From: Melioribacter sp.
GTDB taxonomy: Bacteria > Bacteroidota > Ignavibacteria > Ignavibacteriales > Melioribacteraceae
Direction of reading: 5' to 3'
NCBI GenBank assembly: GCA_003155655.1
Contig: PMDS01000012.1
Span: 1-60,678, forward strand
Length of the DNA stretch: 60,678 nt
Both the position numbers and the translations under genes were made by a program. Every line of letters begins with the position of its first letter. Position 1 is the stretch's first letter. The notes beneath the pieces are model-generated. The model was not told the DNA's origin and made no database searches. It saw nothing but the letters and a program-made list of their open reading frames with translations. Shown piece after piece: positions 1-60,678 of the stretch.

Positions 1-190
1 ACGTGGTTTTTTAAGTTAAAATAAACCACCGGAAATTAATCCGGCTGAACTGCCAAAATATGAGTTTGTTCCACAGCAGTTATCACGTTCTTTTTCCGCC
101 TCAATTATTGATATGGGACTATTACTGCTGGCAAATATCATTTTCTTCGGTACTTCATATAAACAATTTTTCAGATATGATCTGCGTTAG
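1..190 (+). pseudogene. 3' end of an ABC-2 type permease, probably frameshifted
   Basis: The frame ending at the TAG at 188-190 encodes about 55 residues with one membrane helix and the C-terminus RYDLR, nearly the same ending (KYDLR) as the complete permease that follows, and the same ELPKY motif before the helix. It is therefore the tail of a paralogous ABC-2 permease, the first of a tandem pair. Upstream of residue 1 of this stretch all three frames are closed within the first 24 bases. The frame could be joined to the frame that starts at base 1 by a one-base change in the A-run at 18-21, so this is either a real frameshift or a homopolymer sequencing error. The rest of the gene lies outside the window. 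Confidence 0.6.
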
Positions 191-198
191 GAGGCATT

Positions 199-1668
199 AT
201 GCTAAAATTATTAATTGAAAAAGAATTGAAAAATATAATTAACAGTCCCAAATTTTTTGCAACTTTTGCAACATGTTCGGTTTTAATATTGACAAGCATT
301 GGAATAGGGATAAAAGAATTTAACAACTCTGTTAAACAGTATAACACAGCAACAAGCCTATCAGAGCAGGAAATGATGCAGTCACATTCCTGGATGAGTC
401 TTACAGCAAAAGCATACCGCCCGCCTGATCCCATGCAGATATTTTCAGCCGGAGTTAATAATGATATTGGAAGGTTCTCTCAGGTTAACGCCCGGAATGA
501 TGTTAAGCTTCAAAACAGTTATTATTCCGATGATCCAATTTATGCTGTTTTTCAATATATCGATTTTACTTTTATTGTTACAGTTGTTTTTTCCCTATTT
601 GCAATATTGTTCACTTACAATTCTATAAACGGAGAGAAAGAAGATGGAACTTTACGGTTAGTGTTTTCAAATTCCATACCCCGCTCGACATTCATTTCTG
701 CAAAGTTTATTGGGTCATGGTTAGGATTAGTAATTCCATTGCTCATTCCAATTCTTGCCGGATTATTATTATTAGTTATATTCAAAGTACCACTTACATC
801 AATTCATTGGGTAAGTATTATTCTTTTGATTGTATCAGCTATTCTTTACCTGACATTTTTTAGCGCTTTCGGAGTATTCATTTCTTCTTTAACCAAATAT
901 TCTTCTATTTCTTTTATGATACTTCTTGTTGCGTGGATAGTATTTGTCTTTATTATACCCAGAATTGGAGTTATGTCTGCTTCCCAGATAATAATAGTTC
1001 CTTCAATTGCTGAAACTGAAAGTCAAAAAGATTCATATTCAAAAAGTTTATGGGATAATCACTTCAAGCAGCTTTCGGATATGTGGGCGGTAAGAAACCT
1101 CCAAATGAAGGGGATGAGTGATAATGAGCGTAAAGCTTTTGAAGATGATAATAGTTACGCCTGGTTGGAACAGGAAGATAAATTGCGTTCCGAAGTTCAA
1201 AAAAATATTAGTGATTACTCATTAAGACTTAATGAAGAGTTAAGGAATAAAAAAGCAATGCTGGAAAAACTAGCTCTAACTCTTTCCCGTTTCTCACCTG
1301 CATCATCGTTTCAGTTTGCGGCAATGAATCTTGCTTCAACCGGAATTGACCAAAAAACACTTTACGAAAATCAGATTCAAAATTATAAGAATGATTTTGT
1401 AGCATATACCGAAAAAAAGCAAAATGAGAGCCCTAATCAGGCGGGAATGATTAGAATTTCAATGGATAGCAGGAAAGGAGTTAAAATATCTACCGGAAGA
1501 AACGATAACTCCCTTGACTTACATGAGTTACCAAAATATACAGCCGCCGGTTTAAAGTTTTCTGATATTCTTAAACCAACAATTATTGATCTAGGACTGT
1601 TAATACTATATTCAATCATATCATACGCAGCAGCATTTTTTGTTTTTCTTAAGTATGATTTACGATGA
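199..1668 (+). CDS. ABC-2 type transporter permease (DUF3526-like)
   Basis: A 489-residue inner-membrane protein with an N-terminal helix (about residues 20-37), a long extracytoplasmic loop, a block of about five helices (residues 125-255), a second large soluble loop rich in charged residues (265-425), and a final helix before the C-terminus KYDLR. This layout fits the ABC-2 permeases that occur as tandem pairs with one ATPase; the ATPase is not in the window. The start is supported by AGGAGG ending 5 bases before the ATG, and the gene begins 8 bases after the stop of its paralogue, so the two form one transcript. The substrate cannot be read from the sequence. Confidence 0.8.
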   Translation: MLKLLIEKELKNIINSPKFFATFATCSVLILTSIGIGIKEFNNSVKQYNTATSLSEQEMMQSHSWMSLTAKAYRPPDPMQIFSAGVNNDIGRFSQVNARNDVKLQNSYYSDDPIYAVFQYIDFTFIVTVVFSLFAILFTYNSINGEKEDGTLRLVFSNSIPRSTFISAKFIGSWLGLVIPLLIPILAGLLLLVIFKVPLTSIHWVSIILLIVSAILYLTFFSAFGVFISSLTKYSSISFMILLVAWIVFVFIIPRIGVMSASQIIIVPSIAETESQKDSYSKSLWDNHFKQLSDMWAVRNLQMKGMSDNERKAFEDDNSYAWLEQEDKLRSEVQKNISDYSLRLNEELRNKKAMLEKLALTLSRFSPASSFQFAAMNLASTGIDQKTLYENQIQNYKNDFVAYTEKKQNESPNQAGMIRISMDSRKGVKISTGRNDNSLDLHELPKYTAAGLKFSDILKPTIIDLGLLILYSIISYAAAFFVFLKYDLR

Positions 1669-1723
1669 TCCATCAATAATCTATTCTTATTATTTTGTTG
1701 TCTAATAATTAGTACTTAAAGTT

Positions 1724-1747
1724 GCGGTGTAAAATAATCTACACCGC
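1724..1747. terminator. Hairpin after the permease operon
   Basis: GCGGTGTA at 1724-1731 pairs perfectly with TACACCGC at 1740-1747 across an 8-base loop. It lies about 55 bases after the permease stop. There is no clear run of T after it, so a terminator role is only likely, not shown. Confidence 0.35.
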
Positions 1748-1829
1748 TCTCTCATTAAATAAATCCCTGAATATTTTTTACAACCTTTATTGCATTGCTG
1801 CCGTCTAATAATATGAAAGGATTAAAACA

Positions 1830-2231
1830 ATGGAAACAATTAATGATTTACCATTACATAAAAGGCTTGGAATTAAAGAAGGATTCGAGGTAAAACTAAT
1901 CAACGAGCCGGAATATTATTTGAATTTATTAAATGGTGTAGCAGCAAAAATATATTTTCATAAACAATTAAAAAGCGCTGTTGATTTGATTCATTTATTT
2001 ACCAGTTCCAGAAAAGAATTATCAATTGAGTTCCCTTTTCTAAAAGATTATATCAAAAATGACGGTATGTTCTGTGTTTCATGGCCAAAAAATTCTCCAA
2101 ATTTTGTATGTGACCTTGATGAAGAAACAGTTCGCGAAATTGGCAAAAAAAACGGTTTGGTATATTGCCTATCATTTTCAATTGATAATTATTGGACAGC
2201 AGTAAATTTTACAAAGAGTGCCGGAGACTAA
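1830..2231 (+). CDS. DUF3052-like small protein
   Basis: A 133-residue soluble protein without signal peptide. The order of elements (LGIKEG near the N-terminus, a central DLIHLF segment, then a DYIKNDGMFCVSWPK block and a final short beta-rich part with YWTAVNF) matches the DUF3052 layout, a small relative of the methyltransferase fold that lacks the SAM-binding loop. The biochemical role of the family is not known to me. The start follows AGGATTAAAACA. It is followed after one base by a small membrane protein gene whose ribosome binding site GGAG lies inside this gene, so the two are co-transcribed. Confidence 0.55.
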   Translation: METINDLPLHKRLGIKEGFEVKLINEPEYYLNLLNGVAAKIYFHKQLKSAVDLIHLFTSSRKELSIEFPFLKDYIKNDGMFCVSWPKNSPNFVCDLDEETVREIGKKNGLVYCLSFSIDNYWTAVNFTKSAGD

Positions 2232-2232
2232 A

Positions 2233-2424
2233 ATGTTTAAATTTCTTTTATGGCTCATACTATTACTATTTTGCTGGCCTCTGGCTCTTGCCGCGTTGTT
2301 TTTATATCCATTAATATGGATTATACTTCTTCCCTTTAGATTAGTTGGCATTGCAGTAGATGGCGTATTCGATTTGATCGGCGCACTTTTTAAACTGCCG
2401 GGAAGAATAATTAAAGGAATTTGA
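2233..2424 (+). CDS. Small membrane protein
   Basis: A 63-residue protein made mostly of leucine, isoleucine, phenylalanine and tryptophan: one or two membrane helices (residues 3-42), then an amphipathic tail ending KLPGRIIKGI. I prefer the ATG at 2233 because GGAG sits 6 bases upstream, inside the end of the preceding gene, and the stop of that gene is two bases before it; a GTG at 2218 in the same frame would overlap. No family is recognised. Translational coupling suggests it acts with the DUF3052-like protein. Confidence 0.6.
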   Translation: MFKFLLWLILLLFCWPLALAALFLYPLIWIILLPFRLVGIAVDGVFDLIGALFKLPGRIIKGI

Positions 2425-2429
2425 TTTTC

Positions 2430-2918
2430 TTACTTTTTTTCAGATGAAAGCGCCCATTCTTTCAAGAAAGCGAGAATTTTATCAGCATCGTAAGATTTAT
2501 CCTTTTCAAGTTCACCTGTATTTTTTGAAAACAAAAATTTACCATCTTTTTCCAGGATGAATATATGAGGGTAACCTGCAACTTTAGGATATTGTTCTAA
2601 AAACTTTTCATTCTTGTTTTCAGGGCTATAATTAATTTTAAGAACAACAAAATTATCTTTTAAAAAATCTTTTATTTCATTATGCTGATCAATAAACGCA
2701 TCCAGTCTATGACACCAAATACACCACTCCCCGCCTACATCCAATAAAATCCTTTTACCGCTTTGATTTGCCTGAAGAACAGTTTCCTTTAAATCCAGAA
2801 AAGGATTTTTTGACGGGTCAAATTTATGTTCATCTTTGCTGTCTTCCAATATTTGAGAATAAGTTGGAATTAAAGACAAAAACATTAACACTATGAACAA
2901 TAGAGCTACCTTTTTCAT
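2430..2918 (-). CDS. Periplasmic thioredoxin-fold protein
   Basis: About 162 residues with a signal peptide (charged KK followed by a hydrophobic stretch ending ...TYS), a short linker, and a thioredoxin-like domain with the motif GGEWCIWCHRLDAF. The WCxWCH motif is typical of the thioredoxin_7/DUF255-like group, which reduces or monitors disulfides outside the cytoplasm. A cis-proline equivalent is seen in VAGYPHIFIL. An in-frame ATG 57 bases further upstream exists, but the ATG at 2918 has AAGAAGG at the right distance and starts a clean signal peptide. The gene converges on the small membrane gene, only 5 bases apart. Confidence 0.75.
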   Translation of the reverse strand: MKKVALLFIVLMFLSLIPTYSQILEDSKDEHKFDPSKNPFLDLKETVLQANQSGKRILLDVGGEWCIWCHRLDAFIDQHNEIKDFLKDNFVVLKINYSPENKNEKFLEQYPKVAGYPHIFILEKDGKFLFSKNTGELEKDKSYDADKILAFLKEWALSSEKK

Positions 2919-3095
2919 TTTAACCTTCTTTCTATATATGTACTTTAAAAATAATAATATCTTTATAGATTTCAATAATTGCGGGCTACGAAATTCCGGG
3001 TAAAAAGACTATATTTCATTATATTAATATTGATTTATAAAATCACACTATTTGCCATTAACTAACAAAATATTAAATTTCAAAAAAAATAGCGT

Positions 3096-4439
3096 ATGAA
3101 TTTACATGAACAATTACTAAGTAAAATCCACTCAAAGACTGTTGTTGTAGGAATAATTGGATTGGGCTATGTTGGTTTACCTCTTGCCCTGGAATTTGCC
3201 AAAAAAGGAATTAAAACTATCGGTTTTGATACAGATATAAATAAAATTCCTCCATTAATGAATGGTCAAAGTTACATAAAACACATTTCTTCAGAAAATA
3301 TTCAACATGTATTAGAAACAAAATTATTTTTTGCAACATCCGATTTTTCCCGTCTAACTGAGACAGATGCTGTTTTACTATGCGTACCCACACCTTTAGA
3401 TAAACATCGAGGACCGGATCTGACTTATATAAAAAATTCTGCACATACAGTTGCTCAATATTTGCAAAAAGGACAATTAATAGTTTTAGAATCATCAACA
3501 TACCCTGGAACAACAAGCGAAATACTACAGCCATTGTTAGAGGAATGCGGATTGAAAAATGGGCATAATAAGTTCGAAGCAGGTAAAGATTTTTTTCTGG
3601 CATTTAGCCCTGAAAGAGAAGATCCAAATAACCCGGATTATTCTACTTCAACGATTCCCAAAGTAGTTGGAGGAACAACACCAGCTTGTCTTGAAGCAGC
3701 GTGTTTATTGTATGATCAAATAATAGTTAAAACTGTACCGGTTTCATCTACACAAGTTGCAGAAGCAGCAAAATTGTTGGAGAACATTTACCGTTCTGTA
3801 AACATAGCGCTTATGAATGAGCTAAAGATGGTTTTTGATAAGATGAGCATTGATATATGGGAAGTTATTGAAGCTGCAAAAACAAAACCATTTGGGTATC
3901 AGGCATTTTATCCCGGACCGGGTTTGGGAGGTCACTGCATTCCTATAGATCCATTTTATTTAACTTGGAAAGCCCGCGAATATGATATTAATACAAAGTT
4001 TATTGAACTAGCCGGTGAGATCAATACATATCAGCCATACTACGTTGCAGAAAATGTTGTTAATGTTCTAAGCCAAAATAAAAAATCTATTAATGGCGCA
4101 AAAGTTCTTATACTGGGCGTTTCATATAAGAAAAATATTGATGATAAACGCGAGTCTCCTTCATTAAAACTAATTGAAATTTTCGAAAATAAAAACGCTT
4201 TTGTAGATTATAGCGACCCGTTTATTCCAAACCTTACTCCTTCAAGAAAATATATTTACAATAAGCAATCGGTATTACTTACAGAAGAAAATCTTTCTAA
4301 GTATGATTTAGTTCTATTAAGTACAGATCATGACAATTTTGATTATCAATTTATAGCAAAGTATTCAAAGCTTATTATTGATACAAGAAATGCTTTTGAG
4401 CGGCACGGAATTAAAAGCGCTCATATTTATAAATCATAA
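3096..4439 (+). CDS. wbpA: Nucleotide-sugar 6-dehydrogenase, WbpA type
   Basis: 447 residues of the UDP-glucose/GDP-mannose dehydrogenase superfamily. The N-terminal Rossmann fold shows IGLGYVGLPLALEFA (residues about 21-35), the middle domain contains ENIYRSVNIALMNE, and the catalytic cysteine lies in PGPGLGGHCIPIDPF. The wording of that block (YQAFYPGPGLGGHCIPIDPFY) is that of the UDP-N-acetylglucosamine 6-dehydrogenase branch (WbpA/TviB-like) rather than of UDP-glucose dehydrogenase. It would oxidise UDP-GlcNAc to the uronic acid for surface polysaccharide. It stands alone here, flanked by a divergent thioredoxin gene and a repeat, without other polysaccharide genes. Confidence 0.8.
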   Translation: MNLHEQLLSKIHSKTVVVGIIGLGYVGLPLALEFAKKGIKTIGFDTDINKIPPLMNGQSYIKHISSENIQHVLETKLFFATSDFSRLTETDAVLLCVPTPLDKHRGPDLTYIKNSAHTVAQYLQKGQLIVLESSTYPGTTSEILQPLLEECGLKNGHNKFEAGKDFFLAFSPEREDPNNPDYSTSTIPKVVGGTTPACLEAACLLYDQIIVKTVPVSSTQVAEAAKLLENIYRSVNIALMNELKMVFDKMSIDIWEVIEAAKTKPFGYQAFYPGPGLGGHCIPIDPFYLTWKAREYDINTKFIELAGEINTYQPYYVAENVVNVLSQNKKSINGAKVLILGVSYKKNIDDKRESPSLKLIEIFENKNAFVDYSDPFIPNLTPSRKYIYNKQSVLLTEENLSKYDLVLLSTDHDNFDYQFIAKYSKLIIDTRNAFERHGIKSAHIYKS

Positions 4440-4477
4440 TATTATTTAGAACAAATTGTTACCTATGCAATTTTACT

Positions 4478-4600
4478 GACTCACCTCACGCATAATTTAA
4501 TTTATAATCATGTCCTTCAGTATGTGGAGTTTAACCAAGTAAAAAATCCGGGCTTTTCCCGAAGGGATGGATATGCCAAGCCCAATTCTTTGTTTACAGC
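4478..4600 (+). repeat. Decayed copy of the TTCA-hairpin repeat (copy A)
   Basis: The stretch starts CTCACCTCACGCATAATTTA, runs through a hairpin with the TTCA loop (4509-4526, stem partly mismatched), and ends with the AGCCCAATTCTTTGTTTA block seen in the copies at 43444, 47908 and 49666. No right-hand terminal repeat or target duplication is recognisable, so it is a truncated old copy. Confidence 0.65.
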
Positions 4601-4659
4601 TTTAAGTTTTCTAAGAAATCCTATAAATAATGCCACTCTTGTAACCAATTGTAATTCAT

Positions 4660-4694
4660 AAAAACAGAAACCCTCCGCTATGCGGAGGGTTTCT
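4660..4694 (-). terminator. Rho-independent terminator of the giant T9SS gene
   Basis: AGAAACCCTCCGC (4666-4678) and GCGGAGGGTTTCT (4682-4694) form a perfect 13-bp stem with loop TAT. Read on the minus strand it is followed by GTTTTTATG, so it fits a terminator about 40 bases after the stop of the minus-strand gene. Confidence 0.85.
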
Positions 4695-4732
4695 GGTAAA
4701 TCTATGCAGCTAAAAGCTAAGTTACAGCTTTA

Positions 4733-7700
4733 TTACTTCATCAATAACATTTTCTTTACTTGAACAAAATCTGCAGCTTGTATTCTGTAAATATACATAC
4801 CGCTTGCAAGTTTTGTAGCATCGAAAGTAACTGATTGATGACCAGCTGGCATAACTTTGTCAACTAATTTAGCAACTTCTTCACCCAGAACATTGTAAAT
4901 CTTCAACGTTACATTAGATTCTTTTGGTAAATCAAATCTAATATTAGTTGTTGGGTTGAATGGGTTCGGGAAGTTTTGGAATAATGCGAACTCAGTTGGC
5001 AACTGCTCTGTTGAAGCTACGTCTGTTGGACCTACGTTAACAGGGAAGCTAAAAGCAAAGAAGTCGTTAGTAGTAGCATCTGTAGCAGTAACAGTAACAA
5101 TACAGTCACCAAGACCTTGTGCTGCAACAACAAGAGTGGTTGGACCTGACATATGAACTGTTGCAACTGCAGTATTTGATGATGTAGCTACATAAGTTAA
5201 TGAACCAACATTACCTTTGAAAAGATTTGATACGGAAATTGGTCTATTCTCAGAAGTTGTTGTGTTCCATACTAACCATTGTTTTGCAATTGGTGTCTTA
5301 ACAGACATATTTGATTTCAAACCAAGTGTAAAGATAGCTCCACCAGTTCTTAAACCACCGGTAGAATTCTTAGAAATAACTGTTGGAACTGTTGCATTTA
5401 AAGTGTTATCATAATCTGCAGCATCGCCCTGTAGATCCCATTCATTTGCAACGTCTGTACCAACGCCATATCTACGAATTATTCTGATGTTATTAACATC
5501 ATCATACATTGTATATCCGGCAGCTACTACTTCCAAATCAAATACAAGAGATGGAGAAACAGTACCTGAGGTAGATAATCCCCAATAGAATGATGGATAT
5601 CTTGCAATGTTAATACCACTTGCAACACCATTAGCAATTGGTAAACCAACTGCGCCACCAGGAGTTGAATTTGTAAAGTTTGCTGTTATTGTAATATTAT
5701 TTGGAACGGTTGGGAATCCAAATGCTGAATTAAATGTAAGAGCAATTGGTCTATAGTTTGTGCCATCGCCAACCGGGAATCTGTTTATTTCTTCAGTTGA
5801 ATTAAATACAGTATTGTCGTTCTTAAATGTTTTAGCAACATTACCAACAACCATACTTGCACTGCTTCCACCGGTATAACCTTGACTAATAGCAGTACCG
5901 TTAAATACAGCGCCGTGTGTTGGAGGAGTTAAATTAAGTACATTTGTAGCACCTGTAATAATATCACCAGAAATTAAATTGAGCAATCCGGTAATTGTCA
6001 GATTTCCACCAGTCATTTTAACATCGTTGGCTGATTTATTAATTGTGAGATTGCTAACAGTTGAATTTGCTGATGAAAATGTAACAGCCTGAGCTAATGC
6101 ACCGCCAAATGTTAAAGAACCACTTCCAGCAATTGCAGCGCCGGAAGCCAAAGTAATATTACCTTGAGCCAATAAAGTATTACTTGGATTAATTGTAAGT
6201 GTTTTATTTGCTGCTAAAGTTAAATTACCTACTAATGTAGTTGTTGAAGGTGTACCTGTTGCGTTTAACACTACATTATCATTTAACGCCATATTTCCTT
6301 TAATTGTACCTGTCAAGAAATTTATTGTTAATGGATTAACAAGTGCATTAACTGTAAAATTATTTACAGCTGATACACCGCTATATTCAACTCCTGTACC
6401 TTGTGGAGTTGCAGTTGTACCATTAGTAGCATAAACAAGACTAAGACCTGTTGTTGGTACTGCAAGTACTCCCAATGTTGTTGAACCACCATCATTTAAT
6501 ACCAAGAGACCAGTATTATATTTTGTGAGGATAGGAGTAGTTGTACCTGCCGGTCCTAATGTTAATGTTGTTGTATTGCCTGAAGATGATTGAATAGATA
6601 AAACACCGCTTTGCAAGAACAAATTATTTGCAACTGTTCTGCTTGCAGTAGTAGCTCCGTTAACATAGAATGTAACTTTACCAGTTGAGTAAACTGCAGC
6701 GCCAGTTGGGGTTGCTACGAAGTTAGTAACGCCGTCACCTAGTGGTGAATAATTTACAGACAAGTCTTGAGCTAATGTAGATGTTGCAGATGGCCAATAT
6801 TTAGTAGTACCGGCAGCAGCAACAACAGTTTGAGTAACATTTGCTAAAGAACCTGCGCTACCTCCAACAGTAATACCTGGAACTGTTACTCTAAATTGGA
6901 AAGGAGATAGAACAGCACTGGCTGCCCATGTACCGTTTAGTCCTGTAGAAGCAGTAACTCCGCTAATAACTACCGGATTAGTAACAGCTACACTTGTTGG
7001 CAATGCTGTAGTAATAATAACATCACCTACAACAGTACCAGTAAGATAAGCGTAACCACTATAGCTTGCGTTAGGAGCAGCAATATCTGCAAGACCAGTG
7101 CCGCCTGCCCAAGCAATTGTAAATACTGTTGGTGAAACAAGTGGGGAAACAGCTAGTACAGTGTAAGTACCGGCTAATGCTCCGCCTGAAATTGTAATTG
7201 AATTACCAACTGAGAAACCATGAGGTGTAGATGTTGTAACATCAACATCACCAAGAACAGCTACAGAAGAAGGAGTCACATAATTGGCAGTAGGAGTACC
7301 AAGAATTGCAGCATTTGATTTGCCTGCAAGTGTAATATCGAATGATACACCAACACCAAGAGCAGTAACAACATTGCTGATTACCCATGTGCCGTTAAGT
7401 GTAGGTTCGCCGTTAGCACCAACAGGAAGAGCGCCTGCAATTACAATAGTTTGACCATTTGCAAAAGTGTGGTTTGCAGCAGATATAGTAACTTTACCTT
7501 GATTTCCACCAGCGCCGGTATAAGAAAGAGTTCCGCCAATTTGTGGAATACCGGTAGCTGCAACGTTATGATAATTTGTAACAGTGTATGGTAATGTAAC
7601 CCTGAATACTGTTGGTGAAACAACAGCCGTTACAGGATATGAGCCTGCAAACGCTGAGAATGTAACAAATTGACCAACCATAAGTCCATGTGGTGTAGAA

Positions 7701-10700
7701 GTTGTAATATCAACTGAACCATTTACACCGCCTGCAGCTGCGCCAACAAAGTTAACACCTGCAACGCCTGTACTATAAACAACACTAGGAGCTAAAATTC
7801 TAAATTCGTTTGCTGCAAGAGTAGCTACTGAACCACCATTATCTGGTTCATTACCACTAACACCAGTAACAACCCATTCGCCATTCAAATGAAGGGCAGT
7901 TGGTTCGTTTGTAACGACAATTCTATCACCAACAGCATAAGGAATAACAGAATTGCACTGAAGAACAACATAACCAACTGGTGTATAGTAACTTTCAATT
8001 TTTGCTGTTTGACCAGAAACAACAGTTTCGCCCCAGGTAACAGGACCAGGGAATGCACTTATATTGAAAACTTCACGTACAGTAAAATGGGTTGCAGTTG
8101 GTGTGGATGTTACAAAACCAACAAGACCTCCACCAGTCGCATAATCACAATTTAATGAACTGCCATTATTGAAAGAACCAGCATCATAAACTTTAACTTT
8201 TTCACCAACCTTTAAATAGTGAGGCGTAGCTGTTATCCATGTAACATCAACATAATAACTGCCATTCGTAAACTGACCATAAGCATCACCACCTGTAGTA
8301 GCGTTAATTACATAACCTGTATTACTGCTCCAAGTTTTATTAATTGACTCATTAGTTGCAGAGTTACTTGCTAAGTTAGCAATAACTCCACCGGTAGCAG
8401 TAGCGCTTGTAATACTGACCTGTCTATAGGCAGATGTGTTTGAACTAATTGAAATTTGTCCGCCTGTAATACTTGTATTTGTAAGTGGAATAGCGGTATT
8501 AGCAAATACATAGCTTGCTTTTCCTAACGGGAAGGTTGGAGCAACATCAACATTGCCTGCACCTTCAACAATAATATTAGGAACTGCGCCGCCGGTAACA
8601 CCAACATTCATTACATTTGAACCACCGGGATTAACTGTAGTGAATGTACAATTATTTAAATAAAGATTATTAGTAACAGTGAAATTTTGATTTACAGAAC
8701 CAACTGTTACAGCAGTTGAAATCTTTAGATTAGGAATTGAGAATCCAATACCTTCAACAAAACCATAAGAGAAACCAAGGGTAGACAAACCTGCTGCATA
8801 CTCAAGATAACCTGTAGTAGCAAGATTTGAACCGGTTGTTCTTATAAAATTGTTTGTTAAAAGATTCCATGCAGCTAAATCAAGATTAGCAGTTTGTCTT
8901 AAACCAAGAGTTGCACCTGCTGTTGCATTATAAACAAGTAAAGTGCTAGAGCCAGTAGAACCGGTAACGGTAGCTAAAGCTGTAGGACCATTTACTGTTA
9001 AATTAGGAATTGTTCTTAAAGCAGGATTCATAGAAAGAGTAAGAATACCGGAAGTAGGATTAGTAACTAAAATACCGGATGCTAAGCCTTGAACTAAAAT
9101 ATCGCTGCCAGCTCCGGAAAGAGTAATTGTATTTCCGGTAACTATAACTTGTTTTCCATCTGCAATTGTAAGATCGCCTGTGGTAACTGTCAGTGAGTTC
9201 GATACAATCAGATTCTGCGCACCTGCAGCACCGCCAACAACTAACGTTTGAGCAGTAGGATCAGCAGGAGCAGCAGCAGCTTCTTTAATAATTAGATTCG
9301 GAATTGTAAACGCAGAAGTAGCGCCAGCAGGAGCATTTAAAGTCTGATTTCCTGAAGTTGCACCTGCAATAAAAGCTCCTGTACCTGTTATAGTGGCAGA
9401 AGGATCTACTGTATTATTGGCACCTTTGAAAGTTAAATTAAAAGAAGCCAGATTAACAGTGCTTGCACCAATCGTCAAGTTACCCGAAACAGGTTCAGAA
9501 GAACCGAGTGTTAAAGTTGAAGATCCAAGTGTAGTCAACTGTGCTGTGAAAGATTTAATATTTTGAACTGTAACGTTTGCATTGTTTTCAATTTCAGTAT
9601 AACCCAACGTTGCAACCGGAGATGCGTTTACAGCTACGTAAGGGGAAGGAAGAAGAGAATTTGCTGTAGCGCCGTCAACAACGTGATTACCGAAAAATGC
9701 TATTTTATCTCCGCCATCTGCTAAGGTTATTTTACCGTAAATGAATTGTGTCTTAACAGCTATTTGCGGAGTAAAGTATGAAGGATTAAAAATAAAAGCA
9801 GTTGCAATGCCAGTTGGTAGATTTAACCAGCCAGCAGAATCAATTATTAAGCTTCCAACAAAATTAACATTGGAACCGCCCGGTAAATCAATTGAATATG
9901 CACCGGTTGTATTGATCCACCATAAATTAACATTTGCATTTGCAAGAGGACTTGCTTGACCGGTAATTTCTATACCAACATTCCTGGCAGCTGTTAGTGG
10001 AACAGCAGAAATTGAACCGCCAAATGCTGTGTAACTTGTATAATAAACATTATAAGGATAATTATTTAAAGCATTGAAAGTTCCAATTGAAGCATGTAAG
10101 CCTACCTGAGATTTTTCAGGATATCTTACTATAGTAGCTCCAGGTGAAGCAGGACCAAAATCAATTGGAATTAAGCCTGCTGCTGTCTGTACATCCAAGT
10201 CGCCTGAATAGAGTGTTAATGTTTGACTCCATTTGCAGCCGACACTTGCTGTTGTTGTAACCTGGGCATAATTTCCGGTACCAACATCAACAATTACATT
10301 TTGGTAAACACCAGTACCTGCAAGTTGATATGTTGGAACTTGCCAAGCAAGATATAGACCAAATGCACCTTCCGTAGCACCTCCAACACCGCCGGTTATT
10401 AAGTTAACACCACCTAAAACAACACCGCCGCCGCCCGTTGCATTAATGGTACCGTTATTTGTGATAACATTTGTACCACCATTAAGAACTAAATTCAAAG
10501 AGCTTAACGTAACAATTGTACCTGTTGCATTAGTAATTGTATTGTTGGCTCTCATTGAATTTCCAACAGAAATAGGTGCATAAGTGTTGTTAAAAATAAG
10601 ATTTCCGCATTGGAAATTAGCGCCAGGGAATAAACTTTGCGCTGCAGTTCCACCGGTAAAACTAACTGTTGATAAAACCGGAGCTATAAATGTTCCGGAT

Positions 10701-12388
10701 GCAGTAGTTATATTAAAGTTACCGGTTGTATTAATTATACTTAAAGCATTATTAGTTAAAGTAAACGAACCGCCATTTTGGTTGTAGTTTACTACATTTA
10801 AAGTAACATTGGTTAAAGTTACTGCACCAGAAGTTAGAGTAAAAGTACCTACATTTGTAGTAGCAGAACCAAAACCTAAAGTTCCGGCAGCGCCGCTTGC
10901 AACTTCAACGTTTCCTAAAGTACCGCCATTGAATAAAGCAGGTGTTCCGGTAACAATAATTCTACCTGTACCGGTTATTGTTCCGCCGTTAGTTAGGTGA
11001 GTTAAAACTCCACCATAAGCTAAAGTTAATGTAAATGTACTTTCGGCTATTGAACCAGCATTTAATAATTGGCCGCCAAAAGTTGTATTTCCACCAAGGT
11101 TAACTGTTGCACTAGCAGCATTAGCTAAATATCCATTATATGTACCACCTTGAATATTTAAAATACCGCCGGCAGCATTATTCGTAACATTAACAATTGA
11201 TAGTGCATCGGTAGTCATAAATCCCAATTTCAACGTACCGTTAGCCTGGTTTAATACCAAAGTATTAGTAGTAAAAGTCGAATTAGCAGTTGGATCACCA
11301 GCTACAGACATAGTATTATTAAAAAGAAGAGAACCATTGCCTTGGTTTCTAATTAAGTGATTACCAAAAGAAAGGTTTGCAGCCTGTCCACCAGATAAAG
11401 GTGATGTTCCTGAAACTGCCCAGCTAACCGGGGCATTAAATATTATAGTACCAATACCATGGTTTTCTACTTGACCTATAGTTGCATCAGCTGGCGCATT
11501 ATTGCCAATTGCAAAAGCAACACTATTATTAAATGTCAAGTTACAGGTACCATTATTGTCTATATCATTCATACCCATTGCAACTGTACCGCTAAAAATA
11601 GCATTACCTGAAAGACCAACTATACCATCGTTAGTACCAGCATTGGTACCAATTTTGGTAATATTATTCGGTAGTGTAACAGTAGTGCCTGCAGTTTTAT
11701 TTATTGTAATTGAACCGCTAGCGCCGTAACTGCCGTAATTACTTTCCGCGCCGGCAACAAAACTAGATCCTCCTGTATAAATAAGGAAAATGCTGTTGGT
11801 TGCAGCTGCTTTACCAGGAGCTGCGTTTGTCCATATTGAGCTTCCTACCATATTGATAGTGGTAAGATTTGCCATTGTCCATGTAGTAGCAGCATTAAGA
11901 TTAATATTACCAGCCAGCAAAGTAATAATTGTACCAAGTTGTACAAGAGTAGCTTGAGTGGCTGGAGTTGTGCCCGTATTAACAGTTAAAGTACCGCCAA
12001 CAATGTTAAATGTAAAATTGCCATTTAAATTGATGTTGCTGTTAATAACAGCTAACGAAAGTACGTCTCTTAATGGAGCTAATGTAATAGTAATACCGGA
12101 AGTTATCTGCGTGTAGGTTCCGAAATTAATATTTACATCTTCAGAATACGTATCTGCAAGAATAATAAGTGTTCCGCCGTTTTGAACTTTACGCAGACCT
12201 TGATCAATTGTATTTAAAGGTCCGGTACCGGTAGGATTATTAAATTCATTCTGCCCGGTATTAGTTCCAGCGCCATTGGTCAATGAAACATAGACCGTTG
12301 GATAGTAAGTTTGTGCAAGTGACGTGCTCGTAAAAAAAGCGAGCAACACTAACACTAGACTTAAACTACTTAAGAGTTTTTTCAACAT
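4733..12388 (-). CDS. Giant secreted repeat protein with T9SS sorting domain
   Basis: 2551 residues from the ATG at 12388, which has AGGAG 8 bases upstream and gives a clean signal peptide (MLKKLLSSLSLVLVLLAFF, ending SLAQ); an upstream in-frame start lacks this. Residues about 30-1370 are Thr/Asn/Gly-rich short strands that look like a right-handed beta-helix of the adhesin type. Residues about 1380-1840 hold at least four repeats of the form ITTSTPHGLxVG...VTISG...GTYTV...TVFTI, resembling the E1_FCCH-like beta domains found in phage and surface proteins. An Ig-like domain precedes the final 95 residues, which form the type A T9SS C-terminal domain (QNFPNPFNPTTNIRF ... GMYIYRI ... KKMLLMK). 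It should be exported across the outer membrane and anchored to or released from the surface. The ligand is unknown. Confidence 0.85.
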   Translation of the reverse strand: MLKKLLSSLSLVLVLLAFFTSTSLAQTYYPTVYVSLTNGAGTNTGQNEFNNPTGTGPLNTIDQGLRKVQNGGTLIILADTYSEDVNINFGTYTQITSGITITLAPLRDVLSLAVINSNINLNGNFTFNIVGGTLTVNTGTTPATQATLVQLGTIITLLAGNINLNAATTWTMANLTTINMVGSSIWTNAAPGKAAATNSIFLIYTGGSSFVAGAESNYGSYGASGSITINKTAGTTVTLPNNITKIGTNAGTNDGIVGLSGNAIFSGTVAMGMNDIDNNGTCNLTFNNSVAFAIGNNAPADATIGQVENHGIGTIIFNAPVSWAVSGTSPLSGGQAANLSFGNHLIRNQGNGSLLFNNTMSVAGDPTANSTFTTNTLVLNQANGTLKLGFMTTDALSIVNVTNNAAGGILNIQGGTYNGYLANAASATVNLGGNTTFGGQLLNAGSIAESTFTLTLAYGGVLTHLTNGGTITGTGRIIVTGTPALFNGGTLGNVEVASGAAGTLGFGSATTNVGTFTLTSGAVTLTNVTLNVVNYNQNGGSFTLTNNALSIINTTGNFNITTASGTFIAPVLSTVSFTGGTAAQSLFPGANFQCGNLIFNNTYAPISVGNSMRANNTITNATGTIVTLSSLNLVLNGGTNVITNNGTINATGGGGVVLGGVNLITGGVGGATEGAFGLYLAWQVPTYQLAGTGVYQNVIVDVGTGNYAQVTTTASVGCKWSQTLTLYSGDLDVQTAAGLIPIDFGPASPGATIVRYPEKSQVGLHASIGTFNALNNYPYNVYYTSYTAFGGSISAVPLTAARNVGIEITGQASPLANANVNLWWINTTGAYSIDLPGGSNVNFVGSLIIDSAGWLNLPTGIATAFIFNPSYFTPQIAVKTQFIYGKITLADGGDKIAFFGNHVVDGATANSLLPSPYVAVNASPVATLGYTEIENNANVTVQNIKSFTAQLTTLGSSTLTLGSSEPVSGNLTIGASTVNLASFNLTFKGANNTVDPSATITGTGAFIAGATSGNQTLNAPAGATSAFTIPNLIIKEAAAAPADPTAQTLVVGGAAGAQNLIVSNSLTVTTGDLTIADGKQVIVTGNTITLSGAGSDILVQGLASGILVTNPTSGILTLSMNPALRTIPNLTVNGPTALATVTGSTGSSTLLVYNATAGATLGLRQTANLDLAAWNLLTNNFIRTTGSNLATTGYLEYAAGLSTLGFSYGFVEGIGFSIPNLKISTAVTVGSVNQNFTVTNNLYLNNCTFTTVNPGGSNVMNVGVTGGAVPNIIVEGAGNVDVAPTFPLGKASYVFANTAIPLTNTSITGGQISISSNTSAYRQVSITSATATGGVIANLASNSATNESINKTWSSNTGYVINATTGGDAYGQFTNGSYYVDVTWITATPHYLKVGEKVKVYDAGSFNNGSSLNCDYATGGGLVGFVTSTPTATHFTVREVFNISAFPGPVTWGETVVSGQTAKIESYYTPVGYVVLQCNSVIPYAVGDRIVVTNEPTALHLNGEWVVTGVSGNEPDNGGSVATLAANEFRILAPSVVYSTGVAGVNFVGAAAGGVNGSVDITTSTPHGLMVGQFVTFSAFAGSYPVTAVVSPTVFRVTLPYTVTNYHNVAATGIPQIGGTLSYTGAGGNQGKVTISAANHTFANGQTIVIAGALPVGANGEPTLNGTWVISNVVTALGVGVSFDITLAGKSNAAILGTPTANYVTPSSVAVLGDVDVTTSTPHGFSVGNSITISGGALAGTYTVLAVSPLVSPTVFTIAWAGGTGLADIAAPNASYSGYAYLTGTVVGDVIITTALPTSVAVTNPVVISGVTASTGLNGTWAASAVLSPFQFRVTVPGITVGGSAGSLANVTQTVVAAAGTTKYWPSATSTLAQDLSVNYSPLGDGVTNFVATPTGAAVYSTGKVTFYVNGATTASRTVANNLFLQSGVLSIQSSSGNTTTLTLGPAGTTTPILTKYNTGLLVLNDGGSTTLGVLAVPTTGLSLVYATNGTTATPQGTGVEYSGVSAVNNFTVNALVNPLTINFLTGTIKGNMALNDNVVLNATGTPSTTTLVGNLTLAANKTLTINPSNTLLAQGNITLASGAAIAGSGSLTFGGALAQAVTFSSANSTVSNLTINKSANDVKMTGGNLTITGLLNLISGDIITGATNVLNLTPPTHGAVFNGTAISQGYTGGSSASMVVGNVAKTFKNDNTVFNSTEEINRFPVGDGTNYRPIALTFNSAFGFPTVPNNITITANFTNSTPGGAVGLPIANGVASGINIARYPSFYWGLSTSGTVSPSLVFDLEVVAAGYTMYDDVNNIRIIRRYGVGTDVANEWDLQGDAADYDNTLNATVPTVISKNSTGGLRTGGAIFTLGLKSNMSVKTPIAKQWLVWNTTTSENRPISVSNLFKGNVGSLTYVATSSNTAVATVHMSGPTTLVVAAQGLGDCIVTVTATDATTNDFFAFSFPVNVGPTDVASTEQLPTEFALFQNFPNPFNPTTNIRFDLPKESNVTLKIYNVLGEEVAKLVDKVMPAGHQSVTFDATKLASGMYIYRIQAADFVQVKKMLLMK

Positions 12389-12447
12389 TTTGTTACTCCT
12401 AATTAAATTAATTAAAAATAAATTCATTTTTTTCACACACACATTTT

Positions 12448-12486
12448 AAAACTCTTTCGTCCCTAAGTTGGTAAGAGTTTTTGCAT
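12448..12486 (-). promoter_or_regulatory. Leader mini-ORF and hairpin in the 5' leader of the giant gene
   Basis: On the minus strand an ATG at 12486 follows GAGGAGG at good spacing and opens a seven-codon reading frame, MQKLLPT, ending in TAG at 12463. The sequence of this frame overlaps an inverted repeat: AAAACTCTT (12473-12481, minus reading) pairs perfectly with AAGAGTTTT (12448-12456) across a 16-base loop, just before the region of the main ribosome binding site. Translation of the mini-ORF would disrupt the hairpin, which suggests translational or attenuation control. This is inference from layout. Confidence 0.4.
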
Positions 12487-12537
12487 GTAGTTCCTCCTCT
12501 GTTTTGTTTAACATAACAATTGAAAATTCACACACAT

Positions 12538-12555
12538 GTCCGTTCACTAACGGAC
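12538..12555. other. Hairpin in the long leader
   Basis: GTCCGTT (12538-12544) and AACGGAC (12549-12555) form a perfect 7-bp stem with loop CACT inside the untranslated leader of the giant gene. No T-run follows in either direction. The rest of 12556-12889 is A+T-rich leader and promoter region with no open frame I can support. Confidence 0.4.
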
Positions 12556-12761
12556 TCTCCGTCGAGATTTCAGAAATTCTATTGTAATCCCTCTGGTTAA
12601 ATGCTAACTTCATTTATTTTATACATTTATGTGAATGGTTTTAAATTTTACTTTAAAATAATGAAAACAGTACAACACCGCGTTTCTTTTCATCACACAC
12701 AGAATCAATAATTTGAGCAATTTCACGATATTTTTTTTTAAATCCTTACCAAGGACATCAC

Positions 12762-12790
12762 AAAATATGAATTCAGGAATTGCTTGTCAA
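12762..12790 (-). promoter_or_regulatory. Possible sigma-70-like promoter of the giant gene
   Basis: Read on the minus strand, TTGACA (12790-12785) is followed after exactly 17 bases by TATTTT (12767-12762). A transcript starting near 12755 would have a leader of about 365 bases. The match is good but promoter rules in this group differ from those of E. coli, so support is moderate. Confidence 0.35.
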
Positions 12791-12889
12791 CATAATTTTA
12801 AAGAAATTTTTTCTCTTTGACAGACAGCACCTCCTGTTTTTTTCCTGTTTTTAACAATTTTCAAGCTCAAAAAAATAAAATTCAAAACT

Positions 12890-13240
12890 TTATTTACTTT
12901 TTAGAATCTTGATATCTTTATTAGATGCACATATAACTTCAGAAGTCATCCCGGTAAATATTCCGTGCTCAACAATTCCTGCCCTTTGATTTAATAATGC
13001 TGTAAGCTTATCCAAATTTTTTATTGCACCAAAATTTGCATCAAGTATAAAATTATTTTCATCTGTAATAAAATTACTTCCATCGGGGTTTTTTCTTTGT
13101 AAAATTTTTGCACCTAATGACTCCAAATAATTCTTTTCAACATTTAAAGCATATTGAATTACTTCAACCGGAACAGAAAAATTTGTGCCAAGATGCTTTG
13201 ATAATTTTGTTTCATCAACAACAACAATAAATCTTTTGCT
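12890..13240 (-). pseudogene. rpiA: 3' half of a disrupted rpiA
   Basis: Reading back from the stop at 12890 the frame gives the C-terminal half of ribose-5-phosphate isomerase A: KRFIVVVDETKL, then LGTNFSVPVEVI, GSNFITDENNFILDANFG, LNQRAGIVEHGIFTG. The frame is closed by a TGA a little upstream of 13240, and the N-terminal half with the GxGxT loop and the DGADEVD motif is missing at this place. An intact rpiA lies at 15038-15748 and is clearly a different, diverged copy. A matching N-terminal remnant is found at 16620-16754, so the original gene seems to have been split by the island between them. Confidence 0.75.
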
Positions 13241-13450
13241 AGAACAAATATTTTTCGGGAATAGATCATTACTTTTAATTCAGAAAGATCGAGATTATCA
13301 TTATAAAAAAAATGCAATGGTTTATAGAGAAATATTGTCATGGATTTTTCCAAATGCACAAAGCTATTCTGTATGCGAATACACTATAATATTAAACAAA
13401 ATTCTTTTCTTATGATTTCAATAAATCTTACTGTCATTTATTTGATTGTT

Positions 13451-14446
13451 TCAAACTGAGATGATTTTTCTTATTGCGAGTAGTATTATTTTTCTATGAT
13501 CAAAAACTAAATTCTCTGGAAGTTCATTAATATCAAACCATCTGGAAGATTTCGCATCTCCGCCCGCTATAGCATTCAGATTAGTTTCCGAAACAAATGC
13601 GATTGATACAACATGAAGACGGGGGTCTCTATCGGGCTCTGAAAAAAATCCCAATTCTTGAAAGAACAATAAATTAATACCAGTTTCTTCAATAACTTCT
13701 CTTTTTAAAGCATCTTCAACAGTTTCTCTATTTTCAACAAAGCCACCAGGTAAAGCCCAACCCATTGGTTCTTTTAATCTCTCGATAAGCAAAATTTTGT
13801 TGTGAGGTGTATTAAAAATTACTGCATCCACTGCGAGCTTAGGATATATTTTTAAATTACGTCTAATGAAATTATTATTTTCTTTTTTATACAAATTCTT
13901 TTGGCAAAAACACGAAATAATAATACTTTTAAGTAGTTCTAAAGATGTTTCACCATTAAAATGGGGAATTATAAAATTAAAATTTACATATTCTTTAAGT
14001 TCGGTTTGTAATAATTCAATTCTTTTATCTACACTTTCATTATACAATGATTCGCGACTTTCTAAATGCTGAACAAGTTCGTCCATGTTTGTTGGTAAAA
14101 TAAATATCAAAACAGCATCAGGAAATTTTTCTTTAAATATTTGAGCTAAAAAAACATCTAAGATAAAAATAGCATGTTTGTTTTTATCTATCTCTTTTTC
14201 AATTTCCGATTTTGAAAGGCCATACCAATGGTTGTAAATATTTGTGTGAACAATAAATTCATTATGATCAAGTTTTTTAAGGAAATCTGTTTCGTTGATA
14301 AAAAAGTACTCAAAATCATCTTCCCCTATTCTTTTTATTCTAGTAGTATGTTTTTGGGGCATATAGAAATCGGCAAGGTATTTAATTATATTTTTGCACA
14401 AGAAACTTTTACCTACCCCGGATGGACCACTTAAAATAAAAATCAT
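13451..14446 (-). CDS. Guanylate kinase-like / Nudix hydrolase fusion
   Basis: 331 residues. Residues 1-175 form a guanylate kinase-type P-loop domain with GPSGVGKSFL and the later YGLSKSEIE and FILDV elements. Residues about 200-331 form a Nudix domain with the complete box GGFVENRETVEDALKREVIE-ETG; the surrounding AVIFN...LLIERLKEPMGWALPGGF resembles ADP-ribose pyrophosphatase and NrtR-type Nudix domains. The fusion is unusual. The ATG at 14446 lies one base after the stop of the upstream membrane protein; the upstream TTG in frame would overlap it. The domain pair suggests a nucleotide-salvage or nucleotide-cleaning enzyme. The substrate is not known from sequence. Confidence 0.75.
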   Translation of the reverse strand: MIFILSGPSGVGKSFLCKNIIKYLADFYMPQKHTTRIKRIGEDDFEYFFINETDFLKKLDHNEFIVHTNIYNHWYGLSKSEIEKEIDKNKHAIFILDVFLAQIFKEKFPDAVLIFILPTNMDELVQHLESRESLYNESVDKRIELLQTELKEYVNFNFIIPHFNGETSLELLKSIIISCFCQKNLYKKENNNFIRRNLKIYPKLAVDAVIFNTPHNKILLIERLKEPMGWALPGGFVENRETVEDALKREVIEETGINLLFFQELGFFSEPDRDPRLHVVSIAFVSETNLNAIAGGDAKSSRWFDINELPENLVFDHRKIILLAIRKIISV

Positions 14447-14447
14447 A

Positions 14448-15032
14448 TTACCAATCTCTCGTAACGGTAAGCGCAACTAACATTATCAAAATTAGTACAC
14501 AATCAAACACCCAAATTATTGTGTCTAGCCTAGAAGTGGTAAATAATAATGGTGCAGTAACAACCATCGTACTAATACTTATTACAATAAAACCTAAAAA
14601 AACAAAAAAAGTGTTTAGAATTTTCCTTAATCTTCTAAATTTATCCTTCTTACGATGGAAGTGTTCCCATGATGCAATAATATTTAGAATATCTTCTCTT
14701 GTGATATTCTCTTTGCTTCGAATAAATATTTGAATTACTTTTTCAGGAAATTCATCTGTAAAATAAATTCTGAATTTATTAACTATTATATCATTATTTA
14801 GATATACCCAACAAATACATGAGGAAACTAATGGGATTAATAAAAGAACCATAAGATTAATTGGTTGATTAGTAAATGAGATAGAGATTATAACCCCAAT
14901 TGCTAAGAAGTTAGAAATAAAAGCATTTTCACGAATAGTTATTCTATAAGTCTGTTCTGCTTTTAGAGCTAGATATTCAGATTGCATAATCGCAATCAGT
15001 TTATCAATTTCTTTTGGATTTTTTTTATCCAT
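14448..15032 (-). CDS. Four-helix membrane protein of unknown function
   Basis: 194 residues with four predicted membrane helices, in two pairs (about residues 38-54 and 59-77, then 137-158 and 165-190). The N-terminal cytoplasmic part carries EYLALKAEQTYRITIREN, a helix with alternating charges, and a cytoplasmic loop of about 60 residues lies between the helix pairs. I do not recognise a named family with certainty; the build recalls small membrane proteins found beside nucleotide-processing enzymes in conflict systems. It is translationally packed between rpiA (5 bases) and the kinase-Nudix gene (1 base), so it belongs to the same operon. Confidence 0.65.
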   Translation of the reverse strand: MDKKNPKEIDKLIAIMQSEYLALKAEQTYRITIRENAFISNFLAIGVIISISFTNQPINLMVLLLIPLVSSCICWVYLNNDIIVNKFRIYFTDEFPEKVIQIFIRSKENITREDILNIIASWEHFHRKKDKFRRLRKILNTFFVFLGFIVISISTMVVTAPLLFTTSRLDTIIWVFDCVLILIMLVALTVTRDW

Positions 15033-15037
15033 CGATG

Positions 15038-15748
15038 CTATAGGTTATTTGAAGCTACAATTATTTCCACATTGTAATTAATGAAAAGACCACTTTCAAT
15101 CACACCAGTAACTGATTTTATTTGTCTTTCTAAGTCATTATTAATCTCATTAAATTTTGCATCCAAAATAAAGTTTCCATTTTCAGTTATTAATGGACCA
15201 TCTTTACCTTTAGCAAATCTTAAATTGAGACTTTTTAATCCTAGTTCATTAAGTTCCTTTTCTACATACAATAATGATTCCGGGAACACTTCAATTGGCA
15301 CAGGAAAGTTCGTCCCTAAGTTATTTACTAATTTGGAATCATCAACTATTATGTAGTTAATAAAGCTTGAGTTCATTAAAAGTTTTTCCTTAAATAACGC
15401 TCCCCCTCTTCCTTTAATTAAATTTTTATTAGGGTCGACTTCATCAGCACCATCAAACAGCCAGTCTGGTTTACTTTCAATCATATTGGTTAATGGGATA
15501 CCAAGACGTATACAGGTCATTGAAATTTCAAAAGAAGTAGGAATGGCTTTGATTTTTAACTTTTCCCTTTCAATTTTTTTTGAAATTGAAAACAAGGCAA
15601 GATAAACAGTAGAACCAGAACCCACCCCAATAATGTCACCATCTTTTACTTTTTCAGCAATTTTGTCAGCGACTTTTTGCTTTCCTTCTTTATTAATAAT
15701 TGTTTCAGACCAAGATAGATCTTTAAGAATATCACTTTTCCAATTCAT
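15038..15748 (-). CDS. rpiA: Ribose-5-phosphate isomerase A
   Basis: 236 residues that interconvert ribose 5-phosphate and ribulose 5-phosphate. All key elements are present: GVGSGSTV phosphate loop (about residues 41-48), FDGADEVDPNKNLIKGRGGA with the catalytic acid and the lysine-glycine loop, VDDSKLV, and the C-terminal GVIESGLF block. An N-terminal extension of about 18 residues precedes the usual start of the family. The copy is diverged from the rpiA remnants at 12890 and 16620, and it lies inside the segment that separates them, so it probably replaces the gene that was broken. Confidence 0.9.
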   Translation of the reverse strand: MNWKSDILKDLSWSETIINKEGKQKVADKIAEKVKDGDIIGVGSGSTVYLALFSISKKIEREKLKIKAIPTSFEISMTCIRLGIPLTNMIESKPDWLFDGADEVDPNKNLIKGRGGALFKEKLLMNSSFINYIIVDDSKLVNNLGTNFPVPIEVFPESLLYVEKELNELGLKSLNLRFAKGKDGPLITENGNFILDAKFNEINNDLERQIKSVTGVIESGLFINYNVEIIVASNNL

Positions 15749-15825
15749 AATTGAAATTTAAGATTAAGTTTAAAGAATAATTAAGTTTTATATCTATTAA
15801 GATAAAATGTATTTTAAAAAATTAT

Positions 15826-16467
15826 CTATATTGACAATGGAAATTCATTTTTTAAAAGGCGTTTCCCATTTATACTTATACTAAGATAATAATTTGTCAT
15901 TCTTGGAACAAAATTTTTTATCGTAATTATTTTTTTTGTTTTAACCCAATTTTGTGATTCCTTGTTAAACTCTATACCATCTATAGTAAAAGACTTTTTC
16001 TTATTAGAAAATAATTGGAGACTTGATTTTAAGGAAAGCCAAAAAATCCCGTTAATCTCTTGGGTGTTTGGAGAAATGATATTTAAAAAATTTGGAATGT
16101 TTATCATAAAAATATCCTGAAATTCTCTATTTTTTATTTCACCAATATCAATAACTTCTGTTCGTTGTCCTAAGTAATATAATCGGGTAAATATTATCCC
16201 CAATCCAAGTTCCTCCTTAATTTCTCTAGTTATATTCTTTTTTGTTTCTCCTTTTAAAAAATGACCAGCAACACTTATATCTAAAAGATTAGGAAAAGAA
16301 ATAGATGGAGACCGCAATTGAAAAACCAAATAATTTATATTTTTGATCTTAGTAAGGATCCAACAGTGAAATGTCTTATGCCAGAGCCCTTTTTTATGAA
16401 CTTCGGATCTGTCCGCGCTTCCAATCTTTATTTGGTTCGCACTATAAACGTCGATTATTTCTTTCAT
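15826..16467 (-). CDS. Nudix hydrolase, isopentenyl-diphosphate-isomerase-like subgroup
   Basis: 213 residues. WHKTFHCWIL near residue 29, FQLRSPSISFPNLLDISVAG, then the Nudix box FLKGETKKNITREIKEELGL. The WHxxFHxW opening and the 'DISVAGH' wording are those of the IDI/YfcD-like Nudix group, whose members often hydrolyse nucleotide sugars or other diphosphates. The box is intact. The gene lies 77 bases upstream of rpiA in the same direction and probably starts the operon rpiA-membrane protein-kinase/Nudix. No strong ribosome binding site is visible. Confidence 0.75.
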   Translation of the reverse strand: MKEIIDVYSANQIKIGSADRSEVHKKGLWHKTFHCWILTKIKNINYLVFQLRSPSISFPNLLDISVAGHFLKGETKKNITREIKEELGLGIIFTRLYYLGQRTEVIDIGEIKNREFQDIFMINIPNFLNIISPNTQEINGIFWLSLKSSLQLFSNKKKSFTIDGIEFNKESQNWVKTKKIITIKNFVPRMTNYYLSISINGKRLLKNEFPLSI

Positions 16468-16619
16468 CTTATTATTTTTATATTAGTTGTAATTAGCATT
16501 ATAGACTATAATTTTATCATCACAATCGAATATTAAATCAATCTGGTTTGCATTTTACGTGTCGTTAGTCTAATTCCATATTTCTACGTCTCATGTTTTT
16601 TTACCGAGCCTAAAATGCC

Positions 16620-16754
16620 TTATATTTTTTTAATCTTAAATTTTTCACGTACAAATTGGACAATATTGCTTGGGTCATAAAACACTAATTCACATCGTGA
16701 GATTCTTTCGACAGCTTTTTCTGCAGCCTTTTTCTTGAGTTGATTAATCTCCAT
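16620..16754 (-). pseudogene. rpiA: Probable 5' remnant of the disrupted rpiA
   Basis: A 44-codon frame from the ATG at 16754. MEINQLKKKAAEKAVERI is the usual opening of RpiA (ELKK.AAEKAVEYV), and what follows matches in length: ELVFYDPSNIVQFV lines up without a gap with the family's MVVGLGTGSTVxFV. The glycine-rich loop itself has been lost, which fits decay. The frame ends at 16620, where the island sequence begins. Taken with the 3' half at 12890-13240 this would be the other end of one broken gene, with about 80 middle codons missing. Region 16468-16619 shows nothing else I can support. Confidence 0.5.
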
Positions 16755-16974
16755 GTTCTCTCTTATACATTTTCAATATCCTTAACAAAAATAAGAAATA
16801 AAATATTAGCAGGCTCCAATTTATCGAACCCGGTGTTTATTTAACCCGGTTGTAAATAAAAGTTAGGTAATAATATGGTTCTTGTTAATCAAATCCATTC
16901 TTCATAATTTTTAATGATAATTTGAATAAGCTTGCTGTGATATATTTATTTAATTTTACATGAAAGGATTCCAG

Positions 16975-17094
16975 ATGATTGATTTTGATATAAGAAAATA
17001 TCACAAGAAAAAAAGAAGAAGAGTTGCAATTTCATTCTTTATTTTTGCGCTGATTGTTATTAACCTAATAATGTACCTGATTTCAAAAGGGTAA
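16975..17094 (+). CDS. Small single-helix membrane protein
   Basis: A 39-codon frame: a short acidic start, the very basic stretch KYHKKKRRRVA, one membrane helix (ISFFIFALIVINLIMYLI) and SKG at the end. AAAGGA lies 8 bases before the ATG. An in-frame ATG 15 bases earlier is possible. The positive-inside rule puts the N-terminus in the cytoplasm. It lies 24 bases before miaB and is probably in the same transcript. No family is recognised. Confidence 0.55.
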   Translation: MIDFDIRKYHKKKRRRVAISFFIFALIVINLIMYLISKG

Positions 17095-17118
17095 TCAGGA
17101 GAAAGAGATTAAAATACC

Positions 17119-18468
17119 TTGAGCAATAATAGAATTTATATTGAAACCTATGGCTGCCAGATGAATTTTGCCGATACGGAACTGGTTATGGGTATACTTA
17201 GCCATCAAGGTTATGAACTGGCAAAAAATATTGCTGATGCAAATGTTATTCTGCTAAATACGTGCAGCATCAGGGATAATGCAGAACAAAAAATATACAA
17301 TAGATTAGATCACCTTAAAGCATACAAGAAAAATAACCGCGGCACTGTAGTTGGGATACTTGGATGCATGGCGGAAAGGTTACGTAAATCTTTAATTGAA
17401 GAAGAGAAAATTGTTGACTTAGTTGTAGGTCCCGATGAGTACCGCAGGCTGCCGGAATTCATCGACTCGGCTTTTGGAGGCGAAAAAGGAATTGGGGTTA
17501 AACTTTCCCGTACCGAAACTTACGATGATATTATACCATACCGGGAAGAAGGCTTGAGCGCATGGATTTCAGTAATGCGAGGCTGTGATAAATTCTGCAC
17601 GTTTTGTGTTGTTCCTTTTACACGCGGTCGTGAAAGAAGCAGATCGCTTGAATCAATTGTTGCTGAAGTAAAACAGCTTTCCGAAAGGGGTTTCCGCGAA
17701 ATTACATTGCTTGGACAAAATGTAAATTCATATATTGACCAGGGGAAAGATTTTGCCGACTTACTTGCCGCTTCAGCAATTGTTAATGAATCTGTAAGGA
17801 TAAGGTTTACTACTTCTCATCCGCAGGATTTATCAGAAAAACTTCTTTACGTAATTGCCCAACATTCCAATATATGCAACTATATACATCTACCAATACA
17901 GTCCGGTTCAAATAGAATACTTGATTTGATGAATAGAACTTACTCTATTGAACATTACATTGACTTAATAAAGCATGCCCGCAGTATTATTCCATCTGTA
18001 AGTTTTTCTACAGATATCATTGCCGGATTTCCTACAGAGACTAATGAAGATCATTTAATGACACTTCAGGTTATGAAGGAAGTAAGATATGACGGCGCCT
18101 ATATGTTCAAGTATTCTCCGCGTGAGGGAACAAAAGCATTTAGCATGAATGATGATGTGCCCGGGGATATAAAATCTAAAAGATTGAATGACATAATTGA
18201 ACTTCAGCAAAAGATCTCCTTTGAGATTAATCAGCAGTTAATTGGAAATGAAGAGATAATACTTATTGAAGGAAGCAGTAAAAAATCAGATGATTTTCTA
18301 GCCGGCAGAACAGACTCGAACAAAATTGTAATAATTCCCCGCGGAAACGAAATTTTTACTGGGGATTATGTTAAAGTAAAAATTAATAATGCAACTTCAG
18401 CAACTTTGTTTGCCGATTTTGTTGAAGTAATTAACCCCTCAAAAGTTAAAGTTTTGAAAACCGCATAA
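17119..18468 (+). CDS. miaB: tRNA-2-methylthio-N6-dimethylallyladenosine synthase
   Basis: 449 residues, a radical-SAM methylthiotransferase that adds the 2-methylthio group to i6A37 of tRNAs. The N-terminal UPF0004 domain has YGCQMN, LNTCSIRDNA and GCMAERL with its three cluster cysteines; the radical-SAM core has MRGCDKFCTFCVVPFTRGRE (CxxxCxxC); a TRAM domain closes the protein. The first codon is TTG at 17119, since no ATG occurs before the conserved YIETYGCQMN; GGAG lies about 16 bases upstream, which is far. It begins a plus-strand run of genes. Confidence 0.93.
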   Translation: MSNNRIYIETYGCQMNFADTELVMGILSHQGYELAKNIADANVILLNTCSIRDNAEQKIYNRLDHLKAYKKNNRGTVVGILGCMAERLRKSLIEEEKIVDLVVGPDEYRRLPEFIDSAFGGEKGIGVKLSRTETYDDIIPYREEGLSAWISVMRGCDKFCTFCVVPFTRGRERSRSLESIVAEVKQLSERGFREITLLGQNVNSYIDQGKDFADLLAASAIVNESVRIRFTTSHPQDLSEKLLYVIAQHSNICNYIHLPIQSGSNRILDLMNRTYSIEHYIDLIKHARSIIPSVSFSTDIIAGFPTETNEDHLMTLQVMKEVRYDGAYMFKYSPREGTKAFSMNDDVPGDIKSKRLNDIIELQQKISFEINQQLIGNEEIILIEGSSKKSDDFLAGRTDSNKIVIIPRGNEIFTGDYVKVKINNATSATLFADFVEVINPSKVKVLKTA

Positions 18469-18501
18469 ATTGAAAATCAACTAATTGAGTGCAGAGACAA
18501 A

Positions 18502-19218
18502 ATGCTTAGGAGAAAAGGGTTCTTATTCTTTATACTCATATTAATTGCCTCAAAAACTTTTTCGCAGGAAGAAGATATTATATCATCACTTCAGGAAATT
18601 GAAAAAGGGAATATTAAGAATGCTGAGAATCTGCTTAAAGATCTTAAATTAAAAAACCCTGATGATCCGTCTGTTATCTTCCTGGATGCTGTTCTCACAA
18701 AAGATGGTGAAGAAGCAGTCAAGAAATACAATATATTATTAGAAAAATTTCCCGGGTGTAAATATATAGATGCAGCCTTGTTTCGAGTTTTTTCCTATTA
18801 TTATGCATTAGGTTATTATAAAAAAGCGGAAACATATTTAAATAGATTAAAAAAAGATTTTCCTGAATCCCCTTATATTGCAGCAGCAGACAGAAAAATT
18901 CCGGATATTGAAGATGCACCTGTTAAACCCGGGATAAAAACCCGGCTTATTGAGCAACCCGAAAATAGCGTTGAAAAATCTTATAATTTTACTATTCAAG
19001 CAGGGGCTTTTTTAGTTGTTGAGAACGCAAAGAACTTTGTAGATAAACTCAAAAAAGAAAGTTTATATACCGAAATATCAACTAAAGAAATTGGGGGAAG
19101 TATATTAAACGTTGTAACGGTAGGCAGATTTGAGACTGAATCAGAAGCCCGCCCGGTATTAAACCGCCTCGAAAAGGATTTCAACCTCAAAGGCAGGATT
19201 GTTCCAATTCCCAAATAA
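18502..19218 (+). CDS. TPR and SPOR domain protein
   Basis: 238 residues: a signal peptide ending TFSQ, two or three tetratricopeptide-like helical pairs (residues 30-135, with the 'FPGCKYIDAALFRVFSYYY' and 'YYKKAETYLNRL' helices), a short proline-rich linker, and a C-terminal SPOR domain (FTIQAGAFLVVENAKNFVDK ... VVTVGRF). SPOR domains bind denuded peptidoglycan, so the protein should act in the periplasm at division sites. It starts 33 bases after miaB. Confidence 0.8.
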   Translation: MLRRKGFLFFILILIASKTFSQEEDIISSLQEIEKGNIKNAENLLKDLKLKNPDDPSVIFLDAVLTKDGEEAVKKYNILLEKFPGCKYIDAALFRVFSYYYALGYYKKAETYLNRLKKDFPESPYIAAADRKIPDIEDAPVKPGIKTRLIEQPENSVEKSYNFTIQAGAFLVVENAKNFVDKLKKESLYTEISTKEIGGSILNVVTVGRFETESEARPVLNRLEKDFNLKGRIVPIPK

Positions 19219-19371
19219 CAAACTGCCCTTGCCATAAAATCTTATATATTATCATAAATTGAACTGTATTACAAAATAATGAATGTTAATTGATTTAATT
19301 TTGTTTGTTAATTATTGATTCAAAAAAAGTTATTTTAAACGGACAAAAAATCTCCATGCTGATTTCTTAAA

Positions 19372-20481
19372 ATGAAAGCGGAAGAATTCCAGAAAAAATT
19401 TGGCATAGTAGGCAGGTCACAGGAAATACGTGATCTTGTAGATATCACTATGCAGGTTGCACAGTCTGATATCTCTGTTTTAATTACAGGGGAAAGCGGA
19501 GTTGGAAAAGAAATTTTTGCGCGTGCCATACACGGCTTTAGCAAGCGGACAGATAAAGAGCTTGTAAGTGTAAACTGCGGCGCTATTCCAGAAGGAATTC
19601 TTGAAAGTGAACTGTTCGGTCATAAAAAAGGCTCATTTACAGGCGCAATAGACGACCGCAAAGGATATTTTGAAATTGCCGACGGCGGAACACTTTTTCT
19701 TGATGAAATTGCAGAAATGCCTCTTACTACACAGGTTAAACTTTTACGCGTTCTTGAAACACAAGAGTTTATGCGTATTGGCGGAGAAACAGTTACAAAA
19801 GTTGACGTTAGAATTATTGCCGCAACAAATAAAGATCTTCAAAGGGAAGTTGACTCTAAAAAATTTAGAAATGATCTTTATTTCAGACTTAAAGCGGTAA
19901 CTTTAAATATTCCGCCTTTAAGAAACAGGCGCGGCGATATAATTGAACTATCCTCACAGTTTTTAAAAAATTATTCTATTAATAATAAAATAACACCTGT
20001 TCCACACTACACAAAAGATGCAGAGGAACTTCTTATCAATTACAACTGGCCCGGAAATATACGCGAGCTTAAAAATGTAATTGAAACAGCCGCTGCTTTA
20101 AGTAAATCCAGCACGTTAGACGCTGATTCTTTTATTCCACTCCTCAATGAAACAAGAACAGACGATGAATTTAGAAATTTGCCTGTTTACGTTAACAGGT
20201 CGGCAGAATCATTAGACCGTGAAATGATTTACCGCGCATTAATTGAAATAAAGAGAGATTTAATAGACCTAAAACAAATTGCTTCTAAAAATCAAAATGA
20301 AAACGGTAATTCTTCAGTTAGTCTAAACCCGAATGAAGTAATTCCTCTAGATAAGATTGAAAAGGAAGCAATTCTTAACGCAATCAATTTTACAAAGCAT
20401 AATAAAAGAAAAGCTGCCGATTTACTTGGCATTAGTACACGAACACTTTTTAGAAAATTAAAGGATTATGGAATTGATTAA
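19372..20481 (+). CDS. Sigma-54-dependent transcriptional activator without receiver domain
   Basis: 369 residues. It begins directly with the AAA+ domain: GIVGRSQEIRDL, Walker A GESGVGKE, the sigma-54 contact loop as GSFTGA (variant of GAFTGA), Walker B GGTLFLDEIA, sensor I RIIAATNKDL, and R-finger region RNRRGDI. The C-terminus is a Fis-type helix-turn-helix (AADLLGISTRTLFRKLKDYGI). There is no N-terminal receiver or GAF domain, so activity must be controlled by level or by a partner. The gene overlaps lptE by 14 bases, an arrangement that ties it to outer-membrane biogenesis, though its target promoters are not known. Confidence 0.88.
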   Translation: MKAEEFQKKFGIVGRSQEIRDLVDITMQVAQSDISVLITGESGVGKEIFARAIHGFSKRTDKELVSVNCGAIPEGILESELFGHKKGSFTGAIDDRKGYFEIADGGTLFLDEIAEMPLTTQVKLLRVLETQEFMRIGGETVTKVDVRIIAATNKDLQREVDSKKFRNDLYFRLKAVTLNIPPLRNRRGDIIELSSQFLKNYSINNKITPVPHYTKDAEELLINYNWPGNIRELKNVIETAAALSKSSTLDADSFIPLLNETRTDDEFRNLPVYVNRSAESLDREMIYRALIEIKRDLIDLKQIASKNQNENGNSSVSLNPNEVIPLDKIEKEAILNAINFTKHNKRKAADLLGISTRTLFRKLKDYGID

Positions 20482-21016
20482 AACAAATCAATGCTTGGTC
20501 TCGCTATTTATTCTCTGCGTTTTAGTTAGTTTATCTGCTTGCAGTTATTCATTTTCCGGTTCATCAGTTCCGGCTCATTTGAAAAATGTAGCAATTCCTA
20601 TTTTTGCAGATAGAAGCGGGTCAGGCGAGTTTGATCTAAGCCAGAAATTTAATACTCAGCTTACTCAAAAATTTATTGACGATAATACTTTAGCGGTTAG
20701 CGACCGGGTTAATTCAAATTCTATATTAGAAGGAGTTATAGTTTCTCTCGATGATGCACCTGCGGTAGTTTCCGGAGGCGCATCCTCTCCATCTTCTCCG
20801 GGAGGAGAAAAAATTACTGCACGAAGAATTACAATAACAGTGAGTGCAAGCTTTAAAGATTTGGTAAAAAAGCGGACAGTCTTTGAAAAAAATTTTTCCA
20901 ACTATAGTGATTATCTTATCACTGGAGATATAACTTCAGTAAGAAAAAAAGCAATTGATGATGCAATTGATAAAATTACGGAAGACATTTTGCTGGGTGT
21001 AGTTTCAAATTGGTAA
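20468..21016 (+). CDS. lptE: LPS assembly lipoprotein LptE
   Basis: 182 residues with a lipoprotein signal peptide (lipobox LSAC) followed by the LptE core: YSFSGSSVPAHLKNVAIPIFADRSG, a typical opening of this family in the Bacteroidota/Chlorobi group, then alternating beta strands and a C-terminal helix (RKKAIDDAIDKITEDILLGVVSNW region). LptE plugs the LptD barrel that inserts lipopolysaccharide into the outer leaflet. It overlaps the sigma-54 activator by 14 bases and is followed 18 bases later by a membrane glycosyltransferase. Confidence 0.8.
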   Translation: MELIKTNQCLVSLFILCVLVSLSACSYSFSGSSVPAHLKNVAIPIFADRSGSGEFDLSQKFNTQLTQKFIDDNTLAVSDRVNSNSILEGVIVSLDDAPAVVSGGASSPSSPGGEKITARRITITVSASFKDLVKKRTVFEKNFSNYSDYLITGDITSVRKKAIDDAIDKITEDILLGVVSNW

Positions 21017-21034
21017 CTAACTAAAGGTTAATTA

Positions 21035-22510
21035 ATGATATTTGATGAAATAGTTCTCTTCACTTACATATTTGCTCTTTCGGTTATTTTAATTTTTGGA
21101 AGTCACGGATTTGTAATGATTTTCTACCATCACAAGTACAGGAAAAATATACCAAAACCAAATGAAAGCCATGAAGAAGCTATTGTAACAATACAGCTGC
21201 CAATGTATAATGAATTGTACGTTGCCGAAAGATTGATTGATGCAATATGCGATATGGATTATCCAAAAGATAAATTAGAGATTCAGGTTCTTGATGACTC
21301 TACTGATGAAACAGTAGAACTTGTTGATAAAATTGTAAAACAGAAAAAAGCTCAAGGTTTTGATATCCAGCATATCTGTCGTCCGGACCGTTCGGGATAT
21401 AAAGCCGGGGCATTAAAAGAAGGATTGAAAACTGCTAAGGGAAAATATATAGCAATATTTGATGCGGACTTTATTCCTAAGAAAGATTTTCTCCATAGTA
21501 CATTGAAGTATTTTACTAACGAAAAAATCGGGTTAGTTCAAACACGCTGGGAACACTTAAATGAAGATTTTTCAATACTTACAAAAATTCAGGCACTGGC
21601 TCTTGATGGTCATTTTGTAATTGAGCAGTCTGTACGTAACAAAGCTGGGTTTTTTATCCAGTTCAATGGAACAGGCGGTGTTTGGAAAAAAGAATGCATT
21701 GAAGATGCCGGAAACTGGCATGCCGATACTCTTACTGAAGACCTTGATTTAAGCTACCGGGCCCAGTTAAAAGGATGGAAGTTTGTTTATTTGCGCGACT
21801 TTACTACCCCGGCAGAACTTCCTGCAGAAATGAACGCTCTAAAGGCTCAACAATTCAGATGGACAAAAGGAGCAATTGAAACCGGGAAAAAACTACTTCC
21901 AATGGTTTGGAAATCAAAAGTTTCATTGCGAATTAAACTGCAGGCTACTTTTAATCTTACAAACAATTTGGTCTTTCCTTTTACCCTGCTTGCGGGAATT
22001 CTAAATGTTCCGCTAATATTTATTAAAAACGCAGGTCCATACTGGAACTTCTTTAATTTTATGGCTGTGTTTGTTGTTGCCTTTATAAGCACATTTTTGT
22101 TTTATCTTTTTGCACAGAAGGACGTTTACACGGACTGGCGGAAGAAGATAGCACTCTTTCCACTATTTATGGCAGGAAGTATGGGCTTTGCATTAAATAA
22201 TACAAGAGCAGTTATTGAAGGTCTGATGAGCAGAAAAAGCGAGTTTGTGCGTACACCTAAATTCAAAGTTGTTAAAAAAGGCGATCAATCATCAATCCCT
22301 AAAAATAAGTATCTTACAAAAACAAAAATTCAGCCTTCAACATATATTGAAATGCTTCTAGCGGTATATTGTTTAATTGGTGTTTGTGCAGCAATATATT
22401 TTATGGAAATTGCCGCGCTTCCATTCCAATTGATGTTCTTTCTTGGTTTCGCGACAGTTTCAATAATGTCAATAAGACAAAGTTTTACAAAAAAACAATT
22501 GGCTAAGTGA
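21035..22510 (+). CDS. Membrane glycosyltransferase family 2, cellulose-synthase-like
   Basis: 491 residues. One N-terminal helix, a GT-A catalytic domain, and four C-terminal helices. The processive GT2 motifs are present: VLDDSTD, FDADFIP (DxD), TEDLDLSYRA (TED) and QQFRWTKG (QxxRW). Such enzymes polymerise or transfer sugars from UDP-sugars at the inner membrane. Its last codon overlaps the next gene (GTGA), which codes for a TPR protein, so the two are probably made together. Confidence 0.85.
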   Translation: MIFDEIVLFTYIFALSVILIFGSHGFVMIFYHHKYRKNIPKPNESHEEAIVTIQLPMYNELYVAERLIDAICDMDYPKDKLEIQVLDDSTDETVELVDKIVKQKKAQGFDIQHICRPDRSGYKAGALKEGLKTAKGKYIAIFDADFIPKKDFLHSTLKYFTNEKIGLVQTRWEHLNEDFSILTKIQALALDGHFVIEQSVRNKAGFFIQFNGTGGVWKKECIEDAGNWHADTLTEDLDLSYRAQLKGWKFVYLRDFTTPAELPAEMNALKAQQFRWTKGAIETGKKLLPMVWKSKVSLRIKLQATFNLTNNLVFPFTLLAGILNVPLIFIKNAGPYWNFFNFMAVFVVAFISTFLFYLFAQKDVYTDWRKKIALFPLFMAGSMGFALNNTRAVIEGLMSRKSEFVRTPKFKVVKKGDQSSIPKNKYLTKTKIQPSTYIEMLLAVYCLIGVCAAIYFMEIAALPFQLMFFLGFATVSIMSIRQSFTKKQLAK

Positions 22511-23178
22511 GTCAGCAAGAAAAAGATTTAACTGCAGATAAGATTAAATTAATTTATGAATTCAATAACGGCTCGCCGCTTTTTGCTCGTGTTGCCGCAT
22601 TTGAAATTGAGAAAGGTAATTTTCTAGAAGCAATTAAAATTCTGGAAAATGGGATCGATCATTATCCTTATTACCCAACTCCATTTTTCGTATTATCGCT
22701 TGCATATGCATATGCCGGTAGGGAGGAAGAGTCAAGAAGTTCGGCAGCGCAAGCCAGCGAGCTGCTTGATATCCCCGATATTCTGGCTGTTTATTATAAA
22801 AAAATAGATGAAATAATTGCTGAACGAAACTCACTAACCGAAGCTAAGCGCCCGGTATTCCATTCTGACGAATCACAAAAAACTTCCGATGATGAATCTG
22901 AAAAATTAGAAGATAAACTGGATATACTTGCTGAGAAACTGAGTAAAGCTAAAATAATTCCTAAAAAAATGGGCGAGCCGGTTGATGAAAGTATTTTGAC
23001 AGAACCACCTGCAAAAAAAATCGTCTCTGAAACTATGGCGGATATTTATTACTCACAGAAGAATTATGAAGAGGCAATTGCAATATATGAAGGGCTGATT
23101 CAGCAAAAACCCGAAAAGGCTGAGGTCTATCTTCAAAGAATCTCTGATATTCGCTCATCCATGGATACAATTTTATAA
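22507..23178 (+). CDS. Tetratricopeptide repeat protein
   Basis: 223 residues, cytoplasmic. Two TPR blocks, one near the N-terminus (residues 15-75) and one at the C-terminus (ADIYYSQKNYEEAIAIYEGL), are joined by a charged, low-complexity linker of about 80 residues. The start is GTG at 22507 within GTGA, overlapping the stop of the glycosyltransferase gene, so translation is coupled. It probably scaffolds the glycosyltransferase, but this is inference from neighbourhood. Confidence 0.75.
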   Translation: MSQQEKDLTADKIKLIYEFNNGSPLFARVAAFEIEKGNFLEAIKILENGIDHYPYYPTPFFVLSLAYAYAGREEESRSSAAQASELLDIPDILAVYYKKIDEIIAERNSLTEAKRPVFHSDESQKTSDDESEKLEDKLDILAEKLSKAKIIPKKMGEPVDESILTEPPAKKIVSETMADIYYSQKNYEEAIAIYEGLIQQKPEKAEVYLQRISDIRSSMDTIL

Positions 23179-23204
23179 TTTTTTTTAGCTGTATAGTACC
23201 TTCT

Positions 23205-23825
23205 ATGAAACTGGAGCAAATTAGTCTGCAAAATAAACTCACCGGGAAATTTTACACCCGTAATGTTCACACTGTTGCTAAAGAATTACTTGGTAAAATA
23301 TTTGTCCGCAATATTGCCGGCGAAATTCTAGCCGGAAAAATTGTTGAGCTTGAGGCATATGACGGCAAGATTGATGAAGCTGCCCATACCTTCCGCGGAA
23401 AAACAAAAAGAAACGAAGTTATGTATAAAGGCGGCGGGTTGCTCTATGTATATTTTACATATGGAATGCACTTTTGCTGCAACGTTGTAACCGGTAAAAA
23501 AGATGAAGGCAAGGCGATTCTTATACGCGCGCTTGAACCAGTCGAAGGGATTATTACAATGTCTTCTAACCGGTTCGACAAAAAGGAATGTACATATAAA
23601 GAGCTTATGAATTTAACTAACGGACCCGCTAAAATTTGCGAGGCATTTGGTATAAAGCGGGAACAAAATGGAGTTGATTTATGCGGCGATGAAATTTTTA
23701 TTCTTGAAGCACCTAAAATTATCAAATCAAGTATTACTGCTTCAACAAGAATTGGGATTAAAAAATCTGTAAATTTACCCTGGCGTTATTATATTAAAAA
23801 TAATCCTTTTATCTCGCGGAAATGA
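23205..23825 (+). CDS. 3-methyladenine DNA glycosylase, AAG/MPG family
   Basis: 206 residues close to the usual size. FYTRNVHTVAKELLGKIFVR, IVELEAYDGKIDEAAHTFRG with the catalytic glutamate, GLLYVYFTYGMHFCCNVV with the intercalating tyrosine region, and AILIRALEP are typical of this family. It removes alkylated bases such as 3-methyladenine and hypoxanthine. Its stop overlaps the next gene in ATGA. Confidence 0.9.
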   Translation: MKLEQISLQNKLTGKFYTRNVHTVAKELLGKIFVRNIAGEILAGKIVELEAYDGKIDEAAHTFRGKTKRNEVMYKGGGLLYVYFTYGMHFCCNVVTGKKDEGKAILIRALEPVEGIITMSSNRFDKKECTYKELMNLTNGPAKICEAFGIKREQNGVDLCGDEIFILEAPKIIKSSITASTRIGIKKSVNLPWRYYIKNNPFISRK

Positions 23826-24862
23826 ATTCACCCAAAAATATTTTAATTGTTAGAACTGACAGAATTGGTGATGTTGTTCTTACTCTTCCAATAGCATCAA
23901 CAATAAAAAAACATTTTCCCGGATGCAGGGTATCCCTACTAATACGCCGCTATACAGTAGCCCTTGCGGAAAATAATCCATTCATTGATGAGATAATCAC
24001 ACTTGAAGAAAAAGAGGGAAAACCATCTATTCCGGCAAATGTTGCCAGGTTAAAAAATAAATTTGATGCCTGTATTGTTGCATTCCCAACTTATCCATTG
24101 GCATTAATACTTTTTCTTTCCAACATCCCGATAAGAATTGGCACCGGGTACCGGTGGTATTCATTTTTATTCAATAAAAAAATTTATGAGCACAGGAAAT
24201 ATGGTGAACGCCACGAATTGGAATACAATATCAGACTGCTTCAACAGATTGGAATTTATGAAGATATAAACGAAAAGAACGTCTTATTTGGAATCGGAGT
24301 TTCAGAAGATAGCAAAGAAAAAATTTCTGAAGAATTGAAATCCCCGGGAATAGATCAAAAGAGACCTATAATAATTGTGCATCCCGGCAGCGGGGGAAGT
24401 GCGGTTGACCTGCCGGTTGTAAAAATGAAAGAGCTGATTAATCAGCTTGCCAAATTGCCGGCACAGATATTAATTACAGGCAGCAACACAGAACAGGAAC
24501 TTTGTAAAGGGCTGGCTGTAAACAATACTGCAACCAATGTTGCAGGGAAATTCAGCCTGAGAGATTTAATTGCATTAATCGATTACAGCAGTATTGTAGT
24601 TGCAAACTCTACAGGACCAATACATATTGCAGCAGCACTTGGTAAGTATGTTATTGGATTTTACCCTAGAATTATTTCATGTTCTCCAAAACGTTGGGGA
24701 CCTTATACTGAGAAAAAGATTGTTTTTCAGCCGTTGATTGACTGCAGCAACTGCACACCAAAGCAGTGTAAACAATTAGATTGCATGAGCAGTATTAATA
24801 TTGAAGAAGTTGCTGCTTCTGTGAAAAAAATTCTAAATGGAATTCTCCCGGAGAGAAAATGA
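23822..24862 (+). CDS. Glycosyltransferase family 9 (heptosyltransferase-like)
   Basis: 346 residues of the GT-B fold. NILIVRTDRIGDVVLTLPI at the N-terminus, VHPGSGGSA in the second half, and ANSTGPIHIAAALGK near the C-terminus are the marks of ADP-heptose:LPS heptosyltransferases. Four cysteines near the end (CSNCTPKQCKQLDC) are usual in this group. It probably builds the LPS core. It overlaps genes on both sides by ATGA, so it is in one operon with the DNA glycosylase and the DUF3108 gene. Confidence 0.85.
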   Translation: MNSPKNILIVRTDRIGDVVLTLPIASTIKKHFPGCRVSLLIRRYTVALAENNPFIDEIITLEEKEGKPSIPANVARLKNKFDACIVAFPTYPLALILFLSNIPIRIGTGYRWYSFLFNKKIYEHRKYGERHELEYNIRLLQQIGIYEDINEKNVLFGIGVSEDSKEKISEELKSPGIDQKRPIIIVHPGSGGSAVDLPVVKMKELINQLAKLPAQILITGSNTEQELCKGLAVNNTATNVAGKFSLRDLIALIDYSSIVVANSTGPIHIAAALGKYVIGFYPRIISCSPKRWGPYTEKKIVFQPLIDCSNCTPKQCKQLDCMSSINIEEVAASVKKILNGILPERK

Positions 24863-25665
24863 TTTTCAAAAAATTCTTACTCAAAGATAAAATCTTGCTC
24901 CTGCTCATATTCCTGTTCTTGACTTACTCAGATTCAGAAGCTCAAAAAAATGAGTTTAGAAAAATTGATAATAAAGCATTTAAGCTTGGTGAAAAATTAA
25001 CATTTGAAGTGAACTATGGGTTTGTTACTGCCGGAATAGCCGAATATTCAATTCCTAAAATTGTTAAACTTGCCGGGCGCGATGTTTATAATGTTACATT
25101 CAATGTCAGTTCTGTTTCTGCTTTTGATCCATTTTACAAAGTAAGAGATCATTATGAAACATTTATTGATGTAGAAAGCATTTTCCCTTGGCGTTTTGAA
25201 CAGCATATCAGGGAAGGCGGTTATTCCCGTGACTTCTCTGCATTTTTTGACCAGCGAAAAGGAAAGGCAAAAACTTCTGAAGGCTCGTATGACATTCCAA
25301 AATACGTGAATGACATTGTTTCGGCATTTTATCTTGCAAGGACTTTTGATTATTCAAAAATGAAACCTGGTGACAAAGTACATCTCGAAAATTTCTATAA
25401 AGACCAAACATATCCTTTGGACGTATTATACAAAGGTAAAGAGACCATTTCAGTAGCTGCGGGAACATTTGATTGTATGATTTTGGAACCACTTGTTCGC
25501 GAGGGTGGTTTATTCAAAAGTGAAGGGAGTATAGTGGTTTGGTTAACAGACGATGACTTGAAAATTCCTGTAAAAGTTAAAACAAAAGTAATAGTCGGAT
25601 CTATTGATGCAGAATTGAGCGGATATTCAGGTCTTGCCGGAGAATTGAAATCCAAAAGAAAATAA
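24859..25665 (+). CDS. DUF3108 periplasmic protein
   Basis: 268 residues with a signal peptide (hydrophobic core LLLLIFLFLTY, ending SEAQ). The mature part shows the DUF3108 pattern: KLGEKLTFEVNYGFVTAG, RDHYETFID, IPKYVNDIVSAFYLAR, and VWLTDDDLKIPVKVKTKVIVGSI near the C-terminus. The fold is a beta-rich LolA/B-like one expected in the periplasm or at the outer membrane; the exact function is unknown. It follows a heptosyltransferase with ATGA overlap, which suggests an envelope role. The 148 bases after it hold no gene. Confidence 0.8.
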   Translation: MIFKKFLLKDKILLLLIFLFLTYSDSEAQKNEFRKIDNKAFKLGEKLTFEVNYGFVTAGIAEYSIPKIVKLAGRDVYNVTFNVSSVSAFDPFYKVRDHYETFIDVESIFPWRFEQHIREGGYSRDFSAFFDQRKGKAKTSEGSYDIPKYVNDIVSAFYLARTFDYSKMKPGDKVHLENFYKDQTYPLDVLYKGKETISVAAGTFDCMILEPLVREGGLFKSEGSIVVWLTDDDLKIPVKVKTKVIVGSIDAELSGYSGLAGELKSKRK

Positions 25666-25813
25666 ATTTTGAATGTACGAATTGCGATGTGTTAAAATAA
25701 GAGCCTGAAAAAGCAGGAAATTTGCAATTGAATTTGATACTCTGCATTCTACACTCTTAATTCTACATTATCTTTTAGCAAATCTTTTCCCTTTTTTATA
25801 ATTTGGACTTACA

Positions 25814-26776
25814 ATGAATGAAGAATTTCAAAATCAAGACGATCAAATAAAAGAAACCGGAGGTGGAAAAAAGCCTTTTTCCTCCTTGCCGCCAATCACC
25901 GCAGCATTTATTGCTTTAATAGGAATATTTTTACTTTACCAAATCGGCGGGGCAATACTGACATTTGCTATTTTCGGGTTCAACATAGAGAAAGCAGACG
26001 TCAATGCAATGCGTATGCTTACAATGGGTGGACAAATTCTTCTTATGCTGGCGCCAACTCTAATCTTTGCACGAGCGGTTTACCATAATAATATTTCTAC
26101 TATCCTGCGTGTCAGATTTCCTTCATATAAAGAGGTAGGGGCATTTATAATTGGATTAATTCTTCTAACTCCCCTTCTTCAAAATTTTCTTTACATACAG
26201 AACTACCTTCTTATGAAACTATCTTCAAGCAGCTTGTTTATAAAACATATAATGGATTCTCTGGACCAGCTGGACAAACTTGTTGAAAAAACTTATGGCA
26301 GTTTACTTACATCTCATTCAATATTTGAATCGTCGTTTATAATTTTTGTTGTTGCTGTTATTCCGGCAGTCTGTGAGGAAACATTATTCCGTGGTTTTGT
26401 TCAAAAAAGTTTTGAATTAAAGATGCGGCCTGTTTGGGCAATTTTAATCACTTCTGTTTTTTTCGGATTCTATCACTTTAGCCCCTATGGATTAGTTGCG
26501 CTTATTTCACTTGGCGCTTATTTTGGATTTGCCGCCTACACAAGCAACTCTATATTTGTTTCAATGGCTCTGCATTTTACTAATAACCTTATTGCTGTAC
26601 TTGCTTATTTAATTTTAGGCAATGATGAATTAATAAGCAGCGCGCCGGTGAAATATGACAGCATTTTACCGCAGATTATTAGCTTTGCAATGTTTGCAAC
26701 ACTCTTCTTTTCGTACATGATATATGTGAAAACAAACTATCACAAATTATTGCCAAAAAGTAAGGAGGAGTTATGA
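25814..26776 (+). CDS. CPBP-family intramembrane metalloprotease
   Basis: 320 residues with about eight membrane helices. The CPBP/Abi motifs are complete: EETLFRGF (EExxxR), FFGFYHF (FxxxH) and ALHFTNN (HxxxN), forming the site of a glutamate protease or metalloprotease inside the membrane. The N-terminal 30 residues are charged and cytoplasmic. It overlaps the next gene by 4 bases (ATGA) with AAGGAGG just upstream of that start. Confidence 0.85.
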   Translation: MNEEFQNQDDQIKETGGGKKPFSSLPPITAAFIALIGIFLLYQIGGAILTFAIFGFNIEKADVNAMRMLTMGGQILLMLAPTLIFARAVYHNNISTILRVRFPSYKEVGAFIIGLILLTPLLQNFLYIQNYLLMKLSSSSLFIKHIMDSLDQLDKLVEKTYGSLLTSHSIFESSFIIFVVAVIPAVCEETLFRGFVQKSFELKMRPVWAILITSVFFGFYHFSPYGLVALISLGAYFGFAAYTSNSIFVSMALHFTNNLIAVLAYLILGNDELISSAPVKYDSILPQIISFAMFATLFFSYMIYVKTNYHKLLPKSKEEL

Positions 26777-27114
26777 TTTGCCCAAGATGTGAATATGAAT
26801 ATATTGATGGGATCAAGGTGTGTGCAGATTGCGGATCAGAATTGATTCCTGTTGAAGAGTTTGCAGGGAACCTAATTCATCCAAAAGATTGGATAGTTGC
26901 ATTCACATGTGAAGAGCCATATGAAGCCGACATGATGAAAGCAAACCTGGTAAGGGCAGAAATTGAATGTATAATCATATCCCAAAAAGATAGAAGCTAC
27001 CCAAGCATTGGAGATTTATCCGGCGTTAAACTTCTTGTAAAGAAGAAAGATGCAAATGCTGCCGTGCAAATTATTAAGGATATAAACAGCACTCAAATTG
27101 ATGACGAGGAATAA
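26773..27114 (+). CDS. Zinc-ribbon and DUF2007 domain protein
   Basis: 113 residues. The N-terminus is a four-cysteine zinc ribbon (CPRCEYEY ... CADCGSEL). The rest, from WIVAFTCEEPYEADMMKANL to VKKKDANAAVQIIKDI, is a DUF2007 domain, a small ferredoxin-like fold thought to be a signal or ligand-binding module. It is encoded between a membrane protease and cdsA with overlap on the left and no gap on the right. Confidence 0.8.
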   Translation: MICPRCEYEYIDGIKVCADCGSELIPVEEFAGNLIHPKDWIVAFTCEEPYEADMMKANLVRAEIECIIISQKDRSYPSIGDLSGVKLLVKKKDANAAVQIIKDINSTQIDDEE

Positions 27115-27942
27115 ATGACAAAAAAGCTTGGCAATTTATCAACGCGCGTTATTGCTGCTTTAATCGGAATTCCACTAATTGTAATTGTATGCCTGGCTGG
27201 AAAAATATTCTTTTTGATTTTTGCTCTTGCTGTAGGATTAGTTTCTTTTTGGGAATATTCCAGGATGCTTAAAAGCAAACAGGCTTTCACAAATAAGTTT
27301 GTTGGATACATTTCTGTTGGAATAATAATAATTAATGAATACAAGTTTTTTGTTGACTACCGCCTGCTATTTCTAATAATAAGTATTTTGCTTTTACTTA
27401 TTGAACTGTTCAGGAATAATCATTCTGCCATTATAAATCTTGGTTCAACACTGCTGGGAATATTCTACATCGGATTTTTCAGTTCTGCATTAGTCAGTAT
27501 AAGAGAATTTTATAATGAATCGGCCTTTATATACAACCAGGGCGGATATTTAATTTTATCGATTCTTGTATCAATATGGATTTGCGACTCAGCAGCATAT
27601 TTTATTGGCACTGCCTATGGAATTCATAAACTAATGCCGCGTGTTAGCCCTAAAAAAAGCTGGGAGGGCGCAATTGCTGGTTTTGTTTTTGCAGTTGCGG
27701 GAATGGTTGCAGCACATTCCTTGATACTGGAATTTATGGAATTGCGTGATGTTATTATAATTGGAATTTTCGTGGGATTATTTGGACAGTTAGGAGACCT
27801 GATTGAAAGTTTAATAAAACGTGATGCTCACGTAAAAGATTCTTCTTCCATTATTCCTGGTCATGGCGGAATGTTTGACCGTTTTGATTCTCTGCTTTTT
27901 ACAGCACCAATTGTATATTTATACCTCACATTAATTCGTTAA
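27115..27942 (+). CDS. cdsA: Phosphatidate cytidylyltransferase
   Basis: 275 residues with seven or eight membrane helices. The family signature is present near the C-terminus: SPKKSWEGAIAGF, then LGDLIESLIKRDAHVKDSS and PGHGGMFDRFDSL. CdsA makes CDP-diacylglycerol, the branch point of phospholipid synthesis. It starts directly at the stop of the DUF2007 gene. Confidence 0.93.
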   Translation: MTKKLGNLSTRVIAALIGIPLIVIVCLAGKIFFLIFALAVGLVSFWEYSRMLKSKQAFTNKFVGYISVGIIIINEYKFFVDYRLLFLIISILLLLIELFRNNHSAIINLGSTLLGIFYIGFFSSALVSIREFYNESAFIYNQGGYLILSILVSIWICDSAAYFIGTAYGIHKLMPRVSPKKSWEGAIAGFVFAVAGMVAAHSLILEFMELRDVIIIGIFVGLFGQLGDLIESLIKRDAHVKDSSSIIPGHGGMFDRFDSLLFTAPIVYLYLTLIR

Positions 27943-28019
27943 AGGCATTTTATTAATACCCGATCTTATTCTTAAAGCAATTTTTAATTGGAATAAGATT
28001 TGGAGAAAGAATTCCGCAA

Positions 28020-29312
28020 ATGGACAAAAATAAAATTTCTGTTATTACACTTGGCTGTTCAAAAAATACAGTTGATTCGGAACGTTTAATGAATCAGCTC
28101 AAACTCAATAACTTCGATTTAATCGATGACCCCAATAATGCAGACTCTGTTATAATTAACACGTGCGGTTTTATAGACGCAGCTAAAGAGGAATCTGTTA
28201 ATACAATTCTATCTGCAATTGAACTTAAGAAACTGGGTAAAATTAAAAAGATAATAGTTGCCGGATGCCTTGCTGAACGCTACATGAAAGACCTCAAAGA
28301 AGAAATCCCTGAAGTTGATGCTTTCTTTGGAACTGAAGCTTATGAGGAAATTGTTCGTGAGTTTGGCGGCAATTTGAAATATGAACTGCTTGGTGAACGG
28401 ATAATAACAACTCCAAAACATTATGCTTATCTAAAAATTTCCGAAGGATGCGACAATCCCTGTTCATTCTGTGCTATTCCATTAATGCGCGGACTTCATA
28501 AAACAAGACCTCTCGAGAAACTTATTGATGAAGCAAGTTCATTAGCAAGCCAGGGTGTTAAAGAACTTATTATTATTGGTCAGGATACAACTGATTACGG
28601 AACCGATCTTTATGGAAAAAGAAATATAGCAGAACTTCTTCATAAACTTTCAGAAATAAACGGCATTGAATGGATACGTTTGCTTTATGCATATCCGTCT
28701 CATTTTCCTGATGAATTAATAACTGAAATTGCGGATAATCCAAAAATTTGTAAATACATTGATATTCCACTTCAGCATATTTCAGATAATGTTTTAAAAT
28801 CTATGCGCCGTGGAATTACACAGCACAGAACAAAAGAGTTATTAAACCATCTAAGGGAAAGAATTCATGGTTTAACTGTACGCACAACATTTATCGTTGG
28901 TTATCCAAATGAAACAGAAAAAGAATTCCAGGAACTGTGCGATTTTATACGGGAAATAAAATTTGACCGACTTGGCGTTTTTACCTACTCGGTTGAAGAA
29001 AACACACCAAGCTTTATTCTTGGCGATCCAATTCCAGCGGAAGTTAAGGAGGAACGGAAAGCAGTATTAATGGAAATTCAGAAAGAAATTTCTGAAGGGA
29101 AGAATAAATCACTAATCGGGCAAAAAGTAAAAGTAATAATTGATAGAATTGAGAATGAAAATTATGCAGCACGTTCCGAACGGGATGCGCCTGAAGTTGA
29201 TGGTGAAGTATTAATTAGTACAAAAAATAATCTATTACGAACTGGTGAATTTTATCAAGTTGAAATTTATGATTGCAATGAGTATGATTTATTTGGTAAT
29301 TTACTTGAATAA
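28020..29312 (+). CDS. rimO: Ribosomal protein S12 methylthiotransferase
   Basis: 430 residues of the same radical-SAM methylthiotransferase superfamily as miaB, but of the RimO branch: VITLGCSKNTVDSERLM, INTCGFIDAAKEESV, AGCLAERY, then EGCDNPCSFCAIPLMRG (CxxxCxxC) and a C-terminal TRAM domain with RSERDAPEVDGEV. It modifies an aspartate of ribosomal protein S12. With miaB 11 kb upstream both iron-sulfur methylthiotransferases of the cell are on this stretch. Confidence 0.93.
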   Translation: MDKNKISVITLGCSKNTVDSERLMNQLKLNNFDLIDDPNNADSVIINTCGFIDAAKEESVNTILSAIELKKLGKIKKIIVAGCLAERYMKDLKEEIPEVDAFFGTEAYEEIVREFGGNLKYELLGERIITTPKHYAYLKISEGCDNPCSFCAIPLMRGLHKTRPLEKLIDEASSLASQGVKELIIIGQDTTDYGTDLYGKRNIAELLHKLSEINGIEWIRLLYAYPSHFPDELITEIADNPKICKYIDIPLQHISDNVLKSMRRGITQHRTKELLNHLRERIHGLTVRTTFIVGYPNETEKEFQELCDFIREIKFDRLGVFTYSVEENTPSFILGDPIPAEVKEERKAVLMEIQKEISEGKNKSLIGQKVKVIIDRIENENYAARSERDAPEVDGEVLISTKNNLLRTGEFYQVEIYDCNEYDLFGNLLE

Positions 29313-29346
29313 GACACGTCTGACTAATCATCAAGGAGTGTGGGCA

Positions 29347-30621
29347 GTGAAAAAATTAATTGTATTTTTATTCTTATCATGCTCTGCATTTTTTGCACAG
29401 ACTGAATATTCCGGCAATAGCGGCCAGCTCATTAATTCTGTAGTATTTTATATAGATGCCTCCTCGCATAAAAGTGATATTGCAAAAAAAACAAGAGTAG
29501 ATTTTCTTATACAGGTCCCCTATCCAAGCCTCCAGTTCACCCAAAAAGGCGATTCTTTCAATGGCGGTTTCAATATTACAGTGTCCTTTATGGATGAGAA
29601 ACAGAATAACATTCTTTTTGAACGAGAATGGTCGGAATTTGTAAAGACAAAGGATTTTAACTCAACGCTATCCAGGAACAATTTTAATTTAAGTTATAAA
29701 TCATTCGATATTGACCCCGGAAAATATTTTTTAAAATGCTACTATGAAGACAGCGATTCCAAGCGCACTGCAATTAAAGAAATTCCGCTAAACGTCCCGG
29801 TAATTAACGATACACTTGGATTAAGCGATGTTATTTTTGTTGCCGACATTGTAAAAGATTCAACCGGTAGCAAAATTGTTCCAAATGTTGCAGCTACTGT
29901 TACAAATAAAAGCACATCTATTACATTCTATTTTGAGGTATATTCCGACAAAGTTCGGGATGTTAATTTTGAATATTCTTTGAATGATATAAAGAAGAAC
30001 ACATCATTCAAGCAGGATGATCACCATTCAATTAAACCCGGTAACAATACAATCATTCATACAATAAGCTATACAGGTTTTGCTGTTGGAGATTATTTTC
30101 TTAAAGTATCCTTAAAAGATAAAGACTGGAAGGAAGTTGCTGTTACCGAAAAAAAATTTATATCAAAGATTTATGGCGCTCCTTCCTTAATTATGGATTT
30201 GGACAAAGCTGTTGACCAATTGAGATATATTGCATCTTCAGAGGAATTGGATTTTATACATGACGCAAAAAGTTATGATGAAAAGCTAAAAAGATTTCTT
30301 GCTTATTGGGATAAGAAAAAACCAAGCCAGCGTTCAGAAGAGAATCCGATTCTTTATGAATATTATAGACGTATTGATTATGCAAACAAAAATTTCAAAG
30401 GATTTGGAGAAGGTTGGAAAAGTGATATGGGAATGATTTATGTAACTTTAGGCCCTCCCAGCAATATAGAGCGTCATCCATTTGACGCTAATTCAAAACC
30501 ATACGAAATTTGGCAGTATTACGAATTAAATCAAAGTTTTGTATTTTTAGATCAAACCGGATTTGGTGACTACAGGCTTTACAATGCGGATTACAGCCGC
30601 TGGCCTGGATACAGGCAATAA
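29347..30621 (+). CDS. GWxTD domain protein
   Basis: About 424 residues. I place the start at GTG 29347, which follows AAGGAG by 8 bases and opens a signal peptide (KKLIVFLFLSCSAFFAQ); an earlier in-frame ATG lies inside rimO. The middle part is a series of beta-sandwich segments. The C-terminal 80 residues contain GWKSDMGMIYVTLGPPSNIE and YEIWQYYELNQSFVFLD, the GWxTD domain found in this phylum and its relatives. It is probably a periplasmic or outer-membrane protein; no enzymatic role is known to me. Confidence 0.82.
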   Translation: MKKLIVFLFLSCSAFFAQTEYSGNSGQLINSVVFYIDASSHKSDIAKKTRVDFLIQVPYPSLQFTQKGDSFNGGFNITVSFMDEKQNNILFEREWSEFVKTKDFNSTLSRNNFNLSYKSFDIDPGKYFLKCYYEDSDSKRTAIKEIPLNVPVINDTLGLSDVIFVADIVKDSTGSKIVPNVAATVTNKSTSITFYFEVYSDKVRDVNFEYSLNDIKKNTSFKQDDHHSIKPGNNTIIHTISYTGFAVGDYFLKVSLKDKDWKEVAVTEKKFISKIYGAPSLIMDLDKAVDQLRYIASSEELDFIHDAKSYDEKLKRFLAYWDKKKPSQRSEENPILYEYYRRIDYANKNFKGFGEGWKSDMGMIYVTLGPPSNIERHPFDANSKPYEIWQYYELNQSFVFLDQTGFGDYRLYNADYSRWPGYRQ

Positions 30622-30627
30622 ATTTTT

Positions 30628-30690
30628 GAACGCAGAGTGTAGAACTAAGAATGCAAAATTGTTCATACACTCATTCTACACTCTGCGTTC
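30628..30690. terminator. Long perfect inverted repeat between GWxTD gene and kinase gene
   Basis: A 17-bp sequence beginning GAACGCAGAG (30628-30644) is repeated perfectly inverted at 30674-30690, across a 29-base loop. It begins 6 bases after the stop of the GWxTD gene. It could end transcription, although the T-run that follows is weak. The stem is longer than most terminators, so a repeat origin is also possible. Confidence 0.55.
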
Positions 30691-30715
30691 TTCATTCTAA
30701 ACTATTTTTAATCCA

Positions 30716-31681
30716 ATGATTCTCACAGTTACGCTCAATCCCCTTTTGGAAAGAAGATTATTTTTTAATTCGATTCAATTAGGCAAAACCAACCGGTGCA
30801 GTAAAGAAATATTTTATGCGGGCGGAAAAGGCATTAATGTAAGCCGGCAATTGAATTACCTGGATGTTAAAAATTCAGCATTCACCTTTCTAGGCGGAAA
30901 TAATGGAAAGGTTTTGCGTCATTGCCTCGTTCAGGATAAAATTGATTTCAGCATTGTTTCAACTAAATCTGAAACCAGAATGGCTGACCTTATAATTGAA
31001 AAAAATCAAAGGGTCTCTACTTTTTTTGGAAAAAACAGCGAGATCACAATTGATGAAGCCAATGAGATGAAAAGCAAACTTGAAAAAATGATTCAGAATT
31101 GTTCAATTGTTGTTTTTTCTGGAAGTTCCGCTTCTTCAAGCACTGATTATATATTTCCTTTTGGAATTGAAATGGCTAACAAGCATGATAAAATTTCAAT
31201 AGTTGATACTTACGGCGCCCACCTGCAAAACTGTATTGATGCCGGACCGACTGTCATCCACAATAATGTTGATGAAGTTGAGAAATCGCTTGGAATCTCA
31301 CTCGAAAGCGAAGATGAGAAGATACAGTTTCTAAATGACCTTTATTCAAAAAAAATCAGATTAGCTTTTTTAACTGACGGCGCTAATCCATTTTACGCAT
31401 CAAAGTTCGATTTCCATTATAAAGTTGAATCCCCTTTTGTTAATGTTGTTGATGCTACCGGAAGCGGTGATGCATTTGTTGCAGGTATAGTTTATGGCTT
31501 GGAAAACTCCCTCGTATTTGATGAATTTATTAAAATAGCTGCTGCACTCGGCGCAGTAAATGCAACAAAGCTTGAAACGTGCGGGATCTCTTTTGATGAG
31601 ATGAATAAATACATAGATGGAGTGAAAAATTTTCCTATCGGCAAAAAGATGAAGCTTATTGATGATACGCCAAATTACTAA
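30716..31681 (+). CDS. PfkB-family sugar-phosphate kinase (1-phosphofructokinase type)
   Basis: 321 residues. The opening ILTVTLNPLLERRLFF and YAGGKGINVSRQL are typical of the FruK/LacC/PfkB2 branch; the C-terminal signature DATGSGDAFVAGI carries the catalytic aspartate. It should phosphorylate fructose 1-phosphate, fructose 6-phosphate or tagatose 6-phosphate with ATP; the sequence does not tell which. It overlaps the next gene by about 20 bases. Confidence 0.85.
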   Translation: MILTVTLNPLLERRLFFNSIQLGKTNRCSKEIFYAGGKGINVSRQLNYLDVKNSAFTFLGGNNGKVLRHCLVQDKIDFSIVSTKSETRMADLIIEKNQRVSTFFGKNSEITIDEANEMKSKLEKMIQNCSIVVFSGSSASSSTDYIFPFGIEMANKHDKISIVDTYGAHLQNCIDAGPTVIHNNVDEVEKSLGISLESEDEKIQFLNDLYSKKIRLAFLTDGANPFYASKFDFHYKVESPFVNVVDATGSGDAFVAGIVYGLENSLVFDEFIKIAAALGAVNATKLETCGISFDEMNKYIDGVKNFPIGKKMKLIDDTPNY

Positions 31682-33425
31682 TCACGGACTTATTTTTTTC
31701 CTACTTATAAATGCGAATTTACTTTCCCAAACAATTGTAAAAATTGAAATTACCGGCAACAAGGTTTTTTCTGAAAACAATTATTTAACCTGGACAAAGA
31801 TTTCCCCGGGAGCAAAATATTTTCCCGCCATAAAGGATTCTATAAAATTCAGAATAAGCTCTGCAATGAAAGAGCTTGGATATTTTAATTCATCATTGGA
31901 AAAAATTGGAATTGATAAAATTGATTCTTCGAAGATAAAGCTTACACTAAATATTAAGGAAGGGAATCAAACGACTATCAACAAAGTACTTTTTATTAAA
32001 GCACCAAAAGACAGTTCACAGATTTCCGGAATTATATCACAGCTTCAAAATTCTCCTTTTACAAAAGCAAATGTTGAATTTACTTTTTCTCAAGCGCTGG
32101 ATTATTATGAAAACAATGGTTACCCATTTGCTTCAGTGAACATTCATTCTGTTGAATTTAAAAAGGATTCCACTAAAGAAAGCTACTTTGCCAATCTCTT
32201 TCTTTCAGTTGACGAGGGAGTAAAAAGCAGAATTGATAAAATTGAAATCATCGGTAACGAAAAGACAAAAGATCATGTTATAGCCCGCACAATACAAATT
32301 TTTAATGGTGAAGAGTATTCACAAAAATTGATTGACGGTATACCGGAAAAATTAAACAAGCTCCGTTTTTTTGAACCTGTTGAGCAGCCTTCATTCTATT
32401 TCAATTCTAAAAGAGAGGGTGTTCTTAAAATTATTGTAAAGGAGAAGCAGACAAATAACTTTGACGGAATTATTGGCTATGTTCCTGCGGCGACGGATCA
32501 GAGTTCCGGTTTCTTTACAGGTTACATCAATATTAGTTTGAGAAATCTATTTGGCACCGGACGTGCGGCATTATTTAGATGGCAACAGGAAAGCCTTAAC
32601 TCGCAGGAATTAGAATTACGGTATATTGAACCATGGCTGTTCGGATTCCCATTCAATATTGAAGCAGGACTTTTTCAACGCAAACAGGATTCCACTTATG
32701 TTCAGCGCAATCTTGATGCAAAACTTGAATACCAGGCGACTCAGACGATATCAGCTTCAATTCTATTGAGTACTCAATCAACAATTCCTACACAATTGCA
32801 ATCCGGTGTTTTTACTGTTTTCAATTCTTCAGCTTTTACAACCGGAATTAACTTAAAAATAGATACACGCGATGATTTCTATGCACCCACAAGTGGAATA
32901 TATTTCAACAATACTTTTTCCTACTCGTCAAAAAAAATAAATGGACCGTCTAATTTCTTAACCCCCGATATAAAGACAGAAGTATCATTTCAAAGGCTTG
33001 AATTTGATTTCAGTATATTTAAGGAATTATTTGCAAGACAAATTGCAGCGCTTGGGGTTCATGGAAGAGAGCTGCGTGGTTCCGACAGCGAAATCAATGA
33101 TTTATATTTTCTTGGCGGCACAAACTCTTTGCGCGGCTACCGGGAGAAACAATTCCTGGGTAACAGGATTCTCTGGTCAAATTTAGAATACCGCTTTCTT
33201 CTTTCGCGCCGCTCTTATACTTTTTTATTTTTTGATTCGGGATATTTTTTACGCAACGAAAATACTCTGAATAATACTCCTGAAAGTTCCGCCATTAAAC
33301 TTGGATATGGCTTTGGTTTGAATATAGAGACTTCATTGGGCGTTCTGGGTGTAAGCTTTGCACTTGGCAAGGGAGATACTTTCAGTCAGGGTAAAATACA
33401 TTTTGGAATTGTAAACGAGTTTTAA
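31662..33425 (+). CDS. BamA/TamA-family outer membrane protein
   Basis: About 587 residues with a signal peptide, two or three POTRA domains (residues 25-245; for example VKIEITGNKVFSENNYLTWT and IDKIEIIGNEKTKDHVIART), and a C-terminal 16-strand barrel domain with the surface-antigen motif GGTNSLRGYREKQFLGN and the final aromatic residue (NEF). The short POTRA part suggests a TamA-like or lipid-exporting member rather than the essential BamA. The ATG at 31662 is chosen over the TTG just before it. Its stop TAA shares a base with the ATG of the rnhB fragment that follows (TAATG). Confidence 0.85.
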   Translation: MIRQITNHGLIFFLLINANLLSQTIVKIEITGNKVFSENNYLTWTKISPGAKYFPAIKDSIKFRISSAMKELGYFNSSLEKIGIDKIDSSKIKLTLNIKEGNQTTINKVLFIKAPKDSSQISGIISQLQNSPFTKANVEFTFSQALDYYENNGYPFASVNIHSVEFKKDSTKESYFANLFLSVDEGVKSRIDKIEIIGNEKTKDHVIARTIQIFNGEEYSQKLIDGIPEKLNKLRFFEPVEQPSFYFNSKREGVLKIIVKEKQTNNFDGIIGYVPAATDQSSGFFTGYINISLRNLFGTGRAALFRWQQESLNSQELELRYIEPWLFGFPFNIEAGLFQRKQDSTYVQRNLDAKLEYQATQTISASILLSTQSTIPTQLQSGVFTVFNSSAFTTGINLKIDTRDDFYAPTSGIYFNNTFSYSSKKINGPSNFLTPDIKTEVSFQRLEFDFSIFKELFARQIAALGVHGRELRGSDSEINDLYFLGGTNSLRGYREKQFLGNRILWSNLEYRFLLSRRSYTFLFFDSGYFLRNENTLNNTPESSAIKLGYGFGLNIETSLGVLGVSFALGKGDTFSQGKIHFGIVNEF

Positions 33426-33508
33426 TGAATTCACTAAGATCATTTGACAATAAATATATATCCCGCAAAGTAAAACTTATAGCCGGGGTTGATGAGACAG
33501 GAATCTAA
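33425..33508 (+). pseudogene. rnhB: Truncated 5' copy of rnhB
   Basis: The frame from ATG 33425 reads MNSLRSFDNKYISRKVKL and continues IAGVDETGI before a TAA at 33506-33508. It matches the first 24 codons of the complete rnhB at 33843; a 35-base stretch is identical and the rest is about 80% identical by eye. It retains the TAATG overlap with the upstream gene, so it sits at the original position of rnhB. Similarity ends within the conserved DEAGRG motif, where the inserted antitoxin segment begins. Confidence 0.85.
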
Positions 33509-33589
33509 TTGAGATATATGAATACAACCAATTGCATTGAATAATAATTCGCTTTATTTTCAATTAAGAAAAATAAGGAAAGTAAAGAG

Positions 33590-33805
33590 ATGGCAGAAAT
33601 GACGATAAACGATGCGTTGAGTGATTTTCAGAAACTCAACGATGTTGATAAAGAATATTTTCTTGAGATTGCCCGGAAGCAACTAAGTGAATTGAAAAGG
33701 AAAAATATTAGCACTAGAGTTTCCGAAGCTGAAGAAAATTACGGAGCAGGTAAAATAAAATCCGGCAGCCACGAAGAATTGCTGAAGGATCTAAACGATG
33801 ATTGA
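33590..33805 (+). CDS. Orphan antitoxin-like protein
   Basis: 71 residues, helical, ending EAEENYGAGKIKSGSHEELLKDLNDD. That tail is the usual one of the short antitoxins found before RelE/ParE-type toxins. The expected toxin start is still visible at the stop codon (GATGATTGA overlap), but that frame reads only MIELV before TAA, so the toxin has been lost. A ribosome binding site AAGGAAAG lies upstream. The gene is inside the segment between the truncated and complete copies of rnhB. Confidence 0.7.
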   Translation: MAEMTINDALSDFQKLNDVDKEYFLEIARKQLSELKRKNISTRVSEAEENYGAGKIKSGSHEELLKDLNDD

Positions 33806-33842
33806 ATTAGTATAAAGAAATATATTTTCACTCCTTTCATTA

Positions 33843-34472
33843 ATGAACTCTTTAAAAACATTTGACACTAAATATCTCTCCCGCAAAGTAAAACTTATAG
33901 CCGGGGTTGATGAAGCGGGGCGCGGTCCACTTGCTGGTCCCGTTGTAGCGGCTGCTGTAATGTTTGATAAGAAATCTTTCAACAAAGAGATCAATGACTC
34001 AAAAAAAATCCCTGAGAATAAAAGAGAAGAGCTTTATAAGTGGATAATGGAAAATTGTTTAAGTTATGGAATAGGCATTATAGACCATGAAGAAATCGAT
34101 GAAATAAACATTTTGCAGGCATCATTAAAGGCAATGCAGATTGCTGTTTCTCAATTAGATCCAAAGCCGCAATTAGTTTTGATTGACGGGAATAAATCGT
34201 TTGCTTCAGATATAAAAACAAAAACAGTTGTTAAAGGTGACGCAAAATCATTTTCAATAGCCGCTGCTTCTATAATAGCAAAAGTAACACGTGATAAAAT
34301 AATGCGGGACGCTTCAAAAGAATTCCCGGAATATTTCTGGGAGCGTAATAAAGGTTACCCGACAAAAGCTCATAGAGAGGCAATAAAGAAGAATGGAGTA
34401 TCACCTTTGCATAGAAAAACTTTTTTGAGAAAGATCCTGATTAATGAAGAAGTTCACAAAGAATTATTTTAA
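33843..34472 (+). CDS. rnhB: Ribonuclease HII
   Basis: 209 residues. GVDEAGRGPLAGPVVAAAV carries the first catalytic Asp-Glu pair, LIDGNKSF the next aspartate, and KVTRDKIMRDASKEFPEY the last conserved block. It removes ribonucleotides and RNA from RNA-DNA hybrids. Its first 24 codons are duplicated 418 bases upstream. No clear ribosome binding site precedes this ATG, perhaps because the original one stayed with the upstream fragment. Confidence 0.93.
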   Translation: MNSLKTFDTKYLSRKVKLIAGVDEAGRGPLAGPVVAAAVMFDKKSFNKEINDSKKIPENKREELYKWIMENCLSYGIGIIDHEEIDEINILQASLKAMQIAVSQLDPKPQLVLIDGNKSFASDIKTKTVVKGDAKSFSIAAASIIAKVTRDKIMRDASKEFPEYFWERNKGYPTKAHREAIKKNGVSPLHRKTFLRKILINEEVHKELF

Positions 34473-34542
34473 CTTCTTATGTGAATTAGTTTGCAATCCG
34501 TTGAAACGGGTACAATTTGTTTTATAAAATAATTGGGGACTT

Positions 34543-34914
34543 ATGTCTAAAGAATTTCAAAAAAATACACGCAAATCCGGTGATGACGGAGAAGATCTGG
34601 CATGTGAATTTATTACAAACCTTGGTTACGAAATAATTGAGAGAAATTTCTTCTACGGTCATGGCGAAATTGACATTATAGCCAAGGATAATGACACTTT
34701 AGTCTTTATTGAAGTAAAACTCAGGAAGAATCTTGAGTTTGGCATGCCTGAATATGCTATTACAAAAACAAAGCAAAATCAAATAAAGAAAATTGCTGAA
34801 GCTTATCTTTTCCAGAAAGAGATAAAAGAACAGGTTTGCAGGATTGATGTAGTAGCTATTTTACAACTCAAAGACAGGGAGCCGCAAATCAATCACATAA
34901 TAAATGCATTTTAA
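34543..34914 (+). CDS. yraN: UPF0102 (YraN-family) nuclease-fold protein
   Basis: 123 residues with the family pattern: SGDDGEDLACEFITNLGYEI, RNFFYGHGEIDIIAKD and VFIEVKLRKNLEFG, which form the PD-(D/E)XK-like core (E, D, ExK). It is usually next to rnhB in many bacteria, as here. The function is not settled; a Holliday-junction resolvase-like nuclease role has been proposed. Confidence 0.88.
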   Translation: MSKEFQKNTRKSGDDGEDLACEFITNLGYEIIERNFFYGHGEIDIIAKDNDTLVFIEVKLRKNLEFGMPEYAITKTKQNQIKKIAEAYLFQKEIKEQVCRIDVVAILQLKDREPQINHIINAF

Positions 34915-35012
34915 AACTTGGAAAATGTGATTTATCTTAAACAGTTAATTCTTCCCTATAAAGTATTAGATAGTTTTGTTATTTTAGGTAAGTAATAAAA
35001 ATCAAATCTTAA

Positions 35013-35822
35013 ATGGAACTTCCCAAACATAGATTCGGACGCAAACTTACTTACACAGATTATGTGTATAATTTTTTTGCTACAATGACCGGGCTTACAC
35101 TTTTTAACTGGGAGTTTGTAAAGCAGGCATTTGTTCCCCCTTACGAAATTTCTGAAATTAAAAAGCACATGACCGAGCTTGGGGTAAAAACTTTGGGAAT
35201 AGTGAGCGTAACCGGTTTTATTATTGGACTTGTGCTCACTATGCAAAGTCAGCCTGTAATGCAAAGATTCGGAGCAGGTGATTTTCTTCCCGGGATGGTT
35301 TCCCTTTCAGTTATAAGGGAACTTGGACCTGTAATAACCGCATTAATTTTTGCAGGGCGGGTTAGTTCCGGAATTGGCGCAGAGCTTGGCTCGATGCGTG
35401 TTACCGAGCAGATAGATGCAATGGAAGTTTCAGCAATCAATCCATTCAAATTCCTGGTTGTTACACGTGTATTTGCAACAACAATGATTCTTCCGATTCT
35501 TACAATATATGTTGTGATAATTGCAATTTTTGGCGGGTACCTGGCAATTATTCTTACCGAACCAATGAGCTGGATTTATTACCAGAATTCTGTGATTCAA
35601 TCAATAGAGTTTGGAGATTTAATTCCCGGTATTGCAAAGACATTTGTATTTGGTTTTATTGTTGGGATTGTTGGTTCTTATAAAGGTTATTCAGCCGAAG
35701 GCGGAACTGAGGGTGTCGGGCGCGCATCAACAACATCTGTAGTTCTTTCTTCGCTTTTAATATTAATTTTTGATATGGTGCTTGTAAAAATTACGTTGTG
35801 GTTATGGCCGACTCTAGGGTAG
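35013..35822 (+). CDS. mlaE: Mla-type lipid transport permease
   Basis: 269 residues with five or six membrane helices and the MlaE pattern: IIGLVLTMQSQPVMQRFGA, VIRELGPVITALIFAGRVSSG, ELGSMRVTEQIDAMEVSAINP. It is the permease of the ABC system that moves phospholipids between the membranes. It overlaps the ATPase gene by about 19 bases; the MCE protein follows, giving the usual mlaE-mlaF-mlaD order. Confidence 0.9.
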   Translation: MELPKHRFGRKLTYTDYVYNFFATMTGLTLFNWEFVKQAFVPPYEISEIKKHMTELGVKTLGIVSVTGFIIGLVLTMQSQPVMQRFGAGDFLPGMVSLSVIRELGPVITALIFAGRVSSGIGAELGSMRVTEQIDAMEVSAINPFKFLVVTRVFATTMILPILTIYVVIIAIFGGYLAIILTEPMSWIYYQNSVIQSIEFGDLIPGIAKTFVFGFIVGIVGSYKGYSAEGGTEGVGRASTTSVVLSSLLILIFDMVLVKITLWLWPTLG

Positions 35823-36556
35823 TTATAGTAAAAAATTTAACTGAACGTTTTGATGAACTTTTGGTTCTTGAAAATGTTTCGATAGAAGTTCTCCGCGCTG
35901 AAAATCTTGTAGTTTTTGGAAAAAGCGGTTCGGGAAAAAGCGTTCTTCTTAAATGCATCATTGGTTTGATGAAACCGGATAAAGGAAGCATTTATATAAA
36001 CAACCAAAACGTTTTGGAGCTATCAGTTCATCAACTGAACCAGGTAAGAAAAGATATAGGTTTTCTTTTTCAGAGCGCCGCATTATATGATTCTATGACT
36101 GTAAGGGAAAATTTATCATTTCCGTTAAAGCGCCATTTCAATGAAATGGGCCCAAAGGAGATTGACGATAAGGTCAGGAACACGCTTGAGCTTGTTTCCC
36201 TTGAAGAGGCAATTGATAAAATGCCGTCTGAACTCTCCGGCGGAATGAAAAAGAGAATTGGTCTAGCGCGCTCTATAATTACTGATCCGGCACTTATGCT
36301 TTATGATGAACCAACGACAGGCTTGGATCCAATTACTTCAAAGGAAATCAGTGAGCTAATTCTAAATCTACAGAAAAAATTAAATATGACTTCAATTGTA
36401 GTAACACATGATTTAATATGTGCAGAGATTATAGCAGACCGGGCAATATTTTTACGTGATGCACATGTTGCCTATGAAGGTAAAATTGATGAATTGACAA
36501 AGTCAAAGGATCCTTTCCTGAAAAATTTTTTCAGTCATGGAATAATTAAAGTTTAG
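35804..36556 (+). CDS. mlaF: Mla-type lipid transport ATPase
   Basis: About 250 residues with Walker A GKSGSGKSVL, Q-loop FLFQSAALYDSMTV, signature LSGGMKKRIGLARS, Walker B LMLYDEPTTGLDP and H-loop VTHD. The wording LSGGMKKR and the position after mlaE identify it as MlaF. The ATG at 35804 is preferred to the GTG six bases earlier. It drives lipid transfer through MlaE. Confidence 0.9.
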   Translation: MADSRVVIVKNLTERFDELLVLENVSIEVLRAENLVVFGKSGSGKSVLLKCIIGLMKPDKGSIYINNQNVLELSVHQLNQVRKDIGFLFQSAALYDSMTVRENLSFPLKRHFNEMGPKEIDDKVRNTLELVSLEEAIDKMPSELSGGMKKRIGLARSIITDPALMLYDEPTTGLDPITSKEISELILNLQKKLNMTSIVVTHDLICAEIIADRAIFLRDAHVAYEGKIDELTKSKDPFLKNFFSHGIIKV

Positions 36557-36568
36557 CGGAGCGGAAAA

Positions 36569-37603
36569 ATGTTTAAACAGCTTGAAGGTGCACGTCTTGG
36601 AATTTTTATTTTCTTTGGAACCGTGTTATTAGTAATCTCTATATTTCTGTTGGGTAACAAAGAAAAGCTATTTACAAGTACAATTCAAATTAAGGCATAT
36701 TTTAACCAGGTTGAGGGATTGAAGCCTGGCGCACCTGTACGATTGAGCGGTTATGATATTGGAAGCGTCAGTTCGATTTCCTTTGCAAGCGACCAATCAG
36801 CAAGAGTAGAAGTTAAAATGAGAATTGACAATACACTTAAGCATTTTATACGCCTCAACAGTGAAGCCGCCATTGAGACAGAGGGCCTTGTAGGCAAAAA
36901 AATTGTTACAATTTCTGCGGGATCAGATCAGGCTCCTGAAATAACTGAAGACGGAACAATCCGTTCAAAAAACCCGGTTAATGTTTCTGCAATAATTGAG
37001 GAAACGGAAGGCTTGATGGGAAATATTAAAAATCTTTCAAAGGATTTCTCGGAAATATTTGCAAAGATTAATCAGGGGCAGGGCACACTTGGTAAATTGG
37101 TTAACAACGATGAACTTTATAGATCAACTGTTGCAATTACTCAATCAGCAGACAAAAGTATGACCTCGATTACTACAAGGTTGAACGAGATTTCCGACAT
37201 CATAGTAAATATGAGCGGGAACATGAAATCGATTATCGGCAATGTTGACAGCGCCACCGCGGACGTAAGGCATCTTTTAACTCATGTAGACCGGGGCGAA
37301 GGGGCCCTGGGCGCATTGATTGCTGATAAAAAAGTTGCTGATTCAGTTAAAACTATAATTAGAAATTTTGCAAAAACTTCGGATGATGTTAGAATTGCCG
37401 CTTCGGGACTTGCAGAAAACATGGAAGCTTTAAAACATAATTGGCTTTTCAAAGGATATTTTGAAGAACGCGGCTATTGGAACCATTCTGAGTATGAGAA
37501 AGCTATTGATCTTCAACTGACAGAATTAAAAAAGCAGCAGGAAATTATTGACCAGAAAACGAAGGAACTTAAGGAATTAGAATCACGTTTAGAAAAAAAA
37601 TAA
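36569..37603 (+). CDS. mlaD: MlaD-type MCE domain protein
   Basis: 344 residues: one N-terminal membrane helix (residues 10-28), an MCE domain (VEGLKPGAPVRLSGYDIGSV ... residues 40-120), a long helical region, and a charged coiled coil at the C-terminus. It binds lipids in the periplasm as part of the Mla transporter. It starts 12 bases after mlaF, with a GGAGCGG stretch upstream. The coiled-coil tail is longer than in E. coli MlaD, as is usual in this phylum. Confidence 0.85.
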   Translation: MFKQLEGARLGIFIFFGTVLLVISIFLLGNKEKLFTSTIQIKAYFNQVEGLKPGAPVRLSGYDIGSVSSISFASDQSARVEVKMRIDNTLKHFIRLNSEAAIETEGLVGKKIVTISAGSDQAPEITEDGTIRSKNPVNVSAIIEETEGLMGNIKNLSKDFSEIFAKINQGQGTLGKLVNNDELYRSTVAITQSADKSMTSITTRLNEISDIIVNMSGNMKSIIGNVDSATADVRHLLTHVDRGEGALGALIADKKVADSVKTIIRNFAKTSDDVRIAASGLAENMEALKHNWLFKGYFEERGYWNHSEYEKAIDLQLTELKKQQEIIDQKTKELKELESRLEKK

Positions 37604-37692
37604 TTGCGCTAAAATCACATTAATTGATTTACAATTTTGAGAACACTTCATAAAAAATTCCATAATTGTAATTAGAAATTCATTAATCATTC

Positions 37693-37803
37693 ATGCCTAA
37701 AGAATCAAATAGAAATCCATTAAATACTATCATTGTAAAAGGAGCCCGGCAGCATAACAGTAAAATTATTTCACATGAAATCGCAGATTATTGTGGTAGT
37801 TAG
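37693..37803 (+). pseudogene. uvrA: Truncated 5' copy of uvrA
   Basis: A 36-codon frame from ATG 37693 reads MPKESNRNPLNTIIVKGARQ and then HNSK before leaving similarity. It matches the start of the complete uvrA at 38435 (MPEKKNVHPIDKIIVKGARQ). The bases from TTGTAAAAGGAGCCCGGC through the next seven are identical. The fragment lies on the far side of an antitoxin-toxin pair from the complete gene, as is also seen with rnhB. The frame after the break ends at TAG 37801-37803. Confidence 0.85.
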
Positions 37804-37865
37804 CCTCAAAACTTTACATTTTCAGATTAATATCATAAATTATAAAGGAAGTAAAGGATATAATT

Positions 37866-38048
37866 ATGGATATAAAGACTATAAAAGTAAAAAAACCGTC
37901 AGTTATTCTGAACGAGGATAAATATGAAGAACTAAAAGAGACTTTGGAAATTCTCTCCAATTCGGATCTTGTCCGGTCTATTTCTAAGGCACTCGCAGAG
38001 CCAAAAGAAAAAAGAAAATCTCATGAAGAAGTTTTCAGTAAAAAGTAA
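37866..38048 (+). CDS. Phd/YefM-like antitoxin
   Basis: 60 residues. VILNEDKYEELKETLEILSN and the following helix are the C-terminal half of the Phd/YefM antitoxins; the DNA-binding N-terminal half is shortened to about 15 residues. AAGGATATAATT precedes the ATG. A RelE-type toxin follows after 100 bases, an unusually wide gap for a pair. The two genes lie between the truncated and complete copies of uvrA. Confidence 0.7.
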   Translation: MDIKTIKVKKPSVILNEDKYEELKETLEILSNSDLVRSISKALAEPKEKRKSHEEVFSKK

Positions 38049-38148
38049 GTCCCTTTTTCAACTATCAATTATAATGTACTATAACGACCTCGAAAAAACA
38101 ATAGTTAGATTGGAAGTAAAAAATTATTTTTGCTAAAAAGCAGAATAT

Positions 38149-38400
38149 ATGTGGAAACTGGAATATTCAAGTGAAGCAGAAAAATTTATACTGCTTCTTG
38201 ATAAACGGGACAATACTCGAATCAAAAACGCTGTCGAATCACTTGTAGACAATCCTGATCTCGGAAAGCAATTGGTTGGTCCTTTAAAAGGGCTAAGATC
38301 CTTGAGGGTTGGGAAATACCGTGTGATTTATAAAAAGGAAAAAGAAAAATTTATCATATTCGTTGTGGCTATAGGACTAAGAAAGAACATTTATAAATAA
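38149..38400 (+). CDS. RelE/ParE-family toxin
   Basis: 83 residues. FSSEAEKFILL-like opening (EYSSEAEKFILLLDKRD), the central GPLKGLRSLRVGKYRVIYK and the final beta strand match the RelE superfamily, which cleaves mRNA in the ribosome or inhibits gyrase. LRVGKYRVIY with its two arginines fits the RelE side. It ends 34 bases before uvrA. Confidence 0.82.
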   Translation: MWKLEYSSEAEKFILLLDKRDNTRIKNAVESLVDNPDLGKQLVGPLKGLRSLRVGKYRVIYKKEKEKFIIFVVAIGLRKNIYK

Positions 38401-38434
38401 AAGATAAAACCTATCATTAAATATCCTCTATCGA

Positions 38435-41212
38435 ATGCCTGAAAAAAAGAATGTACATCCTATTGATAAGATAATTGTAAAAGGAGCCCGGCAGCATAAT
38501 TTAAAGAATGTCTCGCTGGAAATTCCGCGCAACAAGTTAGTTGTATTCACCGGTGTAAGCGGCAGCGGAAAATCCTCTCTTGTATTTGATACTATTTATG
38601 CAGAAGGTCAGCGCCGCTATGTTGAAAGCCTTTCCTCCTACGCCCGGCAATTTCTTGAAAGGATGAACAAGCCCGACGTTGATTTTATATTTGGAATTTC
38701 TCCTGCAGTTGCAATAGAACAAAAAACAGGGGCTAGAAATCCCCGGTCTACAGTCGGGACCAGCACAGAAATTTATGACTACCTGCGTTTACTGTACGCC
38801 CGCATCGGCAAGACTATATGTTTCAGCTGCGGAAACGTTGTTAAAAAAGATTCTGTTGCTACAGTTTCCGGGTGGATTGAAAATCAAAACGAGGAAAACA
38901 AATTTTATCTTGGCTTTCCCATTCATTCCCATGAGGGAAGAACAATAAAAGAAGAATTTGACCTCCTCAGAAAGAAAGGATTCTTCAGGATTTTTATAAA
39001 AGATAAATTAATTGATTTGAATGAAACCAAGGCCCTGCCAAAATCAAAAAACAACATATTTGTTGTTCTAGACCGTTTTAAAATCAAAAAAGGAAAGGTC
39101 CGTGAGACATTGGCTGAATCAATTGAGGGTGCATTTAAAGAAGGGGAAGGCCGCGCAACTGTTATTAATGCCGATACTAATGAACTGAAGCAGTTTGCAA
39201 AATTTTACGAATGCTGCGGAATACGTTATGAAGAACCTGAACCAAGATTTTTTTCTTTTAACAATCCGTTTGGCGCGTGCCCCGTTTGCCAGGGATTCGG
39301 TAAAACGATGGGATATGAAATGGAGTTGGTTATTCCTAATCCAAATTTAAGTTTGACCGAAGGAGCAATTGCCCCGTGGAGAACAGTTAAAAACAGCAAG
39401 TACCTGCGTGATTTAATCAGGAACAACGAAAACAGGATTCCGCTTAACATCCCATTCAAAGAATTATCTGAAGAACAAGTTACTTTACTGAAAGAAGGGT
39501 TTAAGGGTTTTGCAGGCATTAACGGATTCTTCAAGCATCTTGAAGAAAGGACTTACAAGATTGGAATCAGGATAATGTTGAGCAGGTATCGCGGGTATAC
39601 AACCTGTGCGGCTTGCAGAGGTTCGCGCTTGCGCCGCGAAGCGTTACAGGTAAAGTTAGATGATAGATCAATTCATGAAGTTGTTTTAATGCCGATTGAA
39701 CGCGCGCTTATATTCTTCAAACTGCTGAAGCTTACAGAATATGAAAAGGCTGTTGCACAGAGGATTTATGATGAAATTGTAAAACGCCTGCTTTTCCTTA
39801 ATGACGTTGGACTCGGCTATCTTACACTTGACCGCTTGAGCAGCACACTTTCCGGCGGTGAAACTCAAAGAATTAATCTTGCGACTTCTCTAGGCTCTGC
39901 ATTAATGGGCACTCTTTATGTTCTTGATGAGCCTTCAATCGGTCTGCATCCAAAAGATAATTCCCGCCTGATAAAAATATTAAAGTCATTACGCGATCTT
40001 GGCAATACAGTTTTGGTAGTTGAACATGATTCGGATATGATGAGGGAATCCGATTTGATTTTTGATATGGGTCCCCGTGCAGGAATTCATGGGGGAGAGA
40101 TTATTGCAAGCGGAACAATTCAGGAAATAATTGCTAATGAGAATTCCCTCACGGGAAAATATCTATCCGGTAAGCTGAAAATTCCGGTTCCGCAAAACAG
40201 AAACACAAAAGAAACCGAAATAATAAAAATAATTGGCGCAAGGGAAAACAATCTTAGGAATGTTGATGTTGAATTCCCACTTAAAAAATTTGTTGTTGTT
40301 ACAGGTGTCAGCGGCTCAGGCAAATCAACACTTGTTCATGATATTCTTTACAGCGGGATTGTAAAAATAAACGGCGGCAACCCTCCGAAACTTGGCAAGT
40401 ATGATTCAATTGAAGGTTCGCGTTATATAGATGAGATTGAAATTGTTGATCAATCTCCTATTGGTAAATCCCCACGGTCTAATCCAATAAGCTATGTAAA
40501 AGGTTATGAACTAATACGTGAACTTTTTGCCGCCACACCCCAGGCGCGCGCACGGGGATTTAAGCCGGGATATTTTTCATTTAACGTTCCGGGCGGACGA
40601 TGTGAAACCTGCCAGGGTGAAGGTGTAATTACGATTGAGATGCAGTTTCTTGCAGATCTTCATCTTGAATGTGATGACTGTAAAGGAACACGTTTCAAAA
40701 AAGAGACAAGGGAAATTACCTACCGCGGAAAAAATATTGTTGAAGTATTAGACATGACGGTAGATGAGGCAATAGAATTTTTGACAAATAATAATAAAAT
40801 TGTTTCGATGCTCCAGGTACTTTCCGACGTCGGCCTGGGATATATTAAACTCGGGCAGCCATCAACAACTCTTTCCGGAGGCGAGGCCCAAAGAGTAAAA
40901 CTTGCGCTCCATCTATCCCAGCAGAAAAAAAACCAGCATACACTTTTTATTTTTGACGAACCTACAACCGGTTTGCACTTTGATGACATAGGCAAACTGC
41001 TGAAATGTTTCCAGATGCTGATTGAAAATAAAAACTCGGTTGTAATAATCGAGCATAACCTGGACATTATTAAATGTGCCGATTATGTAATTGATCTTGG
41101 TCCTGATGCGGGCGATAAAGGCGGAACTGTGGTTGCTGTTGGAACGCCGGAAGAAGTTGCCAAGAACGAAAAATCTTATACGGGAAAGTTTTTAAGAGAA
41201 TATCTGAAGTAA
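38435..41212 (+). CDS. uvrA: Excinuclease ABC subunit A
   Basis: 925 residues, the size usual for UvrA. Two ABC ATPase modules: GVSGSGKSSLVFDTI and GVSGSGKSTLVHDIL as Walker A, LSGGETQRINLA and LSGGEAQRVKLA as signatures, FDEPTTGLH as Walker B. Zinc-binding cysteine pairs are seen in CFSCG, CPVCQGFG with CAACRGSRL, and CETCQGEG with CDDCKGTRF. It recognises DNA damage with UvrB. The first 25 codons are duplicated upstream on the other side of a toxin-antitoxin pair. Confidence 0.95.
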   Translation: MPEKKNVHPIDKIIVKGARQHNLKNVSLEIPRNKLVVFTGVSGSGKSSLVFDTIYAEGQRRYVESLSSYARQFLERMNKPDVDFIFGISPAVAIEQKTGARNPRSTVGTSTEIYDYLRLLYARIGKTICFSCGNVVKKDSVATVSGWIENQNEENKFYLGFPIHSHEGRTIKEEFDLLRKKGFFRIFIKDKLIDLNETKALPKSKNNIFVVLDRFKIKKGKVRETLAESIEGAFKEGEGRATVINADTNELKQFAKFYECCGIRYEEPEPRFFSFNNPFGACPVCQGFGKTMGYEMELVIPNPNLSLTEGAIAPWRTVKNSKYLRDLIRNNENRIPLNIPFKELSEEQVTLLKEGFKGFAGINGFFKHLEERTYKIGIRIMLSRYRGYTTCAACRGSRLRREALQVKLDDRSIHEVVLMPIERALIFFKLLKLTEYEKAVAQRIYDEIVKRLLFLNDVGLGYLTLDRLSSTLSGGETQRINLATSLGSALMGTLYVLDEPSIGLHPKDNSRLIKILKSLRDLGNTVLVVEHDSDMMRESDLIFDMGPRAGIHGGEIIASGTIQEIIANENSLTGKYLSGKLKIPVPQNRNTKETEIIKIIGARENNLRNVDVEFPLKKFVVVTGVSGSGKSTLVHDILYSGIVKINGGNPPKLGKYDSIEGSRYIDEIEIVDQSPIGKSPRSNPISYVKGYELIRELFAATPQARARGFKPGYFSFNVPGGRCETCQGEGVITIEMQFLADLHLECDDCKGTRFKKETREITYRGKNIVEVLDMTVDEAIEFLTNNNKIVSMLQVLSDVGLGYIKLGQPSTTLSGGEAQRVKLALHLSQQKKNQHTLFIFDEPTTGLHFDDIGKLLKCFQMLIENKNSVVIIEHNLDIIKCADYVIDLGPDAGDKGGTVVAVGTPEEVAKNEKSYTGKFLREYLK

Positions 41213-41392
41213 AGATTTTGTATTACTTCAGCAATTCGGTAACAGTTTTAGATCTCGTAAACATCAGGATTTTTTGCCAATCTTTTATTTTTTTTCAGAA
41301 CTGTTTTTGCAAAAAAATAGCAATTCTCCTTTTAATACTGGTCTTAAACTTTCCAACCATTCTCACCAATTTCCACCCAATTTTCACCGTAT

Positions 41393-41459
41393 TTTTATCC
41401 CAGTTATCACCATGTTTTTATCCCATTTTCACCCTGTTTTTATCCCGGTTTTTCGCCAT
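41393..41459. repeat. Degenerate 22-23 bp tandem repeat
   Basis: Three units of the form TTTTTATCCC followed by (A/G)(G/T)TT and TCACC or TCGCC lie head to tail, and weaker copies of the CACC part extend back to about 41360. The strand is pyrimidine-rich. No gene is supported in 41213-41617; an open frame through it is made of these repeats and has no family likeness. Confidence 0.55.
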
Positions 41460-41617
41460 TAGGCATCAATGGAATAGTCAGTATGTCAAAGAACTTTTTT
41501 CAGGACGAGACATTTTCCCGTTTTCTCCCTCTCCTTTTTTTAAGCCTGTCCCGTGCTTTTTTACGGGGGAGACGGTCGGGGTGAGGTCCTTTGCAAATAT
41601 GCAAAACTTCTTTCTAA

Positions 41618-41644
41618 AATAATTTTGAACTGTTCAAAATTATT
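41618..41644. terminator. Perfect A+T-rich palindrome
   Basis: AATAATTTTGAA (41618-41629) and TTCAAAATTATT (41633-41644) form a 12-bp stem with loop CTG. It is about 400 bases after uvrA and near the left edge of the accessory cluster. A terminator or a binding site are both possible. Confidence 0.45.
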
Positions 41645-41707
41645 TTCACAACTTTTTTTTGTAAGTCGGGTTATTAATTAAATATAACTCCTGTGCTACC
41701 GGAATAC

Positions 41708-41815
41708 TGAAGAATTGCAGACGATAAAATTCATAGTTTGCGAAACAAAATTGAACAATTGAGAAAAGGAAAAAACAACAGAACTCTGATATAATTATTT
41801 TTTATCAACGGCGTC
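41708..41815 (+). pseudogene. Fragment of a copy of the 59613-60098 gene
   Basis: This stretch matches 60019-60121, the 3' end of an unknown coiled-coil gene, for about 100 bases, including SLRNKIEQLRK and the following non-coding TTTTTATCAACGGC. The part before 41735 is out of frame and contains stops. It lies at the left edge of the cassette cluster and shows that the cluster and the region near the right end of the window share a module. Confidence 0.7.
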
Positions 41816-41831
41816 GCGGTTATACCGTTTT

Positions 41832-42122
41832 TTACTTAAATATTTTATAAACTTGAGTGTGTTTACCTAACATAACAAGATTTAAATATTTCTCATCAAT
41901 CTTAAATATAAGTAACCAATCGTTTTTGACATGAATTGATTCAAAATCCTTCATGTTTCCTTTTAGTGAACGTCTCTTATACATTGGGTCAATATTCTGT
42001 TGGTTTTGTAATAAGTTGATTATTGATTTTAATAATTCAAAATCGTTTTCTGAATAATCCCCGCTAATTTTATCGCGTTGAATATCTTTCTTAAAAGATT
42101 TATCAATTCTTATTTGCAGCAA
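41832..42122 (-). CDS. yafQ: YafQ-family toxin
   Basis: 96 residues. SFKKDIQRDKISG at the start, then YKRRSLKGNMKDFESIHVKND and WLLIFKIDEKYLNLVMLGKHT fit the YafQ branch of the RelE superfamily, with the histidines used in ribosome-dependent mRNA cleavage. It follows its antitoxin after two bases. The pair is the first of several toxin-antitoxin units in this cluster. Confidence 0.85.
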   Translation of the reverse strand: MLQIRIDKSFKKDIQRDKISGDYSENDFELLKSIINLLQNQQNIDPMYKRRSLKGNMKDFESIHVKNDWLLIFKIDEKYLNLVMLGKHTQVYKIFK

Positions 42123-42124
42123 AT

Positions 42125-42379
42125 TTAAATCCCTAAGTCTTTAAATAACTCATTTGCAGTATTATAAATTTTCGTGTTTTTATTTTTATTTAGATTGATA
42201 ATTCGCCCTTCCAGTTCTTCTGAGGGCAGACTTAAGTCAAATGGAATAGCCTTTTCCATTGCTACTTTAGCTAAAAAAATATTTACCGCATCTCCAAAAC
42301 TGAGTCCAAATTTTGAAAAAATATTTTTTGCTTCATTGTATAATGTTTTTTCAACTCTAACACTCGTTTGAATCTTCAT
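42125..42379 (-). CDS. dinJ: RelB/DinJ-family antitoxin
   Basis: 84 residues. QTSVRVEKTLYNEAKNIFSK with the ribbon-helix-helix DNA-binding fold, then GLSFGDAVNIFLAKVAMEKA and IPFDLSLPSEE are standard for RelB/DinJ. GAAGGCG lies upstream of the ATG. It should bind YafQ and repress its own promoter, located between 42380 and 42470. Confidence 0.87.
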   Translation of the reverse strand: MKIQTSVRVEKTLYNEAKNIFSKFGLSFGDAVNIFLAKVAMEKAIPFDLSLPSEELEGRIINLNKNKNTKIYNTANELFKDLGI

Positions 42380-42472
42380 ATTTCGCCTTCTATATTATTT
42401 ACAATAATACACCATATGGAGTATTAAGTCAAGCTTATTCTTTAGACGGATTATAATCTCTCATACTTCAAC

Positions 42473-42577
42473 CCATATAACAGCGTGGCTTTTACACCTC
42501 CGCCCATAATAGCAATGCAACTTTAACCACAAATGCCGCAATCTTTAAAGCGGCCGCTTTAAGTTTCGGGTTATAGG
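42473..42577 (-). repeat. attC-like palindromic repeat between TA cassettes
   Basis: Read on the minus strand the block starts CCTATAAC directly at the stop of the HEPN gene and ends GTTATATG, so the two ends are complementary in the manner of the R'' and R' cores of an integron attC site (RYYYAAC ... GTTRRRY). Length is about 105 bases and the inside is rich in imperfect palindromes (GCGGCCGC, GCCACGC). The part CCGCCCATAA, with CAATGC after it, recurs at 60140-60165. Confidence 0.5.
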
Positions 42578-42578
42578 G

Positions 42579-42965
42579 CTACTGTAATAATTCTTTAACG
42601 TTTTTTATTACTCTTTCAGCTAACAAAATTGAATTATTACAAATTACTTTATCCGGGTAAAACAAAGGTAGTGCGCTGCCGAGGGGATATTTGGTGGGCA
42701 AATAAATACTATCTAGAAAATCACATTCATCTTCTGTCAAATTGATGACAACATCATTATTTTCAAGTATAGTTTTTAATTCCATAATATTATGTGTCTT
42801 TATAAATGGAATTATTTTCTCAATAAACATGGACTTTAATGCTTTTTCAATCGCTTGTTGAATGTTATGCAAACATGGATTAAAAAGCTCACTTTCTAAA
42901 AGAATTTTTGCAGCCTCAAAATTCTCATCAGAATATATAAGCCATTTTTTAGTTTCCTCTTGCAT
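42579..42965 (-). CDS. HEPN-domain protein of a HEPN/MNT module
   Basis: 128 residues, all helical. KWLIYSDENFEAAKILLESE then PCLHNIQQAIEKALKSMFI are the usual first helices of HEPN partners of MNT nucleotidyltransferases. Its start overlaps the MNT stop by 17 bases. In studied pairs the HEPN protein is an RNase toxin that is silenced when the nucleotidyltransferase modifies it. The gene ends directly at the attC-like repeat. Confidence 0.82.
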   Translation of the reverse strand: MQEETKKWLIYSDENFEAAKILLESELFNPCLHNIQQAIEKALKSMFIEKIIPFIKTHNIMELKTILENNDVVINLTEDECDFLDSIYLPTKYPLGSALPLFYPDKVICNNSILLAERVIKNVKELLQ

Positions 42966-43248
42966 AAATTACTTCTCCGGTTTCAACTTCATTTTTAAAA
43001 AAGCTGTTTTCGGTTTTGTTCAAGACCGGAAAAATGTCAATTGCGATTTCCTTAGACACGTCGCGAACAAGTTTTCTATACTTTAACGCAAGTGTTAAGT
43101 AATTCTCCGAGCTATTTTGGACAATAGCAATATCTAAATCGTTTGGAAATTCACTTTTATTAAAAGAGCCGAAAATAATTATTTTTTCAATTTCATTTTG
43201 CCCTTTCAATAAGTCTACAATTTTGTTCTTCAATTGATTTTTATTCAT
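42949..43248 (-). CDS. MNT nucleotidyltransferase of a HEPN/MNT module
   Basis: 99 residues from the ATG at 43248 (an in-frame ATG six codons upstream is possible). IIIFGSFNKSEFPNDLDIAIV is the GSx10DxD motif of minimal nucleotidyltransferases, with a third acidic residue in AIDIFPV. It should add nucleotides to the HEPN partner and so act as antitoxin. Confidence 0.85.
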   Translation of the reverse strand: MNKNQLKNKIVDLLKGQNEIEKIIIFGSFNKSEFPNDLDIAIVQNSSENYLTLALKYRKLVRDVSKEIAIDIFPVLNKTENSFFKNEVETGEVIYARGN

Positions 43249-43381
43249 AATAATCTCTTTTTTCAATTCAATATAGAATTATTGATTTTTATTTGCCATA
43301 TTTTACCATGACTAAACCGCTGCCCATTGCTTGTCCCGCGTCCGTTTCCGTTAGCTAACGGATAACGGATTTGCGGGGGTT

Positions 43382-43800
43382 TGCGTTGCCAATGTTTTGT
43401 TTCACTGTTTATACTTGTCCGCAGTTTTCTGGCGGATTATTTACTCACCTTACGCATAATTTAATTTATTATAACTCCGCCGTTCACGGCGGAGGAAAAG
43501 AGCAACAAAAAAAGGGCTTTAGCCCAAGTGATGGCTATGCCAAGCCCAACTCTTTGTTCAATTGAAACAAAATTTCGTTATTAGTTTACATCTTCATAAT
43601 GAACTCGAAAATATGAAAGCATGCTTTGCTATGAAGTCTTAAAATCAATTGGTGTAAATACCGTTTTTACGTAACGTGAGTTATTTAGTTACATCTTACT
43701 TTCATAAAACACTACCAAGCTTAATTGCAAATATTACGGCCGGTGGAATTTATCCTGCAGTTCTGTTGCGGAAGCAGCCGGTTTTGAGTTGCTGGTTAGG
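43382..43800. repeat. attC-like spacer interrupted by a short mobile element
   Basis: The parts 43382-43443 and 43688-43800 match the uninterrupted spacer at 46180-46300: the block TGCCAATGTTTTGTTTCACT with CTGGCGGATTATTTA on the left, and GTTACATCTTACTTTCATAA, ...GCAAATATTACG on the right. It ends GTTAGGGCACA (43795-43805), which is perfectly inverted at 44355-44365 after the next cassette. The middle is the element described at 43444-43680. No gene is supported in 43267-43866. Confidence 0.55.
43444..43680. mobile_element. 237-bp MITE-like element with hairpin (copy B)
   Basis: Ends are inverted repeats: CTCACCTTACGCATAA on the left and, read inverted, CTCACGTTACGTAAAA on the right. It is flanked by a 7-bp direct repeat TTATTTA (43437-43443 and 43681-43687), and the same spacer without insertion exists at about 46240, where TTATTTA occurs once. 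Inside is the hairpin CTCCGCCG-TTCA-CGGCGGAG (43475-43494) and a second palindromic block with GGGCTTTAGCCC. It codes for nothing, so it must have been moved by an enzyme encoded elsewhere. Confidence 0.8.
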
Positions 43801-43866
43801 GCACAATTAATTGAACAAATTTGAATTTTTCATTATATATTAATTGTAAAATAATTGGAATATCAT

Positions 43867-44082
43867 ATGTCTACAAGTATTGCATACATGACTAAAAAAG
43901 AATTCACACAATTACTTTCAAATATTGTCGAACAAAAAATTACCGAGTTATTTGGCGATTTAGATGACAACCTTAAAATGAAGGAAAATGTCAAAAAAAG
44001 ACTCATTCGCCAGAAGAATGCAGTAGCCAAGGGTGAACGGGGTGAAGATTTCACCGTTGTTCGAAAGAGACTTGGACTATAA
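43867..44082 (+). CDS. Antitoxin-like partner of a RelE toxin
   Basis: 71 residues from the ATG at 43867. Helical N-terminus (TKKEFTQLLSNIVEQKITEL) and a charged tail RGEDFTVVRKRLGL. It is not a member of a family I can name, but the position 3 bases before a RelE toxin and the tail resembling other antitoxin ends support the role. With the toxin it forms a cassette whose ends GTTAGGGCACA and TGTGCCCTAAC are perfect inverted copies. Confidence 0.65.
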   Translation: MSTSIAYMTKKEFTQLLSNIVEQKITELFGDLDDNLKMKENVKKRLIRQKNAVAKGERGEDFTVVRKRLGL

Positions 44083-44085
44083 ACT

Positions 44086-44349
44086 TTGTTTCCGATACGC
44101 ATTTTAAAATCCGCTAGTAAAGAACTTGCTAAGATCGATTATTCTATCGCTTCCCGTATAATTGATAGAATTCAATGGCTTTCTAAAAATCTCGATTCTA
44201 TCAAGCTATTTCCACTAAAGGGTGAGCTCAGTGGCTTATATAAGATCCGGGAAGGATCATATCGAATTATTTTCGAGATTTTAAGAAACGAACACATCAT
44301 CATTATCCATTATATTGGCCATCGCCGTAACATTTATAAACAACGATAA
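44086..44349 (+). CDS. RelE-family toxin
   Basis: 87 residues. ILKSASKELAKIDYSIASRI, FPLKGELSGLYKIREGSYRI and a final HYIGHRRNIYKQR are standard for RelE mRNA interferases, with the terminal His-Arg-Arg and Tyr in place. The first codon is TTG three bases after the antitoxin stop; no ATG is near. It ends 5 bases before the cassette's boundary repeat. Confidence 0.85.
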   Translation: MFPIRILKSASKELAKIDYSIASRIIDRIQWLSKNLDSIKLFPLKGELSGLYKIREGSYRIIFEILRNEHIIIIHYIGHRRNIYKQR

Positions 44350-44407
44350 TTAGCTGTGCCCTAACGTAACGGCGTGGCTTTTCACCCGTCTGCTCTGAAA
44401 TGAACTT

Positions 44408-44560
44408 CTAGTTTATTCCCTGATGAATTTCTGCAATGGTTTCATCACCTTCCATGAGATTATAAAATGCGGTCGGAAAATCACAATGGGAATTTAAACT
44501 TTTATGCCGGTTGTTGTTATACAGATGAGCAGGATATCATTCGTTCATTCTTTGAAAGAC
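44408..44560 (-). pseudogene. 3' remnant of an IS3-type transposase
   Basis: On the minus strand the frame ending at 44408 reads AHLYNNNRHKSLNSHCDFPT and AFYNLMEG, the C-terminal 'YNxxRxHxSLxxxxPxxFY' block of IS3-like integrase-core transposases. It is cut upstream by a TGA near 44540 and no further catalytic part is found. It lies just after the RelE cassette boundary. The rest of 44561-44736 holds only short overlapping frames that I cannot support. Confidence 0.55.
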
Positions 44561-44736
44561 AGATAGAGGATTGCAAATGATAAATTCAAAGTATGAGAGA
44601 TCAGTTGAAAAATATAAAAAGAAAGAACAACAGTAATTAATCAACCACACTTAATGCAATTTGATTTTATAGTAATATTTTTTGTCTATTGATTAAATCC
44701 TTTTTTAAGTGGTTATGTGGCCTAAATAAGAATTAT

Positions 44737-45066
44737 TTAGTGTCCAGTCAATTCCCAGATATCGTCAGTACTTTTACCCTCCAATTCCTCATCATAACCT
44801 AATAATTTAGCAAGCACAGCCACTTCTGGATCAATTCTATTTTCAATAAACAGTTCATCATTATACACATTCCCATTTTTATAATCTTCATCTTGAGTTA
44901 ATAAGTATTTCATTCGTTCCAACTCTCTTAACATTCTCAGATACTTTTGTATTTCGCATAATATAGTGATGATTTGATTTTTTGTCTGTAACCTTTTTAA
45001 CCCTTCATCAGCTAATTTATTTATTCTATTTATAATAAATAATTGAATTTCTTTCATTTGGTTCAT
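44737..45066 (-). CDS. Helical protein of unknown function
   Basis: 109 residues, soluble, mostly charged helices (IQLFIINRINKLADEGLKRL, LREMLELERMKYLL region) and an acidic C-terminus. No family is recognised. It follows the 79-residue gene after 17 bases in the same direction, so the two form a pair. In this cluster such pairs are often toxin-antitoxin units, but nothing in the sequence proves it. Codon use is as A+T-rich as the neighbours. Confidence 0.5.
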   Translation of the reverse strand: MNQMKEIQLFIINRINKLADEGLKRLQTKNQIITILCEIQKYLRMLRELERMKYLLTQDEDYKNGNVYNDELFIENRIDPEVAVLAKLLGYDEELEGKSTDDIWELTGH

Positions 45067-45083
45067 TGACGACTCTTCTAATA

Positions 45084-45323
45084 TTAAAATGGAACATTAT
45101 CCTTTAATTCTTCCTCAACCGATTTAATATGTGCCTTATTTTTTTCAATTTCATCGTCAATTAAATCCAAACTTTCTTTAAGCATCTTTACAATTTTTTC
45201 CATTGCATATATTCTGTTTTCTATTTCTAAATCTGTTTCATTTTCAAATTTTGCCGGCAAAGTTGCAATCTTTTTTAACTCCTTAAAGAGAAATACCCTA
45301 ATATTATTAAAACTGTTTTCCAT
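45084..45323 (-). CDS. Short coiled-coil protein
   Basis: 79 residues forming almost one continuous coiled coil (VFLFKELKKIATLPAKFE, then IYAMEKIVKMLKESLDLIDD). The start has AGGAAAAAC upstream. It is the first gene of a pair with the 109-residue helical protein. No family is recognised; a structural or antitoxin role is possible. Confidence 0.5.
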   Translation of the reverse strand: MENSFNNIRVFLFKELKKIATLPAKFENETDLEIENRIYAMEKIVKMLKESLDLIDDEIEKNKAHIKSVEEELKDNVPF

Positions 45324-45374
45324 TGTTTTTCCTATATATGATTATTAAAAATTATTATTTGATCTTCATAATTT

Positions 45375-45541
45375 AGTCAACTAATGGTTTTGCGTTTAAG
45401 CCGAAGCCGTGGCGTTTCCGCTACAAATAATTTGATTTATTGAAAAATGTAATTCACGAAAACCAAAACAAACAACTAAATCAACTATGACAACAAATGT
45501 TACGACCGACTACAGCGTTCCGCTTGAGACGCTTGTTAGCT
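45375..45541. repeat. attC-like spacer
   Basis: The spacer begins AGTCAAC, contains CCGTGGCGTTTCCGC and ends CGCTTGAGACGCTTGTTAGCT. Read on the minus strand the end is CTAACAAGCGTCTCAAGCGG, very close to the start of the Vibrio repeats (TAACAAACGCCTCAAG), and the TGGCGTTTCC block is another hallmark of these sites. About 38 bases of the same wording (GTCTCAAGCGGAA ... GGTCGTAA.ATTTG) recur at 46270-46320. The gene on the minus strand ends inside it. Confidence 0.55.
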
Positions 45542-46130
45542 TTTTAGTGTTTAAGTCTTGCAATAGTTCTCTCAATGAACTTATACATTTTATATGATTA
45601 TCTTTTGTATAATCATTAGAATATTCACTTTCATCTAGCTTGAATAAATGTATATTATTACTTCTTTTATCCCAAATCCAATCAAGTTTTTCTTTTAATT
45701 TTTGAGAAATAATATCTTTCTTTACTAAGAATTCAGTCCGATTTTTAAATCTATAACTATCACCACAAATCTTTTTCAAATATTCCTTCGTAAGACTTTC
45801 GACAATTGCAGCTACAATAATAATCTGAACCTTAAAAAGCATTCCTTTAGCTATACCAGCAATATCAGTTCTGTTCAATAACCACATAATAGTATCTGAT
45901 AACATTATATTATATGCAACATTACTTCCTAATATTTTATTCTTAATAAATCTCAATCTTGGTTTTTGTGATGAAGCAGTGCGAATAAAACCTCTTGGGA
46001 ATCTTACTTTAGCTTCTTGAACTTCTGAACGTATAAGATTTTTCGATGATAAATAATCTTGAATATCTTGCAAAATTTGCCCAGCTTCTCTTGAAGCAAT
46101 GGCTAAATCATTATCGTTTTTTATTTTCAT
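45510..46130 (-). CDS. HEPN-like protein in an attC-flanked cassette
   Basis: 206 residues from the ATG at 46130. Helical; IIVAAIVESLTKEYLKKI followed by KLDWIWDKRSNNIHLFKLDE. The RSNNIH sequence is an Rx4H motif, the RNase active site of HEPN domains, in the expected last third. I do not know a named family, so the HEPN assignment rests on that motif and the helices. The last 10 residues are encoded by the attC-like spacer and are probably not conserved. Confidence 0.55.
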   Translation of the reverse strand: MKIKNDNDLAIASREAGQILQDIQDYLSSKNLIRSEVQEAKVRFPRGFIRTASSQKPRLRFIKNKILGSNVAYNIMLSDTIMWLLNRTDIAGIAKGMLFKVQIIIVAAIVESLTKEYLKKICGDSYRFKNRTEFLVKKDIISQKLKEKLDWIWDKRSNNIHLFKLDESEYSNDYTKDNHIKCISSLRELLQDLNTKKLTSVSSGTL

Positions 46131-46136
46131 TTTATT

Positions 46137-46328
46137 AAAAAGCCAATGGCCTGGCAACTAAAGCGTTGCCAAAAGGTTTACGCTGCCAATGTTTTGTTTT
46201 ACTGTTTATGCTTGTCCGCAGTTTTCTGGCGGATTATTTAGTTACATCTCACTTTCATAAAACACTAGCAAGTTAAACTGCAAATATTACGACCGACCAC
46301 AACATTCCGCTTGAGACATGGGTTAGGT
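46137..46328. repeat. attC-like spacer, uninterrupted form
   Basis: It runs from AAAAAGCCAATGG to CTTGAGACATGGGTTAGGT. The core TGCCAATGTTTTGTTTTACT ... CTGGCGGATTATTTAGTTAC ... CATAAAACACTAGCAAG is the same as the interrupted spacer at 43382-43800, and its right end matches the spacer at 45375. The right boundary GTTAGGTAACAG is matched inverted, 9 of 12 bases, by CTGCCGCCTAAC at the other side of the next cassette. Confidence 0.55.
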
Positions 46329-46344
46329 AACAGTATGAATTATA

Positions 46345-47019
46345 TTATTCCAATTTAAGTTCATAATAACCACTTAAAATAAATTGCTTTGTAAATGGAA
46401 TACCATATCTTTGGACTATTCGACTGTCATTAGTTTCAATAACAATGCGTAAAGCAACATCACCTTGTTCAATTAATGGAATTAATAGTCCTTCATTAAG
46501 AAATTGCGTAACGATAAAACAGTCAGATTTTGATGGAACCACTAAAGAATCATTACCTTGTGAGGCATATACACGGACACGTGTAGCAGCAATTTGTATT
46601 TCAGTAAAAGGGCCGTCTGGAATAGTAAAAAAGGCGCTACCGAAATGAGAAAGAGATACAGGTTTGTTTGAGTTATTATAAAACTTAAAAAGAATAGGTG
46701 GAATTCTTGAACTTGTTGGTAAAATTGAGTACCAAGTTGGGATGAGAGCAACTAGAACTGCTGAAATGGCTAGATAACGTGCAAATTTTCCATACTTATG
46801 AATAAGTTGTTTTGAATCAATTGAACTAGGAATTTTAGCTGTATACACATAAACACTCCAACCAATACAAATAATAAGTGCTGATAAAGAAACTATTCTC
46901 CAACCTATTTTTTCAAGAACAGTGCTAAATTGAATAACAACCGTTGATGAATAAATTATCGCTATAATCGGAATTCCTACTTTCTCTAATGCTTGTAAAA
47001 TATTTTCTTTAGAATTCAT
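46345..47019 (-). CDS. Membrane protein of unknown function in a cassette
   Basis: 224 residues with three membrane helices (about 14-34, 40-60 and 84-106) and an extracytoplasmic beta-rich domain of about 110 residues (for example RVRVYASQGNDSLVVPSKSD). No family is recognised. It fills one unit of the cassette cluster, flanked by GTTAGG-type boundaries on both sides. Cassette arrays often carry such membrane proteins, some with defence roles, but nothing here shows function. Confidence 0.55.
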   Translation of the reverse strand: MNSKENILQALEKVGIPIIAIIYSSTVVIQFSTVLEKIGWRIVSLSALIICIGWSVYVYTAKIPSSIDSKQLIHKYGKFARYLAISAVLVALIPTWYSILPTSSRIPPILFKFYNNSNKPVSLSHFGSAFFTIPDGPFTEIQIAATRVRVYASQGNDSLVVPSKSDCFIVTQFLNEGLLIPLIEQGDVALRIVIETNDSRIVQRYGIPFTKQFILSGYYELKLE

Positions 47020-47036
47020 ATTACCTCAATTCTGCC

Positions 47037-47108
47037 GCCTAACTATTAATTAACAAGCCTAAGGCTGGCAAGCCTGCCAACGGATATGTTGATGGTTGTG
47101 TGTTAGAA
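47037..47108 (+). repeat. Short attC-like site (72 bp)
   Basis: GCCTAAC at 47037-47043 fits the attC R'' core RYYYAAC exactly, and GTTAGAA at 47102-47108 fits the R' core GTTRRRY except for the last base. The length of 72 bases and the inner inverted parts (AGCCTAAGGCT, CCTGCCAAC with GTTGATGG) are as in classical attC sites. It is the most canonical site in the cluster. The remaining 47109-47448 holds no gene; one weak transposase-like stretch is listed under rejected items. Confidence 0.6.
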
Positions 47109-47448
47109 TCCTGTACTTATTTATTTATTATTCTAATAACAAAATTTCTGGCTTGATATCATTTCAACTATTTTGTTTTTATAATGCTAAATATTTTGAT
47201 GCATAGTAAAGAAATAATCTATTTTAATTTTAGATATACAGTGTAGGAAGAAGAAAATTAAAAAGAACAGTTGTAGAATATTGAATCATAAAAAAAAGCC
47301 CTCTGTTCGTAATGCAACTTAGAAATATAATTTGATTATTCAAACAGGAATTCCCATACGCGCCGGGTATTGGATTTCATTAAAAGCGGGATAGTATTAT
47401 AAACTTTTATACCGGCTGTTTTGTTAGTAAAGTAAACAGGAATTAATA

Positions 47449-47907
47449 ATGAATTACTGGCTTATAAAATCCGAACCATCTGTATTTTCAATAGATGACC
47501 TGGCAAAGAGCAAGAACCAAACAACCTGCTGGGACGGCATCCGCAGTTACGCTGCAAGAAATTTTATCCGAGATGGAATGAAAATTGGCGATAAGGTTTT
47601 ATTCTATCACAGCATGACTGAAATTCCCGCAATAGCAGGTATTTGTGAAGTTGTTAAGGAAGCATATCCCGATTTAACAGCTTTTGATCCCAAGAATGAA
47701 TACTATGACCCCAAAAGCAAAAAGGATAATCCTGCATGGTTCATGGTTGATGTAAAGTTCGTAAAAAAATTTACAAATTTAGTGTCACTTGAGCAGATCA
47801 AGAAGAATAAAAAATTGGAAAATATAAAGCTTCTTAAAATAGGTCGTCTTTCGGTAATGCCTGTAACCAAAGAAGAGTTTGATGAAGTTGTTAAAATGTC
47901 TAAGTAA
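47449..47907 (+). CDS. EVE domain protein
   Basis: 152 residues. YWLIKSEPSVFSIDDL, WDGIRSYAARNFIRDGMKIGD, VLFYHSMTEIPAIAGICEVV and FMVDVKFVKKF are the typical EVE (PUA-like) fold, which reads modified bases in DNA or RNA. The start is at the only ATG before the conserved opening. Its stop is directly followed by the left end CTCACC of a hairpin repeat (copy C). Confidence 0.92.
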   Translation: MNYWLIKSEPSVFSIDDLAKSKNQTTCWDGIRSYAARNFIRDGMKIGDKVLFYHSMTEIPAIAGICEVVKEAYPDLTAFDPKNEYYDPKSKKDNPAWFMVDVKFVKKFTNLVSLEQIKKNKKLENIKLLKIGRLSVMPVTKEEFDEVVKMSK

Positions 47908-48130
47908 CTCACCTTACGTATAATTTAATTTATAACCACGTCCTTCAGGACGTGGAGTCTAACCAAGCAAAAAAAATCCGGGCTTTAGCCCAACTTTTTG
48001 TTTAATAGAAACATAATTTCGTTATTAGCCCACATCTTCATCATGAACGGCGGAGTTATGGAGTTATATTATTAACCACGTCCTTCAGGACGTGGAGTTT
48101 AACTAAGCAAATAGTTTCTGGGCTTTAGCC
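47908..48130 (+). repeat. Hairpin repeat with two identical stems (copy C)
   Basis: The left end CTCACCTTACGTATAA starts at the stop of the EVE gene. Two perfect hairpins CCACGTCC-TTCA-GGACGTGG are found at 47936-47955 and 48076-48095, each followed by a GGGCTTTAGCCC palindrome. No right end with target duplication is visible. The second copy runs into the end of a Y1-transposase remnant at 48125. Confidence 0.75.
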
Positions 48131-48247
48131 CAACTTTTTAAATCCATACTTCCCAATAAACTCATCGTACTCTTCTATGAAGCTCTTTTCTCTATGATGA
48201 TCTTCTTGATTTTTTATGTAATTTCTAATTACTCCTTTAGCACTCAG
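48125..48247 (-). pseudogene. 3' end of a REP-associated (Y1) transposase
   Basis: On the minus strand the frame ending with TAA at 48125-48127 reads GVIRNYIKNQEDHHREKSF then IEEYDEFIGKYGFKK. 'YIxNQxxHHxxxSFxEEYxxF' is the C-terminal signature of REP-associated tyrosine transposases of the IS200/IS605 superfamily. Only about 40 codons are left, fused to the end of serA's downstream region. It abuts a hairpin repeat, the type of substrate such enzymes cut. Confidence 0.7.
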
Positions 48248-48254
48248 CACTCCT

Positions 48255-49499
48255 TTAAAACAAAACTCTCGCTTTAATTGTCTCGGGAATCGATTTCAAA
48301 TCTTTCAAGATTTCCGCATTCTGCTCTTTGCTGTCAACATCCACAATAACATAACCGATAAAAGGATCTGTCTGCAGGAACTGTGCGGCAATGTTCAAAT
48401 TCCTTTCAGTAAAAACTTTGTTAATTTTGTTCAGCACACCGGGAGTATTTTTGTGAATGTGCAGATAGCGCTGTTTATTCAAATTTGGTTGAAGAGCAAT
48501 TTCGACAAAATTAGTCGCACCTATTGTAGAGCCAATATCGCAATACTTAACAAGCTTTTCAGAAACCTCAAGAGCAATGTTAGCCTGCGCTTCGGTAGTA
48601 CTGCCGCCAATGTGAGGCGTAAGAATCACATTCTGATATTTTTGAAGAACGCTTTTAAATTCACCTGCATTTGAAGTTGGTTCTTCGGGGTAAACATCAA
48701 TTGCGGCGCCATTGAGATGTTTTTCTTCAATTGCTGCGGCAAGATCGTCCAGATTTACAACGCTGCCTCTTGATAAATTTATTAAGAAAGCCCCAGTCTT
48801 CATCAAATTAAGCTGGGTGACGGTTATCATATTATGGGTAGTTTCATTCTCAGGTACGTGAAGCGTTACAATATCTGCAACCTGCAAAAGTTCTTCAAGG
48901 GAATTGCACGATTTTGCGTTCCCAAGATTTAATTTTTTCTCAATATCATAATAGAAAACATTCATACCCAAATTTTCTGCAAGAATAGAAACCTGCGAAC
49001 CGATATGTCCATACCCAACAATTCCAATATTTTTCCCTCTCACCTCAAAAGAATTTGCAGCTTCCTTAAACCATTTTCCATTATGTGCGCAATAATTTTT
49101 TTCCGGAATTCCTCTGATCAGGTAAATACACTCGCTTATAACAAGTTCAGCAACAGAGCGTGTATTGGAAAACGGGGCGTTAAAAACCGGTATGCCCTTC
49201 ATCTTGGCGGCGTTCAGATCAACCTGGTTGGTACCGATACTATAACAGCCAATTGCAATTAGCTTATTTGCGTTTTCAAGAATTTCCGAAGTAAGGTGTG
49301 TACGTGACCGGATACCGATTATATGTACATCTTTGATCTTTTCAATCAGTTCTTCTTTTTCCAGTGAACTTTTAAGGCATTCGACGTTGGAATAATCGCT
49401 GCTATTAAAATAATTCAGCGCGTTTTTGTGAAGTCCTTCTAAAAGAAGCACCTTGATTTTTTCTTTAGCTAATGAATATAATTTACTCTCGCTGCCCAT
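48255..49499 (-). CDS. serA: D-3-phosphoglycerate dehydrogenase
   Basis: 414 residues. The NAD-binding part shows GIVGYGHIGSQVSILAENLG and DIVTLHVPENETTH; the catalytic His is in LTPHIGGSTTEAQ, with the Arg in SRTHLTSE region and Glu in YPEEP. A C-terminal ACT domain (HKNTPGVLNKINKVFTERNLNI) binds serine for feedback control. This is the E. coli-like type without the intervening domain. It makes the first step of serine synthesis. Confidence 0.93.
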   Translation of the reverse strand: MGSESKLYSLAKEKIKVLLLEGLHKNALNYFNSSDYSNVECLKSSLEKEELIEKIKDVHIIGIRSRTHLTSEILENANKLIAIGCYSIGTNQVDLNAAKMKGIPVFNAPFSNTRSVAELVISECIYLIRGIPEKNYCAHNGKWFKEAANSFEVRGKNIGIVGYGHIGSQVSILAENLGMNVFYYDIEKKLNLGNAKSCNSLEELLQVADIVTLHVPENETTHNMITVTQLNLMKTGAFLINLSRGSVVNLDDLAAAIEEKHLNGAAIDVYPEEPTSNAGEFKSVLQKYQNVILTPHIGGSTTEAQANIALEVSEKLVKYCDIGSTIGATNFVEIALQPNLNKQRYLHIHKNTPGVLNKINKVFTERNLNIAAQFLQTDPFIGYVIVDVDSKEQNAEILKDLKSIPETIKARVLF

Positions 49500-49665
49500 A
49501 ATATTACACTTTATATAATAAATTAGTTTTTTACTGCGGAATAACGGAAACCGCTCAATGATAAAATAAATGAAAAAGATTATAAGGAAATGTTATGAAT
49601 TATTCCTTATTTACCTGAATAATTATTAAAAATATTTTTTTACTGTTGATAATATATCTTAATTA

Positions 49666-50005
49666 CTCACATGACGCATAATTTAATTTATAACAACGAC
49701 TTTTAAGTCGTTGAATAGATAACGAAACATGTTCTTGGCTTTTCCCGAAGGAATGGCTATGCCTAGCCCAGAATTTTTTACTTGGTTATTATTATAACTC
49801 CGCCGTTCACGGCGGAGGAAAAGAGCAACAAAAAAAAAGGGCTTTAGCCAAAGTGATGGCTATGCCAAGCCCAACTCTTTGTTTAAAAGAAATATAATTT
49901 CATTATTAGCTTACATCTTCATCATGAACTCGAGAATATGAAAGCTTGCTTTGCTATTAAGTTTTAAAATCAATTGGTGTAAATACCATTTATGCGTAAA
50001 ATGAA
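49666..50005. mobile_element. 340-bp MITE-like element with two hairpins (copy D)
   Basis: Ends are imperfect inverted repeats: CTCACATGACGCATAA on the left and, read inverted, TTCATTTTACGCATAA on the right. A 7-bp direct repeat TTAATTA flanks it (49659-49665 and 50006-50012). Two hairpins are inside, CAACGACT-TTTA-AGTCGTTG (49694-49713) and CTCCGCCG-TTCA-CGGCGGAG (49798-49817); the second half is nearly the same as copy B. The intergenic space between serA and the photolyase (49500-50100) holds nothing else. Confidence 0.8.
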
Positions 50006-50100
50006 TTAATTATATAATTGAGAATATCATTTATAAATTTTTAGAATAATCCCGTTGTTGCAACTTCTTTAGTTAATTAACGGTTTATTAAACTGTAATA

Positions 50101-51585
50101 ATGGATTTATTAATGAATGAACATCGAAAATTAATTCTAAAAGAAGGGATAACAAAAACAGGACCTATAGTTTATTGGATGCAAAGAGATCAGCGGGCAC
50201 ATGATAACTGGGCACTTCTTTATGCACAAAAGCAGGCGTTGAAAAAATCTGTTGACCTGTACGTTGTTTTTAACCTTATAACAAATTTTTTGGACTCTGG
50301 GATGCGCCAATATGATTTTATGCTGGATGGGCTTAAAGAAGTTGAAAATGAGTTATCTAAGTACAACATTCATTTCCAAGTATTGTGCGGAAACCCAATT
50401 AAAGAACTGCCCCAATATTTAAATGATGTTGACGCATCCCTGCTGGTTGCAGATTTTAATCCGTTAAAAATTGTCCGTCAATGGAAAGATGGAATATCGC
50501 GGAAAATCAAAATCCCTTTTCACGAAATAGATGCTCACAATATTGTTCCATGTTTTATAGCTTCCGGCAAACTTGAGTATGCCGCTTACACGATCCGTCC
50601 AAAAATTCAGAAATTATTACCTGAATTTCTGGAAGAGATACCGTCTTTGAAAAAAATGAAGAAATCCGAATCTTTCGCACAAAAAACCGAATGGCTTAAA
50701 ATTAGGGATGAATTGAAGATAAATAACAGAATTTCAAAAGCTGGTGGGTTCGTTCCGAGTGATATGGCTGCAAAGAAAAAATTAGAAGAGTTTACAGAGT
50801 CAATATTTATCAATAAAGACCCTTTATATAGCAAATTAAAGATGCAAATATCTTCGCAATTACCGTTAAATCAGCATTTTCACAACAATTCGGGGGAAAA
50901 AGCAGCTATAAGTACTATCAAATACTTTATTAAGAATAAATTTGCCAATTATAACCTTCTACGTAACAATCCAAATGCTCAAATGACATCAGAATTGTCG
51001 CCATACCTTCATTTTGGGCAAATTTCAGCACAACGTGTTGCCTTAATGATTCAACCGTTTATTGAATATCCGGAATCTCATAAATCCTTTTTAGAAGAAC
51101 TAATCATCCGGCGGGAACTAGCCGATAATTTTTGCTATTACAATCCAAATTATGATTCATTCGAGGGCTTTCCAGATTGGGCAAAGGCTACTTTAAATAA
51201 ACATAGGAAAGACAGGCGTAAGTATGTTTATTCTGTTTCCCAATTTGAGCACAGCGAGACACATGATGACTTGTGGAATTCCGCCCAAAATGAAATGGTA
51301 CGTACAGGAAAAATGCATGGTTACTTAAGGATGTATTGGGCAAAAAAAATTTTAGAATGGTCTTCCAGCCCCGAGGAGGCAATGAAGACTGCCATTTTTC
51401 TAAATGACAGGTATGAACTTGATGGGCGGGATCCAAATGGTTATGCAGGAATTGCATGGTCGATTGGCGGGGTACACGACAGAGCCTGGTTTGAAAGAGA
51501 TGTCTATGGAAAAATCAGATATATGAACTACAATGGCTGTTCAAAAAAATTTGACGTGAAGCAATATATTACCACATGGCGTTAA
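50101..51585 (+). CDS. phr: Class II CPD photolyase
   Basis: 494 residues. The opening PIVYWMQRDQRAHDNWALL is that of class II deoxyribodipyrimidine photolyases, and the FAD-binding half shows LRMYWAKKILEWSSSPEEAM, FLNDRYELDGRDPNGYAGIAW and GGVHDRAWFERDVYGKIRYM. It repairs cyclobutane dimers with blue light, which fits an organism exposed to light. An ATG four codons later is also possible as start. The stop overlaps the stop region of the thioredoxin-like gene on the other strand by 4 bases. Confidence 0.93.
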   Translation: MDLLMNEHRKLILKEGITKTGPIVYWMQRDQRAHDNWALLYAQKQALKKSVDLYVVFNLITNFLDSGMRQYDFMLDGLKEVENELSKYNIHFQVLCGNPIKELPQYLNDVDASLLVADFNPLKIVRQWKDGISRKIKIPFHEIDAHNIVPCFIASGKLEYAAYTIRPKIQKLLPEFLEEIPSLKKMKKSESFAQKTEWLKIRDELKINNRISKAGGFVPSDMAAKKKLEEFTESIFINKDPLYSKLKMQISSQLPLNQHFHNNSGEKAAISTIKYFIKNKFANYNLLRNNPNAQMTSELSPYLHFGQISAQRVALMIQPFIEYPESHKSFLEELIIRRELADNFCYYNPNYDSFEGFPDWAKATLNKHRKDRRKYVYSVSQFEHSETHDDLWNSAQNEMVRTGKMHGYLRMYWAKKILEWSSSPEEAMKTAIFLNDRYELDGRDPNGYAGIAWSIGGVHDRAWFERDVYGKIRYMNYNGCSKKFDVKQYITTWR

Positions 51586-52094
51586 TTTTCCTTATTAGCA
51601 ATTAATGCTTTATCAATTTCCGCTTTGAATTCATCAAATGTTTTTTTCCCTTCAAGCAAAATTAATTTGTTCCCTTTTCTATCAAAAATAAAGGTAGCAG
51701 GTAAAGCTCCGTTCCATTTTTTATCAAGGGCGTTAATTAAATCTTCATCTTTCTTAAACCCGCTGACAAATGAGGCAAAGTTTGCTTTATTTGATTTTAG
51801 GAACGGTACAATTTTAGATTTTACTTCATCCGGATAATCGGCGCTGATCCCTATAAAATCCACCTCATTTTTATATATACCTGCCAGCTTGACAATCTCA
51901 GGGAATTCTTCCCTGCATGGAACGCACCAGGTTGCCCATAAATTCAGGAAAAGAATTTTTCCATTTCGTTCATTTATAATTTTTGACAGCCTGGCTTTAT
52001 CAATCACTTCAACGTTAATTCTAGCTGATTGCGCCGGTGAAAGTACACAGCCAATTATGATTAGAAAAATTGACAGAGCTAATATTTTTTTCAT
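51582..52094 (-). CDS. TlpA/ResA-like thioredoxin
   Basis: 170 residues. The N-terminal hydrophobic segment with GC at residue 15-16 may be a lipoprotein signal. FLNLWATWCVPCREEFPEI carries the CxxC of TlpA/ResA-type reductants; the cis-proline lies in GALPATFIFD. It probably reduces disulfides outside the cytoplasm. It starts two bases after the stop of a second thioredoxin-fold gene, so both are co-transcribed. Confidence 0.85.
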   Translation of the reverse strand: MKKILALSIFLIIIGCVLSPAQSARINVEVIDKARLSKIINERNGKILFLNLWATWCVPCREEFPEIVKLAGIYKNEVDFIGISADYPDEVKSKIVPFLKSNKANFASFVSGFKKDEDLINALDKKWNGALPATFIFDRKGNKLILLEGKKTFDEFKAEIDKALIANKEN

Positions 52095-52096
52095 AA

Positions 52097-52678
52097 TTAA
52101 CTTGTGCGTTTAATTGTACACCCAAAGGCTTTAGTTGTTGGAGTGGACACAGTTTTACTGCCAAGAATTTCATCCAAGGCATTACGCAAATCCTTTTCCT
52201 TAACATCACTTTCGCGGCGTGAGTCATCAATCCGGCCATGATAAAGAACATCCAGTTTGCCGTTCAAAACATATATTTCAGGGGTAACGGATGCGCCAAA
52301 TTTATCGGCTATTACGTTGCCCTGATCTTTCATAATAATAAAATTAAGATCATGCTCTTTTGCATGGGTTTTTATTTCAGCAACACTTTCTTCCTTGTTG
52401 GAATTGATACCAAGGAATGTAATACCTTTGGCTTTATAATCCTGATAAAGCTGTTCCATCCTTGTATTATACCCGTTTGAAACGGGGCATTGTGTTGCTA
52501 TGAACATTATAACCACTGCTTTGGAATTTTTGAAATCGCTTAGCTGGTATTCCTTACCGTTATAATCCTTTAATTTAAAATTTTCTGCTTTTTCAGGATT
52601 GGCCGGAGCAGCAGATTTGGTAAAACCCAATGAAAGGGCGATAAACATAGCCGTAAAAAAATATATTCTTGATTTCAT
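52097..52678 (-). CDS. Periplasmic redoxin, AhpC/TSA-like
   Basis: 193 residues from the ATG at 52678, which follows AGAGGAATAAA and opens a signal peptide (KSRIYFFTAMFIALSLGF); an earlier start lacks both. MFIATQCPVSNGYNTRMEQL carries the redox cysteine; it has one cysteine there, as in the redoxin group often found next to TlpA. GASVTPEIYVLNG has the cis-proline. It is the first gene of a two-gene operon with the TlpA-like protein. Confidence 0.82.
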   Translation of the reverse strand: MKSRIYFFTAMFIALSLGFTKSAAPANPEKAENFKLKDYNGKEYQLSDFKNSKAVVIMFIATQCPVSNGYNTRMEQLYQDYKAKGITFLGINSNKEESVAEIKTHAKEHDLNFIIMKDQGNVIADKFGASVTPEIYVLNGKLDVLYHGRIDDSRRESDVKEKDLRNALDEILGSKTVSTPTTKAFGCTIKRTS

Positions 52679-52832
52679 TTTATTCCTCTTTCGTAAATAA
52701 TTTAAGGTGATTGCTACTTTTACGAACAATTATTGTATGGAATGGGTTCACTACACAAGCAACCGGTTAATTATCAAATTTTTATATAGCTTTTTGCTTG
52801 TTATATTTATGTTTATAGATATAATATGAAGG

Positions 52833-53330
52833 ATGGAAATGGAAACATTTAAGTATCCGTATATTTCAAAATTGATCTACCGGTATGGAAATTTCCCTTT
52901 ATCCATATTGCTATTGTTTTATTTATTAATATCAACAAGAGAAGCATTATTAAATTGGTTTTACATAATCTTTGTTATAATTAACCTGGCTATACTTATT
53001 CTGTTAAACAGATATTATTTCAGAACATATAAGACATTTCCATTTACAATTAGGATAGACAATGAAAAAATGATCTGCAGTAATTTCTTTTTAAGCAAGC
53101 GGATTGTTGAAATATATCACTGTAATATAAGCAGTATTTACGGTGGATTATTTGATGGTTACCAGGGCAGGCCTGTATATGTAAACGATTCAAAACAAAA
53201 TATAACAATTGGATTTTATCAGCATACGGGAAAATTACAGATAATGTTAAAGATAATTATCCAAAACATTAACGAAGAACTATACAACACGCTTATTAAA
53301 AAGTTGAAAACAGCACACGGAAAGAAATAA
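52833..53330 (+). CDS. Membrane protein with possible PH-like domain
   Basis: 165 residues. Two close membrane helices (about 20-36 and 42-60) are followed by a beta-rich cytoplasmic domain of about 95 residues (FPFTIRIDNEKMICSNFFLSK ...) ending with a helix. This build fits the small bacterial PH-like membrane proteins, but I cannot name a family. The second in-frame ATG two codons later is also possible as start. Confidence 0.5.
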   Translation: MEMETFKYPYISKLIYRYGNFPLSILLLFYLLISTREALLNWFYIIFVIINLAILILLNRYYFRTYKTFPFTIRIDNEKMICSNFFLSKRIVEIYHCNISSIYGGLFDGYQGRPVYVNDSKQNITIGFYQHTGKLQIMLKIIIQNINEELYNTLIKKLKTAHGKK

Positions 53331-53333
53331 ATT

Positions 53334-53366
53334 TAAAAAAAAGAACCCCTGAAATTCAGGAGTTCT
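53334..53366 (-). terminator. Terminator of the HU gene
   Basis: Read on the minus strand, GAACTCCTGAA pairs with TTCAGGGGTTC (53344-53366; one mismatch) and is followed by TTTTTTTT. It lies just after the HU stop and also serves as end for the convergent gene. Confidence 0.8.
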
Positions 53367-53376
53367 CAATTATTTA

Positions 53377-53661
53377 TTATTTCTTAGAAATTAGGATAGC
53401 GTCTTTTGCCTGTTTTGCAATTCTGAACTTTACCACCTTTTTAGCCGGAATTTGAATAGCTTCACCTGTTTTGGGATTTCTACCTAATCTAGCTTTGCGG
53501 TCAACAAGAACTAATTTGCCTAAACCAGGAATTACAAAACCTTTTTTTGCTTCTTTATACGCAAGCATTACTAATTCCTGCATGAATTCCCCGGTAGCTT
53601 TTTTGCTTAAGCCGGATTTAGTTGCCATGTGTGTTAAAACTTGGCCTTTTGTCATTGGCAT
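53377..53661 (-). CDS. hup: HU-family DNA-binding protein
   Basis: 94 residues, the size of HU. MTKGQVLTHMATKSGLSKKA, then GFVIPGLGKLVLVDRKARLG, RNPKTGEAIQIPAKKVVKFRI, the beta-arm with the proline that enters the minor groove, and a final helix. It bends and compacts DNA. Some terminal lysines (ILISKK) are usual in this phylum. Confidence 0.92.
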   Translation of the reverse strand: MPMTKGQVLTHMATKSGLSKKATGEFMQELVMLAYKEAKKGFVIPGLGKLVLVDRKARLGRNPKTGEAIQIPAKKVVKFRIAKQAKDAILISKK

Positions 53662-53874
53662 TGTGCAGATCCTTTATTTTGTGAATTAAAATCGCTTGAA
53701 ACTTACAATTTTTTTTATCTAAAAGAAACAAATTGACTGGTCGAATAAAGATTTCGATTTAGATCACATGATCCTGATTAAGCAATATATTAACTGCTAA
53801 AGTAACCATGTATTTATTTACTTTGAAAGAATAGTAAATTCCAGCTATTTTACAACTAATTATTAAATACACAT

Positions 53875-55974
53875 GTGAAGATTCTGAATAGACTAATTTT
53901 ACTGTCAATTTTTATTATTTCACCTAACCTGCTTGCTGCCACAAATTTTTTCAATATGGAAAAAGCAGCATTCAAAAGTGATACTACAAAAAAAATTATT
54001 ACTTCAATCAAAGATACTTCCGCTGTTAAAAAGAAAATTTCCGATTCAGCTAAAGACACATCCGTTGTTAAAAAGAGAATCCCTCTAGTACCATTAAAAA
54101 TTTCGCCGCTTCAGGAAAAATTTCTGCGAAACATGACAATCCGCAAAAATACTCTTGAAGGAATGGATTCTCGAACTACTGCAGATTTTATTACAAATAT
54201 CCCTTTTGGATTTGTACGCGATTTTGGATCTGTTGGTCAGCCGAATGAAGCCGTAATCTGGGGCCAAGGTTTTGGAAATGTAACTTTTCTTAACGATGGT
54301 TTATCAATTAACAACAGGTTATCCAACTCATTAGATTTGAATTTATTTCAAACGGAAAGCATAGACTCAATTGAAGTTATTCCACTGGAGCGAGGCTTTT
54401 TATTTGGCGGAATGAATAATCCGGCTTCTATCAATTTTATGTCGCGGGAAATAAATATCAATAGACCATATTCAAAAATAAAATTTTACCAGGCGCCACA
54501 TTCCGAAGGCTTTATTGATGGTTTATTCTGTTTTACCCCGTTTAATAAACTTAATGTAATTTTTGAAATTACCAATCAAAGTACAGTACCATATTATAAA
54601 AATACAGATTTAAGTAACTGGCTTGGTTCTTTGCGGCTTCGTTATTTACTCGCGAAAGATGTAAATATCTTTATGAGTTATAAATACCATAAATCAGAAG
54701 TACAGTTAAACGGCGGCGGCGATGCGGATTCCATTCATACTTATTATGATGCTTCACAATTTGACAATATACTTTATAATAATTTAAAGGCTCCGGTTCG
54801 ATTTAACGATAGATATCAAAAAGCATCGGGCAATAATTTCAATTTACGTTTATTATCATCATTGATGGAAAAAGCCCCGACGGATATTTCTTTTTACTAC
54901 CAAACCAGCCTTACAGAGTTCAGGCAAAATGAAAACGGCAATGACCCTATATTTGATACAATAATAAACGACGATGAAGCCGCAACGTTTGGCGCCAATC
55001 TACGGCAGGATTTTTCTGTTAACGATGTAAAACTAACGTCCATAACAAACTATGAACGGACGATCTATGATTCCCCTTTGCTGGATCATGAAACTACCAA
55101 ATCCCATTTTTCAACATCTGCTATGGCTGCTTTTACTTTTTTTGATAAACTGCTGGAACCAACATTTTTCGGGAAGTATTTATACTATTCAAACAGCAGT
55201 TATACAGGAATTGGTGCAGATGCCATTATCGAGATAGGTCATTCATTAAAAATTTTCGGTGGCTTATCATCTTTTGAAAAGCCATATACTATGTGGGAAG
55301 AACGCTTTGCCCTGCCCACAATAAATTTAAATAAGCAAAGAATTAACACATTTGAATTAAACGGTTCCCTTGAAAGCAATGTTATAAAGTGTACTTTTGG
55401 CTACTTTGCACAGACCACAAGCAACTCACTTATGGCAGCAATTGAGAGCCCTCAAATTCTTATAAGTGATAAAGCAATATTTTTCAATTCAAAAAACTTA
55501 TCATTGCAGGGTGTTAATCTAAAATTAAACTTAAAGATCTGGAAAATATTACTGCTTGCAAATTCCAGCTACTACTTTTCTTCTTCGGACCGTCATGATA
55601 ATAATATACCAGATTTTACTTCCCAGGGCGGAATTTATTATATCGACACATTATACAATAATAACCTGAAATTAAAAATGGGGTTTAATTATTATTTCAC
55701 CGGCAACCAGGATTATTCAATTACAGATTTTGAAAAAAATATCACTTCAAATTATATCTATAATACTTTGACCCAAAGTGCATCTCTAATGTCCACATCA
55801 CAGTTCTCTTCAAAACCACAATTGGATTTCTTTTTGGCTGGGCGTATTCAGAAATCTGCTATTATCTATTTTGTTGTTGAGAATATTATGAACGAACTAT
55901 ACTTTGTTGTTCCTTATTACCCTAAACAGCCGCGCGGCTTTAGATTTGGTTTAGCCTGGGAATTTTTAGACTAA
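53875..55974 (+). CDS. TonB-dependent receptor-like outer membrane protein
   Basis: 699 residues with a signal peptide (ILNRLILLSIFIISPNLLA). A short Lys/Thr-rich linker with a repeated DTSxVKKxI unit follows, then a plug domain (ESIDSIEVIPLERGFLFGGMN) and a long beta-barrel domain ending PRGFRFGLAWEFLD with a C-terminal aromatic pattern. No carboxypeptidase-like domain is seen at the N-terminus. Start codon GTG at 53875. The plug and the barrel are typical, but the substrate is not known and the protein may act without TonB. Confidence 0.75.
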   Translation: MKILNRLILLSIFIISPNLLAATNFFNMEKAAFKSDTTKKIITSIKDTSAVKKKISDSAKDTSVVKKRIPLVPLKISPLQEKFLRNMTIRKNTLEGMDSRTTADFITNIPFGFVRDFGSVGQPNEAVIWGQGFGNVTFLNDGLSINNRLSNSLDLNLFQTESIDSIEVIPLERGFLFGGMNNPASINFMSREININRPYSKIKFYQAPHSEGFIDGLFCFTPFNKLNVIFEITNQSTVPYYKNTDLSNWLGSLRLRYLLAKDVNIFMSYKYHKSEVQLNGGGDADSIHTYYDASQFDNILYNNLKAPVRFNDRYQKASGNNFNLRLLSSLMEKAPTDISFYYQTSLTEFRQNENGNDPIFDTIINDDEAATFGANLRQDFSVNDVKLTSITNYERTIYDSPLLDHETTKSHFSTSAMAAFTFFDKLLEPTFFGKYLYYSNSSYTGIGADAIIEIGHSLKIFGGLSSFEKPYTMWEERFALPTINLNKQRINTFELNGSLESNVIKCTFGYFAQTTSNSLMAAIESPQILISDKAIFFNSKNLSLQGVNLKLNLKIWKILLLANSSYYFSSSDRHDNNIPDFTSQGGIYYIDTLYNNNLKLKMGFNYYFTGNQDYSITDFEKNITSNYIYNTLTQSASLMSTSQFSSKPQLDFFLAGRIQKSAIIYFVVENIMNELYFVVPYYPKQPRGFRFGLAWEFLD

Positions 55975-55984
55975 TTTAAACAAG

Positions 55985-56743
55985 CTAATTTGTGAGTTCT
56001 GAAAGTATAACAGCGGAAGCGCTGGCAACATTCAATGATTCTGCTTTACCCCGTTTTGGAATTGTAACTTTTGTATCACTTATGTCTAATAGATTCTTAG
56101 TGGGTCCGTTTGCTTCATTAGCAAGGACAATTATTTCTTTACCCGCTTGTTTATAATTGTAAATGTTTTGTCCGTCAAGATCTGCACATAAAATTTGATA
56201 GCCTGACTGCTTTTGAAGTTTAAGGAAATTATAAAAATCATCCTGTTCAAAAATATCCAGATGAAAAACTGAACCGGCAGAGGCTCTTATTACTTTTGGA
56301 TTATAAACCTCCGCGCAATTGCCATCCAAAATAACCTGCTCAATTCCAAACCAGTCGCAATTGCGTAAAATTGTACCCAAGTTGCCCGGATCGGAAATAT
56401 TTTCCAATGCGCAAATAAGTTTACCTGATAAAACATTGCCGGAATTTCTATTGGGCATCTGGAATACTGCTGCAACTTCCTGGGGTGTTTTTGTATCTGT
56501 AAGCTTATTGAAATCAAGAGATTTTAGAACTTCGATTCTGTCAGCCGGTAAAATTCCCTTTTCAAAAAACTGCTTGTTGTCATCAAAAAAAGATTTTGTA
56601 TGTAAAATAATTTCACATTTTAAATTTGAGTTAAGACCTTCCTGTATCAGCTTTCCGCCTTCTACAAGAAATTTGCACTCTTTCTGCCTAACTTTTTTCT
56701 GCAGAAGTGATGAGTAATATTTTAGTTCGTTTTTAGTAAGCAT
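55985..56743 (-). CDS. TrmH/SpoU-family RNA 2'-O-methyltransferase
   Basis: 252 residues from the ATG at 56743 (the upstream frame is open but lacks family likeness). The substrate-binding N-terminus is MLTKNELKYYSSLLQKK, followed by the SPOUT motifs: ISDPGNLGTILRNCDWFG (motif I), EIIVLANEANGP (motif II) and AESLNVASASAVILSEL (motif III). It methylates the 2'-O of a ribose in rRNA or tRNA; the exact target cannot be read from the sequence. Confidence 0.88.
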   Translation of the reverse strand: MLTKNELKYYSSLLQKKVRQKECKFLVEGGKLIQEGLNSNLKCEIILHTKSFFDDNKQFFEKGILPADRIEVLKSLDFNKLTDTKTPQEVAAVFQMPNRNSGNVLSGKLICALENISDPGNLGTILRNCDWFGIEQVILDGNCAEVYNPKVIRASAGSVFHLDIFEQDDFYNFLKLQKQSGYQILCADLDGQNIYNYKQAGKEIIVLANEANGPTKNLLDISDTKVTIPKRGKAESLNVASASAVILSELTN

Positions 56744-56863
56744 ATTAAATTTAAGCTGCTTCAAATATAGAAATTTCTTAAGAAAAGTTAAGAGTTCATT
56801 TATTGCATGGTATAGAGATTTTGTATTAAATTTGCCACGCAATTTTGAAAACATGATTAATGC

Positions 56864-56973
56864 TGGTTTCGCAATTGCTGGTCCCGCTGAAACGGGATTG
56901 GTAGAGCATCCCGATTATATCGGGGAAGCCTGTCCCGATGAACCTTTAGGTGAATCGGGGGTCGATGGTTCAT
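56864..56973 (+). repeat. tRNA-derived repeat 1 (D-arm disrupted)
   Basis: It begins GCTGGT, carries a small inserted hairpin CCCGCTGAAACGGG in place of the D-arm start, keeps TTGGTAGAGC and the anticodon-like arm TCCCG-ATTATAT-CGGGG, and then the inserted hairpin CCCGATGAACCTTTAGGT. No T-arm or 3' acceptor strand follows. It is the most decayed of four tandem units. Confidence 0.65.
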
Positions 56974-56984
56974 AAAAATTTAAT

Positions 56985-57040
56985 GCTGGCGTAGTTCAGT
57001 TGGTAGAGCATCCCGATCATATCGGAGAGGTTGACGGTTC
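56985..57040 (+). repeat. tRNA-derived repeat 2
   Basis: The first 25 bases equal the 5' part of the tRNA-Thr at 57240 except for one T for C. The anticodon-like arm is TCCCG-ATCATAT-CGGAG, with U33, A37 and CAU in the anticodon position. The sequence ends after GACGGTTC, so the T-loop and the 3' acceptor strand are missing. Confidence 0.75.
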
Positions 57041-57056
57041 TTAAAATAAAATTTTT

Positions 57057-57144
57057 GCTGGCGTAGTTCAGTTGGTAGAGCATCCCGATCATATCGGGGA
57101 AGCCTGTCCCGATGAACCTTTAGGTGAATCGGGAGTCGACAGTT
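57057..57144 (+). repeat. tRNA-derived repeat 3
   Basis: 5' part as in repeat 2, anticodon-like loop ATCATAT, then the inserted hairpin TCCCGATGAACCTTTAGG (with GTGAATCGGGA) also present in repeat 1, and GACAGTTC at the end. The 3' half of a tRNA is lacking. Confidence 0.75.
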
Positions 57145-57170
57145 CTTGAAAATTATGTATATAAACTAAT

Positions 57171-57230
57171 GCTGGCGTAGCTCAGTTGGTAGAGCATCCC
57201 GATTATATCGGGGAGGTAGGCGGTTCATAC
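57171..57230 (+). repeat. tRNA-derived repeat 4
   Basis: Its 5' part is identical to that of the tRNA-Thr (GCTGGCGTAGCTCAG onward). The arm TCCCG-ATTATAT-CGGGG has a regular 5-bp stem and 7-base loop with UAU in the anticodon position. After GGCGGTTCATAC it ends; no acceptor pairing is possible. Confidence 0.75.
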
Positions 57231-57239
57231 AAATTTATT

Positions 57240-57312
57240 GCTGGCGTAGCTCAGTTGGTAGAGCAGCTGATTTGTAATCAGCAGGTTGCGGGTTCGAGTC
57301 CCATCGCCAGCT
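57240..57312 (+). tRNA. tRNA-Thr (anticodon TGT)
   Basis: 73 bases with a complete cloverleaf: acceptor GCTGGCG with CGCCAGC, D-arm with AGTTGGTA, anticodon arm GCTGA-TTTGTAA-TCAGC with anticodon TGT, and T-arm GCGGG-TTCGAGT-CCCAT region (one pair imperfect). CCA is not encoded. It follows four truncated copies of its own 5' part and precedes a region of unknown small genes. Confidence 0.95.
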
Positions 57313-57318
57313 CTAAGG

Positions 57319-57356
57319 AAGCTCGATTATAATTTATAATCGAGCTTTTGCTTTTT
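57319..57356 (+). terminator. Rho-independent terminator after tRNA-Thr
   Basis: GCTCGATTATA (57321-57331) pairs perfectly with TATAATCGAGC (57335-57345), loop ATT, followed by TTTTGCTTTTT. It ends the tRNA transcript. Confidence 0.9.
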
Positions 57357-57375
57357 ATACTGTTACTTGTTGAAA

Positions 57376-57430
57376 GACGGTTTTTCTTCGACTGACTGAC
57401 GGTTTTGAAATCGCTGTTTCGAAGACCGTC
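57376..57430. other. Imperfect inverted repeat between tRNA and accessory genes
   Basis: GACGGT and CTTCGA on the left (57376-57391, separated by four T) pair with TCGAAG and ACCGTC on the right (57419-57430). It lies downstream of the tRNA terminator. It could be a terminator of the minus-strand gene at 57467 or a site of an integrated element. Confidence 0.4.
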
Positions 57431-57466
57431 ATCTTGTCGGGAAGTTACCGGAACTGAATAAATTTT

Positions 57467-57763
57467 CTACTTCAGCATATCTCCAAATAACCAATCAAAT
57501 GCTTCTTCGATTTCTTTTCGATCATAAGTTTCAGGATATACAATTTTAACTGTAATTCGAGGATCAGATTTAATTCGAGACTTAGGTTTAGTTTTCGTGA
57601 TTTCTTCCTTTTGAATAGAATCAATTTCTTTCTGTAAAAGCAATTCAAGTTTATTGATACTATTATTTATTGTGTGCAGTCGATTTGTGGTTTCATTTTT
57701 TTCAAGACACAAAGTGTTTAGTTCTTGGCGTAATTGTTTGAGTTTTTGAATTTGGGAAGACAT
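57467..57763 (-). CDS. Coiled-coil protein of unknown function
   Basis: 98 residues from the ATG at 57763, chosen because GGAGAG lies 5 bases upstream; an open extension of 23 codons is possible. Residues 1-55 form a coiled coil (SQIQKLKQLRQELNTLCLE), followed by a basic linker and a short folded end, IVYPETYDRKEIEEAFDWLF. No family is recognised. It is the first gene after tRNA-Thr, reading toward it. Confidence 0.5.
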   Translation of the reverse strand: MSSQIQKLKQLRQELNTLCLEKNETTNRLHTINNSINKLELLLQKEIDSIQKEEITKTKPKSRIKSDPRITVKIVYPETYDRKEIEEAFDWLFGDMLK

Positions 57764-57928
57764 GTTCTCTCCGGTTGTTTGCAATGAAAGAATTTCGTTT
57801 TCTAAAATTAGCATCTGTTTTGAACAGTACACTTCTGGGAACCATTTCTCCTAATCATTAGTAGAGCTTTGAGACTGGTTTATTCTGTGGTGATACATTT
57901 TATCTGGTCAACATAAAATGAAGTGGTT

Positions 57929-58228
57929 TTAATCAGCACCTATTATTTCAATCGAAGTCAAATCTGCAATAATCTTGTTTTCTTTTATTATTTTTATTTT
58001 TTCATCTGTATTGTAATTGATGAATCCATTCTGATAAAGAATCACTTTCAATTTTTGGACGATTTTAGGAGTTGTTCCCAACAAACACGCTACCGAAAAA
58101 TCATCTGCTTTTATTATACGAGTGTCCTTTTGGAGAAATGAAAGTGCAACATAAATGTCATATAATTTCTGCGCCATTCCGGTATCATCAATCTTAATCA
58201 ATTCAGAGTATTTTTCTTCGTATGTCAT
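57929..58228 (-). CDS. Small helical protein, possible winged helix
   Basis: 99 residues. Helices from LYDIYVALSFLQKDTR and DDFSVACLLGTTPKIVQKLKVILY look like a winged helix-turn-helix, and a beta hairpin follows (KIIKENKIIADLTSIEI). I do not recognise a family. It could regulate the divergent gene at 58534. Between them (58229-58437) I see no other gene. Confidence 0.5.
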   Translation of the reverse strand: MTYEEKYSELIKIDDTGMAQKLYDIYVALSFLQKDTRIIKADDFSVACLLGTTPKIVQKLKVILYQNGFINYNTDEKIKIIKENKIIADLTSIEIIGAD

Positions 58229-58437
58229 TGCATTCCCTCGATTGTTATTGTCTCTATAACTATCAGAGAATAATTATTCCCATCTGGATTAAAGTGAATA
58301 CTAGACATATTTTTTGAAAAAAATGATGGATAGAACATTAACGTCGGCAACTTTTTAACCTCCTCTATATTTACCAAAGAGAGACTTTTGAAGAATGACC
58401 AACAGTAAGATGAAAAGAAAATAAAATTAAAAAGTTT

Positions 58438-58514
58438 CAGCCGTCTGGAAAAATAGTTGTTTTACTTGGTCGTTTACAACAAAAGTTTCCTCATCCAGAC
58501 GGCTGTTTTATTTT
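58438..58514 (+). promoter_or_regulatory. Long hairpin leader before the winged-helix gene
   Basis: CAGCCGTCTGGA (58438-58449) pairs perfectly with TCCAGACGGCTG (58494-58505) around a 44-base insert that has its own small stem (GTTGT with ACAAC). TTTTATTTT follows directly. This is the layout of a transcription attenuator or of an antisense-controlled leader. The ribosome binding site GAGGAG and ATG of the gene follow 20-30 bases later. Confidence 0.6.
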
Positions 58515-58533
58515 AAATAACGAGGAGACTATT

Positions 58534-59352
58534 ATGAATTCGACCAAAAGAAAATTTGCATTTCCCAATCTGTTGTTAATTAACGCTACAAAAATCCCTA
58601 AACTTACACCGTTCCAGAAATTACTTTTGATGACCATCGCCGATTTGTCACAATTATATGGAAAGTGTTTTGCTTCAAATGCAGAACTGATGCAAAGACT
58701 TGATATTAAAAAAACATATTTAAGTAAAGGTATAAAAGTCCTATTAGATTCAGATTTTATTACTACCAAAACCAAAGTCATATCTGATGGAAAAGGTATT
58801 ATTAAAAAAAGAGAGATATTTTTAACTGCAAAATCATTGTCAATTTTTACAGAGAAAAAATATTTATCTGCCGTAGTTCACAATAGTCAACCCGTGGTTC
58901 ACTCCAGTCAACAAAAAGTTGACTATAGTGAACTAGTAACCTATAAAGAACCTATAACTACTGAACCTATAAATTCCTTTTTAAGTATTCCTTTTGAAAT
59001 TGCTAGCGCAATTTCCTCAAATGCAAAAAACGCATCTGAGGTAAATATATTACCAGAGAAAAAGGATTCTGAAAAAGAGAAGAGTAGATTAGATACAGAA
59101 CCAAAACAAAAGTTCGAGGGTTTCGCGCCGGAAGTAGATTTAGAACTATTAGCTCACAGAATAATTAAGACACAAGAACTTGATGGTTTCGCAGTTTCAG
59201 AACTTCTTTCAAATACAGAAAAAGTCCAAGAACTACTTGCAAAAGTTGATATCAATTTGAACGGAGATTTTTACAAGTTCAATCTCATTCTAAAAGAACA
59301 AGTACAGAAATATATTTTACAGAACTTGTTAAACATTAGTAGTAATAATTGA
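58534..59352 (+). CDS. Replication-initiator-like winged-helix protein
   Basis: 272 residues. LTPFQKLLLMTIADLSQLYG, SNAELMQRLDIKKTYLSKGI and KVLLDSDFITTKTKVISDGKG form a winged helix as in plasmid or phage replication organisers (DnaD/RepA-like first domain). The middle is low in complexity with repeated TEPI-like stretches; the C-terminal 90 residues are helical. It has GAGGAG 9 bases before the ATG. The hairpin leader and the family suggest copy-number control in a mobile element, but no partner genes are in the window. Confidence 0.55.
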   Translation: MNSTKRKFAFPNLLLINATKIPKLTPFQKLLLMTIADLSQLYGKCFASNAELMQRLDIKKTYLSKGIKVLLDSDFITTKTKVISDGKGIIKKREIFLTAKSLSIFTEKKYLSAVVHNSQPVVHSSQQKVDYSELVTYKEPITTEPINSFLSIPFEIASAISSNAKNASEVNILPEKKDSEKEKSRLDTEPKQKFEGFAPEVDLELLAHRIIKTQELDGFAVSELLSNTEKVQELLAKVDINLNGDFYKFNLILKEQVQKYILQNLLNISSNN

Positions 59353-59436
59353 AGATTGCTAAAATAGTGTCTATGTAAAGAAAGACACATCTTTGAAATA
59401 AATCTACCAGTATTGGTTTTATTCAACCGAGTTTGG

Positions 59437-59471
59437 AAACGAAAAACCATTTTCATCTCATGGTTTCGTTT
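59437..59471. terminator. Hairpin after the winged-helix gene
   Basis: AAACGAAAAACCAT (59437-59450) pairs with ATGGTTTCGTTT (59460-59471) with a 2-base bulge. T-rich sequence follows. It probably ends the transcript of the gene before it. Confidence 0.5.
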
Positions 59472-59612
59472 TCATCTCCGATATGAAAACATACTACTGT
59501 CTATAAAACCCGATTATCAGAATTCTGATTAACGACAGCCACAAGACCCCCGGTGAAATTTCCTCTCACTTTTTACAGATATCAATATTTATAATAAAAA
59601 TGAGGTGACATT

Positions 59613-60098
59613 ATGCTATACTATTCAAACGATCCCAACATCATCCAAATTGTAAATGAAATTTTCGATAATGAATTTTCTTCAAATATCAGAGTAAATT
59701 TTTCAGTATGCTATTCGCAGAATAAAAGGATATCAGCAATAGTGATAGAGATGAGTCCTACGCCAATTGTTCACGCTTTAACTTTTTATTACAGTCGTTC
59801 ATTCAGTTTGTATGATGTCGTAAGATATAAACAAAGACAAATCAAGAGAATAGGAACTGGAACAAGCCCAATTAACGAAATCCATAAGCTCAACAAATTC
59901 ATCATGAAGAATATTTCACGTTCGAATCAGACCGGAGAAAGAAGAATCAAAGAGGATTTAATAAATGAAGTTGATTGTGTCTCGAAAGATTATCAGATTC
60001 AATCTTTGAAAGATCGATTGAAAATTGCACGGGATACAATTCAAAGTTTGAGAAACAAAATTGAACAATTGAGAAAAAGAAAAAACAACGGAAATTAA
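59613..60098 (+). CDS. Protein of unknown function with coiled-coil tail
   Basis: 161 residues. The first 100 form a mixed alpha/beta domain (NIRVNFSVCYSQNKRISAIV, then HALTFYYSRSFSLYDVVRYK), and the last 45 form a basic coiled coil ending LRNKIEQLRKRKNNGN. GAGGTGAC precedes the ATG. No family is recognised. Its 3' end and the 20 bases after it occur again at 41708-41815 at the left border of the cassette cluster, which suggests it travels as part of a mobile unit. Confidence 0.55.
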   Translation: MLYYSNDPNIIQIVNEIFDNEFSSNIRVNFSVCYSQNKRISAIVIEMSPTPIVHALTFYYSRSFSLYDVVRYKQRQIKRIGTGTSPINEIHKLNKFIMKNISRSNQTGERRIKEDLINEVDCVSKDYQIQSLKDRLKIARDTIQSLRNKIEQLRKRKNNGN

Positions 60099-60104
60099 AA
60101 GTAA

Positions 60105-60180
60105 TTATTTTTATCAACGGCATTGTTTTAAAGCCGCCGCCCATAACATCAATGCGGTTTTGAAAAGCTAACGCCAATAA
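60105..60180 (+). repeat. Possible attC-like repeat after the coiled-coil gene
   Basis: TTATCAACGGC begins the block (also at 41803), and CCGCCGCCCATAACATCAAT inside it resembles the site at 42473-42577. It ends near GCTAACGCCAATAATTAG. It fits the idea that the preceding gene is a cassette, but the core sequences are not as clear as at 47037. Confidence 0.35.
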
Positions 60181-60315
60181 TTAGTTATCAATTCATTTTG
60201 TTAACTACATTCAAAGAGCAACCAACTATTGAAATCCCAATTTTATAATTACACAAATGCCGCAATAATTAAATCTGTCCATCTTGAAGAACTAATTAGG
60301 CAAATTTTTAATACA

Positions 60316-60678
60316 CTATTGAAACTTCAGATCAATCCTTTCATCATTTAACAAAATTATTGACTTATCTACCAACTGTTGTCCAGTAATATCATTGTTT
60401 TTGTAATTAGTAACTTCCGTTTTCAATAGATAATACTTGTAGACTAAATCTTTCGAAATGGATTTCTCGTCAATAAAACTTTTGGATTTTGATTGAATAA
60501 CAATACAATATCCGGCAACGTCTTGGGACTTGCTTAAATTAGCATTTAAAGGATTTAGAAGTTTTCTAACGACTTCATCAAAAACTCTTTTGGCAATATC
60601 ATAGTTAGTAAGTTTAATAGAGTTATATGTATTAACGTCTGTAAACTGCAATCGTAAATAATTTATTCTTTTGAATAT
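60316..60678 (-). CDS. Protein of unknown function, 5' end outside the window
   Basis: The frame is open from the window edge to the stop at 60316; 120 codons are visible. The sequence is mixed helical and strand-forming (DIAKRVFDEVVRKLLNPLNA, VAGYCIVIQSKSKSFIDEKS). The only initiation codon inside, a TTG at 60651, is not convincing, so I treat it as incomplete. No family is recognised. Confidence 0.45.
   Translation of the reverse strand: MFKRINYLRLQFTDVNTYNSIKLTNYDIAKRVFDEVVRKLLNPLNANLSKSQDVAGYCIVIQSKSKSFIDEKSISKDLVYKYYLLKTEVTNYKNNDITGQQLVDKSIILLNDERIDLKFQ

Follow-up and report, generated by a model that had tools for sequence, protein, structure and literature searches.

The stretch of DNA analysed here (the window, 60,678 nt) is contig C95 in a 4.62-Mb Melioribacter sp. 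genome (137 contigs), and it raises the question of how the two ends of one rpiA gene came to flank an operon with a complete rpiA of its own. All features of the locus lie on the minus strand, in the 5′ to 3′ order native rpiA start, NUDIX-like gene, complete rpiA, membrane-protein gene, kinase-like/NUDIX fusion gene and native rpiA 3′ part; we refer to the four genes between the remnants as the island. The sequence-only reading had taken the two outer pieces for one native gene and the frame at 16620-16754 for an RpiA N-terminus, and both claims hold. The N-terminal remnant opens with an ATG at 16754, aligns at the family N-terminus and is traceable to about 16626. Its first 19 codons (16698-16754, MEINQLKKKAAEKAVERIS) show little decay; over codons 3-19 its DNA identity to six genus-mates is 59-78%, compared to 71-88% among these six. 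The C-terminal part (12890-13231) has a frame open to its stop, and its protein is 77% identical to that of G005 and 71% to that of G001. When the whole genome was searched with PF06026 at E ≤ 1, only two matches were obtained, both at this locus: the complete island RpiA (180.6 bits) and the C-terminal piece (12920-13243, 102.6 bits, profile positions 62-171).

An undivided rpiA was looked for in relatives, and it was found in all eight same-genus loci fetched (L034-L041). In seven of these, rpiA adjoins miaB, from which it is divergent and at most 1.3 kb away; in the 9.2-kb stretch of the eighth (L038), no match to miaB was obtained. A ninth genus-mate (G010) has the same miaB-rpiA layout on a contig that ends inside rpiA, just before the loop discussed below. 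The N-terminal piece, the operon and the C-terminal piece of the present locus follow each other in the order and on the strand expected of one gene. An origin of the remnants from different genes was ruled out, as both align with a single native gene in the right order and the synteny of the genus is kept. Taken together, these results confirm that one native rpiA is broken here by an intervening operon with a complete RpiA.

It had been claimed that the middle 80 codons of the old gene are missing, which is too large a figure since both remnants extend inward with indels. In an anchored extension test, in which the best of six relatives was taken each time, none of 300 dinucleotide shuffles reached the observed score on either side. 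The decayed continuation of the 5′ part (16626-16697) contains indels and has lost the phosphate-loop motif; over the 72 nt past codon 19, the gapped alignment with L039 has 50 identities, 16 mismatches and 17 gap positions. Without gaps, codons 20-35 of this remnant are 38-52% identical to genus-mates, compared to 67-88% among the genus-mates themselves. The inner part of the 3′ remnant (13232-13301) is decayed and frameshifted, and the 70 nt upstream of the undecayed C-terminal part align with L039 with 49 identities, 15 mismatches and 19 gap positions. A continuation of both remnants still further towards the loop is no more than suggestive, with 13 of 200 and 8 of 200 shuffles reaching the score. 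Anchored tests of the remnants against single relatives had a mixed outcome, and in unanchored local alignment the middle pieces did not rise above shuffles. Roughly, the missing or unreadable middle of the native gene thus amounts to about 35 conserved codons and the loop.

The decay is uneven. The C-terminal part is free of indels over 297 nt, its dN is well below its dS against relatives and 4 of the 52 residues invariant in five relatives are changed, and therefore selection on it has either ceased recently or is still acting. In leave-one-out tests, 2-3 of 54-55 such invariant residues are changed in functional copies, compared to 4-7 in the C remnant. The earlier suggestion was that the event was not a clean insertion or has decayed since. 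A single old insertion followed by uniform decay fits poorly: the outer remnants look nearly undecayed whereas the inner pieces, over 70-72 nt, carry many gaps, so there was probably more than one event. One reading is that the island arrived with older rpiA fragments from an earlier host, through which it recombined; alternatively, later recombination may have renewed the outer parts of rpiA.

The loop near the break is unusual. All eight complete RpiAs of the genus have 17-71 extra residues in this loop before the DGADE motif, and at the DNA level these in-frame inserts appear by eye as short tandem or palindromic repeats. Other members of the family (L042, L043, L044 and L048) have 13-29 extra loop residues, and the insert is absent from some, such as L046 and L047. 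The island is located at or beside this insert-bearing loop.

The sequence-only reading had also described the operon as holding a complete but diverged rpiA, and this is the case for island gene 2 (15038-15748), which encodes 236 amino acids. It matches the TIGR00021 rpiA equivalog with 202 bits (cut-off 126.4), scores 191.4 against NF001924, just below the cut-off of 192, and has the GSGST, DGADEVD and KGRGGA motifs, all of which we take to have a catalytic role in RpiA. The best segments of the protein are 29-44% identical to the RpiAs of the genus, family and order that were compared. Among 391 genomes of the class searched at E ≤ 1e-45, it matched only its own genome, without a second copy, while 16 of 395 genomes of the phylum, its own included, matched at E ≤ 1e-40. 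Five genomes of other families are set apart by 61-68% identity to the island protein, and in a tree of 53 rows the island RpiA groups with these five (f22/f55 group) with support of 100/100; its placement within the group has support of 92/78, where the bootstrap is not fully settled. The island RpiA is thus a xenolog from another part of the phylum. In four of the five closest relatives (L184-L187), RpiA belongs to a row of pentose-phosphate genes that is interrupted by one or two additional genes. For L184, Pfam names the neighbours as transketolase, transaldolase, 6-phosphogluconate dehydrogenase, glucose-6-phosphate dehydrogenase and a 6-phosphogluconolactonase-family protein; the genes of L185-L187 were read by eye from the starts of their sequences. 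In the fifth (L188), the neighbour is a PNP_UDP_1 gene by Pfam. Since the closest relatives sit in such pentose-phosphate rows, the island RpiA derives from an ordinary housekeeping enzyme, and it is predicted to be active as an isomerase. An archaeal origin was considered on account of the best PDB matches, 3ixq and 1lk5 (about 146 bits), which are presumably archaeal structures, but the tree places the gene with the same phylum. For comparison, the best PDB match of a genus RpiA is 2f8m (164 bits). RpiA was matched in 16 phage records (13 of them unannotated) and in 89 plasmid records, the latter always with less than 60% identity. Of two scans of viral contigs, one gave no RpiA relative and the other a single NUDIX-only match.

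The complete rpiA is separated from the membrane-protein gene by 5 nt and the latter from the fusion gene by 1 nt, and the three therefore look like one translational unit. Island gene 1 (15826-16467) encodes a NUDIX-like protein of 213 amino acids that matches PF00293 at the cut-off (21.1 bits). Its best plasmid relative is a Thalassospira marina protein with 36% identity over 99% of the length; it had no relative in 261 other genomes of the phylum at E ≤ 1e-20 and no match among phage records. Island gene 4 (13451-14446) encodes a fusion of a guanylate-kinase-like domain (PF00625, 91 bits, residues 3-176) and a NUDIX domain (PF00293, 75.9 bits, residues 203-321), 331 amino acids from the ATG at 14446, with an alternative TTG start possible at 14476. 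Relatives of the fusion gene were found in 312 plasmid and 82 phage records, none of which covers 80% of the fusion. The kinase-like domain has matches in 157 of 164 genomes of the order, mostly spanning residues 2 to about 200, the extent expected of gmk, and there was no other kinase-like/NUDIX fusion among the matches listed. In the genomes of the family f22, a search run without a positive control found the fusion in 0 of 271 at E ≤ 1e-38. PADLOC matched the fusion to PDC-S07 over its NUDIX part (3.4e-11) and weakly to mad8 (1.8e-4) and JetB (0.003), and it matched the other three island genes to no family.

Island gene 3 (14448-15032) encodes a small membrane protein that has no Pfam family and is modelled with four long helices (pLDDT 92). 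The model had no PDB match at E ≤ 0.001 and 112 at E ≤ 10, the best at 1.4, and its VIA-align rows are helical bundles within the stated noise of the tool, so no function follows from the fold. Across 395 genomes of the phylum the protein has no second copy, with three weak partial matches at E 0.003-0.005. A scan of genome contigs gave 95 relatives, of which the best 80 were kept; by title, these are mostly from cyanobacteria and actinomycetes. Two plasmid relatives are annotated as integral membrane protein. Together with four plasmid loci, the 80 relatives gave 84 loci, in which a phosphorylase-type gene lies within 4 kb of the membrane gene in 69 (no background control) and a NUDIX gene in 25; an RpiA or Gmk-like gene was near none. 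One Calothrix plasmid locus is counted twice here (L054, L098), and counting it once gives 68 of 83 for the phosphorylase-type gene. Among the proteins that were checked near these relatives, phosphorylase domains are joined to caspase or TIR, and one protein is of the NB-ARC/NACHT type. The island membrane protein belongs to the same family as the membrane proteins of these phosphorylase-linked loci, and the four island genes include no PNP_UDP_1-type gene; RpiA stands in its place. The cargo may be immune-like, as the neighbourhoods of these relatives hint. Because the relatives occur in phosphorylase/NUDIX immune-like loci, our best guess for the cargo is an action on nucleotides or ADP-ribose in which the membrane protein serves as executor. 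Conflict systems that are linked to phosphorylases and TIR and have membrane (SLATT) effectors have been described (PMC7159879); the present case resembles them in the genes found close to the relatives of the membrane gene, which are of the phosphorylase, TIR, caspase or NB-ARC/NACHT type. Unlike them, the island has no phosphorylase, STAND or GTPase gene, and its membrane protein, which has no Pfam match, is at most a candidate SLATT protein (PMC7159879).

The claim that an element broke the gene and supplied a replacement is upheld for the break and the replacement, but not for a mobile element, as neither a recombinase nor convincing end repeats nor a second copy was found. The Pfam matches of the four island genes, of which the membrane gene is without a family, include no recombinase domain. 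Neither the 16 families of direct repeats nor the 25 longest of 46 inverted pairs contain convincing end repeats or a target duplication, and a site-specific element with recognisable ends was rejected on the same grounds. An AT-rich pair (12860-12880 and 16620-16640, 81%) lies near the ends rather than at them, and decay obscures where exactly the ends are. Elsewhere in the genome, the 207 bp that separate island gene 4 from the C remnant have only short matches (best E 0.005). When the class and phylum genomes were searched for the island, the operon did not turn up a second time. The other three island genes had no match within the 16-18 kb fetched around each of the five closest RpiAs, and none of the genomes searched qualified as a donor of all four genes. 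The island genes have a G+C content of 28-31%, compared to 34-38% in the four neighbouring genes measured, which is weak evidence because the native C remnant is itself at 28.5%. Since the operon has the orientation of the old gene, it may be transcribed from the native promoter region, and a promoter of its own is also possible: a promoter-like site just before island gene 1 (16525-16498) scores 10 of 12 but is similarly frequent in shuffles. Such sites number 29 compared to 24.8 in shuffles, and terminator-like sites were absent (shuffle mean 1.1).

Of the cases that we found, the closest precedent comes from Vibrio cholerae, whose recA mobile element (RME) breaks recA, brings a recA with 23% divergence and has demonstrated mobility; in strain S24 it is 32.8 kb long and has a phage integrase and 9-bp terminal inverted repeats, with excision and targeting shown (PMC4405046). 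Both islands lie within a housekeeping gene and hold a complete divergent copy of it, with functional cargo in the RME (PMC4405046). The present island differs in its size of at most about 3.3 kb and four genes and in the lack of a recombinase or clear end repeats, and the gene broken here has a backup for its function, RpiB (PMC4405046 for the RME). The outcome is alike, but here the new copy is xenologous and no mobility gene is visible. In the Gloeobacteraceae, rpiA was replaced by a horizontally acquired copy, as inferred from trees, and rpiB is also present (PMC13237429). A native rpiA lineage likewise gives way to a foreign one here in the presence of rpiB, but native remnants flank the newcomer and three unrelated genes, whereas the available part of that source describes no island in the old gene (PMC13237429). 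Streptococcus suis has a variable defence locus between rpiA and trmE with R-M, Abi and CRISPR-Cas cargo, which is similar in having exchangeable defence-type cargo at rpiA (PMC5398294). That locus lies beside rpiA and its figure legend names no disruption, whereas rpiA is split here (PMC5398294). In a literature search that was superficial for most papers and included part of PMC8195603, we met no case of rpiA split by an rpiA-carrying island.

We consider it probable that a foreign operon entered the native rpiA and that its xenolog replaced rpiA in place, with added cargo. The four-gene operon would have recombined into the gene at or next to the insert-tolerant loop, the middle of the native gene would have been removed or have decayed, and the operon would have supplied a complete RpiA descended from ordinary RpiAs elsewhere in the phylum. 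A point against this explanation is that the four island genes show no common donor in sequence searches. The RME raises the alternative of a mobile element that is dedicated to rpiA as its target and brings an rpiA to render its insertion harmless; the logic and layout are the same (PMC4405046), and an rpiA-bearing operon inside rpiA is hard to ascribe to chance, since rpiA is about one gene in several thousand and such a landing would be improbable. We nevertheless regard this alternative as unlikely, given the four genes without a recombinase domain, the unconvincing terminal repeats and the single copy among the genomes searched by RpiA (class) and by the membrane protein (phylum, three weak partial matches). 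Harmlessness through the replacement alone, as the sequence-only reading had it, is in any case unproven. RpiB is present in this genome and in 11 of the 12 genomes of the genus (9 of the 9 near-complete ones). The loss of the native rpiA may therefore be tolerated even if nothing takes its place, and the neutrality of the insertion cannot be credited to the new copy alone.

The same distribution of RpiB would fit an island RpiA that serves the cargo, for example as a sugar-handling enzyme in place of the nucleoside phosphorylase in nucleotide-based immunity, with RpiB having permitted the landing. The tight coupling of rpiA to the membrane gene and the phosphorylase-type genes near most relatives of the latter speak for this role, but no such relative has RpiA nearby and the closest RpiAs are ordinary pentose-phosphate enzymes by context, which makes it unlikely. 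An assembly artefact, in which a foreign contig was misjoined into rpiA where repeat inserts hamper assembly, is very improbable: two genus-mate assemblies do break in or near rpiA, but a single 60.7-kb contig would have to contain two misjoins, and decayed rpiA continuing inward from both sides is not expected from a misjoin. A more speculative extension, to which we give little weight, is a self-securing immune or nucleotide-stress island resident in the rpiA of the lineage that moves between strains by homologous recombination via its rpiA flanks, the indel-rich inner fragments being flanks from a previous host. Losing such an island would cost the cell its RpiA because the island holds the only complete rpiA. 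With replacement by the foreign operon as the preferred reading, the locus represents an in-place exchange of a central-metabolism gene for a distant homologue with both scars still legible. It suggests that a replacement copy can travel with immune-like cargo and without its own recombinase, and an rpiA-based marker may mislead in this genus.

A loss of rpiA in genus-mates was considered as a parallel and withdrawn. Three of the 11 same-genus genomes have no PF06026 match, but the G010 contig stops within rpiA, that of G003 ends about 50 bp 5′ of miaB, and G008 has no miaB match and is 66% complete.

All eight complete RpiAs from same-genus loci (L034-L041) carry in-frame inserts of 17-71 residues in one loop before the DGADE motif, and by eye these inserts consist of differing short tandem or palindromic repeats. 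Additional residues are also present C-terminal of the motif in two of these proteins (L038 and L040) and in that of another family member (L045). In the assembly of genus-mate G010, the contig stops within rpiA (L174:1-190), and in that of genus-mate G003 it stops about 50 bp 5′ of miaB (end of L173); therefore, the seeming loss of rpiA in these two genomes may reflect how the repeat loop affected assembly.

Directly upstream of miaB, the divergent neighbour of native rpiA, lies an ORF of 39 aa with one hydrophobic stretch (window 16975-17094, plus strand). Of 10 same-genus stretches, four (L034, L035, L037 and L174) contain relatives with 44-56% identity, and weaker matches occur in the loci of two other family members (L046 and L048). 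The miaB-rpiA intervals of L034 and L037 also contain a similar ORF of 133-136 aa (KMEETEKYFFDHEKL...), which was not found among the ORFs of three other miaB-rpiA intergenic stretches checked.

The best 80 of 95 relatives of island gene 3 (L082-L161) form a family of membrane proteins of about 190 aa without a Pfam entry, whose hosts include cyanobacteria and actinomycetes among others. Phosphorylase-type genes are mostly nearby, and the family is a candidate uncatalogued immune effector. In G411, which encodes one of the RpiAs closest to that of the island, the island-type RpiA gene lies about 55 bp downstream of a PNP_UDP_1 phosphorylase gene (L188:7160-8782), and the two plausibly constitute a nucleoside-salvage pair.
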